A stretch of DNA of 64,000 nucleotides, from assembly GCA_913058495.1 (NCBI GenBank), contig CAJXQC010000016.1:1-64000 (forward strand), written 5' to 3'. Both the position numbers and the translations under genes were made by a program. Below are positions 1 to 64,000 of this stretch, one piece after another; the first letter of the stretch is position 1, and each line of letters begins with the position of its first letter. Source of the DNA: an uncultured Balneola sp. GTDB lineage: Bacteria > Bacteroidota > Rhodothermia > Balneolales > Balneolaceae. The notes below the pieces were generated by a model that was given only the letters and a program-made list of their open reading frames with translations, was not told where the DNA came from and searched no databases.

Positions 1-56
1 TGCTTCGCAGACGCATCCGGATCACGCTCTCTTCTCCGTCTTAAATACTAAGGGCG
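1..56. repeat. Dispersed intergenic repeat, end fragment
   Basis: This stretch is almost identical to 31806-31860 on the same strand. Its last 37 bases match, in inverted orientation, the start of a third copy at 6121-6157. It is non-coding and lies downstream of the DUF1460 gene. The window starts inside the repeat, so its full extent cannot be seen. Confidence 0.75.
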
Positions 57-130
57 AAAGTTTTATTTAACTTTTAAACAAAGCCCATCAACGAAATAAT
101 AGATTATCGGATTTGTAAAATGATAAATAA

Positions 131-1009
131 TCAAATCTCAACAGGTCTTGCGATCATGATCCCGGTATTTTTGGACTCAGGCTTCAGGAATGAAGAAATG
201 GGCTCGTCTGATATTTCAACTTTAAGCTTGGATTGTGATGCATGTAGCAGATGTAATTTTCCGTCTTGCTCAACCAAAACTCCTACATGAGCGACATCAA
301 GTCCGTTAATACTTGTGGTAAGTCCGATTATGTCTCCCTCTTTTAGAAGATGTTCATATTCAGCAATATTTTCTTTCGGAATAAAGAAATAACTTTTTTC
401 ATTGATCTCTTTTTCCTGCTGCTCGATCACAGAAACATAATCCGGATTATTTTTAAGATGCTTGTAGCTGTCCGGGTTATTACTCATGAAACTCACTTTA
501 TTTGGAAATGGATTTCCGAAACTGTCAGCGGGAGTTGTTACTAAATCATTTTCTTTGTTGTTGTAGATCCAGTCACTGAAGTAATGCAATCTGGATGGAT
601 ATTCATCTCGATTTCCGTCTCTGTATCGGATCTTTTCGATTTCTTTAGCAAATTGTTCAAATGATTGGTTTTCAGATTTGATGGTTCTCGCTAAAGCCAG
701 AAGGTTTTCAGCATAAGTAGTACAATCTAATTCCCTAAGATTCACGATAAGTTTTTCTTCCTCATTTACTTCCAGAGTATGAGCAACATATTCTTGTCCA
801 AGAAAATATTTACCGAGCTCAGGGATAAGAGTGGCGATTGGTTTGTCAGATTCATCTTTGTACTTATTCAGAATATCAGCAAAGATCTCAGCATCTTTTT
901 CAGTGTAACTGATTTCAGTAGTGGGCGATGAAGTTTCGGCTTTCTGATTCTGAGCACAGGCTTGAATCAGAAAAAATAGGCTGAATAAAAAGAGAAATTG
1001 CTTTTTCAT
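131..1009 (-). CDS. DUF1460 family lipoprotein, putative peptidoglycan amidase
   Basis: A lipoprotein of 292 residues: the signal peptide ends in LIQAC, with the lipidated Cys at 18. The LDCTTY motif (Cys96), the RLHYFSDW motif (about 140-147) and an AHVGVLV segment (His241) fit the DUF1460 fold. That fold is related to NlpC/P60 cysteine peptidases, with Cys and His as the likely catalytic pair. Members are thought to cut amide bonds in peptidoglycan fragments, so this protein probably works in the periplasm. The family call rests on motifs and length; the substrate is inferred. Confidence 0.82.
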   Translation of the reverse strand: MKKQFLFLFSLFFLIQACAQNQKAETSSPTTEISYTEKDAEIFADILNKYKDESDKPIATLIPELGKYFLGQEYVAHTLEVNEEEKLIVNLRELDCTTYAENLLALARTIKSENQSFEQFAKEIEKIRYRDGNRDEYPSRLHYFSDWIYNNKENDLVTTPADSFGNPFPNKVSFMSNNPDSYKHLKNNPDYVSVIEQQEKEINEKSYFFIPKENIAEYEHLLKEGDIIGLTTSINGLDVAHVGVLVEQDGKLHLLHASQSKLKVEISDEPISSFLKPESKNTGIMIARPVEI

Positions 1010-1034
1010 GATTGAATGATATTAAAATTATAGA

Positions 1035-2381
1035 TCAGAATAAATTTTTGACCTTTTGAGCAAACGCTTTTGCTTCCTCGGGCGATTTTCCTTCCGTATA
1101 AATTCTGATAATAGGCTCTGTGTTCGATTTCCTTAAATGAACCCAACCTTCTTCAAAATCTATTTTCACTCCGTCGACTGTATTCGGGTTCAAATCAGCA
1201 TAATGATCTTTTACCAATTCGAGAACTTCGTCCGCTTCTTTTCCAAGCTCGTCTAGTTGAATCTTACTTTTGCTCATGAAATAATTAGGGTAAGAAGCCC
1301 GAAGCTCTGATGAACTAACTTTCTTTTCAGCTAAATGTTGCAGAACACAGGCAATTCCCACCAACGCATCCCGTCCGTAATGCAGATCAGGAACGATGAT
1401 CCCACCGCTTCCTTCCCCGCCAACAACAGCATCAACTTCCTGCATTTTCTTAACCACATTGATCTCTCCAACTGCAGATCGATGACATTTTCCACCGTGC
1501 TTTTCGGTGATATCATCAGCAACTCTGGAAGAAGATAAATTGGTAGCTGAATCCCCGGATTTTTTTCCAAGAATAAAGTCGAATACCGTTGCTTGAGTAT
1601 ATTCTTCTCCAAATAAAGTTCCGGTATTATCAACCAAAGCAAGACGATCAGCATCCGGATCAGTAACCACTCCAATGTCAGCATTTGAGCTTTTTACCAG
1701 ATCACAAATTTCGGTTAAATGCTCAGGAAGTGGTTCCGGGTTATGTGGGAAAAGTCCGTTTGGAGTACAGTGAATAGTATGAACTGTTTGAACTCCAAGT
1801 TTCTCCAGAAGCAGAGGAACTCCAACTGATCCGGCGCCATTTACAGCATCAACGGCAACAGAAAGCTTTGCAGAGCGAATGATCTCAGGATCGATATAAT
1901 TCAGCTTCAGAATTTCTTCAATATGATACTCAAGCAAATCATTGTCTTCTGAAATGCTTCCGATCTCATCATACATTTTATAATTGAATTCACCGGAATC
2001 TGAAATAGCGATCATTTCTTTTCCTTCAGAAGCTGTCATAAACTCACTGGTTCCGTTCAGCAACTTTAAGGCATTCCATTGAGCCGGATTATGGCTGGCA
2101 GAAATGATAATCCCTCCATCTGCATTATGACGCAAAACACCCATTGCAACCGTTGGTGTTGGAACAATTCCAACTTTGATCACATCACAACCAACACTTG
2201 CCAGCGTTGAAGCCACAATGTCTTCACAAATTTGGCCGGTTACGCGGGAATCTCGCCCGAGAACAACCGTTCCACCTTTTAGCCAGGTTCCGTAAGCCGC
2301 TGTAAAACGGGCTAAATTTTCAGGGGTGAGGTCAGTTCCAAAAACGCCCCGAATTCCGGAGACAGATATCATTAATGCCAT
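1035..2381 (-). CDS. glmM: Phosphohexomutase, probably phosphoglucosamine mutase
   Basis: A protein of 448 residues in the alpha-D-phosphohexomutase family. The phosphoserine loop SASHNP is at 94-99 (Ser96), the metal-binding loop DPDADR at 241-246, a sugar loop GEGSGG near 324 and the phosphate-binding segment RKSNTEP near the C-terminus. Length and loop sequences fit GlmM (glucosamine-6-P to glucosamine-1-P, for UDP-GlcNAc), although phosphomannomutases of this lineage look very similar. It ends a minus-strand run with the SGNH hydrolase and the cobalamin adenosyltransferase; only 4 bases separate it from the SGNH gene. The product would also supply UDP-GlcNAc for the sugar locus at the far end of the window. 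Confidence 0.85.
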   Translation of the reverse strand: MALMISVSGIRGVFGTDLTPENLARFTAAYGTWLKGGTVVLGRDSRVTGQICEDIVASTLASVGCDVIKVGIVPTPTVAMGVLRHNADGGIIISASHNPAQWNALKLLNGTSEFMTASEGKEMIAISDSGEFNYKMYDEIGSISEDNDLLEYHIEEILKLNYIDPEIIRSAKLSVAVDAVNGAGSVGVPLLLEKLGVQTVHTIHCTPNGLFPHNPEPLPEHLTEICDLVKSSNADIGVVTDPDADRLALVDNTGTLFGEEYTQATVFDFILGKKSGDSATNLSSSRVADDITEKHGGKCHRSAVGEINVVKKMQEVDAVVGGEGSGGIIVPDLHYGRDALVGIACVLQHLAEKKVSSSELRASYPNYFMSKSKIQLDELGKEADEVLELVKDHYADLNPNTVDGVKIDFEEGWVHLRKSNTEPIIRIYTEGKSPEEAKAFAQKVKNLF

Positions 2382-2385
2382 TGTA

Positions 2386-4395
2386 TTATTTTCTTGATTG
2401 AATAATTTGTTCTAATTGGATCATCCAGCCACGTAATCCCGGGAAATTGGGACTCAGTTGCTGAACTTTTTGTGCTGTTTCCATTGCTTTTTCAAATTGT
2501 TGATTCGTTCCATATGCACCGGATAAATTAAATAAAGCCTGTGGATCTCTCGGGTTTATAGCCACGGATTCTTCTAACAGTTGAATTGCCGTTTTGGCAT
2601 TTCCTCTGTTTAACTCAATTGCACCCAGCATTTTGGTAATGAAAGGTTCTTCTGTATTGATGGAATAAGCTTTTCGTAGCAATGGTTCTGCTTCGTCAAA
2701 CTCATTGCGATCTAAATGAAGTCGTGCAGCAAAAACATATGGAGAATCATTCCAGGGCTGGTTTCTTATCAGTCCGTAATATTCTCCAAGAGCAAGATCA
2801 ATTTGTCCCGAACTCTCGTAATAATTGGCAACTTCCACTTTAGCTCGATCCCAACCTAGGTTTTCATGAACCGAAGCATAAGCTAAGCTGTCTACAAAGT
2901 CAGTAAATGAATAAGAAAGCTGGTATGGAGTTGGCTTTGGTCCCTGAACAAACGGAAAACCCTGCTTCAAAGTAGAAATTCGGTGCCATTGAACTCTGTG
3001 ATCAAAATAAGTGAGATGCATTTCATTGAAATAGTTATTCCAGTCTTCTTTTCGGATTTCACTTCTTGTTATACCTCTTTTTTCCAGATCATTCAAAATA
3101 ACTTCAGAAAATGTCTGTCCGATCAAAAAATACCCCTGTTGATTGGGATGAAGATGTTCCAGCATCAGATCAAAGCCGATCAAACCTTCTTCAGAGTTTT
3201 CTTCAAAAGCTTCGTGAACGGGAACGTATGTTGTAAGAGTATTTTTGTCAGCTTGATCTTTTATGATCTCATTTATTTCAGAAGGTGCTCTGAATTTTAG
3301 TCCATCCAGATCTTTGGCAAGATTGAACTTTTCCTTTGCAGTGCCAAAGTCATCAATTCCTAGGGCATTTTGAGCTTCCCAGTATGTGGCAAGAGCGGAA
3401 GGTTGTTCTCCATCTGTTATATCAACAAACGGTTCCTGATCTTTAACGTTGCTGGCAACACTGCCTATAAAAACAGGAATTCTTTCTTCTTCAAAAGTCT
3501 CGATAATAGTTGAAATATTGCTTTCAAACTGGATCATAGCGAGTTCGTATTTCGGGCTGTCTAATTCGATAGACCGTGAATCAACGATTCTCTCCATGAG
3601 AGTCCCGCTTTCTTTAACCTCTTTGTCTGAAAAGGTAGAAGCGAACCATTTACCCGTATCCACAATAATAGTTCTGAGAAACAGAAAGGTTTTGAATCGC
3701 TGAAGTTTTAGATAGAATCGAACAAATCCCGGAAATGCTCCCAGATTTTCATTTGAACCAACTCCAAGTGCACCGTAAAACTCATTATGTCCGGCATAGA
3801 TCATAACAGCATCCGGTTTATGCTCGATGATCTCATCCAATTGATCGTACAAGGTATAAGTGTTGATCGCTGAAATCCCGACGTTCACGACTTCTACGTT
3901 TTTATCGGGCATGGCATCTTGTAAAACATCATCTACCACACGAGAAAATGTACCATTAAATCCATAAGGATATCCGGCTGCCGTTGAGCCACCCATAGCA
4001 AAAACTCTGTAGCTGTCTTTCGGTTTTTCAGCTAAGAAAACATCTATAGAAGGACTTGGAATTACGTTTGTATAGAAGAAATATCTGGAGGCAAAGTTCG
4101 GGTTTGGAATGCGATATTCATCCGTAGTAATATTCGGATCTATGAACAGATCGGTATTGCCTAAATAATTGGTGCTTCTCAGAATCAATTCAACAACCAA
4201 AAAAAACAAAAAAGGAATGGAAATAGTGATCCCGTAAAACAGCACTTTCTTTTTTAGCGGAAGTGGTTCTTTAAACTCATCGATATATGCCTGTACTTTC
4301 GTTTCCTCGAGATTCAGATCCGAAGCTATTTTCTTGGCATTCTTCTTTTTGCTGTTCTTTTTTATGTAAGACTTCTGCTTGTTACTTAGAGCCAT
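2386..4395 (-). CDS. Membrane-anchored SGNH/GDSL hydrolase with C-terminal TPRs
   Basis: A 669-residue protein. The N-terminus (1-50) is Lys-rich and probably cytoplasmic. One membrane helix follows at about 51-72, then an SGNH hydrolase domain: nucleophile in GGSTAAGYPYG (Ser137), block III Asn in AGHNEFYG (Asn204) and a DxxxEHLHP catalytic His near 400. From about 540 onward there are tetratricopeptide-like repeats. Such proteins act as esterases or acyltransferases on cell-surface glycans or lipids; the substrate here is unknown. It is only 3 bases from the cobalamin adenosyltransferase upstream and 4 bases from glmM downstream, so the three are probably cotranscribed. Confidence 0.78.
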   Translation of the reverse strand: MALSNKQKSYIKKNSKKKNAKKIASDLNLEETKVQAYIDEFKEPLPLKKKVLFYGITISIPFLFFLVVELILRSTNYLGNTDLFIDPNITTDEYRIPNPNFASRYFFYTNVIPSPSIDVFLAEKPKDSYRVFAMGGSTAAGYPYGFNGTFSRVVDDVLQDAMPDKNVEVVNVGISAINTYTLYDQLDEIIEHKPDAVMIYAGHNEFYGALGVGSNENLGAFPGFVRFYLKLQRFKTFLFLRTIIVDTGKWFASTFSDKEVKESGTLMERIVDSRSIELDSPKYELAMIQFESNISTIIETFEEERIPVFIGSVASNVKDQEPFVDITDGEQPSALATYWEAQNALGIDDFGTAKEKFNLAKDLDGLKFRAPSEINEIIKDQADKNTLTTYVPVHEAFEENSEEGLIGFDLMLEHLHPNQQGYFLIGQTFSEVILNDLEKRGITRSEIRKEDWNNYFNEMHLTYFDHRVQWHRISTLKQGFPFVQGPKPTPYQLSYSFTDFVDSLAYASVHENLGWDRAKVEVANYYESSGQIDLALGEYYGLIRNQPWNDSPYVFAARLHLDRNEFDEAEPLLRKAYSINTEEPFITKMLGAIELNRGNAKTAIQLLEESVAINPRDPQALFNLSGAYGTNQQFEKAMETAQKVQQLSPNFPGLRGWMIQLEQIIQSRK

Positions 4396-4398
4396 AGA

Positions 4399-4944
4399 TC
4401 AGGAATTTGGCAACCACTTTGTTTCTTCATTTCCGGATTGTTTGTTCTCAAATCGGGCAAGGACGAACAGGAAATCAGAAAGTCGGTTCAGATATTTTAT
4501 AGCTTCTTCAGAGATTTCATCTTCTTTTGAACATTCTACTGCTAATCGTTCAGCTCTTCGGCACACTGTTCTGCCGACATGAAGATTTGCACCGGCCGGT
4601 GATCCTCCAGGAAGAATGAAGCTCGTCAAAGGTTCGAGATGCTCCTCAAGTTCGTCAATAGCTTGCTCCAGAAAAGTGATCTCAGATTCCTGAATACGAT
4701 CGATCTTTATCTTTTTTGAAGGAGGAGTAGCCAGATCAGAACCCAGTACAAAAAGCTGCTTCTGAATTTCATCCAAAAGTTCTTTTGAGCGAGCATGAAC
4801 TCCGTGTGATAAAGAAACTCCGATAACGGAGTTCAATTCATCCACAGTACCGTATGCTTCTATTCGTAACGAGCTTTTGGAAACTCTTTGTCCGCCAAAC
4901 AAAGAGGTGTCGCCCGCATCACCTTTTTTTGTGTATATCTTCAT
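4399..4944 (-). CDS. Cob(I)yrinic acid a,c-diamide adenosyltransferase, PduO type
   Basis: 181 residues. The N-terminal KIYTKKGDAGDTSLFGG segment is the ATP-binding signature of PduO-type adenosyltransferases, followed by YGTVDELNS and the conserved RAERL helix around residue 150. The enzyme transfers the adenosyl group of ATP to cob(I)alamin, giving coenzyme B12 in the cytoplasm. No cobalamin riboswitch or B12-dependent enzyme is visible nearby, so it probably serves enzymes elsewhere, for example methylmalonyl-CoA mutase. It appears to be the first gene of the run that ends with glmM. Confidence 0.92.
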   Translation of the reverse strand: MKIYTKKGDAGDTSLFGGQRVSKSSLRIEAYGTVDELNSVIGVSLSHGVHARSKELLDEIQKQLFVLGSDLATPPSKKIKIDRIQESEITFLEQAIDELEEHLEPLTSFILPGGSPAGANLHVGRTVCRRAERLAVECSKEDEISEEAIKYLNRLSDFLFVLARFENKQSGNEETKWLPNS

Positions 4945-5069
4945 AAATAATCTTTAGCTGAAAATAGCTCTTTAAACATAAACATTCTGATTCAGCTTTA
5001 ATAGATTTTGATGGTTCTTAATTAATGAGATTGCTACCATTCAGGGAAGAAATTTTAGCGCATATATAC

Positions 5070-5825
5070 ATGAGAAAAATATTCCTTTTAGTTCTGTTTG
5101 TTTTTACCCCGATTATTAATGCTTTTGGCTTTCAATCTGATGAGGTTGAATCCGGAGTGGATGTGCTCTCAAAGATGTACGAAGAGTACAAGGGAAAGTG
5201 GTATACGAACTTTACATTTACTCAAGAGACGATCTTCTATGGACAAAACGATGAAGTAGTAAGAACCCAAATGTGGTACGAAGCTATGAGTCTTCCGGGG
5301 AAACTTGCAATTAAATTCGATGAGAAGAATTCAAATAACGGCATTCTCTTTAATGACGGAGTTCAGTACGGATTTGTGAACGGAGAGAAGATTCAGGAAT
5401 TCCCGAGAGTGCACGATCTGCTTGTTTTGGGCTTTGATGTATATCATCAATCGGTAGACAGCACAGCTAACCAACTTTCAGGAATTGGCTACGACCTTGA
5501 AAAAGTGTACATGGATGAGTGGCAGGGCAGAGATGTTTATGTAATCGGAGTGGATGAAGCAGATTCAACCAAACCGCAGTTTTGGATCGATGCTGAACGG
5601 CTGGTATTTGTGCGGAATATCACGGTTGGAAGAGCAAATACTCTTCAGGAAGTGCAATTCAACAACTATGAAAGACTGGGCGGAGGCTGGGTTGCTCCCG
5701 AAGTGATCTTTAAAGCCAATGGAATGCTTGGTTTAGTAGAAAAATATACCGAAATGAAAATTCCAGATTCGATCAATTCAGATATTTTTGATCCGGAGAA
5801 ATTTGTAGAGGTGGCGTGGGAGTGA
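5070..5825 (+). CDS. lolA: LolA-like outer-membrane lipoprotein carrier
   Basis: The ATG at 5070 gives 251 residues starting with MRKIFLLVLF and a signal peptide that ends around NAFGFQ. An in-frame start 45 bases upstream would spoil this signal peptide. The mature part has the LolA-type half-barrel pattern: a KWYTNFTFTQE strand, GILFNDG, and late strands carrying PQFWIDAERL. LolA carries lipoproteins across the periplasm from LolCDE to the outer membrane. Sequence identity within the family is low, so the call rests on fold pattern, length and signal peptide. The last codons overlap the next reading frame. Confidence 0.75.
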   Translation: MRKIFLLVLFVFTPIINAFGFQSDEVESGVDVLSKMYEEYKGKWYTNFTFTQETIFYGQNDEVVRTQMWYEAMSLPGKLAIKFDEKNSNNGILFNDGVQYGFVNGEKIQEFPRVHDLLVLGFDVYHQSVDSTANQLSGIGYDLEKVYMDEWQGRDVYVIGVDEADSTKPQFWIDAERLVFVRNITVGRANTLQEVQFNNYERLGGGWVAPEVIFKANGMLGLVEKYTEMKIPDSINSDIFDPEKFVEVAWE

Positions 5826-6055
5826 GAAACGATAGGGAAAAAGAGATTTTAAATTTCTTGGATATGTTAAGAACTGACATGGGATTTATGATATATCAAG
5901 AAGAAGAAGAAAGGATGACAAGTAATGAAAATTGGCTTGCAAACAATTTTGTTCAAGCTATTTTTGAATTGGAAGAACTTGACCCGGAGTATAACCTCAA
6001 ATTATTTAGACAGGTTATGAAAAAATTTGTAGATAGATTTGGGAACGAGCTATAG
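5822..6055 (+). CDS. Small hypothetical protein overlapping lolA
   Basis: A short acidic protein of about 77 residues starting at a GTG that overlaps the lolA stop (GTGA); another in-frame GTG lies 6 bases upstream. It has no signal peptide or membrane segment and reads as helical, with many Glu and an FRQVMKKFVDRF stretch near the C-terminus. I do not recognise a family. Overlapping the lolA stop suggests translational coupling. The codon usage looks like a real gene, but it could be a chance frame. Confidence 0.45.
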   Translation: MRNDREKEILNFLDMLRTDMGFMIYQEEEERMTSNENWLANNFVQAIFELEELDPEYNLKLFRQVMKKFVDRFGNEL

Positions 6056-6120
6056 GACGTCATCCTTGTAGATGTCAGTTAATTCGTTGATAGTCTAATA
6101 GTCATAGTTCTAGAAACATT

Positions 6121-6236
6121 CGCCCTTAGTATTCAAGACGGAAAAGAGAGCATGATTCAGCACAGGATCAGTGAACCCGTCTTAAATACTTCGGCTTGAT
6201 CTTTTGCTACTTTTGTATCAAGACAAAAGTAGGTAC
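6121..6236. repeat. Dispersed repeat, inverted copy of 31650-31860
   Basis: Bases 6157-6236 are the reverse complement of about 31650-31740, with near-identity over the core GATCAAGCCGAAGTATTTAA and an internal difference where 31670-31690 carries a CCCGTTCGAACGGG palindrome. Bases 6121-6157 match the inverted ends of the copies at 1-56 and 31806-31860. The unit is non-coding. Confidence 0.75.
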
Positions 6237-6534
6237 CCTTGTGCTAAGTTAATCCTTTAGGTTTTGCTAATGTTGATCCAAGAATGAAAACCTTTATCCG
6301 ATCGGACTCGCCAAAGGCATCCCTTCGGGAAAAGTCCTCTCTGGTAAACTTGATAGAATTATAACTCGTAATGAATTAGTTTTACAAGCAAGGGATTTAT
6401 CCGCAGTTAAACTAAAAGCCATTTCGTAAGATCCTGAAATAAATTCAGGATGACCTGTCTCTTAAATCGGAATAAGACGAATCTAGAACCCAGATTAATT
6501 TGGTACACAAGCAGGGAATTTAACTTTGCTTTTA

Positions 6535-6576
6535 AAATACAGTAGGGGCGCATGGCCATGCGCCCCTACTGTATTT
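6535..6576. repeat. 42-bp perfect palindrome (REP-like)
   Basis: The sequence from AAATAC through AGTAGGGGCGCATGG to its mirror GTATTT reads the same on both strands over 42 bases. It belongs to the same family as the palindromes at 13285-13320 and 14271-14309, which share a GTAAGGGCGTAT arm. It sits 6 bases from the stop of the radical SAM gene, so it could also end transcription on that strand. Confidence 0.8.
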
Positions 6577-6581
6577 AATTA

Positions 6582-7565
6582 TCAAGCCGAACAACTAGCT
6601 CCACCCAATACACAAAATTGAGCGCAGTAAGGATGATTTAGATAAACCTTTTGGAAAGATTCCTTCAGCGTGGTTCCAAGCTCAAACTGCTCATCGTAAG
6701 CAATTAAAGTACATGGAAGCACAACCGGAGTATCCGTTCCTTTGCGTTTTACCACCATGCGTTCCGTTGCACACATTTGATCAGCAGCTTTGATATTCAG
6801 AATATCCCAGCAATCTGTAGTGATTTCGGGAACATCCTGATCGGTAGTCATTTCCGGGAAGATCACAATGTTTTCACCGCCCGTTACTGTTATTCCAACT
6901 TCATATTCATCCAAAATAGACTGATAACCTTGTAAAGCTTCATCTCTGGATTCATTTTCTAAAGAACGTCCGGCAACAGCAAGATTAAAATCCATTTTTG
7001 AAAGGGTGTTCATTGTTGTCAGCGTTCTATTGAAAGTCTTTGGACCTCTTTCACGTTCATGAACAGATTCCGTATGGTGATCTAAAGAAATACGAAGCGT
7101 TAATTTTCCGGGATATTTCTTATTCAGCACATCCAGTTCATCGAAATGTTTATCAATTGCGCGGTACGCATTGGTGAGAACTAACACATTAAATCCACGT
7201 TCCAAACATAAGTCCAGGATCGGAACCATATCTTTATTCAGAAAGGGTTCACCGCCTGTGAACGAGATCTGTTTTGTACTTAGTTCAAGATCACGAATTT
7301 CATCCAGATAGGTTTTTACTTCATCCGTTGTGATGTATAATAACTCATCGTTGGTTGGAGAAGATTCGATATAACAGTTTTTGCATTGTAGGTTACATCG
7401 GGTTCCCGTATTAAACCAAAGTGTATCCAGATTGGTCAACTCAACATAAGCGCGATCGTCACCTTTGCCCGTAGTTGTTGGTTCTCTGAATTTCCCTTTG
7501 TAGTGAAAATTCTGTTTTATTTCCTGTTCTTTAAGAGATTTCGTTTTCAAATCTTTTAGCAGCAT
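6582..7565 (-). CDS. Radical SAM protein paired with ArsM, ArsS-like
   Basis: 327 residues. The radical SAM cluster motif is CNLQCKNC (Cys57, 61, 64), followed by FTGGEPF at about 102-108. The C-terminus has three more cysteines, CAQFC and GGASC (314, 318, 325), which could bind a second iron-sulfur cluster or the substrate. The ATG overlaps the end of the arsenite methyltransferase gene by 10 bases, so the two are translationally coupled. In arsenosugar synthesis, ArsS is a radical SAM enzyme that attaches a deoxyadenosyl group to methylated arsenic. This protein does not show the ArsS N-terminal pattern I would expect, so the shared role is inferred from its neighbour. Confidence 0.72.
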   Translation of the reverse strand: MLLKDLKTKSLKEQEIKQNFHYKGKFREPTTTGKGDDRAYVELTNLDTLWFNTGTRCNLQCKNCYIESSPTNDELLYITTDEVKTYLDEIRDLELSTKQISFTGGEPFLNKDMVPILDLCLERGFNVLVLTNAYRAIDKHFDELDVLNKKYPGKLTLRISLDHHTESVHERERGPKTFNRTLTTMNTLSKMDFNLAVAGRSLENESRDEALQGYQSILDEYEVGITVTGGENIVIFPEMTTDQDVPEITTDCWDILNIKAADQMCATERMVVKRKGTDTPVVLPCTLIAYDEQFELGTTLKESFQKVYLNHPYCAQFCVLGGASCSA

Positions 7566-8611
7566 GGAGCAGCCTCGTCTGAATTAGTATTTTCTGTGTT
7601 GAAGGGGGCACTTCCACCACAACCTTCAAAAATTCCATAATGGGTGGAAAAGTCACCCCAAAAATCAAAATGTTCTTTAAATCGAGTGTCGTGAAGCATC
7701 ATATATGTATTTCCGCAAACTGTTTTAATACGTCCGGCTTCAAACAAGTGATGATCATCCAGTTCAAAAGCATCTTTGTTATGATCGATGGTTCCTTTGT
7801 AGCGAACTGCCTGACCATAGTCTTCGCAATCACTTTCCAATTTTGGTAATTTCATTAAGCGATAGGTAACGGAGTAGAAATTGATATTCCCTACCTTTTC
7901 CATAAGCTCTTCATCTTCGATGGTAATTCTGTTGGAACTCACTGTGCGGGGATCCAAAAAACCGACATCTTTTGAAATGGTTAAAAAGTCGTTCCAATAG
8001 AGTGCACCACTCAAGCATTCTCCGTATAAAACAGGGTCATCAACAAGATCCTGAGGGACTCTTCGATCAGAGTAAACGTCACTGAAATAGATCTCGCCGC
8101 CTTCTTTCAATAAGTCATAAGCGCCCTGAAGAACTGCTTTTTTATCCGTAGCCAGATTTATTACACAGTTAGAAATGATCAGATCAAGAGATTCTTTTTC
8201 AATATCAAGTTTTCCGAGTTCTTCGATGTTTCCTTTCTGGAACTCAACATTAGCAAACCCGAACTTTTCTGCATGAAAGTCTTTGTGAGCATCAGCTACT
8301 TTTAACTGCTCATCAGTCATATCCACACCGATAACATGGCCATCCTTCCCAACCAATTTGCTCGCTACATAACAATCTCTTCCGGAACCGGATCCTAAAT
8401 CCAGAACTCTTAAACCTTCAAGGTTAGTAGGAATAGTAAGACCACATCCGTAGTATTTTGACATGGTTTCATCATGCAACTGGCTTAAAATATCCTTGAT
8501 ATGTCTTGGGTACTCTATATCGGTACAGCAGGCATTGGTTTTTAGGTCGTCAGATGTCTGCAGAGTTTCCCCGTAATAGGATGAGACCTGATCGTGAATG
8601 TTGTTTTTCAT
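7556..8611 (-). CDS. arsM: Arsenite S-adenosylmethionine methyltransferase with C-terminal extension
   Basis: 351 residues. The SAM-binding Rossmann motif is VLDLGSGSGRDC (69-80). Conserved arsenic-binding cysteines are recognisable: CC at 28-29, YYGCG (Cys56), SNCVINL (Cys149) and YGECLSGALYW (Cys199). It should methylate As(III) stepwise in the cytoplasm. About 90 residues follow the core fold, ending in CGGS and a terminal CC that might deliver arsenic. It is the first gene of a two-gene unit with the overlapping radical SAM gene. A 12-bp palindrome at 8684-8695 lies upstream and might be an operator, but no arsR gene is nearby. Confidence 0.9.
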   Translation of the reverse strand: MKNNIHDQVSSYYGETLQTSDDLKTNACCTDIEYPRHIKDILSQLHDETMSKYYGCGLTIPTNLEGLRVLDLGSGSGRDCYVASKLVGKDGHVIGVDMTDEQLKVADAHKDFHAEKFGFANVEFQKGNIEELGKLDIEKESLDLIISNCVINLATDKKAVLQGAYDLLKEGGEIYFSDVYSDRRVPQDLVDDPVLYGECLSGALYWNDFLTISKDVGFLDPRTVSSNRITIEDEELMEKVGNINFYSVTYRLMKLPKLESDCEDYGQAVRYKGTIDHNKDAFELDDHHLFEAGRIKTVCGNTYMMLHDTRFKEHFDFWGDFSTHYGIFEGCGGSAPFNTENTNSDEAAPCC

Positions 8612-8729
8612 AGTTAGATATTTGATTGTCTGATCTTCAAAATGAATTCTGACGAAGATACTTAATTAAAAGAACGTAACAACTCCGAATTCGGATTGGT
8701 ACTTATCAGAATTAGTATACTTGAAATCA

Positions 8730-9344
8730 TCAACCGTATATATAACTTTTATGTAACATTTTATGAGAGACGGAAAGATGTTCTAATGCTTCTAAGCTGG
8801 TCTTAAAAGTTGAAATATTCTTAACAGGGCAGGCAAATAATTTTGATACGTTTGCGAGGTACTCGGCTTCCTGTTCCTCAAGTTCATGATCAAGTATTAA
8901 TTTATTGACCGCGTTTTCCTGTGAGTAGGGATAAACAATCCGTACAAACTGTATTTTTTTTATTTCGAGGAGCTTTGCAGCTTCAATAGCTTGTTTTGCT
9001 CCTTCACCGTAAGCCTCTATCAATCCTGATTTTCCAAGTTTGGTCCCTCCAAAATAACGTACAACCACCGCACAAACGTCCACTAATTCATTAGACCGTA
9101 GCTGATTTAAAATTGGAAGTCCGGCCGTGCCGGAAGGCTCACCGTCATCGCTGCTGAACTCGGTGGTGTCATTTGCTCCAATTCGGTAAGCGTAGCAGTG
9201 ATGTGAAGCATCCCAAAGTTCAGTTTTTAATTTTTGAAGTTGCTCATCAAACTCTTCCTCAGACTTCGCAGGAATGAGATATCCAATGAATTTAGAACCC
9301 CGTTCTTTAAATTCGGAAGTAAATATGTTAGAAACTGTTTTCAG
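8730..9344 (-). CDS. yigZ: YigZ/IMPACT family protein (UPF0029), start codon non-standard
   Basis: The GTG at 9083 gives only the second half (117 residues: VVVRYFGGTKLGKSGL onward). The same frame stays open upstream to tandem TAA stops at 9357-9362 and encodes the missing half: GSKFIGYLIP, then DASHHCYAYRIG, then SSDDGEPSGTAGLPIL. These are the hallmark YigZ segments. No ATG, GTG or TTG lies between those stops and the conserved region. The CTG at 9344 would give 204 residues, about the size of E. coli YigZ; ATC at 9356 is another option. The function is uncertain; the family is related to the eukaryotic translation regulator IMPACT. Confidence 0.8.
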   Translation of the reverse strand: MKTVSNIFTSEFKERGSKFIGYLIPAKSEEEFDEQLQKLKTELWDASHHCYAYRIGANDTTEFSSDDGEPSGTAGLPILNQLRSNELVDVCAVVVRYFGGTKLGKSGLIEAYGEGAKQAIEAAKLLEIKKIQFVRIVYPYSQENAVNKLILDHELEEQEAEYLANVSKLFACPVKNISTFKTSLEALEHLSVSHKMLHKSYIYG

Positions 9345-9549
9345 AAAATGTTCGATTTATTAGCCTGAAAAGGTAAAAGAATATTTATCCCCGTTCATAC
9401 TTAATATTTAGAGTGAATCCACCTTGCCATTGAAAAGGGAAAAAGCGATTTTTCAAATCTATAAAAGCATAATTTAGTTTCACTTTAAATTGAAACTAAA
9501 GCTTTAACAAGCTTATTTAACTTTTTCAGAACTAACTATAAACACCAGC

Positions 9550-10260
9550 ATGCCCTCATTTATAAAAGCGATCAATTCGCAGGTAGGCCGCAAAATCATG
9601 ACGGGGATCACAGGTATCGGTTTGATGCTGTTTCTCATCGGTCATATTGTAGGTAATCTAACCATTTTCGGTGCCCCTGAAGCCTTTAATATTTACACAA
9701 AAACTCTAGAAGATCTCGGTCCTTTGCTTTATGTGATTGAAGCAGGATTGGCTTTTTTCTTTTTATATCATACCATTTTGGGAGTCTCCATCTGGTGGAA
9801 CAGAAGAAAAGCTCGCCCGGAAGGATACAAGAAGTATCAAACCAAAGGCGGACCAAGTCACCAGTCTTTAGCTTCCAAAAGCATGGTCTATACAGGAATC
9901 ATCATTTTGGTTTTTCTAGTGATCCATATCTGGACATTTAAATTCGGCGATACAGAAATGGTTAAGCTTGCATCGGGCGAAATGGCTCGGGACCTGAGAG
10001 CATTGGTGATTGAAAAATTTACTGACCCGCTATATGCCTTCGGTTATACATTTGTATTGAGTTTATTGATACTTCATTTGTCGCATGGATTCTGGAGCGC
10101 TTTTACATCGCTTTCTATGAAGAGCAAAGAAGCTTCTAAAAAAGTACAAATGGGTGCTTATGGTTTCGCAATCGTAATTATGTTGGCATTCATTTTTATT
10201 CCTCTGTACATATATTTTACGGGCGGAAGCTGTGACGCAGCTCTAATAAGTTGTAATTAA
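9550..10260 (+). CDS. sdhC: Succinate dehydrogenase cytochrome b558 subunit
   Basis: 236 residues with five hydrophobic membrane segments and conserved histidines in [27 protein letters not shown] and [11 protein letters not shown]. These fit the di-haem cytochrome b of Bacillus/Bacteroidota-type succinate:quinone reductases, where one subunit replaces SdhC plus SdhD. It anchors SdhAB to the inner membrane and passes electrons to menaquinone. It is the first gene of sdhCAB, 29 bases before sdhA. Confidence 0.92.
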
Positions 10261-10289
10261 AAGAACAATACTGGCAATACAATACAATT

Positions 10290-12212
10290 ATGAAATTAGA
10301 TTCTAAAGCACCTGAAGGACCATTAGAAGAAAAGTGGCGCAAGCATAAAAAAGAAATGAAGCTTGTCGCTCCTAATAACAAGCGAAAGTATGAGGTTATC
10401 GTTGTAGGAACCGGATTAGCCGGAGGAGCTGCTGCTGCAAGTATGGCCGAGCTTGGTTACAATGTAAAGAGTTTCTGTATTCAGGATTCTGCCAGACGTG
10501 CACACAGTATTGCTGCTCAAGGTGGAATTAATGCCGCTAAGAATTATCCGAATGATGGAGACAGCATCTGGAGATTATTTTATGATACTATTAAAGGTGG
10601 TGATTACAGATCCAGAGAATCGAATGTGTACAGACTTGCTGAAGTTGCAAACGAAATTATTGATCAGGCAGTAGCACAAGGCGTGCCTTTTGCACGTGAA
10701 TATGGTGGATTGCTTGCAAACCGATCGTTTGGTGGAGCTCAGGTTTCCAGAACATTTTATGCTCGTGGTCAAACCGGACAGCAATTGTTGCTGGGTGCTT
10801 ATCAGGCGATGATGCGTCAAGTGAATGAAGGCGGAATTGAATATCACCCACGCCATGAGATGCTTGATGTTGTGATCATTGACGGACAAGCTCGCGGTAT
10901 TATTACCAGAGATCTGGTTTCAGGTGAATTGAAAAGATGGGAAGCCGATGCTGTTGTACTGGCAACCGGTGGATATGGAAACGTATTCTATCTTTCTACG
11001 AACGCAAAAAATTCAAATGTAACGGCAGCATGGAGAGCACACAGAAAGGGAGCGTTATTTGCTAATCCATGTTATGTTCAGGTTCACCCGACATGTATTC
11101 CTGTTTCCGGAGATTATCAATCCAAACTTACTCTTATGAGTGAGAGTTTGAGAAACGATGGCCGTGTTTGGGTTCCTCGTAAAAAAGGAGATGATCGACA
11201 TCCAAATGATATACCTGATGAAGAAAGGTTCTATTATCTGGAAGAAAAATATCCGAGCTTCGGAAATTTAGTTCCTCGTGATGTGGCTTCCAGAAATGCT
11301 AAGATTGTTTGTGATGAAGGATTAGGAGTGGGACCAACCGGACTTTCTGTATATCTCGATTTCCGTGACGTTATTAAGCGTGATGGAAAAGATACTGTAG
11401 CTTCGAAATACGGTAACCTGTTCGATATGTATGAAAATATCGCCGGTGAAAATCCATATGAGCAACCAATGAGAATTTATCCTGCGGTGCATTACACGAT
11501 GGGTGGTCTTTGGGTAGATTATAACTTGATGACCAACATTCCGGGACTATTTGCCACAGGAGAAGCTAATTTCTCAGATCACGGTGCAAACAGACTTGGA
11601 GCAAGTGCATTGATGCAAGGTTTGAGTGATGGATATTTTGTACTTCCTGCAACTATCGGTAACTATTTAGCTGATGTTAAACCGGGAACCCGTTACGGAA
11701 CCGATCACAACGCCTTTATTGAAGCAGAAAAAGGTGCTCAGGATCAAATCGATAAACTTCTGAACATCAATGGAAAAAGAACCATTGTTGATTTCCATAG
11801 AACACTTGGTAAGATCGTTTGGGATAACATCGGTATTGCCAGAAACAAAGAAGATCTTGAAAAAGCGATCAAAGAGATTCAGGAACTTCGTGAAGAATTC
11901 TGGACGAATGTGTATGTACCTGGCGAAAAGAACAATTACAACAAATATCTGGAATTTGCAGGTCGTGTAGCTGATTTCTTTGAGTTAGCTGAGTTAATGG
12001 CCAGAGACGCTCTGGAAAGAGAAGAGTCATGTGGTTGTCACCTCCGTGAGGAGTATCAATCTGAAGAAGGAGAAGCGATCCGTAATGACGAAGACTTCTC
12101 TTATGTAGCAGCCTGGGAATTCAAAGGTGTGAACGGACAGCTTCAGGAAGAACTGTACAAAGAAAATTTAGAATTTGAATTCGTTGAACTAAAACAAAGA
12201 TCATACAAGTAA
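10290..12212 (+). CDS. sdhA: Succinate dehydrogenase/fumarate reductase flavoprotein subunit
   Basis: 640 residues, the usual size for this subfamily. The FAD-binding motif GTGLAGG is at 40-46 and the covalent-FAD histidine is in [11 protein letters not shown] (His72). Further active-site segments are [16 protein letters not shown] and a [18 protein letters not shown] stretch. It oxidises succinate to fumarate in the TCA cycle on the cytoplasmic face of the membrane. It follows sdhC directly; the gap to sdhB is unusually long and holds a hairpin repeat. Confidence 0.96.
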
Positions 12213-12268
12213 AAGGTTTGCCACAGAATCACCAAGACACAAAAATTATTTAGTGATTTTGTGCTTTA
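12213..12268. repeat. Hairpin repeat between sdhA and sdhB
   Basis: An imperfect inverted repeat: an arm that reads GCCACAGAATCACCAAGACA faces an arm that reads TTTTGTGCTTTAGTGGC. The second arm resembles the ends of the direct repeats at 13420-13445 and 14415-14440 (TTAGTGCCTTAGTGCTTTTG). It sits inside the sdhCAB operon and may alter mRNA stability or expression of sdhB relative to sdhA. Confidence 0.65.
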
Positions 12269-12292
12269 GTGGCTGAACCAAAGGAAAAGATT

Positions 12293-13045
12293 ATGAGCAA
12301 AGATATGACCATTCATTTGAAATACTGGAAACAAGCAGGACCTGATGTTCCCGGTCATTTCGAAGAGTATACTTTAGATACTGTAAACGAGCATATGTCC
12401 TTCCTTGAAATGTTGGATGTACTCAACGAAGAACTTCAGCTGAAAGGCAAAGAGCCTGTTGAATTCGATTACGATTGCCGCGAGGGAATTTGCGGTTCTT
12501 GTAACTTAGTGATCAACGGACAGGCGCACGGACCAAAAGCCGAAGTTGCTTGTTGTCAACTGCACATGCGTAATTATAAAGATGGTGACAAAATTACCAT
12601 CGAACCCCCAAGAGCAGCTGCTTTTCCGATCATTAAAGATCTTGTTGTAGATCGTAGTGCTTTTGATCGAATCATTGAAGTAGGCGGATATGTATCGGTA
12701 AAAACAGGTTCTGCTCAAGAAGCAAATGCCTTACCGGTAGAAAAAGAGAAATCAGATGAAGCATTTGAATATGCTGCTTGTATTGGTTGCGGCGCTTGTG
12801 TGGCCGCTTGTCCGAATGCTTCGGCTTCACTATTTACAGGAGCGAAACTTGCTCACTTAAATAAATTCCCACAGGGAGAAGTGGAAAGAAGTAACCGTGC
12901 AGTTGCTATGGTTGACCAAATGAAAGAAGAAGGATTTGGTGACTGTTCCAACTTTGCAGAATGTGAAGCTGTTTGTCCGAAAGGAATTTCTATCTCCGCT
13001 ATTGCTGAAATGAGAAGAGATTACATGAAGGCGCTGGTGAGTTAA
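12293..13045 (+). CDS. sdhB: Succinate dehydrogenase iron-sulfur subunit
   Basis: The ATG at 12293 follows AAGGAAAAG, a reasonable ribosome site, and gives 250 residues. An in-frame GTG 24 bases upstream lies in the edge of the hairpin repeat and is less likely. Cysteine sets for the 2Fe-2S (CREGICGSC and a later Cys), 4Fe-4S (CIGCGACVAAC) and 3Fe-4S (CEAVCPKG) clusters are all present. It conducts electrons from the SdhA flavin to the cytochrome b subunit. Confidence 0.95.
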   Translation: MSKDMTIHLKYWKQAGPDVPGHFEEYTLDTVNEHMSFLEMLDVLNEELQLKGKEPVEFDYDCREGICGSCNLVINGQAHGPKAEVACCQLHMRNYKDGDKITIEPPRAAAFPIIKDLVVDRSAFDRIIEVGGYVSVKTGSAQEANALPVEKEKSDEAFEYAACIGCGACVAACPNASASLFTGAKLAHLNKFPQGEVERSNRAVAMVDQMKEEGFGDCSNFAECEAVCPKGISISAIAEMRRDYMKALVS

Positions 13046-13084
13046 CTTAGTTAATCCGAAAATTTAAAAAGAGGTCAAAGCACT

Positions 13085-13243
13085 ATGAATAAGAAAAACG
13101 CAATGGCTTTTGGAATAGTTTTCGGAACGGTGGTTGGAATCCTTACCGATAACTTAGGGCTTTGGCTTGCTTTAGGTGTTGCTTTTGGAGCTGCAGGAAT
13201 GGCTAAGGCTTCCAAAGACGAAAAAGAAGATACTCCGGAATAA
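13085..13243 (+). CDS. Small glycine-rich membrane protein
   Basis: An ATG at 13085 opens 52 codons that end at TAA 13241-13243. The product has a short basic start (MNKKN), one or two small hydrophobic stretches (AMAFGIVFGTVVGIL and LWLALGVAFGAAGMA) and a charged tail (KASKDEKEDTPE). GxxxG spacing suggests tight helix packing. Similar small proteins with two Gly-rich helices are common in this phylum and have no set role. It lies 39 bases after sdhB and may be cotranscribed with it. Confidence 0.7.
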   Translation: MNKKNAMAFGIVFGTVVGILTDNLGLWLALGVAFGAAGMAKASKDEKEDTPE

Positions 13244-13271
13244 TTTCCAGCTTTTTTTGGATCGAAAATAT

Positions 13272-13453
13272 CAACAATGTTAAACCAGTAAGGGCGTATG
13301 GCGATACGCTCTTACTGGTTTATGTTGTCATTTCGACAGGTGGAGAAATCTAAAAACGTACTTAAAGGAAAATTTTTAGATCTCTCACATACATTCGAGA
13401 TGAAAGAGAGCTCGAAACATTTAGTGCCTTAGTGCTTTTGTGGCAAGCCCAAC
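13272..13453. repeat. Left direct repeat of the toxin-antitoxin cassette
   Basis: About 182 bases nearly identical to 14263-14447. It opens with a hairpin whose arms read CCAGTAAGGGCGTAT and its complement (about 13285-13318), continues with a GTCATTTCGACAGG...GAAATCT segment and an inverted repeat around TTTAGATCTCTCACATACAT, and ends with TTAGTGCCTTAGTGCTTTTG. This and the following lead-in fill the gap between 13243 and 13546; no gene is seen in it. Confidence 0.88.
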
Positions 13454-13491
13454 TCCCCCATTCCCCTCTCAATTTGTTCTTTGTTTGTAAT

Positions 13492-13507
13492 TGTGGGATA
13501 TCCCACA
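13492..13507. promoter_or_regulatory. 16-bp perfect palindrome, probable antitoxin operator
   Basis: TGTGGGATATCCCACA reads the same on both strands and lies 39 bases before the antitoxin ATG at 13546. Type II antitoxins usually repress their own promoter through a palindrome in this position. The operator role is inferred from position and symmetry. Confidence 0.6.
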
Positions 13508-13545
13508 TATATTTAGCATACGTTCTCGAAAGACAAGTGAGGTAT

Positions 13546-13800
13546 ATGTCAAATAATTACGAAGCAAAACTAGATTCAAAGAAGCGGCTTACTATTAGAA
13601 GTCCGCGGACAGAGTACTATCATGTTACTGAAAAAAGTGATGGCACGGTTATTCTTAAACCCAGAGTTTTAATCCATCCTGATGAAATCTCGAAGCGTTC
13701 TCTTGAGATGATGGATAAAGCTGTTAAGCACTTAAAAGATGGTAAAGCATCTGATTATGTTGACTTGAAAGAACTAGATGAGCTTCTGAAAAGCGAGTAG
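13546..13800 (+). CDS. Putative antitoxin of a two-gene module
   Basis: The ATG at 13546 gives 84 residues; longer in-frame starts run back into the direct repeat and are rejected. The first half is strand-rich and basic (KLDSKKRLTIRS, DGTVILKPR), as in AbrB/MazE-like or other swapped-hairpin DNA-binding antitoxins. The second half is a charged helical tail (SLEMMDKAVKHLKDG, VDLKELDELL) suited to wrapping a toxin. Six bases separate it from the next gene, and a palindrome lies upstream. No exact family is recognised. Confidence 0.7.
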   Translation: MSNNYEAKLDSKKRLTIRSPRTEYYHVTEKSDGTVILKPRVLIHPDEISKRSLEMMDKAVKHLKDGKASDYVDLKELDELLKSE

Positions 13801-13805
13801 AGAAT

Positions 13806-14183
13806 ATGTTTAATATAAGATTCGGCATTCCGGAAATGGATAAATTTTGGAATGATTTAGTTTTTTCCAAAAAAGATGGATCGATTTCAAAAGAAGATGA
13901 AAAGTTGTTTAAACTATTTGGAAAAGCAATTCGATTTTTAGCTTCAAATCCGCGACATCCGGGATTGAACTCACATGAAATTGACTCTTTGACTAAGCGA
14001 TATGGAATAAAAGTATTTCAATCATATCTAGAAAATAAGACACCTTCGGCGGGAAGATTTTATTGGGTATATGGACCTGATCAAAAAGAGATAACAATTA
14101 TTGGCATGGAGCCTCACCCCGAGGATAAAAAGAGGGGAGCATACGATCGGGTAAAACTTTCTGATCTGCCAGATTTTAAGTAA
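13806..14183 (+). CDS. Putative RelE/ParE-superfamily toxin
   Basis: 125 residues, small and basic. A helical N-terminal half (FWNDLVFSKKDG, LFKLFGKAIRFLASNPRHPGL) is followed by strands in GRFYWVYGPD and EITIIGMEPHPEDKK, then YDRVKLSDLP. Helices followed by a strand with an aromatic and a final strand with His/Lys fit RelE/ParE-like ribonuclease or gyrase toxins. Proteins of this exact pattern are usually annotated as RelE-like. The target is unknown. Gene order (antitoxin first, 5-base gap) is typical. Confidence 0.68.
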   Translation: MFNIRFGIPEMDKFWNDLVFSKKDGSISKEDEKLFKLFGKAIRFLASNPRHPGLNSHEIDSLTKRYGIKVFQSYLENKTPSAGRFYWVYGPDQKEITIIGMEPHPEDKKRGAYDRVKLSDLPDFK

Positions 14184-14262
14184 CGGAATAGATTAATGCT
14201 TCGAATAGAATTGAATCTTCTCCTCTTTCCTCAGCAGGAACTTTGGAGGGAGAGAAAAATCT

Positions 14263-14447
14263 CAACACTGCTAATCCAGTAAGGGCGTATGGCGATACGC
14301 CCTTACTGGATTATGTTGTCATTTCGACCGGGGGAGAAATCTAAAAACATACTTAAAGGAAAATTTTTAGATCTCTCACATACATTCGAGATGACAAAGA
14401 GCTAACAAGAAAATTTAGTGCCTTAGTGCTTTTGTGGCAAACCCAAC
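14263..14447. repeat. Right direct repeat of the toxin-antitoxin cassette
   Basis: About 185 bases nearly identical to 13272-13453. The hairpin here has a better stem: AATCCAGTAAGGGCGTAT, a 4-base loop GGCG, then the exact complement (about 14271-14309). It ends with GCCTTAGTGCTTTTGTGGCA, as in the left copy. The gap from the toxin stop to the DUF1456 gene (14184-14496) holds only this repeat. Confidence 0.88.
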
Positions 14448-14496
14448 GCCCATTCCTAGTTCAAGCGTCGCTTGTGCGATTAAAACAAGCAAGATA

Positions 14497-14955
14497 TTAT
14501 TTTCTAAACTTCTCCTGCAGACCGGAAAGAAAATGTCGCAAGTACTGATCGTTGCATTCCCGGTACTTTCCGGAGGTGGGTTTTCTGAAAAAGGCACTGA
14601 GTTCATGTGGACTGATACTTTTATCAACCAAGTCAAACATTTCCAGTATGTCATCACTTTGAAGATTGTAAGCGATGCGTAATTTTCTGAATACGATGTT
14701 GTTATTTAATACTTGTTCGGGAACAGGCTGTGCACCGTCTTTCTTGCCACGCTTTTGATTGATCAATCCATTGAGAAAAGTTGCTAATGCGACATCAGGC
14801 ATCTTCACAAAATCAGAATCCTCATCTTTCTTGAGCCAGGTTGTAATTCTTGCCTGATCAATAGGATCATTAGCCAAAGCAAAAACCTCGGCCATTTTAA
14901 GATCGTTATAGCCTAGAATATATCGTAATCGCCTGAAGATGTCGTTGCTGTCCAT
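14497..14955 (-). CDS. DUF1456 family protein (YehS-like)
   Basis: 152 residues made of two similar halves of about 70. Each starts with a segment like DIFRRLRYILGYNDLKMAEVF or NIVFRKLRIAYNLQSDDILEMF and ends with a segment like ALATFLNGLI or YLRHFLSGL. This internal duplication is diagnostic of DUF1456/YehS. The biochemical role of the family is unknown; it is cytoplasmic, with no membrane segment. It is transcribed alone, towards the right direct repeat. Confidence 0.9.
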   Translation of the reverse strand: MDSNDIFRRLRYILGYNDLKMAEVFALANDPIDQARITTWLKKDEDSDFVKMPDVALATFLNGLINQKRGKKDGAQPVPEQVLNNNIVFRKLRIAYNLQSDDILEMFDLVDKSISPHELSAFFRKPTSGKYRECNDQYLRHFLSGLQEKFRK

Positions 14956-16295
<1,340 letters not shown>

Positions 16296-16327
16296 TCTTT
16301 TCGATTAGCATTGTCAGCGAAAAATTT

Positions 16328-16362
16328 AAACCCTGTAAGTTAATTCTTGCAGGGTTTTTTTA
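16328..16362 (+). terminator. Rho-independent terminator of gap
   Basis: Stem AAACCCTGTAAG against CTTGCAGGGTTT with one mismatch, a 6-base loop, then a run of seven T. It starts 33 bases after the gap stop codon. Confidence 0.85.
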
Positions 16363-16428
16363 TTCGAGTTCTAATTGATTATAATTAAGGAATTCAATTA
16401 ATTAGATGTAATGTTAACGAAGCTAATT

Positions 16429-17427
16429 ATGAAATTTCACTACTTATTTTTGGTAGTTTTGCTTTTGTCATGTTCATTGATCTATGGAGAAAAAGAAAGA
16501 ATTGATGCATTTGATTTTTCGAAATTATCGAGATTTGATCAACGCCCAATTACATCCGTAAATCTTGACGAGCAAGGAAGTCCTATGATTGGTACCTGGG
16601 AGGGGCTTTCGTATTACAAGAATGCAGATTTATTTGGATATGTATCTCCTGAAATAACTAAAAAGTTATCCCATTTGATAGAGAAAGATAATGAATATTA
16701 TGCGGTTACAGAGGATGGAGATAAAATTGTTCGCTCATCTAATGGCTTTGAATGGACTGTTTTGTTCGACCCACAATCAAAGATCTATGACATTCTGCTC
16801 CTAGAGAGTGGAACGTTGATCGCGGGGACGGTAAGTGGAGTTTACCTTTCTTCATCATCTGGTGACACTCTTGTTAAAAATGAATTCTTTTTTGCTTCAG
16901 AGTTTCTAACAAACAGCATAGACTATCTTCTTCAGTCAGTTTCAGGGAGTATATTTGCAGGTACTCACGACGGTATTTACAGATCAAAAGATGAAGGCCA
17001 AACATGGGAGAAAGTATCAAGGGAAATTTCAAAAGATGATGACTCAATTAGTATGCTTTTTGAGAGGAAAGACGGTACTATAATAGCTGGTCATAGAAGT
17101 GTGTTCTATGAAAGTGTGGATGATGGAGAGAGCTGGATATCTTATAGATTACCGAAATTTGGACCTGTAAAAATGATCGAAAAAGATGGAGTGGAATACC
17201 TTTTAGCAGGAGGTATTATTCTGGCAAGAAAAAATGATGCTTCAAATTTTATTGAAATTGGTGTTGAACCAATTCTTGCTAAGAAATTTAATGACGAGCA
17301 CTTTGTTGTTCTGGAAGATTTCGATATTCAAGGTGATAAAATCATTCTTTATAAAGATACTTACCCTAATTCAGTCTTTATTGGAACCAAGAATTTTGAA
17401 GCTTCGATTTGGAATGAATTAGAATGA
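16429..17427 (+). CDS. Lipoprotein with BNR-like sialidase/sortilin-type repeats
   Basis: The ATG at 16429 gives 332 residues with the signal peptide MKFHYLFLVVLLLSC and a lipobox Cys; an ATG 18 bases upstream weakens the signal. The mature protein shows two Asp-box-like repeats, RSKDEGQTWEKV and ESVDDGESWISY, typical of beta-propeller blades in photosystem-stability, sialidase or VPS10-like proteins. It is probably anchored to a membrane and exposed to the periplasm or surface. No catalytic residues are recognised and its role is unknown. Confidence 0.65.
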   Translation: MKFHYLFLVVLLLSCSLIYGEKERIDAFDFSKLSRFDQRPITSVNLDEQGSPMIGTWEGLSYYKNADLFGYVSPEITKKLSHLIEKDNEYYAVTEDGDKIVRSSNGFEWTVLFDPQSKIYDILLLESGTLIAGTVSGVYLSSSSGDTLVKNEFFFASEFLTNSIDYLLQSVSGSIFAGTHDGIYRSKDEGQTWEKVSREISKDDDSISMLFERKDGTIIAGHRSVFYESVDDGESWISYRLPKFGPVKMIEKDGVEYLLAGGIILARKNDASNFIEIGVEPILAKKFNDEHFVVLEDFDIQGDKIILYKDTYPNSVFIGTKNFEASIWNELE

Positions 17428-17477
17428 GTTGTTCCAAGGATTTATAATGGTCTTAAAATATTAAGGTTAAAAATCCG

Positions 17478-17485
17478 TACTTTTG
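17478..17485 (+). promoter_or_regulatory. Bacteroidota-type -7 promoter element
   Basis: TACTTTTG matches the TAnnTTTG consensus used by the primary sigma factor of Bacteroidota. It lies 33 bases before the chosen start of the M61 peptidase gene. The -33 element is not clear. Confidence 0.4.
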
Positions 17486-17518
17486 ACAGTAATTAAACTG
17501 TTCATCAAAATCTTACAA

Positions 17519-19414
17519 ATGAAGAAACTTATACTCGGGGGATTACTCCTTAGCGTAGCTTATGCCTGTTCGCCTAAAACAGGGGACAATCTTTCAAAAG
17601 AAATGAAAGAACAGGCTGAACAAACTCCGATTTCCACCTCTATTGATCTTGTAAATACTGATAATGACCGGGTTTGGGTTGAGATCGATCCGGGAATGTT
17701 TTCCCAAGACACAGTTACATATAGAATCCCAAGAGTAGTACAGGGAACTTATGAAATCAGTGATTTCGGTAGTTTTACAGAAGACTTGGTTGCTTACGAT
17801 TATTCAGGAATGGAAATTGAAGTAAATCGACCGGATGAAAATACCTGGATCATTCCAAATGCTCAGAAATTAGATAAGCTGGGTTACTATGTAAACGATA
17901 CATTTGATATCGAGAACACAGAAAAACCTACACCATTTTCACCATCAGGGACCAATATTGAAGATGATAACTTTGTTCTAAACCTGCATGGTTTCATCGG
18001 ATATTTCGAAGAGTTGAAAGACAACAGCTACAAATTAGCAGTTACTGCTCCTGCGGGAATGAAAAAATCATCGGCGCTTCCGACAAGTAGCTCGATGGTT
18101 TTAGAAGGAGATTCAACAGTAGTAGATAATTATACAGCTGCCAGATATTTTGATATTACTGATAACCCGATGTTTTACGGAGATCTGGATATTGAAGAAT
18201 TTTTGGTAGGCGACATTCAGATCGTGTTGAGTGTTTATTCCCCAAACGGAGTGCATTCAGCAGCAAAGATCAAAGAGACCGTTTTTGAAATGATGCAGGC
18301 TCAGAAAGCATATCTGGGTGACCTTAACAGTACTCCGCGATATGATATCTATCTGTATCTGTCAGAAGGTACTCAAACATCACCACAAGGTTTTGGAGCA
18401 CTGGAACATCAGACTTCAACCATTGTTGTACTTCCTGAGCAAATGCAGGAGCCGCAGTTAAATCAAGCTATGATCGATGTGGTTTCGCATGAGTTTTTCC
18501 ATATTGTAACTCCATTAAGTGTGCACTCAGAAGATGTTCACTATTTCGATTACTATGAGCCGACATTCTCGAAGCATTTGTGGATGTATGAGGGAGTTAC
18601 GGAATATTTTGCGAGTCACTTTCAGGCCTACGAAGATCTTCAGCCTAAAGAAGAATTTTATAGCAAGATTCAGAGCAAGATCTCAAGTTCATACACTATG
18701 GACGATTCTATGAGTTTTACGGTAATGAGTGAGAACGTAATTGACGAACCATATGCATCTAATTATTACAATGTGTACCAAAAAGGAGCATTGTTTGGGA
18801 TGTGTATCGATATTCTGATGAGAGAAGAAAGTAACGGTGAAAGAAGTATGCTTTCGTTGATGAAAGAGTTATCAGCAAAATATGGTATCGACAAACCATT
18901 CGAAGATGATAACCTGATCGCAGAAATAACTGAGATGACCTACCCTTCAGTTGGCGAGTTTCTGAGAACTCATGTTGAAGGAACTACACCTATCGATTAT
19001 TCAGTATTCTTTGATAAGGTTGGTTTAGAAATGGGCGTGGAAGAGGTGCAGACAAATCTGTTTTTGGTTAATCAGCAAGCTGCTTATATCAATGTCGATC
19101 AGACGAATGGAAAGATCTACTTCGAAAATATGGATTTGAATACTTCCCTAATTGAAATGGGTGTTCAGCCGGGAGATACATTGGTTGCAGTTAACGGAAC
19201 AGAAGCGTCTCTGGAAAATTTTCGCCAAATATTACCACAGTCCTTTCAATGGACACCGGATACAGAACTTACTTTGACAATTAACAGAAATGGAGAAGAT
19301 TTTAAACTTCAGGGTGTTGTAGGAACGCCACTATATCCACAGCAAAAACTACAAGAAGTTGAAGATGCTACCGATGAGCAAATTCAATTAAGAAACTGGT
19401 GGTTGGAGAAGTAA
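17519..19414 (+). CDS. M61 family (glycyl aminopeptidase-like) metallopeptidase with PDZ domain, lipoprotein
   Basis: The ATG at 17519 gives 631 residues with a lipoprotein signal, MKKLILGGLLLSVAYAC. The zinc motif HEFFH is at about 324-328, with a downstream WMYEGVTEYFASH helix carrying the third ligand Glu. A PDZ-like domain follows near the C-terminus (GVQPGDTLVAVNG). This order (N-terminal beta domain, gluzincin core, PDZ) is that of M61 peptidases. It probably cleaves peptides in the periplasm. A strong terminator follows. Confidence 0.9.
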   Translation: MKKLILGGLLLSVAYACSPKTGDNLSKEMKEQAEQTPISTSIDLVNTDNDRVWVEIDPGMFSQDTVTYRIPRVVQGTYEISDFGSFTEDLVAYDYSGMEIEVNRPDENTWIIPNAQKLDKLGYYVNDTFDIENTEKPTPFSPSGTNIEDDNFVLNLHGFIGYFEELKDNSYKLAVTAPAGMKKSSALPTSSSMVLEGDSTVVDNYTAARYFDITDNPMFYGDLDIEEFLVGDIQIVLSVYSPNGVHSAAKIKETVFEMMQAQKAYLGDLNSTPRYDIYLYLSEGTQTSPQGFGALEHQTSTIVVLPEQMQEPQLNQAMIDVVSHEFFHIVTPLSVHSEDVHYFDYYEPTFSKHLWMYEGVTEYFASHFQAYEDLQPKEEFYSKIQSKISSSYTMDDSMSFTVMSENVIDEPYASNYYNVYQKGALFGMCIDILMREESNGERSMLSLMKELSAKYGIDKPFEDDNLIAEITEMTYPSVGEFLRTHVEGTTPIDYSVFFDKVGLEMGVEEVQTNLFLVNQQAAYINVDQTNGKIYFENMDLNTSLIEMGVQPGDTLVAVNGTEASLENFRQILPQSFQWTPDTELTLTINRNGEDFKLQGVVGTPLYPQQKLQEVEDATDEQIQLRNWWLEK

Positions 19415-19439
19415 TGTAACTTCATCTTGAATGATTTTC

Positions 19440-19474
19440 AGCCCTGTTTATATTTCTAAACAGGGCTTTTTTTT
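19440..19474 (+). terminator. Rho-independent terminator of the M61 gene
   Basis: A perfect stem AGCCCTGTTTA / TAAACAGGGCT with a 6-base loop, then nine T. It starts 26 bases after the stop codon. Confidence 0.9.
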
Positions 19475-19501
19475 TATTCATTATTACGATTAAGTTCTAT
19501 C

Positions 19502-20485
19502 ATGCAAAAATCACTAAATCTAGTTTTAATAATTACTTTTTTTGTTTCTATCTCAACTATGGCTCAGCCTACAGAGTTGGTTGAGATAAAAAGAGTCAAG
19601 ATTCCCGAAGAACTTTTTCTAGGGGGATTTTTTGAGATTGACATACAAGATGAACGAATATTGATCTCAGATAACTCATTGAATCAGGTTGTTCTTTTTA
19701 CGGGAAAAGAATGGAAAGTTCTGGATCCCGAAGAATGCCACCCCGGGTTTAAATTTTATCCATGGAAAGCTGAATTCGGTGATAATGATGAAATCTTTAT
19801 AACAAACTCAGGAATTTGGGGATTCCGGTTCAAAAAGAATGGAGATTGCGTGGGAGCAGTACAGGAGAAATCCATAATGCCAGAACAATTTGATTATGGA
19901 AAAGATATCGTTGGGTTTAGTAAAGACTTCATCAAATATGATATTAGATCTTGGGATAAAAAGGGCGAAGAAAAAGGAATCGCTTTTTCAGTAGAGAATG
20001 AATTTCCGAATGCAGAATATAGATTTACAGGTGGAGGAATTTTTGAAGCTGATAACATCATATATTTTACGAAAGCTTTTGAACCTGTTATCTATTCATT
20101 CAATCGAAAAACTAAGAAATTAGTGAGTAAGGGATTCAATTCTGATATATTTAATCCAATATCGGTAGATATTTCGAAAGATTTTGATGCCTCCAAGCTC
20201 CCTAAAGAAATCGGAAAAATTATCAAGAATAATTCAGTGGTTTATAATGCCTATCAATTAAATAAAAATTCAGGAGTAGTTCTCTTTAATCAGCATGTTG
20301 ATAAAAAATCAGTGACGTTTGGTCTGATTTTTAAATTGTCAGATTTATCGGTAAAAAAAACCTTAGTATTTGAAACCTTACCAGATTTTATTTCAAATAA
20401 TGAATTCGTATTCATAGAACGAGAAAATGATGGCTATGAAGATGAGGTTATAGAATTAGTATTCAGAAGAGTAAAAAGGAACTAA
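19502..20485 (+). CDS. Secreted six-bladed beta-propeller-like protein
   Basis: 327 residues with an N-terminal signal peptide (MQKSLNLVLIITFFVSISTMAQ) and no lipobox. The rest is strand-rich with blade-like segments (ILISDNSLNQVVLF, EIFITNSGIWGF, IIYFTKAFEPVIYSF). It resembles the NHL/six-bladed propeller proteins of Bacteroidota, like the protein at 36063. No catalytic motif is seen; the role is unknown. It sits between two terminators or long gaps, so it is probably transcribed alone. Confidence 0.55.
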   Translation: MQKSLNLVLIITFFVSISTMAQPTELVEIKRVKIPEELFLGGFFEIDIQDERILISDNSLNQVVLFTGKEWKVLDPEECHPGFKFYPWKAEFGDNDEIFITNSGIWGFRFKKNGDCVGAVQEKSIMPEQFDYGKDIVGFSKDFIKYDIRSWDKKGEEKGIAFSVENEFPNAEYRFTGGGIFEADNIIYFTKAFEPVIYSFNRKTKKLVSKGFNSDIFNPISVDISKDFDASKLPKEIGKIIKNNSVVYNAYQLNKNSGVVLFNQHVDKKSVTFGLIFKLSDLSVKKTLVFETLPDFISNNEFVFIERENDGYEDEVIELVFRRVKRN

Positions 20486-20543
20486 TCAGAAAATCTTTTT
20501 TTAAATCGAATACCTTGTACCTTTGGTGTTCACAAATTCAGAT

Positions 20544-21635
20544 ATGACAGCAATTACTTTTATAGCCGGATTGGCGGCACTTATTGGCGGAGCAGAATTA
20601 TTTTTAAGAGGTGTGGATCACTTTGGAGTGAAATGGAGAGTCTCGCCTTTGATAATGGGATTGACAGTGGTCGCTTTTGCAACCGGAGCTCCCGAACTGG
20701 CGATCAGTTTGCAGGCGGCCATAGCCGGGAATGCTGATCTGGTTCTGGGAAATATTGTAGGTAGTAATATTGCGAATATACTTCTGATTCTTGGAATTAG
20801 TGCTATTATTAAACCTCTGGCTGTAAAACTCAGAGTGGTCCAAATTGACGTTCCTATCGTAATAGCAGCCAGTGTATTATTGTATGTTATCGCCTTTGAC
20901 GGTGAGCTTACAACACTAGACGGAGTTTGGTTGTTATTGGGCTTAGTTGCGTATTCGGTTTTTACTTTTTTCCAGATAAAGAAAGAAAGAGATAATCAGC
21001 CGGAAGAAACCGAGCTGGAAGCAAAGGCAAGGGAACTTTCAACTGGCTGGTTCTTCTATGTAAAGAATATCGGATATTTGATCGTGGGAATGGGGTTGAT
21101 CGTTCAGGGATCAGATTGGATGGTAAAAAGTGCCGTTGAGATTGCTACAATATTGGGACTTTCAGAATTAGTGATCGGTTTAACCATTGTGTCTATAGGA
21201 ACTTCATTACCGGAAGTTGCAACCAGTATTGCAACGATTCGAAAAGGAAACACAGATATGGCTGTGGCAAATGTGATGGGAAGCAATCTCTATAATATTT
21301 TGCTCACCCTTGGGCTTACAGTTGTAATAGCTCCGAATATATTAACGGTATCTCCGGCAGCTCTGGCATTAGATATTCCTTTCATGGTTGCTGTAAGTAT
21401 TATGTGTATCCCAATATTTATTGCAGGGTTTGATATTACTAAGTTCGATGGAGCGATATTACTGTTCTATTATGGTTCTTACCTGACTTATTTGGTTCTG
21501 GATGCAGTGGGCTCGTCATTTGAGCAAACCATGGAAACGATCATGCTATATGGTGTAATTCCGGCGACTTTAATTTACATTTTCCGTAGAGTGGTCGCTC
21601 ATAGAAAACAATTGAAAAAAGTAATTAGTAGTTAA
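20544..21635 (+). CDS. Calcium/sodium antiporter, CaCA family (YrbG-like)
   Basis: The ATG at 20544 gives 363 residues that begin directly with the first membrane helix; the upstream TTG/GTG options add an unlikely tail. Ten or eleven helices carry the two inverted alpha repeats: FATGAPELAISL with GNIVGSNIANILLILG, and GTSLPEVATSI with NVMGSNLYNILLTLG. These Glu residues bind the ion. It should exchange Ca2+ for Na+ across the inner membrane, which fits a marine organism. Confidence 0.93.
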   Translation: MTAITFIAGLAALIGGAELFLRGVDHFGVKWRVSPLIMGLTVVAFATGAPELAISLQAAIAGNADLVLGNIVGSNIANILLILGISAIIKPLAVKLRVVQIDVPIVIAASVLLYVIAFDGELTTLDGVWLLLGLVAYSVFTFFQIKKERDNQPEETELEAKARELSTGWFFYVKNIGYLIVGMGLIVQGSDWMVKSAVEIATILGLSELVIGLTIVSIGTSLPEVATSIATIRKGNTDMAVANVMGSNLYNILLTLGLTVVIAPNILTVSPAALALDIPFMVAVSIMCIPIFIAGFDITKFDGAILLFYYGSYLTYLVLDAVGSSFEQTMETIMLYGVIPATLIYIFRRVVAHRKQLKKVISS

Positions 21636-21767
21636 TTCAGACAGGTAAAATCTGAACCACTAAACGGTTGGATTTCAAATCTCACTTTACTGCTCTATTA
21701 TTTATAGGAACATATAGTTTTTCATTCATCTTTAAGTGAGTGTTACCATTAACAAAAACTATTCAAG

Positions 21768-22298
21768 ATGAACTTATTCAAGAGAGCAATAAATTTATTT
21801 ACACTAGCACTTGTACTAACTCTTTCATTTGAGGTTAATGCTCAGGAAGAAACAAATATTCTTGAGCTAACAACGGAAACAGAATCATTATCGACATTAG
21901 CTACGGCAGTAGAAGCAGCTGATTTAGAAGCGACACTTCAGTCAGAAGGTCCATACACTGTTTTTGCGCCCACAAACGAAGCTTTTGAAAATCTTCCTGA
22001 GGGAGTTTTAAATGAATTACTGAAGCCTGAAAACAAAGAACAGTTGGTAGCTGTACTAACTTATCATGTAATTCCCGGTGAAGTTATGTCGGACGATGTT
22101 ACTAAAACGATGAAAGCTAAAACAATTCAGGGAAGTAATGCATCCGTAAAAAGTAACGGAGAAAGCGTTATGATTGAAAATGCTGAAGTGGTTAAAGCTG
22201 ATATAAATGCCAGTAACGGTGTTGTACATGTTATCGATGAAGTGATTCTGCCGCCAAGTATCAAAAAAGCACTGAATTCTTCAAAGAGTGATTATTAA
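21768..22298 (+). CDS. Secreted fasciclin (FAS1) domain protein
   Basis: 176 residues: a signal peptide of about 25 (ends VNAQ), then one FAS1 domain. The H1 motif TVFAPTNEAFENLP, the central YHVIPGEV and the H2 motif NGVVHVIDEVILPP are clear. Such proteins mediate adhesion at the cell surface or act as stress-linked secreted factors. It has its own upstream region and a terminator just downstream. Confidence 0.93.
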   Translation: MNLFKRAINLFTLALVLTLSFEVNAQEETNILELTTETESLSTLATAVEAADLEATLQSEGPYTVFAPTNEAFENLPEGVLNELLKPENKEQLVAVLTYHVIPGEVMSDDVTKTMKAKTIQGSNASVKSNGESVMIENAEVVKADINASNGVVHVIDEVILPPSIKKALNSSKSDY

Positions 22299-22320
22299 AT
22301 CACACTTTTAAACCAAATTA

Positions 22321-22351
22321 AGCCGATTGTGAAAGCAGTCGGCTTTTTTAT
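22321..22351 (+). terminator. Rho-independent terminator of the fasciclin gene
   Basis: Stem AGCCGATTG / CAGTCGGCT with one mismatch, then TTTTTTA, beginning 23 bases after the stop codon. Confidence 0.8.
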
Positions 22352-22418
22352 TTGTAAATATATCTTGAAATCTAATAAGAGATTTCGACCTTCTTTAGCT
22401 GTAAAATAAAGTTAGTAT

Positions 22419-23375
22419 CTATTTACTTTTTTCTCTCGCCTTCTTCTCTTTCTCACTGATGATCCAGTTTACATATAAAAACTCCAATGCTGCTCCTTCA
22501 AATCCATTCCAATTTGAGATCAGGTTTTGGAATTTCTCTTCACTGATGGTGTGTGGGTTTTCACCATAACTTGCAATGATCCAACGACGCAATCCTTTTT
22601 CTTCATCTTTCTTTTTGTTGCTGGGAAAAACAGCATCCGGTCTTCCACGCATCATCATAAGATCTTGTCCTGCGGTAGGGCCAATTCCTTTTATGTTCGT
22701 TAGTAGATCATAAGCCTCTTGAGGATCACAATTTGTGATGTGTTCCATATCAACATTGCCGGCTACCATATCTGAAGCCAGTCCGGTAAGATATTCGCCT
22801 TTTCTTTTGGTAGGACCAAGTTTTCGAATACTCATCGGGTCTGCTTTCATAAGTTGATAAGCTCTTGGCCAGGCAGGAATATTCTTTCCGTTATGAACCA
22901 AAGCAGTTCCATAAGCTTCCCGAACTGCAAACATCATTTTCTTAGCAGTAGGTTTATGATTCATCTGCATCTCTACAATTCTGTTCTGAATATCTTCGAA
23001 TAAATTAGCTCTGGTCATTCTTTTTAAACCGTACAGTGAGCTTAGTTTATCACCCAAAAGTGGATCTTCTGAAGCCTGATCGTACAGAGGTCGGATATCC
23101 ATTTCGGTTCCTAAGATCTTAGATAAGCTCTTATTCGCTTCCTCAATTTCTTCTTTTGATAAGGATTCCTTGGTCTCCATATGAAACTCTGGCGAATCCG
23201 GATCACCGTTAAAAAATACAGTTACGATTACATCTGTATCACCAACCGGAATGGGGCGAGTAAATCCTTCTTCGAAAATAGTTTCTACATCATGCTCATG
23301 ATCGAAATAGGATTCTACATCGAGGCAAAGAAACCAGTCATGCGGCGGAATAGATTTTAGTGTCCAGGAACTCAT
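22419..23375 (-). CDS. HhH-GPD superfamily DNA glycosylase-like protein (AlkA/OGG-like)
   Basis: 318 residues. The N-terminal 100 residues resemble the AlkA/OGG beta domain (DWFLCLDVESYF start). The HhH motif is LTNIKGIGPTAGQDLMMMRG, followed by DAVFPSNKKKDEEKGLRRW. In AlkA-like enzymes the catalytic Asp follows the FP of this segment. Here it is not where expected (Asn/Lys), unless the Asp six residues further on does the job through a small insertion. It may excise damaged bases, or have lost activity. It is transcribed alone. Confidence 0.72.
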   Translation of the reverse strand: MSSWTLKSIPPHDWFLCLDVESYFDHEHDVETIFEEGFTRPIPVGDTDVIVTVFFNGDPDSPEFHMETKESLSKEEIEEANKSLSKILGTEMDIRPLYDQASEDPLLGDKLSSLYGLKRMTRANLFEDIQNRIVEMQMNHKPTAKKMMFAVREAYGTALVHNGKNIPAWPRAYQLMKADPMSIRKLGPTKRKGEYLTGLASDMVAGNVDMEHITNCDPQEAYDLLTNIKGIGPTAGQDLMMMRGRPDAVFPSNKKKDEEKGLRRWIIASYGENPHTISEEKFQNLISNWNGFEGAALEFLYVNWIISEKEKKAREKSK

Positions 23376-23477
23376 AGAAAATTATAAATGGATATTGCAA
23401 TAGTGATTAAAGTAACCAATAGTTTTTAACACTAATTCCATTTAGCAGATCCAACTTCTGAAGCTCCGGGTTAATAA

Positions 23478-26400
23478 TTAAGAACTTGCTAATTCTATTT
23501 TTTCGGATTCTTTTTTGAATGGATTCCAGTTATAAGCTTTCAATTTATCAACTACCTGATCAACTGAAACATACACTACAGGAATAAATACAAGTGTTAC
23601 TAATGTTGATGCAGTCAGTCCTCCAATTACAACTCGTGCAAGAGAAGCCTGAATCTCTGCTCCGGCTCCAATTCCAAAAGAGAGTGGAAGTAAACCTAAA
23701 ACGGTTGTAAGTGTAGTCATTAAAATTGGGCGTAGTCGTAATCGTCCTGCTTCTATAACTGCTTCAATTACAGGCAATCCTTTATCTCTTCTAAGAAGAT
23801 TTACATAATCGATCAGTACAATGGCGTTATTTACGACTATACCTATCAGCATTATGATGCCCATCAAGCTTTGTATGTTTATCGTAGTTCCAGTGAGCAG
23901 TAAAGTGGGTACAACTCCAATTACAGCCAGCGGAACAGAACACATTACCACCAAAGGATCCAGAAATCGCTCAAACTGACCTGCCATTACCATATAAATG
24001 AGAATCAGAGCCATAATTATCGACATATTGAAATCTGCAGCCGCCTTTTGTTGCTCCTGATATTCTCCGCTGAATACAATACTGTAACCTTCCGGAAGAG
24101 GATAATCAGCCAGATTGGCCTGAGCAATTTCTACTGCTTCTCCCAATGCCAGACCAGTTTCAAGATTAGCCGAGATTCCGGTTACTCTTTGTCCGTTTAT
24201 TCGGGTAATATCTTCAGGACCGCGACCGGCATTCCTCTTAATTACGGACGAAACCGGAATAACCTGCCCACCGGGAGTTTGTATAGAAATGTTGTCAAGG
24301 TCTTGTGTATTCAAACGATCTTCAGGACGCAAACGAACAGTGATCGGGTATTCGTCTCCGCTAATTCGGAATGCACCGGCTCTGCTTCCGCCAATATTGG
24401 TTTGAATAGTTCTTGCTACACTATTAATAGTTAAACCAAGCTGAGCGATCTTTTCGCGATCAAAAACAATATTTTCCTCAGGTGTTCCTTCACTTCGATC
24501 TACTTCAACTCCGGTAATTCCTTCAATTTTTTCCAGTTCCAATTTAATATCCTGAGCTATTTGATACGAACGGTCAATATCATATCCACGAACTTCAAGC
24601 TGAAGATCTTCGGCTCCGCCTGATCCAAAAACGCGGCGCAAGATCCAAAGACCTGACTGTGCGTTAACTCTTATGTTTGCCCCTGCAATCGTTCCTTCAA
24701 CTTTCTTTTGAATTTCCTCTGCAAGTTCAGAAGTGCTTCGGGATCTTTTAGAAGCTTCCACCATAGTGATCTCAACTTCAGCGCGACCGTCTCTTACATC
24801 GGTAGTCAAATGTTCTATATCATCAAATGGGATAGTGCTTCTGATAACCTGCTCTAACTCTGCTAAATACTCATTGATCACAGTGATATTTGTACCATCA
24901 GCCATTCTTAGATCAATATCGATCTCATCTGCATCAGTTTGTGGAGCTAGTTCTACCGGTATAACAGGTGCAAGAAAAAATGAACCAATAACCAAAACTC
25001 CGGTTACAGCAAAAACCAATTTTCTGTATTTCAGAACAGATCTTAGCGATGATGAATACTTATTCTCAAATTTGTTGAAAAACTTTTGAAACCAGCCTTT
25101 TTTAGCTCCATCAGAATTCTTTTTAACATCCAGAAATCTACTTGAAAGCATTGGTACTAAAGTAAGTGCTACCAAAAGTGAGCAAACAAGTGCAAAAACA
25201 ACAACCAATGCCAATTGCTGAAACAGTAAACCGGAAATGGTCTGCATAAAAATCACCGGCAGAAAGATCACAGAAGTAGTTAGTGTGGAAGCAATAATGG
25301 CTCCTGAAACCTGTTTTGTTCCAATTAATGCACTTGTTTTCAGGTCTTCGCCTTCTTCTTCACGGAGCCGTATTATATTTTCCAGTACAACAATGGCATT
25401 ATCAACGATAAGGCCTACACCGAGTGCCAGACCTCCGAAACTCATCTGGTTTAGAGTAAGTCCGTTAAAGTACAACAAAGCAAAAGTAGCGATGATCGAA
25501 ATAGGGATAGAAACAGCAATAATAAAAGTCGACGATCCATTTCTGAAGAAAACGTAAAGCACGACTACGGCAAGTAAAGCTCCCCACATAGCTGAACTCT
25601 GAACGTTGTCAATAGAACTTTGAATGAATGTACTTTGGTCAGTAGTTACAAAAAGGTCAAGATCATTTCTTTCTGAATTAATAAGTTCAACTTCCCGTCG
25701 AATATCTTCGGCAACAGCTACTGTATTGGCTCCGGTTTGTTTACGGATTCCAAATCGCACCATAGGTTTTTCATCAATGGTCACCAGTCGATCCAGATCC
25801 TGGTATCCAAAGTTTACTTCAGCAACATCTTTAACACGGATAGGTTTTCCATCAACCGTAGTAATAACCGTATTTGCAATTTGGTCAATTGACTCAAATT
25901 CGCCCTGAGTTCTCACATATAATTGTTGTACTCCGGAATTTACGTTTCCACCCGGAAGGTTTGCATTTTCACTGGAGATGGCTTGTTGAACATCCGCTGA
26001 GGTCAATCCACTTGCTATCAACCTGTCTCGCTTCAGATCGATTTTAACTTCACGGTTTATGCCTCCCCAAATATCAATGGAGCCAACCCCATTTATTTGT
26101 TCAAATCTTTTAGTGATCTCACGATCCAGAAGCAGCGTTAGATCCGCTAGATTTTTATCAGAATTAGCACCTACAATAACAATCGGGAAGTTATTGGGAT
26201 CAAATTTCCAGATTCTCGGGGATTCTACTTCGGGTGGAAGCGCACTTCTCAAGCGATCTAAAGCTGCTCGCACATCATTTGCGGCTACATCTACATCTAC
26301 TGATTGAGCAAACTCCAGAGTTACTCTGCTTCGGCCTTCACTGGATTGAGAACGTACACGCTCAACACCGGGAACACCTGCTACGGCATTTTCAACTCGC

Positions 26401-26594
26401 TCAGTGATGATAGTTTCAATTTCTTCAGGCCCAACATTTGGGTATTCGGTACTTACGGTAAGTTGTGGATATTCGATAGGAGGAAGCAGATCAACGGGTA
26501 AATACCGAAATCCGATCACACCAAGAGTGATAATGATCAGAAAGAACATTGTAGTTGCAATCGGGCGTTTAATTGAAATGTCTGTAAGTGCCAT
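23478..26594 (-). CDS. RND multidrug efflux permease, HAE1/AcrB type
   Basis: 1038 residues with the AcrB layout: MALTDISIKRPIATTMF helix start, a large porter domain, a second helix set beginning with the GLALGVGLIVDNAIVVLEN segment that carries the proton-relay Asp, and a second porter half. It should pump drugs, bile-like compounds or lipids out using the proton gradient, together with the adaptor encoded 18 bases upstream and an outer-membrane TolC-like factor not present here. The substrate cannot be inferred. Confidence 0.95.
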   Translation of the reverse strand: MALTDISIKRPIATTMFFLIIITLGVIGFRYLPVDLLPPIEYPQLTVSTEYPNVGPEEIETIITERVENAVAGVPGVERVRSQSSEGRSRVTLEFAQSVDVDVAANDVRAALDRLRSALPPEVESPRIWKFDPNNFPIVIVGANSDKNLADLTLLLDREITKRFEQINGVGSIDIWGGINREVKIDLKRDRLIASGLTSADVQQAISSENANLPGGNVNSGVQQLYVRTQGEFESIDQIANTVITTVDGKPIRVKDVAEVNFGYQDLDRLVTIDEKPMVRFGIRKQTGANTVAVAEDIRREVELINSERNDLDLFVTTDQSTFIQSSIDNVQSSAMWGALLAVVVLYVFFRNGSSTFIIAVSIPISIIATFALLYFNGLTLNQMSFGGLALGVGLIVDNAIVVLENIIRLREEEGEDLKTSALIGTKQVSGAIIASTLTTSVIFLPVIFMQTISGLLFQQLALVVVFALVCSLLVALTLVPMLSSRFLDVKKNSDGAKKGWFQKFFNKFENKYSSSLRSVLKYRKLVFAVTGVLVIGSFFLAPVIPVELAPQTDADEIDIDLRMADGTNITVINEYLAELEQVIRSTIPFDDIEHLTTDVRDGRAEVEITMVEASKRSRSTSELAEEIQKKVEGTIAGANIRVNAQSGLWILRRVFGSGGAEDLQLEVRGYDIDRSYQIAQDIKLELEKIEGITGVEVDRSEGTPEENIVFDREKIAQLGLTINSVARTIQTNIGGSRAGAFRISGDEYPITVRLRPEDRLNTQDLDNISIQTPGGQVIPVSSVIKRNAGRGPEDITRINGQRVTGISANLETGLALGEAVEIAQANLADYPLPEGYSIVFSGEYQEQQKAAADFNMSIIMALILIYMVMAGQFERFLDPLVVMCSVPLAVIGVVPTLLLTGTTINIQSLMGIIMLIGIVVNNAIVLIDYVNLLRRDKGLPVIEAVIEAGRLRLRPILMTTLTTVLGLLPLSFGIGAGAEIQASLARVVIGGLTASTLVTLVFIPVVYVSVDQVVDKLKAYNWNPFKKESEKIELASS

Positions 26595-26612
26595 GTCAGT
26601 TAAGCTAAAATG

Positions 26613-27905
26613 TTAAAGTGTGGTTTTTTCAGGAGTCTGTTGTTTGTCTTTCATTACGTCATTGAGCAAATCTTCTCGCTGCATTTGTTGCAATCGGATT
26701 ACATGTTCCCAGGGAATGGTTTTAACCCGTGCTTGTTCTCTTCCTTCAGAAAGCAGGTTTTGTCCTAGCGTGACTACCCATTTTCCACTTTCCAAACCGT
26801 TCACTGCAACTTCCATTTTACCCCTCGCAATCACATCAATTTCTTGAAAAGTAACATCTGTAGGAGAAGTTAAAGAAGAGACTCCGGATGAAGAATCGCT
26901 TACTGGTTTAATTTCTGAACCAATAGAATTGGCAATATAAATTCCTTCAGTACCGGTATTAGGATCAATGAAAATAGCGCTGGTTGGAATTAATGTAGCT
27001 TGCTGACTTTCACCATAAAAAATGTCAACAGGTACATACATTCCCGGATTTAATAATCCATTTTGGTTATTAATATCGATTTCTGCTTCAGTACTTCTTG
27101 TAATTTCATTTAAGAAAGGACTGATTCTGGACAATTCACCATTAATAGTAACGATCTCTCCATTTTGATCAGTTACCGATATTGCGGCGGTTTGGCCAAC
27201 TTTAATTTTATTAAGCATGCTTTCTGTTAACAGGATCTCAACTCTAAGCTTTGACAGATCTCCTATCATAAAAAGGGGAGTAGAAGCTGATGCCTGCATA
27301 CCGGGTTGGGCATTTCTTTGTCCGATGGTTCCGGTAACAGGTGCTTTTATAAGTGTTTTTGTAAGCTGATTTTTTCTCTCATCCACTAAAGCAGCGGATT
27401 GTTCTACCTGCGCCTCAGCCAGTTCTACATCTGCTTCAGCAGAGATTTTTTCAGCATTGATTTGTTCCAATTCCAATTCGCTGCTAAGATCTTTTTCAGC
27501 AAGAGCTTGTATTCGTTTGTATTGAGCTTCCAGAGTGGATAACTGAGCTTTCGCTTGTTTTAAGCGAGCATTATTGATTTTGAGATTAGCTTCAGATTGT
27601 TGCAATTGCTTCTGGAAAGGTTCGTCTTGTAGTTTTACAAGCACATCACCTTTATTCACAAAGTCGCCATTTTCTACATATACTTCAGCGATCTGGGCAT
27701 TTACTTCCGGATAAAGTTCTATCTGATTTTCGGAAACCACATTTCCACTAAATCGTTCAACAAGTGGAAGAGAGCCAAATTGAGACTGAACTGCTTCCAC
27801 AGCAGGAATTACAAGGTTTCCCTGATTGCTTTGTTGATCCTGTGATTCTTTTGAACAGGATATAAGGAATAACAAAGGCAAGATAATTGTTAGTATTTTT
27901 CTCAT
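26613..27905 (-). CDS. RND efflux periplasmic adaptor, lipoprotein
   Basis: 430 residues with a lipoprotein signal, MRKILTIILPLLFLISC. It has a lipoyl-like hairpin pair (NAQIAEVYVENGDFVNKGDVLVK and LIKAPVTGTIGQRN) on either side of a long coiled coil (about 95-165), then the beta-barrel and membrane-proximal domains. This is the MFP/HlyD architecture. It links the permease gene downstream to an outer-membrane channel. A tail rich in Gln, Lys and Glu ends the protein. Confidence 0.93.
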   Translation of the reverse strand: MRKILTIILPLLFLISCSKESQDQQSNQGNLVIPAVEAVQSQFGSLPLVERFSGNVVSENQIELYPEVNAQIAEVYVENGDFVNKGDVLVKLQDEPFQKQLQQSEANLKINNARLKQAKAQLSTLEAQYKRIQALAEKDLSSELELEQINAEKISAEADVELAEAQVEQSAALVDERKNQLTKTLIKAPVTGTIGQRNAQPGMQASASTPLFMIGDLSKLRVEILLTESMLNKIKVGQTAAISVTDQNGEIVTINGELSRISPFLNEITRSTEAEIDINNQNGLLNPGMYVPVDIFYGESQQATLIPTSAIFIDPNTGTEGIYIANSIGSEIKPVSDSSSGVSSLTSPTDVTFQEIDVIARGKMEVAVNGLESGKWVVTLGQNLLSEGREQARVKTIPWEHVIRLQQMQREDLLNDVMKDKQQTPEKTTL

Positions 27906-28003
27906 CTGTATGTTTTAAGAGCAAGTTTAAAGCTAGAACCATAATCTAGTATATAGAGGTTCAGAATGGTTGTTAAAACTGATTAAAAACGTAAAAATTA
28001 GTT

Positions 28004-29731
28004 TCAAGATGGAAGGTAAAACGAAGGATTATTGTCCTGCCTCGATCTTTCTTCATCGATTTTCTGCTGATACATTCGCTCCACATCTTTTAATGTGTCT
28101 GCATCGGATGGAGATAAGTCCCAGCGAATAGCTTTGAATCTCGGAAACCTAAGCGTGTATTTGGCTTTAGTTCTTTTGTTTATCTGAATGTCTTCAAACT
28201 CTAACTCGATAACTAAGTGAGGTTTAAGTAAAAGAGTAGGACCAAATCTTTCCAATGTGATTTCTTTGATCAACGCATTCATCTTTTTGAGTTCTTCATC
28301 AGAATAGCCACCATATGCTTTCCCGATTGGAATGAACTCTTCCTCATAGCGTTCATCACCTTTTACTGAAATTCCCAGCGTAAAATCAGAATAAGTTCCA
28401 CCTCGTTTACCGCTTCCGGCATGTGCGTACAGCATAACAGTATCCAAAGAACCACTGGGCTTTTTAACTTTTAACCAGGATTTTCTGCGTTGACCATATT
28501 CATACACCGAATCTTTTCGCTTCAGCATCAAGCCTTCATTTCCATGATCCAGTGCACGCTGGAAAAGCTCTTCCACATCATGTTGATCTTTGATCTTCAT
28601 CTGCGATGTGACTGGAATCGAATATTTTTTTGAAAGCTTTTCGAGTTTAACCCGACGAACCGATAACAAATCATCAAATAACGGATTCCCATCTATATAC
28701 AAAATATCATAAGCGATAAATAGTACAGGAAACTCAGTTAGTAATTTTTTCGAAGGCTTTTTTACACCCATTCGTTTTTGAAGAAGCTGAAAGGGGAGAA
28801 TAGTGTCATCTTTGAAAACACATATCTCGCCATCCAGTACCAGATCAGGAAGCTGTTTACCGGAAAAGAATTCAATGATCTCAGGAAATGAAGAAGTGAT
28901 CTGATTCAAGTCGCGGGAAAATAATTCTATTCTTCCATCAGAAATATGAGCCTGACACCTCATCCCGTCAAACTTTTCTTCAGCTATATACTCTGAAAGA
29001 TCGGTAACAGCTCTGCTTTCGATAGGAGAAGCCAGCATAAAAGCTATGGGACTAAACATCTTAAATGTTGCTTCATCGAGAGTATCGTTTTTTGCCATAA
29101 TTGCTGTTTTGCCGATGCTTCCGGAAATCATTCTGGCATAGCGAATTGCTTCTAATTCTTTGCCGTAGGTTTTAGCAATGGCATTTTCAACACTCTTAGT
29201 TTCGAAACCAATCCTAAGTGAACCCTGCCCAAGAATTCGGATAAAATATTTTACTTCCAATGGGGTCATCATTTTCCACGCTTCCAGAAGAATATGTTGC
29301 TTGGCATCTCTTTTTGAAGTGATGTACAGCGACTCAAAGATCTCATTGATCTCCTGTAAAGTCAGATCTTCTGCTGTCCACTTGGCTTTGGCTTCAGGAA
29401 TATTTTCAAACAAACGCTGAATAGTTTCAGAAGAAGAACCGCTCGCCGTTTTACTTGGCTTGAATACCTTTTCATAATCGATCTCACAGAATTCAGCAAC
29501 TAAAGTCGCAATAGTTCGGTGTCCGACAGAGGCTCGCTTGTCTGAAACCGAAGAAAAAGCACCTTCACTCAAAAACTGAGTAGCTAATTCCACATCTTTG
29601 TCGGCTTCCAGCTTGGATAGATAATCCATGAACAGCTTAATCTTTGCATTATTTCCACGAGTTGAGGAGATGGATTGAACGGTTTCGGCTAATCGCGCAA
29701 ATGAGTTAGTATTTTTGCTTAGGGAACTCAA
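28004..29731 (-). CDS. ATP-dependent DNA ligase
   Basis: 575 residues. The N-terminal domain is followed by the adenylation site EEKFDGMR (Lys253), LDGEICVF (motif III), EGLMLKR (motif IV) and WLKVKKP (motif V), then an OB domain ending in TLRFPRFKAIRWD. The start is a TTG at 29731; no ATG lies between it and the conserved region. It seals nicks in DNA using ATP, in addition to the NAD-dependent LigA expected elsewhere. The next gene upstream encodes an MBL exonuclease of the kind that partners such ligases in DNA end processing. Confidence 0.93.
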   Translation of the reverse strand: MSSLSKNTNSFARLAETVQSISSTRGNNAKIKLFMDYLSKLEADKDVELATQFLSEGAFSSVSDKRASVGHRTIATLVAEFCEIDYEKVFKPSKTASGSSSETIQRLFENIPEAKAKWTAEDLTLQEINEIFESLYITSKRDAKQHILLEAWKMMTPLEVKYFIRILGQGSLRIGFETKSVENAIAKTYGKELEAIRYARMISGSIGKTAIMAKNDTLDEATFKMFSPIAFMLASPIESRAVTDLSEYIAEEKFDGMRCQAHISDGRIELFSRDLNQITSSFPEIIEFFSGKQLPDLVLDGEICVFKDDTILPFQLLQKRMGVKKPSKKLLTEFPVLFIAYDILYIDGNPLFDDLLSVRRVKLEKLSKKYSIPVTSQMKIKDQHDVEELFQRALDHGNEGLMLKRKDSVYEYGQRRKSWLKVKKPSGSLDTVMLYAHAGSGKRGGTYSDFTLGISVKGDERYEEEFIPIGKAYGGYSDEELKKMNALIKEITLERFGPTLLLKPHLVIELEFEDIQINKRTKAKYTLRFPRFKAIRWDLSPSDADTLKDVERMYQQKIDEERSRQDNNPSFYLPS

Positions 29732-29733
29732 AG

Positions 29734-29869
29734 AATTAAAGATTAAAAATGAAAGATTAAAAATGTAGTTTTTGGCTGGTAAATGAGTCCTTTTGAAGAA
29801 GTTATCGAGCTTTTATGTGTGTTATGAGGAAATTGAAAATCTTTCATTTTTAATCTTTCATCTTTAATT
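29734..29869. repeat. Inverted repeat between exonuclease and ligase genes
   Basis: Two arms of about 32 bases bracket this gap. The left reads AATTAAAGATTAAAAATG and continues with GAAAGATTAAAAATG; the right arm near 29838-29869 is the reverse complement with small differences. The right arm reaches the stop of the exonuclease gene and the left arm reaches the ligase start. It may be a small mobile repeat or an attenuator between the two genes. Confidence 0.6.
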
Positions 29870-30839
29870 AATCCTGAAAGGATGTCGAAACAATCCCCAG
29901 CTCATCCAGATAATGCTGAACAACTTTAGGATTCGGTGTATGCGTGATCAATACTTTCTTAGGATGTAGCTTTTTGCACAGATCGATCAACTCAAAGAAA
30001 TCTAAGTGATCAGACAGAGGAATCAGCTCGTCTACCGTAAGTTGTGTTTGTCTGGATTCGTTTGCTGCCCATCCCGAACAGTATGCAATGCGTTTCTTCT
30101 TTACGTTAGATGCAAACCCATTCCCCAAAGCAGAACCGGGCGTGATCAGGATCTTTCCTTCACAATTTTCCCGCTGATAGGTTTCGTAGTCACCAAGTGG
30201 AAATCCAAAGTCTTCATAAACAGAACAAAGTTTAAATCCTGCCCCGTGAATCTGCATCGGGTGATTTAACTCTTTCAAGATATACATCAATTCCTGAGCT
30301 TTGCCCAAATTGTAAGCAGTGAAAATGGGAGTGTATCCGTCTTCAAGATTTCGGGTAGCAAAATTTCGAATCTGTTCAGCAAGTTCTTCTTCCGGCTTCC
30401 ATTTATAGATCGGCAAGCTGAATGTGGCTTCGGTTATAAAAGTATCGATCTCTGCATCCGGTAACTCAAATCCTTCGGTAGCAGGAGCAGGTGGAGTCCG
30501 GTAATCGCCGGTGTACAACAGGTTTCCCAGATCGCTTTCTACGAAGGTCATGGCAGAACCAAGAATATGTCCGGCGGGATAAAAAGTGATTCTTGCGTTA
30601 TCCGTTTCCAGTGTTTGTTTGAACTCCAAGGGTTTTACTTCTCCGCCAAAACCACGCAGTTTCATGAGCTTTGCAGTCGGGGGAGTAGCATACACACTCA
30701 GTTTCTTATTTTGGGGAACATGATCGGCGTGGGCATGAGAAATAAAAATATGCTCGGCTTTGGTTCCTGAATAATCCAATCCTATTCCCAATTCGGGTAG
30801 AAGTATTCCATGATATCCGGCTTTGGTTACTTTGAGCAT
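29868..30839 (-). CDS. Ligase-associated DNA exonuclease, MBL fold
   Basis: 323 residues of the metallo-beta-lactamase fold: HAHADH at 35-40, GHILGSA around 91-97, TGDYR, and late conserved His in SDHLDF and THT. It belongs with the beta-CASP/MBL proteins often found next to ATP-dependent ligases and called ligase-associated exonuclease. It should process DNA ends before ligation. Its stop lies 137 bases before the ligase start on the same strand, with an inverted repeat in between. Confidence 0.85.
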   Translation of the reverse strand: MLKVTKAGYHGILLPELGIGLDYSGTKAEHIFISHAHADHVPQNKKLSVYATPPTAKLMKLRGFGGEVKPLEFKQTLETDNARITFYPAGHILGSAMTFVESDLGNLLYTGDYRTPPAPATEGFELPDAEIDTFITEATFSLPIYKWKPEEELAEQIRNFATRNLEDGYTPIFTAYNLGKAQELMYILKELNHPMQIHGAGFKLCSVYEDFGFPLGDYETYQRENCEGKILITPGSALGNGFASNVKKKRIAYCSGWAANESRQTQLTVDELIPLSDHLDFFELIDLCKKLHPKKVLITHTPNPKVVQHYLDELGIVSTSFQD

Positions 30840-31111
30840 TTTTTTGATATGTCATTCTTCTCCACCGGCTGGCGGAGAAGGATCTGCACGACTTTATTAC
30901 GGAGACGTTATTTCGCAGCCCTGAAGGGCTTGCTAGTTTAAGGTCTTAATCTGCTCACTAAACTAATGAGAGAGGGTGACAGTTCGTGGCACAATACTTT
31001 GCTACTTCTTTAAATTTGTTCAACCCTGTAAGAAACCCATCCCTTTCTGGTACTAATTAAATAAAGAAACATACAGGCACTGCTTGTTCATCAAAGAAAT
31101 TTTATTTTATT

Positions 31112-31489
31112 ATGGTATTCAGAAATATCCTTCCATTGGTAATGAACCTTGAATCTATTTCTACGGAAGAGTTGAATGAGATTCTACCTCAGGAAAATGT
31201 TCATGTGTTCGATATGAACGATCCGGTACGTTGGCAAACAACTCATATTCCCGGAGCTCGGAATTTAGATCCGAATACATTTTCAGAAAGCGATCTGAAT
31301 GCAGATAAAAATTCTACGCTCGTTTTTTATTGCTCAAATCCCATGTGCAGAAAAGCACCCAACGCCGCCAAAAAAGTAAAAGGAATGGGATTTAACGATG
31401 TGAGAGTTTTATCAGCCAGAATTTCCGGGTGGATGTCGGATGGGTATGAGGTGGAAGGGGAGAGTCGATCGATTTTCAGTAGTTGCTAA
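31112..31489 (+). CDS. Rhodanese-like domain protein
   Basis: 125 residues, one rhodanese domain: HVFDMNDPVRWQTTHIPGARN, then the active loop YCSNPMCRKAP, ending with GWMSDGYEV. The two cysteines in CSNPMC fit a persulfide-carrying or thiol-metabolising site. A second ATG at 31142 is also possible. It probably transfers sulfur in the cytoplasm. A terminator-like hairpin follows at 31497-31520 without a T-run. Confidence 0.88.
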   Translation: MVFRNILPLVMNLESISTEELNEILPQENVHVFDMNDPVRWQTTHIPGARNLDPNTFSESDLNADKNSTLVFYCSNPMCRKAPNAAKKVKGMGFNDVRVLSARISGWMSDGYEVEGESRSIFSSC

Positions 31490-31909
31490 GGTCTGAGTAC
31501 TTTTGTCGGTACAAAAGTACATGAACATGTATAAATTACTAGATGGATATTAGAAACCCGGGGATAAATCCCCTTCTAGCTTATGTTCTTGTCTTAAACT
31601 CGTACATAAACAAGCAAGTACTTTAGTCCTGCTAACAACCGGAAAAGGATTGGCACCTACTTTTGTCTTGATATCCCGTTCGAACGGGACAAAAGATCAA
31701 GCCGAAGTATTTAAGACGGGTTCACTGATCCTGCGCTGAATAATCCTAAAGGTGTTCGTGCATGCCGAGAAAGTTAGTACACTTTTCACCGAAAAGGTTT
31801 ATTCCTGCTTCGCAGACGCTTCCGGATCACGCTCTCTTCTCCGACTTAAATACTAAGGGCATATATTTTTTGAACAATCCACATTAAAACCATTAATGCT
31901 ATAGCTAAC
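31490..31909. other. Intergenic block of repeats, no gene
   Basis: 420 bases without a gene. It opens with a perfect hairpin (GTACTTTTGT, loop CGGT, complement; 31497-31520), then a GATAAATCCCC-type segment, then the main dispersed repeat from 31650 to 31860 with an internal CCCGTTCGAACGGG palindrome near 31676-31689. Confidence 0.65.
31650..31860. repeat. Dispersed repeat, longest copy
   Basis: Bases 31650-31740 are the inverted copy of 6157-6236, and 31806-31860 repeat 1-56. It thus joins the two pieces seen separately at 1 and 6121, and is the best estimate of the full unit (about 210 bases) in this window. Confidence 0.75.
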
Positions 31910-32227
31910 TCAGTAACTAAAACTATCCTTCATTTCAAAGTGCTGAGACCGTTCATCCCAACGCTTTAGTACTTTTTGAGCTGCTTCAGGTACATGAGCG
32001 ACTTCGTAATCATCCCCCACAAACTGTTTGATGTGTTCCATGGAATCGAAATACATAATGGTGATGAATTCAGTTTCATCAGAATGCTCTCTCCTTAAAA
32101 CCTCGATCTTACGATAGCCTTCCATCTTGTAACTTTCGATCTGAGGAATTACCTGCTCGGTAAGAACTTTATAATAGGCATCCGCATTTTCGGGAGTGGT
32201 CCAGCCGTCCCAGATTCGAGCTATCAT
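31910..32227 (-). CDS. ABM-fold (antibiotic biosynthesis monooxygenase-like) protein
   Basis: 105 residues. The MIARIWDGWTTPENADAYY start and the FITIMYFDSMEHIKQF strand fit the dimeric alpha-beta barrel fold. Members are small haem- or quinol-linked monooxygenases, or stress proteins of unknown activity. It lies 37 bases downstream of the peroxiredoxin-like gene on the same strand. A degenerate second copy of its first 16 codons is found at 32953-33005. Confidence 0.75.
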   Translation of the reverse strand: MIARIWDGWTTPENADAYYKVLTEQVIPQIESYKMEGYRKIEVLRREHSDETEFITIMYFDSMEHIKQFVGDDYEVAHVPEAAQKVLKRWDERSQHFEMKDSFSY

Positions 32228-32264
32228 CTTCTTATATATTTAGGTATTTGAATAAGCCAAAAGC

Positions 32265-32801
32265 TTAATCTTGTAATTCCATGGCATTCACTTCACCACG
32301 AGCAGGATAATCGTTCTCTTGAATAAAGTCTATTGCCCTAAGCATATCTTTAAGAACAGGACGACCAAAAGGCATAGAGTTGACAGCAGAGTAATAGAGT
32401 TCTCCATCGGGGCGGATAAGAAATAATCCCGGTTCTGAAAAAAGCTCCGGCTCATTATCATTTATAGCATTTGAAAGATATAAGCCCCAATTATATGCCT
32501 GTTCTTCTGAGAGGTCATATCCGACTTTAAGTTTATCAACTTCCCATTCTTGAATGGAAGTTCTAGCTCTTTTTTCAGAATCCATACTCACAGTAACGGT
32601 TTCAACTCCGCGTTCCTTAAAATCATCAACTAGCTTGTTTAAAGATTGAGTATAACCTTTACAAACAGGGCAATGCAATCCTCTATAGAAGACAACCATT
32701 GTGAAAGAATCGGGATCTTGTTCACTGAGATTCCATGTATCACCATTTGTAAGTGGGAAACTTAGATCTGGAGTTTGAGTTCTTGGGGTTAGGGTATTCA
32801 T
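32265..32801 (-). CDS. Peroxiredoxin-like (AhpC/TSA, redoxin) protein
   Basis: 178 residues with a thioredoxin-like fold: VVFYRGLHCPVCKGY with two cysteines three apart, then VETVTVSMDS and LFLIRPDGELYYSAV. The CPVC placement is like AhpC/TSA-family or bacterioferritin comigratory-type proteins. It probably reduces peroxides or acts as a thiol oxidoreductase in the cytoplasm. It forms a short run with the ABM-fold gene. Confidence 0.8.
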   Translation of the reverse strand: MNTLTPRTQTPDLSFPLTNGDTWNLSEQDPDSFTMVVFYRGLHCPVCKGYTQSLNKLVDDFKERGVETVTVSMDSEKRARTSIQEWEVDKLKVGYDLSEEQAYNWGLYLSNAINDNEPELFSEPGLFLIRPDGELYYSAVNSMPFGRPVLKDMLRAIDFIQENDYPARGEVNAMELQD

Positions 32802-32903
32802 AATCAGTAAAAAAATTAATTCACATTAACTATTTACTTAAACAAACCTAACCTTGTATAGTTTCGAATGACTTAAAACTATAATTCAAGGAAATTTTAA
32901 ATA

Positions 32904-33005
32904 CTAATTACCCTTCGGAGTAAAAGACTGTTTTCCGGTAATCTCTCTACCGAGAATATCTGCATTTTCAGTTGTATTCCAGTCATATCAGATTCGTGCG
33001 ATTAT
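32904..33005 (-). pseudogene. Chimeric remnant: start of an ABM-like gene fused to the end of an acyl-CoA dehydrogenase gene
   Basis: Read on the minus strand, the first 17 codons give IIARI, a stop, then YDWNTTENAD. This aligns with MIARIWDGWTTPENAD of the intact ABM gene at 32227. The frame then continues directly as [16 protein letters not shown] and a stop, aligning with the C-terminus [16 protein letters not shown] of the acyl-CoA dehydrogenase at 34736. So two gene ends are joined in frame with one internal stop. It cannot be functional and looks like a deletion scar in a former tandem duplication. Confidence 0.8.
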
Positions 33006-34697
33006 TTAAATCGGTTCGTTATCAAGTTCATCAAATAATGAAGGATCATCGGTTTCTTTTTTATATATCGGTGTGATTTTATTAGTTCTTTTAACTGACT
33101 CAGTTTCCAGTTCTTCAAGTGAGACTTGTGGGTTGTAAATTAGTGATCTCAAACGTATTCTATCTTTATTGTTGTCTTTCCAAAAATCTACCATCTCAAC
33201 ATCTCTACGAGCTCTTTCTCCAGTGTATTGACTTACATCTAATAAATATGCTCGAAATACTTTACCTGGTAAATTTGTAACTGTTACTCTTGATTTTACT
33301 TGATGAATGAGCCTTAAATCAATTAATTCATCAATAAGCTTGCCATTATTATCATTAAGATCTTGACTAACTAAAAAGATATTTTTCTTAATTTTATTCA
33401 AACAGAAGAATTTAATTTTCTCGAACGCTTCTTCTAATTCTTGACGGTCTTCTAGAGTATCTCTTTGAAATTCTTCTTTCTTTAGTTCTCCATAATCACC
33501 TGAGGCCAAATTCACATCTTCAGCCCCAATTTTCGTTCGCTTAGCTTTTTTGGAGGGGTTTCTTAACCTCTCTTTTGCTTCATCAATTGCTTTTCTAAAA
33601 AGCCCGAGGAAGTCTCTGGCTACACCCCCACTTGAAAGTACTAACCTATCTAAAGCTCCATCAACCATAAAGGAATCTATGTTTGGGCAATTAGATTCTG
33701 TAACATATATATCAAGAACTTTTCTTAAAAACTCCTTTGAGGATCTAAATTTTTCCAAAGTAATATCTAAATCTATTTCGTCAGCGTCATCTCCAATTTT
33801 TAAACCTATAGGTTGTGGATCATGAATATACCAGCTTGTTCTATGTTTTATTGTTCCAATTTTAAGCCAAGCTGAATTACCTTTAACAATTCTGTGGAAG
33901 TAATCAATTAAAGAAGCTTGATCCCCTCGAAGGATGTGATATAAATCGTCAAAGAAAAGGTAGGTGTCATTTCCGATAATTGAGTTTAATTTCTTAAAGA
34001 TTTCTTGGTACGTTAAAATATTCCTGACCAAAAAGTCTTTCTTTGATCTTTTATACTCTTCCGAAATTTGACTAGCCCCCAAATTTTCAGTTATTTTTTC
34101 TTTACCCCCTTCAAACCCAGTGGATAAGGAATCAATATTGACAGTACCTTTTTTATTGCTTTTCTGAATAGATTTTTTTGAATTCGTATTGCTCTGTGTT
34201 AGCTTAGCAAGGTCGGTTAAATGCAACTGTTCATTTAATGAATTGATAATTGCTTCAATCTCTTTGCTTAGTTTTTCTAAGTTTTTACGTTCTTCACTTT
34301 TGATGAAGAAACTTTTTAGAACTAGTTTATGATGTTTTAGAATATGATCTTTAATCCATAAAAGAAGGCTATTAAAAGTAGCAATAAGTACACTCAAGAT
34401 TATATCAGGATATTGATGCCCTTTAAATCTTTCTAGGTCTACTATTACGATTGGAAGGTTTTGATTTGAAAGTTCTTCAGCTGTTTTAAATATTAAACTA
34501 CTTTTCCCAGAGCCTCTCCTTCCAAAAATAAGCTGGTGTCTTTTGTTCTTTGCTCTTCTAAGCGTCCCAAGCCCAGGTTCAATAAATCTATTCGTATTTT
34601 TTGCGTCTGCACGTGCACCTTCTTCAACAATTGATGCTAAATCATCAATTTTGGAATCGAATAATGGTAAACTTGAATATTTGTTTTCAGTTGCCAT
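33006..34697 (-). CDS. Orphan P-loop ATPase (AAA/STAND-like)
   Basis: 563 residues. Walker A FGRRGSGKSSL around 59-68, then IVIVDLERFKG, and Walker B TYLFFDDL around 245-252. The middle (130-225) is Lys/Glu-rich and coiled-coil-like, with a low-complexity Asn/Ser/Lys part. After the ATPase comes a segment with SSGGVARDFLGLFRKA, of the kind seen in ORC/Cdc6- or STAND-like ATPases, then a possible winged helix (LIDELIDLRLIHQVKS). Its stop touches the chimeric remnant and its start lies 39 bases from the neighbouring stop. Base composition is more AT-rich than its neighbours. Possible roles are defence or partitioning; none is proven. Confidence 0.6.
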   Translation of the reverse strand: MATENKYSSLPLFDSKIDDLASIVEEGARADAKNTNRFIEPGLGTLRRAKNKRHQLIFGRRGSGKSSLIFKTAEELSNQNLPIVIVDLERFKGHQYPDIILSVLIATFNSLLLWIKDHILKHHKLVLKSFFIKSEERKNLEKLSKEIEAIINSLNEQLHLTDLAKLTQSNTNSKKSIQKSNKKGTVNIDSLSTGFEGGKEKITENLGASQISEEYKRSKKDFLVRNILTYQEIFKKLNSIIGNDTYLFFDDLYHILRGDQASLIDYFHRIVKGNSAWLKIGTIKHRTSWYIHDPQPIGLKIGDDADEIDLDITLEKFRSSKEFLRKVLDIYVTESNCPNIDSFMVDGALDRLVLSSGGVARDFLGLFRKAIDEAKERLRNPSKKAKRTKIGAEDVNLASGDYGELKKEEFQRDTLEDRQELEEAFEKIKFFCLNKIKKNIFLVSQDLNDNNGKLIDELIDLRLIHQVKSRVTVTNLPGKVFRAYLLDVSQYTGERARRDVEMVDFWKDNNKDRIRLRSLIYNPQVSLEELETESVKRTNKITPIYKKETDDPSLFDELDNEPI

Positions 34698-34735
34698 GCA
34701 TAAGAATAATACTTTTATGGCGTTATTACTAAAAA

Positions 34736-35938
34736 CTATCCCTTCGGTGTAAAAGCTTGAATCCCGGTAATCTCTCTACCAAGAATCAAACCATGAATAT
34801 CATAGGTGCCTTCGTAGGTGTTTACGGATTCCAGATTCATTACGTGATGGATCACTCTGTAATCACCAACGATTCCGTTTCCGCCGTGCATATCTCGGGA
34901 AATACGAGCAATCTCTAAAGCTCTGCCACAGTTATTTCGTTTTGCAAGTGATGTCATGGAAGGATGATCTCTGCCTTCATCTTTAAGTTTCCCCAACCTG
35001 AAAGCCAGCATCTGCATATTGGTGATGTCAGTAAGCATATTTGCCAGCTTTGTTTGGATCAATTGGTTTGCAGCTAATGGCTTTCCAAACTGCTTACGAT
35101 CTAAAGTGTATTGGCGAGCTCTTTGGTAACAAAATTCAGCAGCTCCAACAGTTCCCCAGGCAATTCCATAGCGAGCAGAATTCAGACACATAAATGGACC
35201 TTTCAACCCTTTGATATCCGGAAATACATTTTCTTCCGGGATGAATACATCATCAAAAACCAATTCACCGGTTTCAGAAGCACGTAAACTCATTTTAAAT
35301 TTGGTGTGTGGTGCAGAAAACCCTTCCATTCCTTTTTCAACCAAAAATCCACGAATTACGCCTTCATCATCTTTATTCTCTTTAGCTTTTGCCCAAACAA
35401 CGGCTACATCAGCAATAGGAGAATTCGTGATCCACATTTTTGCACCGTTCATGATCCAGCCTCCATCCGTTTTAACAGCGGTGGTAACCATAGATCCGGG
35501 ATCTGAGCCATGATCGGGTTCAGTTAATCCAAAGCAACCAATGATCTCTCCGGACGCCAGCTTAGGTAAAAATCGTTGTTTCTGGTCTTCAGTTCCGAAA
35601 GTAGAAATCGGATACATGACCAAAGAAGATTGCACACTCATGAAAGAGCGATAACCCGAATCTACTCGTTCCACTTCACGGGCAATCAATCCATAAGCTG
35701 TGTAGCTGGCGTCAGACCCGCCGTATTCTTCAGGAATGGTTACACCCAGCAAGCCCATCTCGCCCATCTCTTTGGCGATCTCGCGATCAAAATATTCTTC
35801 GGTATTTCCTTTGAGTGCACGGGGTTCTAGTTTGCTTTGAGCATAATCCCGGGCAGTTTCCATGATCAAACGATCTTCTTCGTTCAATTCGGATTCAAAA
35901 AGAAGTGCGTCGTCGATGTTGAATAGGTTCTTGGCCAT
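34736..35938 (-). CDS. Acyl-CoA dehydrogenase, glutaryl-CoA dehydrogenase-like
   Basis: 400 residues. It has the FAD-binding [17 protein letters not shown] and [16 protein letters not shown] segments, then [12 protein letters not shown], and the ending [23 protein letters not shown], which is the glutaryl-CoA dehydrogenase (GcdH) signature with the catalytic Glu. GcdH converts glutaryl-CoA to crotonyl-CoA plus CO2 in lysine and tryptophan breakdown. Its electrons should go to EtfAB encoded a few kb away. It is a single gene on the minus strand; a remnant of a relative's end is at 32904. Confidence 0.85.
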
Positions 35939-36062
35939 GAAGCGTAAAGACTGAGTTTTAAATTATGACTTTATTTTCGCCATAATTTAAAACTCATAAT
36001 TCAACATTTATAATTATTTCTTCAGGAAAGCGTCTTTTTTAATTTGGTTGTCAAAGGTTTCT

Positions 36063-37187
36063 TTATTCTGCTTTAGAAAGCTTAATCTTTTTTACATGAG
36101 GGTAGGGTGAAAAATTTATTGAATATATAAACCCCTCCGAATCAGAGTGAGAGATTAATCCCAATTCTTGATTTATAAATTCATCTGATTCAATTGAATA
36201 CAAAAGTTGAAAATCCTGATCATAAATATCAGTTGTATTTCGAAATTCTGCTCTGATATTTTTGCCTGAATTCATGTCTTTCATATACTGGTCCGGGTCA
36301 TCAATATTAGTAGGCCAGGCAGCTGTTGCAATATAATATTGACTTCCTGCTTTTAGAATTGGATTCAACCCACCCATGCTTCCGATTGCACTCCCATTAT
36401 CATTTTGAAAAAAGCCAGCTCTCATTATTTTGTCGAAATCTCTGTTTAGCTTTTTAGTTTTAGTGCTGTCAATGTTATAAAAGGAATAGGAGTATTCAGA
36501 CATGCCTGCTACCACCAATTGATCTTCCAAAATGGAAACATTAGAAAACCAACTGATACCCTGTGGAATTTTTAACTCTCCGGTTAAATTAACAATGAAA
36601 GACGATAGGATACTATTAGGATTGTCAGTATTAACAAACATAAATTCTTTTGCAAAGGATCCGGTTATGTTTCTGCTCACAACCAAATTGTCTTTTATAA
36701 ACCCATGAATATTCACCCTTTTTAGTTTTTCATTGCTTGTGCTTAAAGTGTTTAAAAACTGTCCATCCAGATTAAAAAGATCAATTCGGGATCGGGCAAT
36801 ATTTGACACATAAATGGTTTCATTGCCGTCCCAGGTCATATTCCAGGCATTTTCAAAATCACCGGGACCACGACCTTTCGAACCTGTCACCCATCTTACT
36901 TTTCCATTTTTGTCAAAGGAAATTAATTTTGATAACCGATCATCAAGTACATACAGATTCTGATTATTGTCTGTGAACATTGCAGTGATGCCTCCAATCA
37001 ATTCTTTGCTCGTGGCGTCCTCACTTCCGAATGTTTGAACTAATTCAAATTCAACAGGAGGGTTTTCTCGCTCTTGCCATATTCCGTATTCAGGATTATA
37101 GATTGGGTTTTCTTCAGGTGTATTTTTATCAGAAGAACAGCTTAGTATAAAGCCAGATAGTAGAAATAGAATTAAGAAATTTTTCAT
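36063..37187 (-). CDS. Six-bladed beta-propeller lipoprotein
   Basis: The ATG at 37187 gives 374 residues with a lipoprotein signal (MKNFLILFLLSGFILSC); a start 42 bases upstream would mask it. The mature part has blade-like strands (NNQNLYVLDDRLSKLISFDKNG, NETIYVSNIARSRIDLFNLDG) and the conserved KGRGPGDF segment typical of six-bladed propeller proteins of Bacteroidota. No enzyme motif is visible and the role is unknown. It is followed by a gap with an unrelated short open frame. Confidence 0.7.
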   Translation of the reverse strand: MKNFLILFLLSGFILSCSSDKNTPEENPIYNPEYGIWQERENPPVEFELVQTFGSEDATSKELIGGITAMFTDNNQNLYVLDDRLSKLISFDKNGKVRWVTGSKGRGPGDFENAWNMTWDGNETIYVSNIARSRIDLFNLDGQFLNTLSTSNEKLKRVNIHGFIKDNLVVSRNITGSFAKEFMFVNTDNPNSILSSFIVNLTGELKIPQGISWFSNVSILEDQLVVAGMSEYSYSFYNIDSTKTKKLNRDFDKIMRAGFFQNDNGSAIGSMGGLNPILKAGSQYYIATAAWPTNIDDPDQYMKDMNSGKNIRAEFRNTTDIYDQDFQLLYSIESDEFINQELGLISHSDSEGFIYSINFSPYPHVKKIKLSKAE

Positions 37188-37244
37188 AGTGGAACTTAAA
37201 TATATCACCAGTTTTAAGTTCAATATCATAAAATAAGTTCAATA

Positions 37245-37281
37245 AAAAAAAGCTCATAACTGTTAGGCTATGAGCTTTTAT
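37245..37281. terminator. Terminator between the propeller gene and acyl-CoA dehydrogenase gene
   Basis: Stem AAAAAGCTCATA / TATGAGCTTTT with a loop of ten bases, flanked by A-runs on one side and T-rich sequence on the other. Read on the minus strand it ends the acyl-CoA dehydrogenase transcript. Confidence 0.8.
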
Positions 37282-37298
37282 AAAAAGGGTTTCAGATA

Positions 37299-38471
37299 TT
37301 ATGCGAGCGTTTTCTTTAACTCTCGTGCAATTACCAATCTTTGAACTTCGGAAGTACCTTCACCGATGGTCATTAGTTTTGCATCACGTAAGAATCTTTC
37401 AACATGGTATTCTTTGGTGTAACCATATCCACCATGAATTTGAATGGATTCCAAAGCAGCACGAACAGATAGTTCTGAAGCAAATAACTTAGCCATGGAA
37501 GCTTCTACGGTGTAAGGCTTGCCTTTATCTTTTAGAACAGCAGCTCTTAAAACTAGCAATCTTGCCGCGTCGATCTCAGTAGCCATATCTACGATCTTTC
37601 CTTCCATGTACTGGAAGTTTCCGATAGCAGTACCAAACTGTTTTCTCTCCATAGAATATTTGAGAGCTTCTTCATAAGCGCCACGAGCTATTCCAACAGA
37701 AAGTGCAGCGATTCCAACACGACCACCATCCAGAACTTTCATCGTGTCGACGAATCCCATTCCTTCTTCACCTAATAGATTTTCAGCAGGAACTTTCACA
37801 TTCTCGAAAACTACTTCTGTTGTGTCAGAAGAATTCATTCCCAACTTATGCATTCCCGGTCCCGGATTTACTCCGTCCCATTTTCCTTCTACGATGAATG
37901 CACTAATACCTTTAGTTCCTTTGGATGGATCGGTTTTAGCAAGAACAATGTAAATATCTCCAACAGAACCCTGAGTGATAAAGATCTTGGAACCATTAAT
38001 GATGTAATGATCTCCATCTTTAACTGCGGTTGTTTTCATTCCTGATGCGTCAGAACCTGATCCGGGTTCCGTTAAGCACCAAGCTGCTAATTGCTCACCA
38101 GAAGTAAGTGCAGGCATATACTTCAATTTCTGTTCATGAGAACCTGCAACAGCAATATGACCTGTTCCCAGTGAAGTATGAGAAGCTACGGTTAAAGCCA
38201 AAGAGGCATCCCAACGAGCAATTTCTTCTAAAGCTAGGCAAAAGCTTACTACATCAAATCCACCACCACCGTATTGTTCCTCATGATAGATGCCAAGCAT
38301 TCCAAGTTCACCCAATTGTTTAACAATCTCATGAGGAAATTCTTTGCTGTTATCTCTTTCCATCACAGTGTCTGCGACGTTGCGTTCTACGAATTCTTTT
38401 ACGCTGTCGCGAATCATTTTTTGGTCTTCAGTGAGGTCAAATGAGAGCTCTCTTTCTAGTACAGTATCCAT
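37299..38471 (-). CDS. Acyl-CoA dehydrogenase, short-chain type
   Basis: 390 residues: [37 protein letters not shown] (FAD site), [36 protein letters not shown], and the end [21 protein letters not shown]...[13 protein letters not shown]. This fits butyryl-/short-chain acyl-CoA dehydrogenases. It should pass electrons to EtfAB. It is the last gene of a minus-strand series with FixX, FixC, EtfA and EtfB, separated from fixX by a long inverted repeat. Confidence 0.93.
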
Positions 38472-38573
38472 CTTTTTGAAAAGTCTTTAGTTATTGAAAA
38501 ATCTTGTTGGAAACGCTTCCATAAAATAACGTTTTTGCGTACCAATTTCGTCTAAGAATGTGTAAAAAATTTA

Positions 38574-38663
38574 TTGTATGGTGTGATAGTGCTAGGGTGT
38601 TATAGTGTTGCGGATTCCCTTTTGTACAACCGCAATACTATAACACCATCACACCTTAACACA
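38574..38663. repeat. Long imperfect inverted repeat between fixX and the acyl-CoA dehydrogenase gene
   Basis: The left arm GGTGTGAT...GGTGTTATAGTGTTGCGG pairs with the right arm CCGCAATACTATAACACC...ATCACACC; an 8-base insert (AGTGCTAG) interrupts the left arm. TTGT/ACAA at the outer ends extends the pairing. The loop is about 16 bases. It is a REP/MITE-like element in an operon, with no reading frame. Confidence 0.75.
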
Positions 38664-38670
38664 ATATTTT

Positions 38671-38973
38671 TTACCCAAAATTCCAGGTTACGCCACGACC
38701 GATTTCAGGATCGGGGAAATTCCAATCCACAGCACCTTGATCGCAGGCATACATACAAGTTCCGCACTCGATGCAGTCTTCGACTTGGAAGTGAACTTTT
38801 CCGGCTTCATCCATCGTGTAGCAATTAGCAGGACAAACCCAAGTAGTGCATTTATGAGGACAAGTTGAGTTGCAAATATCTGTATCAACAATGATATGAG
38901 GTTTGATCTCAGATTTAGCTTGGTTTCGGTAACTGACAAGTCCGAGTCGTTCTGGAAGGCTTAGTAGTTTCAT
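38671..38973 (-). CDS. fixX: FixX-like ferredoxin of the ETF:quinone pathway
   Basis: 100 residues. A CPHKCTTWVCPANC segment is followed by DCIECGTCMYACDQGAV, giving two groups of cysteines for iron-sulfur binding. It belongs to the FixX family, which partners the FixC flavoprotein to pass electrons from ETF to quinone; in other organisms the two are fused as ETF:quinone oxidoreductase. The fixC gene is just upstream, separated only by the four-helix-bundle cassette. Confidence 0.88.
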   Translation of the reverse strand: MKLLSLPERLGLVSYRNQAKSEIKPHIIVDTDICNSTCPHKCTTWVCPANCYTMDEAGKVHFQVEDCIECGTCMYACDQGAVDWNFPDPEIGRGVTWNFG

Positions 38974-38980
38974 GATTCGA

Positions 38981-39409
38981 AAGTGAAAAGTGAAAAAGGT
39001 AAAAGTGAAAAGTAAACATTGAAAAGTGTTGTCATTGCATCATTTTTGAAAGCATTGCAAATACTTGGTTCGAAAGATCCGAAAGATGCTCGATATCTTT
39101 TTCATTTAGATAATTAAGCGTTAAAGCTATTTCAATTTGTGTATCAACCTCAACAAGTGAGGAACGAGCTATTTGAAGAAATCTTTTGCGCTCAACATCA
39201 GATGAACGAGCTGAACCCTCAGCAATGTTTGAAGGAATTGATACAGAAGCTCTTCTTAATTGACTTATTAAACCAAAATTCTCTGAAGACGGAAAGGGTT
39301 CCGTCAGCTTATAAATTTCTTTAACTAAATCTAAGCTAAATTGATAAACAGTAAGTTTTTTGTGGTTCAGATTTATCATTTTTCACCTCTAACTTTTATC
39401 TTTTCACTT
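38981..39409. mobile_element. Putative inverted-repeat cassette carrying a four-helix-bundle gene
   Basis: The ends AAGTGAAAAG (38981-38990) and its complement CTTTTCACTT (39400-39409) form a perfect 10-bp terminal inverted repeat, with more degenerate GTGAAAAG-type repeats inside (TGAAAAAGGTAAAAGTG and the like). The cassette spans the whole space between fixX and fixC, overlaps the fixC stop by two bases and carries one gene. No transposase is encoded. Similar four-helix-bundle genes are known as mobile intervening units in 23S rRNA. Confidence 0.55.
39032..39379 (-). CDS. Four-helix-bundle protein (23S rRNA intervening-sequence type)
   Basis: 115 residues, almost wholly helical. The segment FGLISQLRRASVSIPSNIAEGSARSS is the hallmark of the S23/four-helix-bundle family (also related to Avd of diversity-generating retroelements), followed by ERKRFLQIARSSLVEVDTQIEIA and a last helix. 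These proteins pentamerise and are thought to bind nucleic acid; their function is unclear. It sits within an inverted-repeat cassette inside the fix/etf series, which suggests insertion. Confidence 0.9.
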   Translation of the reverse strand: MINLNHKKLTVYQFSLDLVKEIYKLTEPFPSSENFGLISQLRRASVSIPSNIAEGSARSSDVERKRFLQIARSSLVEVDTQIEIALTLNYLNEKDIEHLSDLSNQVFAMLSKMMQ

Positions 39410-40733
39410 AAAGCGACTTCCTTGCTTTAAATCCTAATTTCGCTAGTTCCCAGAGGGAAGAATGTCTTTTAACTGCTCCGAGCAACATTTTTTCAGATTT
39501 TGGAGTTGGTTCATTTTTGATGCTGAAGAATTGTCTTCCGAAATCACATACCAAGTTTGGCACTTTATTCTGCATCACATCAGTATGTAATAAATGAACT
39601 GCATCCTGGAAACCTTTGATGTCCTTCATAACATAGCTGTCATCCATCTTTTTACGATACTCTTTTAAGATAGCGGAGGTGTAATCGTTTTTAGCTTTCG
39701 CTTCTACAATCGTTTCCGCAGCTAGAATTCCTGATCGCATCGCGTAATCCATACCTTGGATAGCTTTACCGGCATTCATCAACAAATTTGCAGCTTCGCC
39801 AACCAATAAGATTCCGTCTTTATATAATTCTTTAGGCATCACTCTGGAATCACCGGAAGAAACAACATGAGCTGAATACTCTACAACTTCACCGCCTTTG
39901 ATGGCATCAGCAATGGTAGGATGTTGCTTAAAATGATTTAGAACATCGTATGGCTTTTGCTTCTTCTCCCGAAGATCTTTTAATCCTAAAACAAGACCGA
40001 GAGAAATGGTGTCGCGATTTGTGTATAAAAACCCACCGCCTTCAATACCGTTAGTGGCCCATCCTACAAATTCGTTACTCATTCCGCTTAATCCATTAAG
40101 CTGGAAACGATCTTCCAATACTTTCTGATCAAACCTGATGATCTCTTTGATGCCGGTCAACATATGATCAGCAGGAACGTATTTATCCTGTAGTCCAACC
40201 TGACGAGTAAGCAGATTATTTACACCCTCGGCGATAATTACAGAATCAGCATAAAACTCATCTTCACCGGTTTTGATGCCGACTGCTTTATCATTCTCCA
40301 AGATCACTTCATCCACCTTAATATCTGTGGCAATGAATGAATCCATAGCAAAATCACTGGCGTCAATAGCTTCCTGAACTTTTCCGGCTAACCAGTTATC
40401 AAACTTTGAACGAAGAACAACAACTCCTGTGTACGGTTTTTCGTTGAAGTGTGAAGATTTAAAATCCAAAGAAAATGATGACTGTTCATCCATGAAGGTA
40501 AGCCGGCGATGATTTATAAATCTATCCCAACCTCCGTCTTCCTCTTCCCAGTAATTTGGAACGAGTTTATTCAGATCACTTCCCCAAAGAACTCCTCCGG
40601 ATACATTTTTTGATCCGGGAAATTCTCCTTTTTCGATCAGAAGGAACTTCATGTTATTTCGGGCTAATGTCATTGCAGCAGCAAGGCCTGCAACTCCACC
40701 TCCGATTACGATACAGTCAAATTTGTCTTCCAT
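39408..40733 (-). CDS. fixC: FixC-like ETF:quinone oxidoreductase flavoprotein
   Basis: 441 residues. FAD-binding GGGVAGLAAA at the N-terminus, then LLIEKGEFPGSKNVSGGVLWG, later GILLVGEAANLLMNAGKAIQGMDYAM, which are features of geranylgeranyl reductase-like FixC proteins. It takes electrons from EtfAB and, with FixX, reduces the quinone pool at the membrane. Part of the etfB-etfA-fixC-fixX-acyl-CoA dehydrogenase series. Confidence 0.93.
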   Translation of the reverse strand: MEDKFDCIVIGGGVAGLAAAMTLARNNMKFLLIEKGEFPGSKNVSGGVLWGSDLNKLVPNYWEEEDGGWDRFINHRRLTFMDEQSSFSLDFKSSHFNEKPYTGVVVLRSKFDNWLAGKVQEAIDASDFAMDSFIATDIKVDEVILENDKAVGIKTGEDEFYADSVIIAEGVNNLLTRQVGLQDKYVPADHMLTGIKEIIRFDQKVLEDRFQLNGLSGMSNEFVGWATNGIEGGGFLYTNRDTISLGLVLGLKDLREKKQKPYDVLNHFKQHPTIADAIKGGEVVEYSAHVVSSGDSRVMPKELYKDGILLVGEAANLLMNAGKAIQGMDYAMRSGILAAETIVEAKAKNDYTSAILKEYRKKMDDSYVMKDIKGFQDAVHLLHTDVMQNKVPNLVCDFGRQFFSIKNEPTPKSEKMLLGAVKRHSSLWELAKLGFKARKSL

Positions 40734-40745
40734 TTTGCTCTATTT

Positions 40746-40786
40746 AACCACAGAGAGCACAAAGATTCTCTGTGTACTTTGTGGTT
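40746..40786. repeat. Hairpin repeat between etfA and fixC
   Basis: AACCACAGAGAGCACAAAG pairs imperfectly with CTCTGTGTACTTTGTGGTT around a 3-base loop. It fills the gap between the etfA stop and the fixC start. The ACCACAGAG-type arm is related in style to the hairpin between sdhA and sdhB, so hairpins of this class recur within operons in this genome. Confidence 0.75.
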
Positions 40787-41761
40787 TTAAGATTTGATTT
40801 TCTTTATTTCTTCGATGAACGGCGGGAGCACTTTGTATAAGTCTCCAACAATTCCGTAATCAGCAACTTCAAAAATCGGTGCGTCCGGATCTTTATTGAT
40901 CGCGACGATCACCTTACTGTTTGCCATTCCTGCAACGTGTTGAATTGCTCCTGAAATTCCAACAGCGATATAAAGTTGAGGAGAAACTACTTTCCCTGTT
41001 TGGCCAATTTGTAAACTTGGGTCATACACTCCGGATTCTGTAAGCGCTCTTGAGGCTCCAATTCCTGCTTTAAGTACCGAAGCAAGTTCTGAGATCAATG
41101 CCTTTCCGTCTTCATCTTTAACCCCACGACCTGCAGCTACAATAGCTTCAGCTTCGTTTAAGTCAATGGTATCTCCCGAAGCAGAAATGATTTCGCGAAG
41201 AGTTGATTTCATTTCAGAATCATCCATGCTGAAATCAATATTCACTACTTCTGCAGATTCAGGCGATTCATTTAGATCATAAGAACCGGAACGAACTGAA
41301 ACCAAAACCTTGTCAGATTTAGCTTCGGTGTTGTTCATGATCTTGGCAGCCATTACCGGTCGTTTAGCTGTTACTCCGCCATCGATCAATTTGAATGAAG
41401 CAACATCAGCAATAACTGCAGCATTTTGATTAGCAGCCAAAGCTCCCAGAACATCTTTGGTTCCTTCTGTAGATGCAAAAGCAAAAACAGATGGATTTAT
41501 TGAACTCATTACTTTAGACAAAGCTTTCAGCAAAGGTGTATTCATATGGTTTTTGAAGATCGGGTCTTCAACAACATGAACTTTAGATGCTCCGTATTTT
41601 TGAATTCCTTCTATAAAAGAAGAAGCGTTTGCATCGATAACAACAGCTTCACATGAAGCGCCCGCTGCATCGGCCAGAGATTTACAATGTGATAAAACTT
41701 CCAAAGAAGATCGCTTTAATTTTCCGTCTGAAATTGCGATGTATGTTAAAATCGTGCTCAT
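40787..41761 (-). CDS. etfA: Electron transfer flavoprotein alpha subunit
   Basis: 324 residues. The C-terminal FAD domain has SRALTESGVYDPSLQIGQTGKVVSPQLYIAVGISGAIQH, with the standard Arg, Thr and Asp residues near the end (NKDPDAPIFEVADYGIVGDL). The N-terminal domain pairs with EtfB. It receives electrons from acyl-CoA dehydrogenases and hands them to FixCX. It follows etfB on the minus strand after 88 bases. Confidence 0.95.
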   Translation of the reverse strand: MSTILTYIAISDGKLKRSSLEVLSHCKSLADAAGASCEAVVIDANASSFIEGIQKYGASKVHVVEDPIFKNHMNTPLLKALSKVMSSINPSVFAFASTEGTKDVLGALAANQNAAVIADVASFKLIDGGVTAKRPVMAAKIMNNTEAKSDKVLVSVRSGSYDLNESPESAEVVNIDFSMDDSEMKSTLREIISASGDTIDLNEAEAIVAAGRGVKDEDGKALISELASVLKAGIGASRALTESGVYDPSLQIGQTGKVVSPQLYIAVGISGAIQHVAGMANSKVIVAINKDPDAPIFEVADYGIVGDLYKVLPPFIEEIKKIKS

Positions 41762-41849
41762 TTAATTCCTTTCAGTCAAATTTTGAATTTTGAGAGATGA
41801 ATTTTGAATTACTTAATTCAAAATTCAGAATCCATCATTAATAATTTAT

Positions 41850-42620
41850 TTAAAGTACGTTTGCTTCAGTGTCTAATAGCTGAGCTACTTCACGAGCTAC
41901 TTCTTCAGCTTCGCCTTCATATTTCTTTCCGGCCTGACGAGCAGGTTTTTCTTCGTATGAAGTTACTTTAGTATCAGCTTGTAATTCAGTTTCATCAATT
42001 CCCAAAGATGAAATCTCAACCTGATCGATTGGCTTTCTTTTTGAAGCCATAATTCCTTTCAGGTTTGGAATTCTTGGGTCATTCATATCATTCGAACAAG
42101 TAACGGCACATGGAGTTGGTAGTTCGATCATTTCCTGACCACTATCTCCCTGACGTTTAACAACAAGATTTCCGTTTTCAACCTCTAACCCTACAGCATT
42201 TGTGGTGTATGGAAGACTTAAATGTTCAGCAACCATACTTCCGGTCAAACCTGAATCTGTATCCTGAGATTGTTTTCCAAGGCCAATTACATCGTATTCT
42301 TTATCTTTAAAGAAAGCAGAAAGAATTTTTGCATAGCTGGCTGAATCGTATTCTTCATCGCCGGAAGCAATTATATGAGTTGCTTTATCCGCTCCCATAG
42401 CTAATGCTTTTCTTATAGTTTCTGAAGCTTTTGCAGGACCAATGCAAACAACTTCAACTTCTCCGCCGTGCTTTTCTTTTAAAACTAAAGCTTCCTCAAC
42501 TGCAGATGCATCATAGGCATTTAAAACCATCCGGTCTGCATCCATGATTAGCTCGCCTTCTTTGATCTGAAGTGGTGCGTAAACATCGGGCACCATCTTA
42601 ATACATATATAAAATTTCAT
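41850..42620 (-). CDS. etfB: Electron transfer flavoprotein beta subunit
   Basis: 256 residues. NAYDASAVEEALVLKE, then VVCIGPAKASETIRKALAMGADKATHI (AMP-binding) and LGKQSQDTDSGLTGSMVAEHL are ETF beta signatures. A low-complexity tail rich in Glu and Ala follows the recognition loop (GIMASKRKPIDQVE). It forms the heterodimer with EtfA. It appears to be the first gene of the etf/fix series. Confidence 0.95.
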   Translation of the reverse strand: MKFYICIKMVPDVYAPLQIKEGELIMDADRMVLNAYDASAVEEALVLKEKHGGEVEVVCIGPAKASETIRKALAMGADKATHIIASGDEEYDSASYAKILSAFFKDKEYDVIGLGKQSQDTDSGLTGSMVAEHLSLPYTTNAVGLEVENGNLVVKRQGDSGQEMIELPTPCAVTCSNDMNDPRIPNLKGIMASKRKPIDQVEISSLGIDETELQADTKVTSYEEKPARQAGKKYEGEAEEVAREVAQLLDTEANVL

Positions 42621-42700
42621 TCTTATGGTTTTGCAATTCGTAGTTATTAATGTAACCGCTTTTTTGGGTCGACAATATACAAAACCAAAAGAAAAGTATT

Positions 42701-43600
42701 TTAATTCTGTAGGTTAGAATACTCTGTTAAATGCCCCTGATCTGTTTCCAAAAGAATACTGTACGCCTGACGTCTTACTGCGGCTTCAGCTTCACCGAAA
42801 ATACCGGATATTTCCCGGGCTTTAGTATCAAAGAAAATATCGAACAAGTAGTTACTTGTTGCTCGGCGTTTAGAGTCTCTTATAAGGGTAAGTGCATCTA
42901 AGACTTCTTGTCTGGCGACTTTGGCATCAGCCGAAAACTGATCTAACCCTAGCCGATGATAGGAATAATAAGCTGTACGCAGAGGCTCGTAAGAAGCATT
43001 TAAGAGATCAGAAACTAAGTTATACTTATTTCTGCGGTTATTGGCTGCTCTTGTCCAGCCCGGAGAGGCCGTTGTTTGAGCTAAATCAACTACCTGCTGT
43101 GCTCTTCTGAAATATTCTGTTCCTCCTAGTTCGGAGAAACTATCAAAATCATATCCCAAAATAATATTTACAAAAAAATCCAGAGTACCTGTTAGGTTAT
43201 CGAATTGAAGTTCATCATGAATTAAAGTTCGGCCTTCAGGATAGTTAAACCGCCAGCTTTCATCCGAAAGAATAATAGACGTTGTTTCAGCAATAGTATC
43301 ATAAATCGGGCGACGGGCAGTAAATATTACCCTGGCGCCAAAATCAAAATTAGAGTTACCTGTTTCAATGATCAATTGTATTTGGCATTGAATTCTTTCA
43401 TGTTCTTCATACTGGATTTCGGTCCAGCTATAATCGTTAATATATTCTTCTATTCTATCTTCAAGTTCTGTCAGGTAGGAATAAGAGTTTCCCTCCAGTA
43501 AGTCGTAATTTAAGTTTACCTCACATCGCAATTCTTGTGAAAAAGAAGAGCTTGTTACAAAGCTGAATATTATAATTAAGTAAAATCTTAGGTTTAGCAC
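42701..43600 (-). CDS. porD: PorD-like type IX secretion-associated protein (DUF4835)
   Basis: 299 residues starting at a GTG, with a signal peptide (to SSFSQ). LRCEVNLNYDLLEGNSYSYLTELEDRIEEYIND opens the DUF4835 domain; later IPYD-like FTARRPIYDT and the GYDFDSFSELGGTEYF stretch match PorD. PorD is needed for type IX secretion in Porphyromonas-type systems and is probably periplasmic. No other clear por genes adjoin, apart from a PorV-like barrel divergently encoded 46 bases away. Confidence 0.83.
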   Translation of the reverse strand: MLNLRFYLIIIFSFVTSSSFSQELRCEVNLNYDLLEGNSYSYLTELEDRIEEYINDYSWTEIQYEEHERIQCQIQLIIETGNSNFDFGARVIFTARRPIYDTIAETTSIILSDESWRFNYPEGRTLIHDELQFDNLTGTLDFFVNIILGYDFDSFSELGGTEYFRRAQQVVDLAQTTASPGWTRAANNRRNKYNLVSDLLNASYEPLRTAYYSYHRLGLDQFSADAKVARQEVLDALTLIRDSKRRATSNYLFDIFFDTKAREISGIFGEAEAAVRRQAYSILLETDQGHLTEYSNLQN

Positions 43601-43646
43601 TTAGTTTTTTCCTTTATATGTAACATATTATATCAATTTACACCCA

Positions 43647-44471
43647 ATGATACGAATACGAACATATCTATATAAAATTACTTTTGTTCTAATTTTTGTT
43701 AGTGCACCGAATATTGGAGTGGCACAACTTACCATGGGAGCAGATGGGTTAGCCTTAGGACAAGCTACTACTGCTTTACAAAATAATAGCTGGGCGATTT
43801 TTTCAAATCCTGCTACAATTAATAGTGAAAAAAAAGGGCTTAGTTTTTTTAGTTTAAGAAATTATGGGTTTACTGAATTAACAGATATTGCAGTATCAGG
43901 TTCTTTGCCCACAAAGTACGGGAGTGCTGCATTTGGCTTTCATAGATACGGAGGAGATCTGTTTAGCGAAACCAGAATCAGGGTGGGGTATGCCAATTCC
44001 TGGAATAACCTTAAGTATGGTATAGCGTTAAATTACAATCATATTTCACAGGGTTCTCCATACGGGTCAGGCGGTGCTTTAGGTTTAGATCTGGGGCTTG
44101 CGGCTAAATTAACAGAAGGGTTATGGTTGGGTGCAAAAACGACCAACTTAAATCAACCGGGATACGATTTTGCCGCGAATGAGGAGTCTCTTTCTCGCGA
44201 ACTATCGTTAGGATTGAGCTACGAACTGGATGAAAATGCATTATTCCTCTTTGATGTTGTAAAAGATGTTCGGTTTCCGGTTGCTTACCGTGGAGGAATA
44301 GAGGTGAAAATCATTGAAAATCTAAAGGGAAGAGTTGGAGTAACTACAGAACCAAATACTTATTCTTTTGGAGTGGGGTATGAATCAACACTTTGGGAAG
44401 CTAATCTGGTGTTTCAGCGACACGAAACACTTGGATTTAGTCCCGGAATAGGATTGAATTTCTTTTTCTGA
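43647..44471 (+). CDS. PorV/FadL-like outer-membrane barrel
   Basis: 274 residues with a signal peptide (to VAQ). LTMGADGLALGQATTALQNNSWAIFSNPATI is the N-terminal pattern of PorV/PorQ and UPF0164-type barrels, followed by alternating strands and a final aromatic strand (GIGLNFFF). It should sit in the outer membrane. It lies 1 base before the HhH-barrel gene, so the two are almost certainly cotranscribed. Confidence 0.7.
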   Translation: MIRIRTYLYKITFVLIFVSAPNIGVAQLTMGADGLALGQATTALQNNSWAIFSNPATINSEKKGLSFFSLRNYGFTELTDIAVSGSLPTKYGSAAFGFHRYGGDLFSETRIRVGYANSWNNLKYGIALNYNHISQGSPYGSGGALGLDLGLAAKLTEGLWLGAKTTNLNQPGYDFAANEESLSRELSLGLSYELDENALFLFDVVKDVRFPVAYRGGIEVKIIENLKGRVGVTTEPNTYSFGVGYESTLWEANLVFQRHETLGFSPGIGLNFFF

Positions 44472-44472
44472 A

Positions 44473-46530
44473 ATGGGTTGGATAAAAAAAATAGCATTTT
44501 TGATCTTAATCGGATGTTTTTCAAGCTTGGTAAATGCACAGAATAAAGACTCCACAAAAGTTCAAATTGAAAAGCAGCTGGAAGAAGCATTAGAAGAACA
44601 AGAGACTGAAGAAGGTGGACTAGCGGGAGAACAATTAGTTCAGTTTCTTGAGGAGCTGGCCTCAAATCCTGTTAACATAAATTCCGCATCTATAAATGAA
44701 TTACTGCAGATTCCGGGTTTTAATCTTAAGATAGCTCGGTCATTGATCAGTTATCGTAAAGAAAACCCCTTTGTTAAGACAGATGATATCCTGAAAGTTT
44801 CAGGTATTGGAAGAGCGACTTATACCCGAATGAGACCGTATATAACGGTTGGTGGAGCTTCATCACGATTTCGTGATTTATATACTAATCCAAACTACTG
44901 GTTGGATGGAAATTCATTTGAATACATCAGCAGGTATCAACAGGAATTGAATGATCAAAGAGGTTATGAAATTCCTGATTCTTCAGGTGGATATTTGGGA
45001 AGTCAAGGTAAATATTACCATCGGTTTCGAATGTCAAGCAGGCACTTATCAGTAAATCTTACACAAGAAAAAGATGCAGGAGAAACTCTCAGTGGTCCAA
45101 CAGGATTTGATTACACTTCCGGTCATATTGCCCTAACTGAAAATGGGAAATTAAAAGATCTTGTAATAGGAGATTATGCACTTAATTTTGGTCAAGGTTT
45201 AGTTCTGTGGACCGGAGCTGCTTTTGGTAAAGGGAGAGAAGTAGTTGGTACAACAGGTAAGAATGAACGTGGACTCAGGGCTTATGGATCGGCACAAGAG
45301 ACAGATTTCTTCAGAGGAATTGCCGCTACTTATGGGGAAAAGATAGAGACGACATTTTTTTATTCAGATCGTCCACGTACAGCCTCTATTATTCAGGGGG
45401 ATACAACCAGGTTCCCATCTTCATCAGGATTTCATCGAACACAAAGTGAAAAGGATAGGAAAAATAATATTGATCAAAAATCTTATGGAGGCAGAATTCG
45501 AATTGACACTCCCTTAGGTTTATTTGGAACTACAGGATACTATACTGAATTCAGCAGTTATATTCACAAAGGGAGCGGATTATCAAACTTATACGATTTT
45601 GAAGGAAGAGAGAACTCAGTTTTAGGATTTGATTACCGTGGATTAATTGGAAATGTATTGGCTTTTGGAGAGATAGCACAAAGCCAAAACGGGGGAGCGG
45701 GAGGAATTGTTGGGATAGAAAGCCCAATTGGCATTTCAACCGATTTTACAATGGCTTACCGGAATTACGCCAGAGACTTTCAATCTTTTATGGGGGATGG
45801 TTTTGGGGAAAGTTCATCCGATCCGCAAAATGAAGAAGGCTTTTATATTGGGATCAGGCATGGGTTAAATGATAATATTGCACTTTCAGGATATGTAGAT
45901 CAGTATAGATTTGATGCACCAAGAACAGGGATTGATCAGCCGAGTCAAGGTTTCGATGTTCTTGGATTGATAGAAGTAGATTTTAATTCGAATTTAAACG
46001 GTTATTTGTTGATCAGATCAGAAGCAAAAGACGATACTTTCACAGAAATAAATGAACGTGGAGTTGAGGAAGAATTTATTACTGAGCAGCGAAGATCAAG
46101 TATTCGAACTCAAGTTGAATATCAATTAAGCAGAAGTGTGAGGTTGAGGTCTAGAATAGAGTTGGTAGAAAGTCAGGGAGCTAATGAAGACAAAGAATAT
46201 GGAATGCTTTTATATCAAGACATCAGAGTTCAGGCTACAAGAAAACTACAGCTTGATGCAAGAGTAACTGTATTCGATACCGACAGTTTCGATTCAAGAG
46301 TTTTTCAGTTTGAGAATGATTTGCTCTATGTGCTTTCCAATACGGCGCTATCCGGGCAAGGTCAAAGGGTTTATATTGTTCTGAACTATGAGCCGAGAAA
46401 TTTTTTAGAAATATGGTTTAAGTATTCTATATCAGTTTTTGAAAACGAAAACTTTATCAGTAGTGGCTTAAATGAAATTGAAGGAAATAAAAACAGTGAT
46501 TTTGGAATACAGGCGAGAGTGAAGTTTTGA
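44473..46530 (+). CDS. Helix-hairpin-helix domain fused to large outer-membrane barrel
   Basis: 685 residues: signal peptide (to VNAQ), then a Glu-rich linker, then a ComEA/GspK-type HhH domain at about 65-120 (NINSASINELLQIPGF, ILKVSGIGRATYTRMRPYI). The remaining 560 residues alternate in strands with aromatic ends, as in outer-membrane barrels, ending GIQARVKF. Proteins of this type recur in Bacteroidota without a known function. The HhH part suggests DNA or protein contact in the periplasm; this is speculation. Confidence 0.65.
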   Translation: MGWIKKIAFLILIGCFSSLVNAQNKDSTKVQIEKQLEEALEEQETEEGGLAGEQLVQFLEELASNPVNINSASINELLQIPGFNLKIARSLISYRKENPFVKTDDILKVSGIGRATYTRMRPYITVGGASSRFRDLYTNPNYWLDGNSFEYISRYQQELNDQRGYEIPDSSGGYLGSQGKYYHRFRMSSRHLSVNLTQEKDAGETLSGPTGFDYTSGHIALTENGKLKDLVIGDYALNFGQGLVLWTGAAFGKGREVVGTTGKNERGLRAYGSAQETDFFRGIAATYGEKIETTFFYSDRPRTASIIQGDTTRFPSSSGFHRTQSEKDRKNNIDQKSYGGRIRIDTPLGLFGTTGYYTEFSSYIHKGSGLSNLYDFEGRENSVLGFDYRGLIGNVLAFGEIAQSQNGGAGGIVGIESPIGISTDFTMAYRNYARDFQSFMGDGFGESSSDPQNEEGFYIGIRHGLNDNIALSGYVDQYRFDAPRTGIDQPSQGFDVLGLIEVDFNSNLNGYLLIRSEAKDDTFTEINERGVEEEFITEQRRSSIRTQVEYQLSRSVRLRSRIELVESQGANEDKEYGMLLYQDIRVQATRKLQLDARVTVFDTDSFDSRVFQFENDLLYVLSNTALSGQGQRVYIVLNYEPRNFLEIWFKYSISVFENENFISSGLNEIEGNKNSDFGIQARVKF

Positions 46531-46739
46531 TTAAGAGATTGATTACCAATTTTTTTACTGTTATTCCTAGGAAATTTAGATGTTCTTGTTTATGAAAGCA
46601 TCTGATAAATAACCCATCGCATGGACTTTAGTCCTGCAATTAGTGAAGGGGAATTTTTGTAACGTATTCTACCATATATGCGTTATCAACGTTCTATTTA
46701 AGAACGCTGATTGAAAGGATTAATACGATAATAAAATTT

Positions 46740-49073
46740 TTACCTGTACTTATAATACTCAGAATATGTACGCTTATAGTAATTGTAGTTGGTATAGTAA
46801 TCAGTACTCTTTTTAGGATCAAAAGCATTAAGAACGATACCAAGAACGTCTGCATTCAAATGCTCAAGACCTTCTAGAGTAAATTTTAACTCACGTTTTG
46901 TAGTAGTATTAAATCTTGAAACTACAATCAATCCATCAATTAAACGAAGCAATGAGGCTGAGTCAGATATTATACCATAGGGTGCAGTATCCAAAATAAT
47001 GTGATCGTATTCCGATTTGTACTTATCTATTAGTTGTTTAAGTCGCTTGCTATCTAACACAGAAGCTGGCTCTGGTGTTTTATGCCCAACCGTAATCAGG
47101 TCAACATTTGGAGCTACAGTACTAAGGCGAACATCTTTTGTAGAATCAAACAAAGCATCAGAAAGTCCGGGCTCTTTGTTTTCGCCGAAAATCTTGTGTT
47201 GGGTTGGTCTACGTAAATCAAGATCTATAATAAGAACTTTTTTCTCAGAGCCTGTGAAGGTTACCGCTAAATTAGCTGCAACTGTACTTTTCCCTTCACC
47301 TTTAGTTGCACTTGAAACCATCAAAATCTTATAGTCTTTGTCAGGGTTTGCATAAACAACATTAATTCTAAGTCTGCGGTAAGCTTCTGAAATTGGAGAA
47401 ATATGATCAAATAATGTTATCAACTGATTTGAAACAGATTTTTTACCAATATATTGACGTTCATTAGGGTCAAGTTCTCCTATCACAGAGAAATCCGGGA
47501 TTGCTCCTAAAACCGGTTTCTGAAATTCTTTAAGTGCATCAGTTGAAGTGATAGTATCGTTAAGCATTTCTCGAACTAAAACGAAACCAACAGCTAAAAC
47601 GCAGCCCATAAAAAAACCAACAACAACAATAATTTTCTTTTTTGGTTTGACAGGCTCTTTGGCAGGAACAGCGTAATCTAAAGGTCGACCAAGACCAAAT
47701 TGTGTTTTTTCCCAAAGACTCATTTCTGCAAATTGCGAAGAAACTTGAAGATACATTTCTTCATTTACTCTAACATTACGCTTGAGCCTTGCAAGCTGTA
47801 TAATCTCATCAGGGAGATCCTCAAGGCGATTGTTTACTTCTGCATATCTCTTGGAGATTATATTTTCTTGCGTTTTTAGTTGTGCCTGTTCTACTTTGAG
47901 TTCAATTAATTTCTGGCTGATTTCTGCAATTCTTTGGGTTAAAGTTCCATCGCCAGAGCCTATAAAGCTTAAATATAAATCAGAGCCAGAAGATAATAAA
48001 TTGTTTGTGCGGTCTTTAATTTGGCGCTTTACTTTTAAAATCTCATTTTCAATTCGAGCTATTTCAGGATTATTTTCTGATATACCAGGGTTCTTGGTTA
48101 GGTAAAGTAATTTATTAGTTTCTAATTCTGCTAAAGCATATTGATACCGTTCTATTACTGGGCCAATTGCGTCTGAATAAAGATCTGCAAGCCCGGGCTT
48201 GATCTCATTAAGTTGGTTCTCATACTGAGCTATTCCGGACATTACTGCTACCAAGCCAACCTCTAATTTCTGTTTTTCAACTTCTAGATTAGCAATTGTT
48301 GATATGATTTCTTCCGTCTGGGGATCAACAGCAATTAATAATGTTCTATTCATGAAATTCTGAAGTGAATCTTCTGTAGAAACCAACTCAGATTCCAATT
48401 TAGTTCTTTCTGTTCTTAAAAATTCAAGCGCGGAAACTGCCATGGTTCTATTTTGTTCCGTAGACAGAGCAGAGTAGGTGTCCATCGTCATGTTTATAAT
48501 AGATGAGGCCTCTGTTGGCAAGGGGCTCTCAAATGAAATAGAAACGATGTCTGCTTCAGGGTCGGGTTCACTGAACCTAATAAGTTCCCTATACCTCATA
48601 GCAACAGTATCTATTGAAGTGGATGTGGAGTCTACTGGATAAGCCCTCCAAAGAATAGGGAATTTATTCCCATATTGATCAAATTCTACTTCATTTATAC
48701 GTTCAGCTAAATCATAACTCAGTTTTCTAGACTTCATTATCTGCAGTTCATTTGCAATAGTGCTACCAACCCCAATTCCGTATGTGCTAGTGAGAAGGTT
48801 CTCTATTCCTGCCCCTGCATATGAATATCTGTTTTTGCTTTCACTAACAATAAGAGTGCCGGTACTCTGAAAGATTGGTGTCTGCAATTGTGCAAAAATT
48901 ATTGCCACTACAGTAAAAAGGACAGTGATACCTATTAGTGCCCATTTATGAAGGAGAAGAATATTAAAAACTTTAATAAGATCAATTTCCTTCTCTATAT
49001 AAGAATCAGTCTCATTCTCTAAAGGAGAATATCCAGAATTATAACCGTTACTTGAATTTCCATTAAAGTGCAT
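46740..49073 (-). CDS. wzc: Wzc-type polysaccharide co-polymerase/tyrosine autokinase
   Basis: 777 residues. A Wzz domain with two membrane segments (about 40-60 and near 490) and long coiled coils surrounds a periplasmic loop. The kinase domain at the C-terminus has SSATKGEGKST (Walker A), VLIIDLDLRRPT (Walker A') and IILDTAP (Walker B), ending in a tail with about ten tyrosines (DYYTNYNYYKRTY). Cycles of tyrosine phosphorylation control chain length of capsule or exopolysaccharide. It lies at the edge of the sugar locus, divergent from the rest. Confidence 0.95.
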   Translation of the reverse strand: MHFNGNSSNGYNSGYSPLENETDSYIEKEIDLIKVFNILLLHKWALIGITVLFTVVAIIFAQLQTPIFQSTGTLIVSESKNRYSYAGAGIENLLTSTYGIGVGSTIANELQIMKSRKLSYDLAERINEVEFDQYGNKFPILWRAYPVDSTSTSIDTVAMRYRELIRFSEPDPEADIVSISFESPLPTEASSIINMTMDTYSALSTEQNRTMAVSALEFLRTERTKLESELVSTEDSLQNFMNRTLLIAVDPQTEEIISTIANLEVEKQKLEVGLVAVMSGIAQYENQLNEIKPGLADLYSDAIGPVIERYQYALAELETNKLLYLTKNPGISENNPEIARIENEILKVKRQIKDRTNNLLSSGSDLYLSFIGSGDGTLTQRIAEISQKLIELKVEQAQLKTQENIISKRYAEVNNRLEDLPDEIIQLARLKRNVRVNEEMYLQVSSQFAEMSLWEKTQFGLGRPLDYAVPAKEPVKPKKKIIVVVGFFMGCVLAVGFVLVREMLNDTITSTDALKEFQKPVLGAIPDFSVIGELDPNERQYIGKKSVSNQLITLFDHISPISEAYRRLRINVVYANPDKDYKILMVSSATKGEGKSTVAANLAVTFTGSEKKVLIIDLDLRRPTQHKIFGENKEPGLSDALFDSTKDVRLSTVAPNVDLITVGHKTPEPASVLDSKRLKQLIDKYKSEYDHIILDTAPYGIISDSASLLRLIDGLIVVSRFNTTTKRELKFTLEGLEHLNADVLGIVLNAFDPKKSTDYYTNYNYYKRTYSEYYKYR

Positions 49074-49198
49074 TTATTGACTATTAATCCATTAAAAATT
49101 GATATAATTCAAAGATATAAAAAGAATTTCTGATTAGTACTATTATTTACAATTAAAAGGTCTTAATTTCTTTTTTTTAGATTAAAAATAAAGGATTT

Positions 49199-49906
49199 AT
49201 GTCAAAATTAGCACTTATTTCTGATGTTCATGGAAATCTCCCAGCATTGGAGGCTGTGCTTGAAGAGCTGGATAAACATGTGCCTGATCATTGGCTTTGT
49301 CTTGGTGATGTTGTTGGATATGGACCTTTTCCGTCTGAATGTATTGACCTGATCCGAGAAAGAAATATACCTACAGTGATGGGGAATCATGATGCCGGGG
49401 TAGCAGGGCTTTTGACTATCAGACACTTTAAAGGTCCAAATAAAGAACTGATTTCTTTAACAAATGAATTGTTGAATAATGACCAGCTTAAGTGGTTAGA
49501 AAAATTACCATATACCCTAGTTAATGACGATAAAAGCTGGCTTGCAGTGCATGCAAACCCGTTGGACCCTAGTAAATGGGAGTATGTAGACAGTGCGATT
49601 AAAGCAAGAAAGATGTTAGGAAAAATAGACCAAAAACTATGTTTTGTAGGGCATACTCATATCCCGGGGATGGTGTCTGATCAAATAGGTGTAATGGAAT
49701 TTAAAGAAGGTCATAAGTATTTAATTAACCCAGGTAGCGTTGGTCAATCAAGGGATGGAGATTTCCGTGCATCCTGTTGTATTATTGATATTGAGAAGTG
49801 GAATGTTGAAATGATTAGAGTTGCATACCCAATGGAGCAAGTACTTACAGGCTTGTATAAACTGGGATTCAGTAGAGCTGAAGCGCATCAATTATTAAGA
49901 TATTAA
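49199..49906 (+). CDS. Metallophosphoesterase (YfcE/MJ0936-like)
   Basis: 235 residues with the five-motif order of calcineurin-like phosphoesterases: DVHGN (8-13), LGDVVGYGP, GNHD, a His near VHANP and GHTHIPG. The subfamily cleaves phosphodiesters such as cyclic nucleotides or phospholipid heads; here the substrate is unknown. It opens the plus-strand sugar locus, just downstream of an AT-rich divergent promoter region shared with wzc. Its presence in a polysaccharide locus may be fortuitous. Confidence 0.85.
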   Translation: MSKLALISDVHGNLPALEAVLEELDKHVPDHWLCLGDVVGYGPFPSECIDLIRERNIPTVMGNHDAGVAGLLTIRHFKGPNKELISLTNELLNNDQLKWLEKLPYTLVNDDKSWLAVHANPLDPSKWEYVDSAIKARKMLGKIDQKLCFVGHTHIPGMVSDQIGVMEFKEGHKYLINPGSVGQSRDGDFRASCCIIDIEKWNVEMIRVAYPMEQVLTGLYKLGFSRAEAHQLLRY

Positions 49907-49974
49907 AATAGTATATTTATTAAATAAATCACTATTATTACGTATAATTTAGTTCAAAAGGAATCAAATTAAAG

Positions 49975-50514
49975 ATGGCATTCAAAGGGATTTTAGTTAG
50001 TTTTTTAATAACAATATTATTTGGCCTAGGGCAAGATTTGATTGCTCAAAATCAACAACTTTATACTTCTCAGCAGTTCCGTTTAGGTGAGCGTATTATC
50101 CGAATTTCTGAACCAGGACAATTAGCAGATTCCGTAAATGTTTGGGGAGATGTTGGAAGCTCAGGAAGATATTTAATACCAAAAGGTACAAAATTATCAG
50201 AGTTGATTTCCTATAGTTTTGGGCCACGTACTCTTAGTGATGGGCAAACGGAATTGGACTGGTCAAAAATGCGTATTGAGATTAATGTTCAGCAATATGA
50301 CCAGCAAAACAAAGTGCAGAGCATTAAAAAATTTAGAATACGTTTTGAGGAGCCCTTTCCGGTTGAGATGAGTCTGTTTGAATTAAAGAACAACCAAACA
50401 ATAACAGTAAGGGTGAAGCGGAAACCTTCATTCAGGGATTATATTCAGGTGATTGCTCCTGTAATCTCCAGTATAGCAACTTCGATTATCATTATTGATA
50501 GAGTAAGTAGATAA
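49975..50514 (+). CDS. SLBB-like secreted or membrane protein of polysaccharide export
   Basis: 179 residues: a signal peptide (about 1-25), then a strand-rich part containing VNVWGDVGSSGRYLIPKGTKLSELI, a pattern of SLBB/Wza-like soluble ligand-binding domains, and a C-terminal hydrophobic segment (VIAPVISSIATSIIIIDRV). It may help guide the polysaccharide through the envelope; the Wza-type secretin itself is not present here. The family call is tentative. Confidence 0.5.
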   Translation: MAFKGILVSFLITILFGLGQDLIAQNQQLYTSQQFRLGERIIRISEPGQLADSVNVWGDVGSSGRYLIPKGTKLSELISYSFGPRTLSDGQTELDWSKMRIEINVQQYDQQNKVQSIKKFRIRFEEPFPVEMSLFELKNNQTITVRVKRKPSFRDYIQVIAPVISSIATSIIIIDRVSR

Positions 50515-50557
50515 ATTTCAAGTCAAAAAAGTAAAATTAAATTTAAAACATAAGTAT

Positions 50558-51511
50558 TTGAAAGTAGTAGTAACTGGGGGAGCGGGATTTATTGGAAGCC
50601 ATTTAATAGATAGGCTTTTAGAAGAAGGACATTTCGTCACTAACATTGATAATTTCGATGGCTTCTATAGTGAAAGTATCAAGCGCAGAAATATTGAAGG
50701 TCATATGAAATATGACAACTATAAGATTTGCGAAATCGATATTAGAGATAAAAAAGGGCTCGATGAGGCTATACCGAGTAATATAGATGTAATAGTGCAT
50801 TTAGCTGCAAAAGCTGGTGTTCGCCCTTCAATTGAAGACCCTATAGCTTATCAGGAAGTGAATGTGACTGGGACTCAAAATATGTTGGAGGTAGCTCGTG
50901 AAAAGAAAATCAAACAGTTTGTGTTTGCTTCCTCTAGTTCTGTATATGGTAAAAACCCAAATGTACCATGGAAAGAAGACGATGTAGTTCTACAGCCGAT
51001 TAGTCCTTATGCAAGTACAAAGGTAAGTGGTGAGTTACTAGGCCATGTGTATAGTCATTTATATGATATTCGTTTTATAGCTCTTCGCTTTTTTACAGTA
51101 TATGGTCCTAGGCAACGTCCAGATCTGGCAATACATAAATTTTTAAAATTAATGAACAAGAAAAGTACAATATCTTTGTTTGGAGATGGTACTACTAAAA
51201 GAGATTATACATTCATTGATGATATTGTTAATGGAATTATGAATTCGATTAGCTATCAAGGTAGTCTATATGAAATAATTAATCTAGGAAATAATCAGAC
51301 AGTAAAACTACTTGAGTTGGTTCAAAAACTAGAAGAGATTTCTAAATTCAAAGCTAATATATGTTGGGAGGCAGAACAACCAGGAGATGTTAAGCAGACT
51401 TGGGCTGATGTTACCAAAGCGTCTAAATTAATAAACTACAACTCTAATTTTTCGTTTGATCAAGGACTCCAAGAATTTGTCAAGTGGTTTAAAGAGGTTA
51501 CTGATGAGTGA
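50558..51511 (+). CDS. NAD-dependent sugar epimerase (UDP-glucuronate/UDP-glucose 4-epimerase-like)
   Basis: 317 residues starting at a TTG. VTGGAGFIGSHL (NAD site), YASTK (catalytic Tyr and Lys) and the loop FFTVYGPRQRPDLA are features of extended SDR epimerases such as Gla/GalE types. The catalytic serine loop reads SSSSVYG rather than TDE/SEVYG, so it is an epimerase rather than a 4,6-dehydratase. It would provide an epimerised UDP-sugar for the glycan. The stop overlaps the next start. Confidence 0.85.
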   Translation: MKVVVTGGAGFIGSHLIDRLLEEGHFVTNIDNFDGFYSESIKRRNIEGHMKYDNYKICEIDIRDKKGLDEAIPSNIDVIVHLAAKAGVRPSIEDPIAYQEVNVTGTQNMLEVAREKKIKQFVFASSSSVYGKNPNVPWKEDDVVLQPISPYASTKVSGELLGHVYSHLYDIRFIALRFFTVYGPRQRPDLAIHKFLKLMNKKSTISLFGDGTTKRDYTFIDDIVNGIMNSISYQGSLYEIINLGNNQTVKLLELVQKLEEISKFKANICWEAEQPGDVKQTWADVTKASKLINYNSNFSFDQGLQEFVKWFKEVTDE

Positions 51512-52700
51512 TTATAAATCTGAGATAGTTATAATTGGTTGTGGAATAATAGGAGGAGCTCTTTCATATAAACTTGCGAAATTAGGATATAACGATATTG
51601 TAGTAATAGATAAAGAAAATACTATCAATAAGCATCAAACCGGTCGTAATAGTGGTGTAATTCATTCTGGCGTCTATTACCCGAAAGGCTCATTGAAGTC
51701 TCGTAATTGTATTGATGGTTATAATCAGATTATAGGATTCTTAGATGAATATAAGATTCCATATAAGATTCCTGGTAAACTTATTGTTGCAGCCGATGAA
51801 ACTGAATACGATGAGTTGGAAAGGTTGTACCAGAACGCATTAGATGTTGGTTTGCAGGCAAATCATATGGATCGAGAGGATATACTTAAAATTGACCCTA
51901 ATTTAGTAGGTGATAAAGGATTTTTTGTAAAAGAAACAGGTCTAACGGATTACAAGAAAGTACTGGAGAAGTTTGTAGATGTTGGTAAGGAGCTAGGAGT
52001 ACAATATCTGTTCTCTAGTCCTATTAAAGAAATTACCCGGATGGATAAGGGTTTTCAGATAAGGGCTGGTAATCAAATGATTTCAACTAAGTATCTTATT
52101 AATTGTGCTGGGCTTCAATCTGATCGAGTGTATGAGCTTTCTACTGGGTTAAAATCACCAGTAACTATTATCCCATTTAAAGGTGAGTATTTTAAAGTTC
52201 CAAAAGATTCTTACAACTCAGATGTTGCTATATATCCTGTTCCGAACCCGGATTTCCCTTTTTTAGGTGTGCACTTAACAAGAATGGTAGATGGTACACT
52301 CAAAGTAGGTCCTAATGCAGTTCTTTCATTTTCCAGAGAGGGATATGATGGTTTTGAATTCAATTTAAGGGATGCTATTAGTAATTTTTCTACCCCGACT
52401 TTGTTCAATATTGCAAAAAAATATAAAACCATAGTTGTTAAAGAGCTCTTAAAACATAAGAGTAAATCATTTTTTGAGGAAAGTGTAAAGAAATACTGGA
52501 ATAATTTTGATCGCGAGTCTATAATAGGTTACACGTGTGGAATAAGGGCGCAGGCAACAGAGAAGGGAAAGTTAGTTAATGATTTTAAAATTGTGTGCGA
52601 GAATAATCAGGTTCATGTACTGAATGCACCTTCACCAGCAGCTACATCTTGTTTGTCTATAGCTGATACAATAATTAATGAATTCGAAAATCTTAGGTAA
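51504..52700 (+). CDS. lhgO: L-2-hydroxyglutarate oxidase-like FAD protein
   Basis: 398 residues from the ATG at 51504, which overlaps the previous stop (ATGAGTGA). FAD motif IIGCGIIGGALS, then the TGRNSGVIHSGVYYPKGSLK signature of LhgO and related deaminating/hydroxy-acid oxidases, and a C-terminal NAPSPAATSCLSIA segment. LhgO oxidises L-2-hydroxyglutarate to 2-oxoglutarate at the quinone pool. In some O-antigen pathways sugar dehydrogenases regenerate NAD by reducing 2-oxoglutarate, which could explain the location. That link is inferred. Confidence 0.85.
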   Translation: MSDYKSEIVIIGCGIIGGALSYKLAKLGYNDIVVIDKENTINKHQTGRNSGVIHSGVYYPKGSLKSRNCIDGYNQIIGFLDEYKIPYKIPGKLIVAADETEYDELERLYQNALDVGLQANHMDREDILKIDPNLVGDKGFFVKETGLTDYKKVLEKFVDVGKELGVQYLFSSPIKEITRMDKGFQIRAGNQMISTKYLINCAGLQSDRVYELSTGLKSPVTIIPFKGEYFKVPKDSYNSDVAIYPVPNPDFPFLGVHLTRMVDGTLKVGPNAVLSFSREGYDGFEFNLRDAISNFSTPTLFNIAKKYKTIVVKELLKHKSKSFFEESVKKYWNNFDRESIIGYTCGIRAQATEKGKLVNDFKIVCENNQVHVLNAPSPAATSCLSIADTIINEFENLR

Positions 52701-52717
52701 TAAATCAAATAAATAAT

Positions 52718-53716
52718 ATGTCAAAAAGAAAAGTTTTACTCTTAGGAGGAGCAGGATACGTTGGTGCTGTATTAAGTTCTCATTTATTGAAACAGGGTTA
52801 TAGTGTTCGGGCTTTAGATAATTTTGTATATGAAAATGAATTTGCAGTTGTTCCATATTTTGGAGATCCAGATTACGAGTTTATTAAAGGTGATATTGCA
52901 AATCTAGAGGATGTAGCAAATGCTATCGAAGGAGTAAGTGATGTAGTAATTCTTGCAGGACTTGTAGGAGATCCAATTACTAAGAAGTACCCAGAAGCTT
53001 CAGAGACTATCAATAATATAGGTGTTCAAGATTGTATAAGTTTTCTCAATGGTAAAGGATTGAGTAATGTTATTTTTATTTCTACATGTTCAAATTATGG
53101 TCTGATTAAAGAAGATGAATTAGCTGATGAAGAGTTTGAGTTAAACCCATTATCTCTCTATGCAACTGCTAAAGTTGAAGGAGAGAAACACCTGCTCAAA
53201 ATGTCAGATTCAGCAGACTATACAGGAACGATATTACGTTTTGCGACCGCTTTTGGTTTATCTCCAAGAATGCGATTCGATCTAACAGTAAGTGAATTTA
53301 CCCGAGATTTATTTTTTGGGAAAGAACTTGTAGTGTACGATGAACATACATGGAGGCCATATTGCCATTTGAGAGACTTTTCTAGATTGATACAGATGGT
53401 GCTCGAAGCAGACAAAGCTAAGGTTGACTCGCAAGTATTCAATGCGGGAGGGGATGTAAATAATTTTACCAAAAAAATGATTATTGACGAGATTCAAAAA
53501 CATATTCCTGATAGTAAAATTGTTTACAACGCTAAAGGAAGCGACCCTAGAAATTATAGAGTTTCCTTTAAAAAAGTAAAAGAGGTATTGGGTTTTGAGC
53601 CGAAGTTTACTGTTAAACAAGGAATCAAAGAGTTAGTTGACGCTTTGGAAACAGGACTATATTCAGATTCAAACGAAGCCCCAGAAAAATACGGAAACTA
53701 TCAGATAAGATATTGA
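52718..53716 (+). CDS. NAD-dependent epimerase/dehydratase family protein
   Basis: 332 residues. LLGGAGYVGAVL is the NAD site; STCSNYG and YATAKVEGE give the catalytic Ser, Tyr and Lys. The STCSNYG loop lacks the Asp/Glu of 4,6-dehydratases, so the enzyme is likelier an epimerase or reductase. Its place just before legC invites the label LegB, but the active site does not support it well. Four bases of overlap with the next gene. Confidence 0.75.
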   Translation: MSKRKVLLLGGAGYVGAVLSSHLLKQGYSVRALDNFVYENEFAVVPYFGDPDYEFIKGDIANLEDVANAIEGVSDVVILAGLVGDPITKKYPEASETINNIGVQDCISFLNGKGLSNVIFISTCSNYGLIKEDELADEEFELNPLSLYATAKVEGEKHLLKMSDSADYTGTILRFATAFGLSPRMRFDLTVSEFTRDLFFGKELVVYDEHTWRPYCHLRDFSRLIQMVLEADKAKVDSQVFNAGGDVNNFTKKMIIDEIQKHIPDSKIVYNAKGSDPRNYRVSFKKVKEVLGFEPKFTVKQGIKELVDALETGLYSDSNEAPEKYGNYQIRY

Positions 53717-54867
53717 ACGAAATGAAAAATAGTGGCCTCTTTATTGAATTTGTAAGAGATGCATTTAATACAAAGGAGTTTATTCCTCTACATGAACCTC
53801 GTTTTACAGGTAATGAAAAAAAATATGTATTGGAAACTATCGATTCCACTTTTGTTTCTTCAGTAGGTGCTTTCGTTGACCAGTTTGAGGAAATGATTAA
53901 AACTGTATCAGACACTAAAAAAGGAGTGGCATTAGTTAATGGAACGGCTGCTTTACAGGTAGCTCTTAGATTGGCTGGAGTAAATAAAGGAGACGAGGTT
54001 ATTACTCAAGCTCTTACTTTTGTAGCCACTGCAAATGCCATTAATTATAATCAGGCATCACCTGTCTTTTTAGATGTTGATCTTGATACTATGGGGCTTT
54101 CTCCGTCATCTGTAGAAGCTTTTTTAGATGAACACGCAGAGTTGAGGGAAGATGGTTGTTATAACAAAAAAACAGGCAATAGAATTTCAGCTTGTGTCCC
54201 TATGCATACTTTCGGATTTCCAGTACATATGGATGAATTGTTGAAAGTATGTAGCAAATGGAATGTTCCAATTGTAGAAGATGCTGCAGAATCTATAGGT
54301 TCAAAGTATAAAAATAAACCTACGGGCAGTTTTGGTAAACTTAGTGTTTTTTCGTTCAATGGTAATAAAATTGTTACTGCTGGTGGTGGTGGAGCCATTG
54401 TGACTAATGATATTCAATTAGGAGATTTTGCGAAGTACCTAACTACTACTGCAAAAAAACCACATAAATTTGAATATTTTCACGATGAAGTTGGATATAA
54501 TTATCGAATGCCAAATCTAAATGCTTCTCTAATTTGTGCTCAATTAGAACAATTAGACGATTTTATAGCTAAAAAGAGAGCTTTAGCTAATCGATACGAT
54601 GAATTTTTTAAAGAGGAGGCAATCAACTTCAGAACAGAACTGCCGGATACTTATGCAAATTATTGGCTAATGTGTGTTCAACTCAACAATCTGGAAGAAA
54701 GGAATCAATTTCTTGAAGAGACTAATGGTAAAGGCATAATGACACGGCCAATTTGGAAATTAATGTATAAACTTCCTATGTACTCCCATTGTTTTCGGGA
54801 TGATCAGAAGAACGCAGAGTTTCTAGAAGACAGGATCGTCAATATTCCAAGTAGCGTGATTAATTAA
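53713..54867 (+). CDS. legC: LegC-type sugar aminotransferase (DegT/DnrJ/EryC1)
   Basis: 384 residues from a TTG; an ATG at 53722 would give 381. GTAALQVALRLAGV, TFVATANAI, VEDAAESIGSKY and the PLP lysine in FNGNKIVTAGGGGA are clear. LegC members put an amino group at C4 of a UDP-4-keto sugar in legionaminic acid synthesis. It overlaps the upstream SDR gene and shares one base with the downstream acyltransferase gene (TAATG). Confidence 0.9.
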   Translation: MNEMKNSGLFIEFVRDAFNTKEFIPLHEPRFTGNEKKYVLETIDSTFVSSVGAFVDQFEEMIKTVSDTKKGVALVNGTAALQVALRLAGVNKGDEVITQALTFVATANAINYNQASPVFLDVDLDTMGLSPSSVEAFLDEHAELREDGCYNKKTGNRISACVPMHTFGFPVHMDELLKVCSKWNVPIVEDAAESIGSKYKNKPTGSFGKLSVFSFNGNKIVTAGGGGAIVTNDIQLGDFAKYLTTTAKKPHKFEYFHDEVGYNYRMPNLNASLICAQLEQLDDFIAKKRALANRYDEFFKEEAINFRTELPDTYANYWLMCVQLNNLEERNQFLEETNGKGIMTRPIWKLMYKLPMYSHCFRDDQKNAEFLEDRIVNIPSSVIN

Positions 54868-55487
54868 TGTCTACAGATTTTGTGATAATAGGATATTCTG
54901 GTCATGCTTATGTTGTTATTGAGTCAGCATTTGAATCAAATTTGAATATAATTGGATATACAATGCCCCAAATCTCAAATTCAAATCCATATGATTTAAG
55001 TTATTTAGGCTCTGAAAGTGATGCTAACTTCATCGGTTTAAAAAAGGATTTTAACTACATTTTAGGGGTTGGAGATAACGAAACTAGAGAAAGATTATAC
55101 AATAACCTCATAGCGAACGGAAAAAAAGTATCAAGTGTTATCAATCCCTCAGCAAAAATAGCAGAGAGCGTAGTCATTGGAAAAGGAGTTTTTATTTCTG
55201 CAGGAGCTATCATTAATCCTCAATCTAAGATTAAAGAAGCTGCTATTATTAATTCAGGTGCAATAGTAGAGCATGAATGTGAAATAGATAAAGCTTCACA
55301 TATTGGTCCCGGGGCAGTACTATGTGGGAATGTATATGTTGGAAAAAGAACATTTGTTGGCGCAAATTCTGTTGTTAAACAAGGTGTGAAAATCGGCCAT
55401 GATGCAATTATAGGGGCCGGTACTGTTGTTTTAAGCGATGTAGCAGATAATGATAAGTTGGTAGGTAATCCTGGAAGATTATTATGA
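54867..55487 (+). CDS. NeuD/LegH/PglD-type acetyltransferase
   Basis: 206 residues: an N-terminal Rossmann-like part (VIIGYSGHAYVVIESAF), then a left-handed beta helix of hexapeptide repeats (about 95-200: VVIGKGVFISAGAIINPQSKI and so on). This is the NeuD/PglD plan. In the Leg pathway LegH acetylates the 4-amino sugar made by LegC, and its place here fits that role. It may instead O-acetylate sialic acid, like NeuD. Confidence 0.85.
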   Translation: MSTDFVIIGYSGHAYVVIESAFESNLNIIGYTMPQISNSNPYDLSYLGSESDANFIGLKKDFNYILGVGDNETRERLYNNLIANGKKVSSVINPSAKIAESVVIGKGVFISAGAIINPQSKIKEAAIINSGAIVEHECEIDKASHIGPGAVLCGNVYVGKRTFVGANSVVKQGVKIGHDAIIGAGTVVLSDVADNDKLVGNPGRLL

Positions 55488-56512
55488 GCACACAAAAAGT
55501 TTTGATTATTGCTGAAGCAGGTGTAAATCATAATGGAGATTTAGAGAAAGCGGTAGAGCTCATAAAAGTGGCATCTGCTGCAGGCGCTGATTTCGTAAAA
55601 TTCCAGACTTTCAAAGCTGAAAATATTGTAAGCAGGAAGGCAAAAAAAGCAGCTTATCAGATTCAGAATATGCACGATAATGAATCTCTTCAATTTAATA
55701 TGCTGAAAAATCTTGAGTTAGATGATGACGCTCATCACTTTCTAATTGAAGAGTGCAAAAAACATGATATTGCTTTCTTGTCCACTGCATTCGATGTTGA
55801 GGGAATAGATTATCTAGATACTCTTGGGCTTTCTATTTTTAAATCTCCATCTGGAGAAATTACGAATCGCCCTTATCTTGAACGAATTGCTTCTTTAGGA
55901 AAACCAATTATTTTATCCACAGGTATGGCTAGCTTTGTGGAGGTAGAAGCTGCAATTCAAGTTTTGAATGAAAATGGGGTAAAAAAGGATGATATTACTG
56001 TTTTACACTGTAATACAGAGTATCCAACTCCAATGAAGGATGTAAATTTACATACCATGAATTGGATGTCTGAAAAATTGGGTGTAAGTATTGGCTATTC
56101 AGATCATACTTTAGGAATTGAGGTGCCGATAGCAGCTACTGCACTAGGAGCCAAAGTAATTGAAAAGCATTTTACTTTAGATCGAACGTTGCCGGGTCCT
56201 GATCACAAAGCCTCACTTGAGCCCGATGAATTAAAGAGCATGGTTTTAGGTATTCGTAATATCGAATTGGCTATCTCTGGTGATGGTATAAAAAAGCCTA
56301 CTGAAAGTGAAAAAAAGAATATTGAAATAGCACGAAAAAGCATACATGCCAAAAAAGATTTAGTTATCGGGCAAATTATCTCTGAAAATGATTTGATTCC
56401 ACTTAGACCCGGTTCCGGTATTTCACCAATGGAATGGAATAAAGTTGTTGGTAAAAGAGTTACTAAATCTTGTAGTGCTTTTGAATTACTAACTTGGGAC
56501 ATGTTTGAATGA
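55484..56512 (+). CDS. neuB: Nonulosonic acid synthase (NeuB/LegI family)
   Basis: 342 residues. IIAEAGVNHNGDLEKA, FKSPSGEITN, LHCNTEYPTP and SDHT are diagnostic of sialic acid-type synthases; a SAF/antifreeze-like domain ends the protein (LIPLRPGSGISPMEWNKVVGKR). It condenses a 2,4-diacetamido hexose (Leg) or ManNAc (Neu5Ac) with PEP. The partner LegC suggests legionaminic acid. Overlaps both neighbours by 4 bases. Confidence 0.94.
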   Translation: MSTQKVLIIAEAGVNHNGDLEKAVELIKVASAAGADFVKFQTFKAENIVSRKAKKAAYQIQNMHDNESLQFNMLKNLELDDDAHHFLIEECKKHDIAFLSTAFDVEGIDYLDTLGLSIFKSPSGEITNRPYLERIASLGKPIILSTGMASFVEVEAAIQVLNENGVKKDDITVLHCNTEYPTPMKDVNLHTMNWMSEKLGVSIGYSDHTLGIEVPIAATALGAKVIEKHFTLDRTLPGPDHKASLEPDELKSMVLGIRNIELAISGDGIKKPTESEKKNIEIARKSIHAKKDLVIGQIISENDLIPLRPGSGISPMEWNKVVGKRVTKSCSAFELLTWDMFE

Positions 56513-57615
56513 GAATTGGTTTACTTACAAGTTCTCGCGCTGATTTTGGTATTTATAAACCATTATTGAATTTAATGGTTCTAGAATCAGATATTGAATT
56601 GAAAGTAATTGCATTTGGCACTCACTTATCACCATATCATGGTTATACAATAAATGAAGTCAAGGCGCAGAATTTAAGTGATATCGATGAAATTGATTCA
56701 CTATTATTGGGGGATAATAGCTCAGCTATTTCTACATCTTATGGTTTAACAGTTATCAAGTTTTCAGATTATTGGAATCAGAATAATTTTGATTTGGTTT
56801 TTTGCTTAGGTGATCGATACGAAATGTCAGCTGCTGTTCAGGCTGGAATTCCGTTTGGAGTAAAATTCGCTCACATTCATGGAGGTGAGAAAACCTTAGG
56901 AGCTATAGATAATATTTATAGGCACCAAATAACATTAGCATCTAGTCTCCACTTTACATCAACTCAGAAATACGCAGAAAGAGTTGCAGAATTAATTGAG
57001 TCAGACAAAAATGTGTTCAATGTTGGAGCACTTAGTTTGACTGACTTGGATAAATTCGAATTCGATGGCGAAAAACAATTCAGAGAAAAATTCGGGATAC
57101 CAAAAAAACCTTACTTACTTATAACATTTCATCCAGAGACTGTTAATTCTGTAGTTAACAAACAGTACGTAAATGAATTAGCTAAATCATTAAAAAAAAT
57201 AGTAAGGCAATTCTACTTGGTAATTACTCTTCCAAATGCAGATACTAATGGTTCTTTGTACAGGTCCGCACTACACAATATTAAAAAAGAATTTCCAGAT
57301 AATGTTTTGTTGATCGAAAATTTTGGCAAAGAAAACTATTTTAATGCAATGAAATATTCACAATTCCTTTTAGGAAATACTTCTAGTGGAATTATTGAAG
57401 CAGCATCATTTGGAAAGTATGTGATAAATGTAGGTAATAGACAACTAGGTAGAGTTAAAGGTAAAAATGTTTTTGATTGCGAATTTGAATCTTTATCAAT
57501 TCAAGAATGTGTGAAAAATATATCTATACTAGGTTCTTACAAGGAAGAAAATATTTATGAGGGTACTAATCCAGCAGCTGAGATTATGAAAATAACTAAG
57601 TCATTTATTCAATGA
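56509..57615 (+). CDS. neuC: NeuC/LegG UDP-sugar 2-epimerase, hydrolysing
   Basis: 368 residues of the UDP-GlcNAc 2-epimerase fold: GLLTSSRADFGIYKPLL, CLGDRYEM, HIHGGEKTLGAIDNIYRHQ, TFHPET and GNTSSGIIEAASFG. It hydrolyses the UDP-sugar while inverting C2, giving the free sugar that NeuB uses. It overlaps the genes on both sides by 4 bases. Confidence 0.93.
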   Translation: MRIGLLTSSRADFGIYKPLLNLMVLESDIELKVIAFGTHLSPYHGYTINEVKAQNLSDIDEIDSLLLGDNSSAISTSYGLTVIKFSDYWNQNNFDLVFCLGDRYEMSAAVQAGIPFGVKFAHIHGGEKTLGAIDNIYRHQITLASSLHFTSTQKYAERVAELIESDKNVFNVGALSLTDLDKFEFDGEKQFREKFGIPKKPYLLITFHPETVNSVVNKQYVNELAKSLKKIVRQFYLVITLPNADTNGSLYRSALHNIKKEFPDNVLLIENFGKENYFNAMKYSQFLLGNTSSGIIEAASFGKYVINVGNRQLGRVKGKNVFDCEFESLSIQECVKNISILGSYKEENIYEGTNPAAEIMKITKSFIQ

Positions 57616-58658
57616 GACACTATAAAGAACATTTAATTGTAACAGGTACTAGTATTAGAGATGCTCTTAGCATATTGGATAAGCTGGCACAGGATGCAAT
57701 CTGCTTTGTAGTTAATGATGAGCTTAAGCTTTTAGGGTCGCTCACCGATGGGGATATTAGACGAGGTTTAATAGCTGGAATTGAATTGGATGACACTGTA
57801 GATAGTATAATTCAAAAAGAGCCTAAATTTCTCCGTAAAGGGGATTATGATTTGAATAAAGTAATAGAATACAGAGATAATAATTATAAGGTTATTCCTA
57901 TAGTTACGAAAAAGGGTAAGATCATAAATGTGATTAATTTTCGGCATCTAAAGTCTTATTTACCTATTGATGTAGTTATTATGGCTGGAGGAAAAGGGAC
58001 TAGGCTTAGACCCCTAACTGAAAAGACTCCCAAACCTCTCTTAAAAGTTGGGGAAAAGCCAATACTTGAACATAATATTACAAGACTTGCACTTTTTGGG
58101 ATGGATGACTTTTGGATATCCGTTAACTATTTAGGTGAGCAAATTGAAGAGTATTTTGGAAATGGTAGTGATAACAATTTGAAAATAAATTATGTCTGGG
58201 AGAAGGAACCACTAGGGACTATTGGTGCTGTCTCAAAAATTAAAGACTTTGAACACGATACAGTATTGGTTACTAATTCTGATATTTTGACTAACCTTAA
58301 TTACGAAGATTTTTATTTACGTTTTGTAGAAGAGAACGCAGATTTTGCAGTTATGACAATACCGTATAAGGTAGATGTACCATATGCAGTACTTGAAACT
58401 GATAACGGTCATGTGGTCTCTTTTAAGGAGAAACCTTCTTATACTTACTATTCAAATGGAGGTATATATCTTATGAAGCGCGAATTAGTACACCATATCC
58501 CTGCAAACAGTCATTTCAATACTACGGATTTAATGGAAGAACTGATTGCTAAAGGGAAAAAAGTTATATCCTATCCATTTTCAGGTTACTGGTTAGATGT
58601 TGGAAAGCATGAAGATTTTGCTAAAGCACAAACTGATATTAAGAAGTTAGATATTTGA
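57612..58658 (+). CDS. ptmE: CBS-domain nucleotidyltransferase (PtmE-type)
   Basis: 348 residues. Two CBS repeats fill the first 115 residues, followed by the NTP-transferase core: VIMAGGKGTRLRPLTEKTPKPLL. Fusion of CBS domains with this core is that of PtmE, the glucosamine-1-phosphate guanylyltransferase of the GDP-linked legionaminic pathway. It would feed GDP-GlcN into the pathway, which supports Leg rather than Neu5Ac. CBS domains may bind an adenosyl regulator. Confidence 0.85.
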   Translation: MRHYKEHLIVTGTSIRDALSILDKLAQDAICFVVNDELKLLGSLTDGDIRRGLIAGIELDDTVDSIIQKEPKFLRKGDYDLNKVIEYRDNNYKVIPIVTKKGKIINVINFRHLKSYLPIDVVIMAGGKGTRLRPLTEKTPKPLLKVGEKPILEHNITRLALFGMDDFWISVNYLGEQIEEYFGNGSDNNLKINYVWEKEPLGTIGAVSKIKDFEHDTVLVTNSDILTNLNYEDFYLRFVEENADFAVMTIPYKVDVPYAVLETDNGHVVSFKEKPSYTYYSNGGIYLMKRELVHHIPANSHFNTTDLMEELIAKGKKVISYPFSGYWLDVGKHEDFAKAQTDIKKLDI

Positions 58659-59344
58659 AATATTTGGTAATAATACCGGCACGTGGAGGTTCAAAAGGGG
58701 TGCCCGGTAAAAATATAAGACCGCTTAACGGAAAACCATTAATTCATTACACAGTCGAGGCTGCGAGAAGCTTGTTTAATGACTCCGATATATGTGTGTC
58801 AACTGATTCGGACGAAATAAAAAAAGTAGTTGAACAGATAGGATTAAAGGTCCCTTTTATAAGACCGAAAGAATTGTCGCAAGATAGCTCTGGTTCGCAT
58901 GAAGTGATATTACATGCTTTAGATTTTTACGAAAAAAAAGGATTTGAACCCGAAGCAGTAATATTATTACAACCCACATCGCCTTTAAGAACAGCTAAAC
59001 ATATAGACGAGGCTGTGAAATTGTTTGGACCTAGTTTAGATATGGTAGTATCTGTTAAGGAATCTTCTTCAAACCCATATTATAATTTATTTGAAGAAGA
59101 TTCCTCTGGGTTTTTAAAAAAATCCAAGAAAGGAAGTTTTGTGAGAAGACAAGATTGTCCTCCTGTTTGGGAATATAATGGAGCTATTTATGTGATAAAT
59201 GTGAATTCCATAAAGAAGAACCGCCTACATAAACTCAGTAATATAAAAAAATATGTCATGGATGATATTTCTTCCATAGATATTGATACAGAACTAGATT
59301 TTAAATTGGCTGAGTTTATTATGACTAATAAATATTATTTATGA
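58655..59344 (+). CDS. neuA: CMP-nonulosonic acid synthetase (NeuA/LegF)
   Basis: 229 residues from a TTG that overlaps the previous stop. IIPARGGSKGVPGKNIRPLNGKPL is the CMP-acylneuraminate cytidylyltransferase signature; LQPTSPLRTAKHI follows. It activates the nonulosonic acid with CTP for transfer to a glycan. The four-base overlap with the next gene continues the operon. Confidence 0.93.
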   Translation: MKYLVIIPARGGSKGVPGKNIRPLNGKPLIHYTVEAARSLFNDSDICVSTDSDEIKKVVEQIGLKVPFIRPKELSQDSSGSHEVILHALDFYEKKGFEPEAVILLQPTSPLRTAKHIDEAVKLFGPSLDMVVSVKESSSNPYYNLFEEDSSGFLKKSKKGSFVRRQDCPPVWEYNGAIYVINVNSIKKNRLHKLSNIKKYVMDDISSIDIDTELDFKLAEFIMTNKYYL

Positions 59345-60498
59345 TAGAGGCAGTAATATTAATAGCATACATAAGCTTTTTTTCATTTTATTTTATTCTA
59401 AGTAAAAAGAAAGAAATGGCGAGTTTTTCTGTGCTTATCATTACAAGTGGATTAGTATATGTAAGTTCGGTTATTTCCTTAATTATTAGTCTGGGTTATT
59501 TCCTTTTTCGTTTAAAACTCAGTTTTAAAGTCATTCTCTATATTACGGCATCAATAATAATTTTTAGTTCCCATTTAATCATCCAAAAATCATATATAAT
59601 TAATATTAACGAGTTTTTGCAGATACAAGTTTTTGCAATACTGTTTCTGTTGATGATTAACTATAAAAATAAAATATCAGCTTACTATAGGAAAAATATT
59701 TGCCGTGGTTTTTTAATTGGATCTCTAATAATTACATTTTTTTTGGTAGTGCAAGCGGGAGGAGATCTAAAGTTATTACAAACGGATTATCAATACTTTA
59801 ATATATCAAATACATTTAATTACTCAGCGATTTACTTGTTTTTTGGATTAATTGCCGCTCCTTATAAATTAGTTTTAAAGTATAAATACAGGCTAATTTT
59901 GTTTGCGTTATTTTTACTATCTGTTTTTATTTTTCAATCAAGAGCGTCACTTATACTGGGTACCATATTTTTTATTTATTTAAACCAACCGAAAGCTAGG
60001 TTATATAAATGGCTTATATATATTCCTTTAATCGCAATATCGATAGTTTATATTATTGATTCAGGTGTTTTTAACCCTGACGATCCGAATGACATCTTAT
60101 ATTCGATTACTGATTTAGAAAATAATACTAGTAACATTGAAAGAATCAGAATGATAACCTCTAGTTTTTCCAGTCTTGCAGATTATCCTTCTGGATGGGG
60201 AGTAGGGATGTCAGATATTGCACTCAAAAATTATAACATTATGAGCCCTCATGCCCATAATGTTATAGCAAATTGGTTATTTGAGTTTGGTTTAATGGGG
60301 GTAATTATCTCGATTTTATTTTACTATGTACTGTACAGTATGTATCGAGTTAATTCTGACAAATATTCGTTATCAATTCTAACTTTTATTTCAACGTATT
60401 CTATAGTTGAAACTTTGCAGTATAACATATTGGTTACATTGACAATCTATTTTGCATTAATGACATTGACAAATTCAAAAAAGCTAGCTAGTAAATGA
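59341..60498 (+). CDS. wzy: Wzy-like polysaccharide polymerase
   Basis: 385 residues with about ten membrane helices and little charge. A longer extracytoplasmic loop near 260-310 (SGWGVGMSDIALKNYNIMSPHAHNVIANWLFEFG) has the HNxxLxxxxxxG-type pattern of O-antigen ligases/polymerases. It probably joins repeat units in the periplasm. Sequence identity in this family is very low, so the call depends on topology, that loop and location. Confidence 0.7.
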   Translation: MIEAVILIAYISFFSFYFILSKKKEMASFSVLIITSGLVYVSSVISLIISLGYFLFRLKLSFKVILYITASIIIFSSHLIIQKSYIININEFLQIQVFAILFLLMINYKNKISAYYRKNICRGFLIGSLIITFFLVVQAGGDLKLLQTDYQYFNISNTFNYSAIYLFFGLIAAPYKLVLKYKYRLILFALFLLSVFIFQSRASLILGTIFFIYLNQPKARLYKWLIYIPLIAISIVYIIDSGVFNPDDPNDILYSITDLENNTSNIERIRMITSSFSSLADYPSGWGVGMSDIALKNYNIMSPHAHNVIANWLFEFGLMGVIISILFYYVLYSMYRVNSDKYSLSILTFISTYSIVETLQYNILVTLTIYFALMTLTNSKKLASK

Positions 60499-61742
60499 TT
60501 AAGTCTATAGCATCTTTGTTTACTTCTTCTTTAATAGGTAGAATTATTGGGTTTTTTCGTTTTCAATTACTTGTGTTTTTCTTTAGTCAAACACAGTTTA
60601 CTGATAAAATAATTTATACAACTACACTAATTTGGACTTTAAATAACTTTTTTGTCATCCCTAATGTAAATAAAAGTTTAATTGCAGATCTGAGTAGTTC
60701 AACAAAACATAATTACTCGTCAATAATTAGGTATACTTCAAAAGTTGCTTTAAGAAGCGGGGTTTTTGCAGGTATTATTTCAGTTTTAATTATCCTTTTC
60801 TTACAAATGACCGGTAGTGGGTTAAATTTCAAACCTTTAGACTTAATACTAATATTTATAATTGTAATATGTTTAGGTCAAAATGAAGTCTTTAGTCTGT
60901 ATAATCAATTTAGGAAAAGATTCTTTTTGTATGCCTTAAATCCAGCGGTTTGGAATAGTGTTTTAATAGGAGGTATTTTAACAATGTGGCTCCTTGCAAG
61001 TACTGATTTATATATCTACTTGATCTTTTTATTGATTGCAATCCTATTGACATTGTTTATGCAATACAATAAAGTTGATGTTCTACTTGGCAAACAGAGT
61101 TTAGTTAAAATTAGAGAGACCGAAAAAGTAAAGTTGCCTGCAAAAAACTATTGGTATAATGGAGTAGTTATTCTTTTTATGGGGACAACTTTTTTAGATT
61201 TGAATTTTATAACGGTTTTTTCAGTAGCAGGGATTGTAACTGTATATACAATTCTATTAAAAATTCCTGAATTGATGCTTTCTATAATAAATGGATCAGT
61301 TCAGCCTGTTTTTTTTAATTCAATCATGGATAATCAAGGTCGTTTAAAAAATAATTTTAGTCGCTTTCTTCTATTGAGTTTAGTTGCATTTACCTTAATG
61401 GGATTGTTTTTATTCGTATTTAAATATCAATTATATCAATACTTATTTAATTTCCAGATTGCAGGTTTCGAGTCTAGCTTATTATTAGTATTAATTATGG
61501 CATTCTTTGCCTCGTTTAGCTATATGATTGTACGTTTAAGTGAAGAGTTTAAGTATTCTAAGAGTTTATTTTTTGTCGCTTTGATAATGATAGTCATTAA
61601 GATTTTTATGATAGTAACTTTTGATTTTAGTCTTAATATGATCATTTATACAAATATAGCAACATATGTCTGTATTACATTAATAGGACTTTATTTTCTA
61701 TTTATAAGAAAAAACACTCATATTTTAAATATACTGGATTAA
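60495..61742 (+). CDS. wzx: Wzx-like flippase (MATE/MOP superfamily)
   Basis: 415 residues with about twelve membrane helices. Pairs of helices such as IGRIIGFFRFQLLVFFF, LILIFIIVICLGQNEVFSLYNQF and GTTFLDLNFITVFSVAGIVTVYTILLKIPEL fit the MOP flippase superfamily (Wzx/MurJ). It would move lipid-linked repeat units across the inner membrane for the Wzy-like polymerase. Location supports this; sequence alone is weak. Confidence 0.7.
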   Translation: MIKSIASLFTSSLIGRIIGFFRFQLLVFFFSQTQFTDKIIYTTTLIWTLNNFFVIPNVNKSLIADLSSSTKHNYSSIIRYTSKVALRSGVFAGIISVLIILFLQMTGSGLNFKPLDLILIFIIVICLGQNEVFSLYNQFRKRFFLYALNPAVWNSVLIGGILTMWLLASTDLYIYLIFLLIAILLTLFMQYNKVDVLLGKQSLVKIRETEKVKLPAKNYWYNGVVILFMGTTFLDLNFITVFSVAGIVTVYTILLKIPELMLSIINGSVQPVFFNSIMDNQGRLKNNFSRFLLLSLVAFTLMGLFLFVFKYQLYQYLFNFQIAGFESSLLLVLIMAFFASFSYMIVRLSEEFKYSKSLFFVALIMIVIKIFMIVTFDFSLNMIIYTNIATYVCITLIGLYFLFIRKNTHILNILD

Positions 61743-61744
61743 CA

Positions 61745-63406
61745 ATGTGTGGGATTGTTGGATATTTAGGGAACAAGATCGATCTAATTAATACAAATGA
61801 TTTAATGAGTGGTATTGCTCATCGAGGTCCAGATGAGACTGGAGAATATCGATCAGAGGGTGTTTTTTTAGGTCATAAAAGACTTAGCATTGTAGGGTTG
61901 AGTGATGGGCAGCAGCCATTTACCATAGATAATTATGTATTAGTTTTTAACGGAGAGATATATAATTATCAAGAGCTAAGAATTGTTTTACTCGAAAAAA
62001 ACGTTGTTTTTGATACAAACTCAGACACAGAAGTTTTATTGAAGGCTTATATACATCTGGGGAATGATTTTGTAGACTATTTGGATGGGATGTATGCATT
62101 TTTTATTTATAACAAGTCTACAGGAGAGGGAGTATATGCACGTGATAATTTAGGGATCAAGCCACTTTATATATGGGGAGTAAATAATGAATTTGCGTTT
62201 TCAAGTGAAGCATTACCCTTAATAAAACTACAAAAGTTGTTAAACCCGAAAGACTTTCGAATATCAGAATATGCATTAAGTCATTATTTAAATCATGGTC
62301 ATACGTCAGATATTCCCATTACGGATCAAATTCGAATGGTTCCTAAAGGGGTTCTTTTTCATTATTTAAATGGTCAAAGCACTAAGATCAAGGAGATTGA
62401 TTTTTCTTATGATATTGGTAAAAAAAATGACTTAGCGATCTTTAAAGATGAAGTACGGCAACAGCTTCATGCAGATGTTGATGTTGGGATTTTTCTTAGT
62501 GGTGGTATAGATTCAAGTTTACTAACAGGAATAGGTGCATCCATCAGAAACAATGTTAAAACTTTTTCTATAGCTTTTGATGGTCATAAAGGAGTTGATG
62601 AGTCAGAATTTTCGCGCGAAGTCAGTAAGAAATTTGGGACGGAGCATACAGAGTTTCTTTTTGATGAGTCTACTTTATTAAAATACATTCCAGATTTGAT
62701 AAACTGTATGGACTTACCAGTTTGTGACCCGGCAATGTTGCCAATGTTATATTTATGTGAGCAAACTAAGGAAGAAATTAAAGTTGTACTCAGTGGGGAC
62801 GGTGGGGATGAATTATTTGGAGGTTATACTCATCATCGTATAGTTAAATACAAACGCTTTTTTAAAGCTTTATATTTGGTACTAGGAATGGTAGCTTTTG
62901 TTCAAACTTTCAAGAAGCTTAGAAAAACTATTCAGGAGTTGATTTATTATGTTGAAAAACATGAATTTCCAGAGTATGATATTTATCATAATTTAGATTA
63001 TAGGTTATTACGTAAAACAGATCTTACTTCTATGTACTTTGGACTTGAAGTTAGAGTGCCGTTTTTGAGTAAGAGAGTTTTTGCGCTATCAAGAAAGAAA
63101 AACTATTGGGATTACGTTGGATTTCTTTATGGTAAAAAGTCATTGAGAAAACTTGTAGGAAAATTGGTGAACCGTAAAATTGCTTACAAAAAGAAGCAGG
63201 GTTTTCGGATACCGCTTAAGGAATGGGTTACGAATGGAGAGTTAGGCAAAATGGTTACTGAATCATTAAGCAGAAAGTTATGTATTTCGGAGGAGCTTAT
63301 TGACAACTCTACCTTAAGAGAGATGTTAAATGATAAGCCTACATATTATAATCGCCTGTTTTCATTATATCTGCTAAATGAATGGCTTAATAGAATAAAA
63401 AATTAA
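61745..63406 (+). CDS. asnB: Asparagine synthase (glutamine-hydrolysing)-like
   Basis: 553 residues. MCGIVGYLG with the N-terminal nucleophile Cys2, RGPDETGEY, and the ATP loop FLSGGIDSS, then LSGDGGDELFGGY. In glycan loci AsnB-like enzymes amidate sugar carboxylates rather than make asparagine, so the product may be an amide on a uronic or nonulosonic acid. Which one applies cannot be said from sequence. It starts 2 bases after the wzx stop. Confidence 0.9.
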   Translation: MCGIVGYLGNKIDLINTNDLMSGIAHRGPDETGEYRSEGVFLGHKRLSIVGLSDGQQPFTIDNYVLVFNGEIYNYQELRIVLLEKNVVFDTNSDTEVLLKAYIHLGNDFVDYLDGMYAFFIYNKSTGEGVYARDNLGIKPLYIWGVNNEFAFSSEALPLIKLQKLLNPKDFRISEYALSHYLNHGHTSDIPITDQIRMVPKGVLFHYLNGQSTKIKEIDFSYDIGKKNDLAIFKDEVRQQLHADVDVGIFLSGGIDSSLLTGIGASIRNNVKTFSIAFDGHKGVDESEFSREVSKKFGTEHTEFLFDESTLLKYIPDLINCMDLPVCDPAMLPMLYLCEQTKEEIKVVLSGDGGDELFGGYTHHRIVKYKRFFKALYLVLGMVAFVQTFKKLRKTIQELIYYVEKHEFPEYDIYHNLDYRLLRKTDLTSMYFGLEVRVPFLSKRVFALSRKKNYWDYVGFLYGKKSLRKLVGKLVNRKIAYKKKQGFRIPLKEWVTNGELGKMVTESLSRKLCISEELIDNSTLREMLNDKPTYYNRLFSLYLLNEWLNRIKN

Positions 63407-63407
63407 T

Positions 63408-64000
63408 ATGAAGATATTACAGATTAGAAGTGATTTTATAGATAATGGACCAGGTACACAGATGTTAACTTTGTCTGAAGCTCTGCGTAGTCGAGGTCAT
63501 ATTGTTGAGGTTGCTGCGAGTGGAGGTCTTTTGGTAGAGAAGATAAAAGAGAAAGGTTTTGTTTTTCATACAATTGATGATTTAGCAAGAAATAAGAGAA
63601 CTCCTTGGAATATTATATCAGCAATTAAAAAATTAAGAAAGTTGTTGGTGACAAGGGAAATTGACATTGTTCATGCCCACAATGCAGCAACGTTGTATTT
63701 AGCCTTCTTAGCTTCTAAAACTATTAAACGAAATATAAAGTTATTTCATAGCTGTAGAGGAATTGAATTACGAAAAAATTATCAATGGAGAAACTGGATC
63801 TATTTAAAATATCCGGGGCATATATTTGCAGTTTCGGAGTATACCAAAAAAATGCTCACTAGTATTGGGGTTAAACCAGACAATATCACGGTTACTTATA
63901 ATGGAGTGGATTTAAGGAGATTTGATTTAAATAAAAAAGAAGCTTTTAGAGAATCTATTAGAACTGAATTCGATATACCTGATAAAGCTGTAGTTATTGG
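63408..64000 (+). CDS. Glycosyltransferase, GT4-like, cut by window end
   Basis: An ATG at 63408, 1 base after the previous stop codon, opens a frame that runs off the window. The translated part (about 197 residues) has QIRSDFIDNGPGTQMLTLSEALRSRGH and VHAHNAATLYLAFLAS, then FAVSEYTKKML and VTYNGVDLRRFD, all features of the N-terminal domain of GT-B glycosyltransferases of family 4. The C-terminal donor-binding domain lies beyond the window. Confidence 0.88.
   Translation, partial: MKILQIRSDFIDNGPGTQMLTLSEALRSRGHIVEVAASGGLLVEKIKEKGFVFHTIDDLARNKRTPWNIISAIKKLRKLLVTREIDIVHAHNAATLYLAFLASKTIKRNIKLFHSCRGIELRKNYQWRNWIYLKYPGHIFAVSEYTKKMLTSIGVKPDNITVTYNGVDLRRFDLNKKEAFRESIRTEFDIPDKAVVI

Follow-up and report, generated by a model that had tools for sequence, protein, structure and literature searches.

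The overlapping arsM and radical SAM genes described here, which lie in a 64,000-nucleotide stretch of DNA from an uncultured Balneola sp. (hereafter the window), probably encode the opening steps of an arsenosugar-type pathway that uses, in place of ArsS, a member of an unnamed family of radical SAM proteins recognized by sequence comparison. On balance, we also favour the broader view that this second radical SAM family, with a C-terminal domain unlike that of ArsS, forms the bond between arsenic and the adenosyl group in arsenosugars (or yields a new arsenic product) in about one third of the sampled Alphaproteobacteria, including marine lineages, and that it has been swapped with ArsS at least two times in otherwise conserved pathways.

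Structure of the gene pair

Both open reading frames were found at 6582-8611 with the 10-base overlap that the original prediction had described, and their features are listed in Table 1. The overlap, in which arsM ends and the radical SAM frame begins, suggests that the two genes are translationally coupled. A survey of gene pairs in related genomes, proposed as a check together with the original prediction, recovered the overlapping pair in Balneola relatives, where it is kept at ArsM identities of 72-99%, and in an Oligoflexales genome (L060), where the identities are 58% for ArsM and 46% for the radical SAM protein. The palindrome directly 3' of the radical SAM stop codon is perfect and GC-rich, occurs once in the window against 0 copies expected by chance, and is possibly the terminator of the radical SAM gene.

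Table 1 Features of the gene pair and its 3' flank (window coordinates)
Feature	Position	Strand	Basis or remark
Palindrome GGGGCGCATGGCCATGCGCCCC, possible terminator	6541..6570		directly 3' of the radical SAM stop codon
Candidate ArsS-equivalent, unnamed radical SAM protein, 327 aa	6582..7565	-	ORF, profiles, alignment, model
C-terminal motif NHPxCxxFCxLGGxSC (C314, C318, C325)	6591..6626	-	invariant Cys
C-terminal domain cysteines C252, C265, C285	6711..6812	-	invariant
Radical SAM CxxxCxxC motif, CNLQCKNC (C57, C61, C64)	7374..7397	-	invariant in 40 members
10-base overlap ATGCTGCTAA	7556..7565	-	arsM Cys-Cys-stop and radical SAM start
Long algal-type ArsM, As(III) S-adenosylmethionine methyltransferase, 351 aa	7556..8611	-	phmmer to 5evj
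Four canonical ArsM cysteines (C28, C56, C149, C199)	8015..8530	-	alignment, Cys listing

The pathway cluster genes were searched across the window and gave no further strong match; a metallophosphoesterase ORF at 49199-49906 matched the cluster phosphoesterase weakly (23%, E 5e-7) and was not counted. The lack of nearby arsR, arsB and arsC, noted in the original prediction, was followed up by reading the ORF lists of the window alone. From the same kind of reading, NeuB-like, NeuC-like and nucleotidyltransferase ORFs were noted at 50558-63406, a likely surface-polysaccharide cluster, and they suggest a nonulosonic acid pathway there.

The long ArsM

By phmmer, the window ArsM aligned with the arsenite methyltransferase 5evj over residues 7-335 (347 bits, E 1e-102). 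Its cysteines stand at positions 28, 29, 56, 80, 149, 199, 262, 299, 331, 350 and 351, and the full-length similarity to a solved ArsM and the four conserved cysteines place it among the long algal ArsMs (5evj and 4fr0), from which it differs in that its gene overlaps a radical SAM gene. Cys56, Cys149 and Cys199 had been named correctly in the original prediction, which overlooked the fourth canonical cysteine, Cys28 (aligned with its counterpart in 5evj), and the C-terminal domain that it regarded as extra belongs to the usual make-up of long ArsMs such as 5evj and 4fr0. The predicted CC ending was seen in 19 of the 19 distinct long ArsM C-termini compared, one of them from a short contig on which no radical SAM gene was present; this conservation refers to bacterial relatives of the window ArsM. 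The score against PRK11873 (NF008823) was 180.6 bits with a cut-off of 263; the long ArsM subfamily lies outside that model.

A radical SAM family outside the available models

Among its best 25 of 74 NCBIfam matches, the window radical SAM protein is under every cut-off, the closest model being Rv1681 (NF049973), with 84.1 bits against a cut-off of 380. The ArsS model TIGR04167, also among the nearest, gave 61.3 bits against a cut-off of 300. Only Radical_SAM and Fer4_12 were detected by Pfam, which found in this protein neither a SPASM domain nor DUF3641 (PF12345), the latter being present in the ArsS of genome G246. The score and the lack of DUF3641 bear out the earlier statement that the protein does not display the known ArsS pattern.

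The new family is real and tight. Nine cysteines (57, 61, 64, 252, 265, 285, 314, 318 and 325) are invariant in 40 aligned diverse members, and the conserved blocks include TLWFNTG, CYIxSSP and NHPxCxxFCVLGGxSC; the CNLQCKNC motif and the group at 314, 318 and 325 had already been recognized, and C252, C265 and C285 are additional to them. The AlphaFold model of the window protein is confident (pLDDT 91), and a search for a close structural match in the PDB returned only general SPASM/twitch-type radical SAM enzymes, the nearest solved folds being SkfB and SuiB (Z about 19) and BlsE. No ArsS structure was found by PDB sequence search, no match to the family was found in the phage records searched, and no description of it was found in a literature search that covered few subscription papers.

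At two loci (L042:5056-6915 and L207:7992-10145) the radical SAM enzyme carries an N-terminal metallophosphoesterase as a fusion; where the ORF of the gene extends upstream elsewhere (L185, L200, L210, L218 and others), the extension contained no phosphoesterase. In one Balneola MAG (G054, L040:6001-6949) the radical SAM gene is split between two frames, through a frameshift or an assembly error.

Relationship to ArsS and Rv1681

The radical SAM core of the new family is related to that of ArsS (TIGR04167), with an hhalign probability of 98.8 over residues 44-227. Profiles of the two families scored 36-70 bits against each other, in the core only, and 2-35 bits against MoaA, AslB, YdeM and another radical SAM protein. 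The CxxxCxxC motif is common to both, as is a Cys-rich C-terminal segment ending in GxSC, which reads HCxxCTAGxGSSC in ArsS. By our own mapping, the final cysteine of ArsS likely corresponds to the site occupied by selenocysteine in certain members, in which a GxxU motif is described (PMC13188914). An ArsS-like C-terminal domain was considered and rejected: the hhalign score of 12.7, against a mean of 12.0 and a maximum of 24.5 for shuffled sequences, is not significant, and homology of the C-terminal domains is therefore not claimed. The families share genomic partners and are mutually exclusive, but ArsS carries DUF3641, which the new family lacks, and in carriers of the new family the Balneolaceae locus has no TIGR04169 peroxidase; the new enzyme is often paired with a long ArsM or a phosphoesterase. 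When a canonical ArsS was sought in the genome of the window, the sole TIGR04167 match was the window radical SAM gene itself, far under the cut-off. The new enzyme is best filed under an unnamed radical SAM family with an ArsS-like function, and not under ArsS itself.

The Rv1681 family (NF049973), although the best NCBIfam match of the new family (84-95 bits), resembles it in the core region only, and the scores stay far from the 380-bit cut-off. We know of no reaction for the Rv1681 family.

Distribution of the new family and of ArsS

In the Balneolaceae set (45 genomes, drawn from one sample of 394), 13 genomes carry the new gene, 25 others carry ArsS, 7 have neither and none has both. ArsS is accordingly present in 0 of 13 carriers against 25 of 32 non-carriers, with a Fisher p of 1e-6 that overstates independence, since the exclusion amounts to about one replacement, with further losses; in a neighbour-gene tree the Balneolaceae carriers occupy one region. 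TIGR04282 was found in all 13 carriers. The locus order in ArsS-bearing Balneolaceae is c2, <c5, TIGR04169 peroxidase, ArsS, TIGR04282, TIGR04283, c7, c8, and 8 of the 8 carriers examined, including the genome of the window (contig 5), keep this order minus the peroxidase and ArsS. A second TIGR04283 gene over its cut-off occurs in the genome of the window on contig 11 (L094:8188-9791), where it adjoins a DUF547 gene.

Among 215 alphaproteobacterial genomes, the new gene was found in 64, TIGR04282 in 80 and both in 61, so that TIGR04282 is present in 61/64 carriers against 19/151 non-carriers (p 1e-32, a value that ignores kinship). ArsS was detected in only 2 of the 215, both without the new gene, and in 0 of the 19 carriers outside Balneolota. 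Members of the new family were also found in Rhodobacterales and in one Pelagibacterales MAG. TIGR04282 is an imperfect marker, since 17 alphaproteobacterial genomes possess it with neither ArsS nor the new enzyme and five Balneolaceae (L127, L128, L129, L130 and L131) possess the TIGR04282/TIGR04283 pair in the same situation, ArsS having been lost from their locus with no gain of the new gene. In these genomes a third enzyme may be at work, or TIGR04282/TIGR04283 may serve some other purpose.

No recognizable ArsM, of either the long or the PRK11873 type, was found in 12 of the 32 carriers examined, some of whose genomes are incomplete; the 12 comprise three Balneolaceae (G065, G135 and G187) and nine alphaproteobacterial genomes. 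The coupling to arsM in the original prediction therefore stands as a real overlapping pair and not as a universal one, the family being broader than this coupled arrangement. ArsM may be missing because the genome has gaps, because the methyltransferase is divergent, because methylated arsenic is taken up, or because the substrate is a different one.

Genes accompanying the new family

Within 8 kb of the new gene at 84 carrier loci, TIGR04282 was found 13 times, TIGR04283 11 times, a flavin oxidoreductase 9 times, a phosphoesterase 6 times, and an MTAP-like phosphorylase, VTT and ArsM 5 times each, where a rough estimate gives about 0.4 loci expected per gene. The new family thus has the genomic link to the TIGR04282/TIGR04283 glycosyltransferases that is a trait of ArsS; the arsenosugar role of these two families is an NCBI annotation by association, not by experiment.

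Two alphaproteobacterial ArsS clusters contain TIGR04282, a flavin oxidoreductase, ArsS, GT2, a phosphoesterase, PhnD/PhnE and a second flavin oxidoreductase, and one of the two also contains a nucleoside phosphorylase. The same partner families, without ArsS, surround the new enzyme on a Roseomonas plasmid and at L044 (with TIGR04282 scoring above its cut-off), and the partners shared with the ArsS clusters are 60-63% (PhnD), 51-52% (phosphoesterase) and 54% (phosphorylase) identical. As to the uptake of methylated arsenic, an arsenate or methylarsonate might be a suitable substrate for the PhnD-type transporter that the Roseomonas cluster has in common with the ArsS clusters. The Roseomonas cluster also encodes a second radical SAM protein of 459 aa (L247:7592-8971), which overlaps the start of the family member and has TrsS and Tes as its best NCBIfam matches, both under cut-off.

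Proposed reaction and alternative explanations

An organoarsenic pathway, as originally predicted, is the best reading. That prediction had left the choice between a divergent ArsS and a different arsenic modification; mutual exclusion, the glycosyltransferase locus minus ArsS and the shared cluster partners favour a functional equivalent of ArsS. Most likely, as far as can be judged from sequence, the enzyme joins the 5'-deoxyadenosyl group of SAM to methylated arsenic(III), a transfer favoured by the exchange with ArsS and by the MTAP-like phosphorylase. In the proposed route, ArsM would methylate arsenite to methyl- and dimethylarsenite with SAM, an established activity of this ArsM type. 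The radical SAM enzyme would then cleave SAM at its [4Fe-4S] cluster and add the 5'-deoxyadenosyl radical to trivalent methylated arsenic, giving 5'-deoxy-5'-dimethylarsinoyl-adenosine, and its C-terminal cysteines may hold the methylated arsenic. An MTAP-like phosphorylase, encoded elsewhere in the genome or, in other bacteria, in the same cluster, would remove adenine, and the head of the final arsenosugar or arsenolipid would be assembled by the TIGR04282/TIGR04283 glycosyltransferases together with a phosphoesterase.

The carriers without a recognizable ArsM keep alive the explanation that the enzyme serves an unnamed pathway of sugar modification with TIGR04282/TIGR04283, acting on a non-arsenic substrate (phosphite, phosphonate or another Phn-imported oxyanion), with ArsM as an optional partner. 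The PhnD/PhnE/PhnC phosphonate-type transporter of the Roseomonas cluster would also fit it; however, two genomes have the same Phn genes next to canonical ArsS, two distant lineages have overlapping arsM pairs and four more genomes have arsM nearby, and the family excludes ArsS, and we regard this explanation as unlikely. We give very little credence to a peptide or cofactor maturase of SPASM/twitch-like type that has no link to arsenic and stands beside arsM only by accident. Such a role would agree with the nearest folds, SkfB, SuiB and BlsE, and with generic matches to maturases under their cut-offs, but Pfam detected no SPASM domain and no peptide partner was seen, the overlapping arrangement has been kept and the pair is found again in other genomes, and the association with arsenosugar genes is strong.

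A different carbon-arsenic bond has also to be weighed. ArsS adenosylates arsenic, and ArsL transfers the 3-amino-3-carboxypropyl group (PMC12159101); in arsQML the radical SAM gene arsL stands beside arsM, and ArsL is a protein of 428 aa with only three conserved cysteines and one cluster (PMC8552651). The pairing of the new gene with arsM resembles arsQML. On this reading, the new enzyme would likewise move a 3-amino-3-carboxypropyl group from SAM to As(III), with methylation by ArsM afterwards, and inorganic arsenite as its substrate would agree with the carriers that lack ArsM. We nevertheless consider this improbable: the MTAP-like phosphorylase and the TIGR04282/TIGR04283 linkage point to an adenosyl or ribosyl product, the enzyme is exchanged with ArsS in otherwise alike clusters, and, by its description, ArsL differs from the new family with its nine invariant cysteines and is accompanied by a different type of ArsM, the window ArsM scoring 153.6 bits against the arsinothricin ArsM model (cut-off 500). 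ArsL was not among the best 25 of 74 NCBIfam matches of the window radical SAM protein.

Implications

Much of the organic arsenic in marine food chains takes the form of arsenosugars and arsenolipids. Surveys based on ArsS (TIGR04167) would miss the new radical SAM family. If it is equivalent to ArsS, about 64 of the 215 sampled alphaproteobacterial genomes would join the 2 already credited with arsenosugar synthesis, and two radical SAM families would be available for comparing how enzymes build carbon-arsenic bonds.
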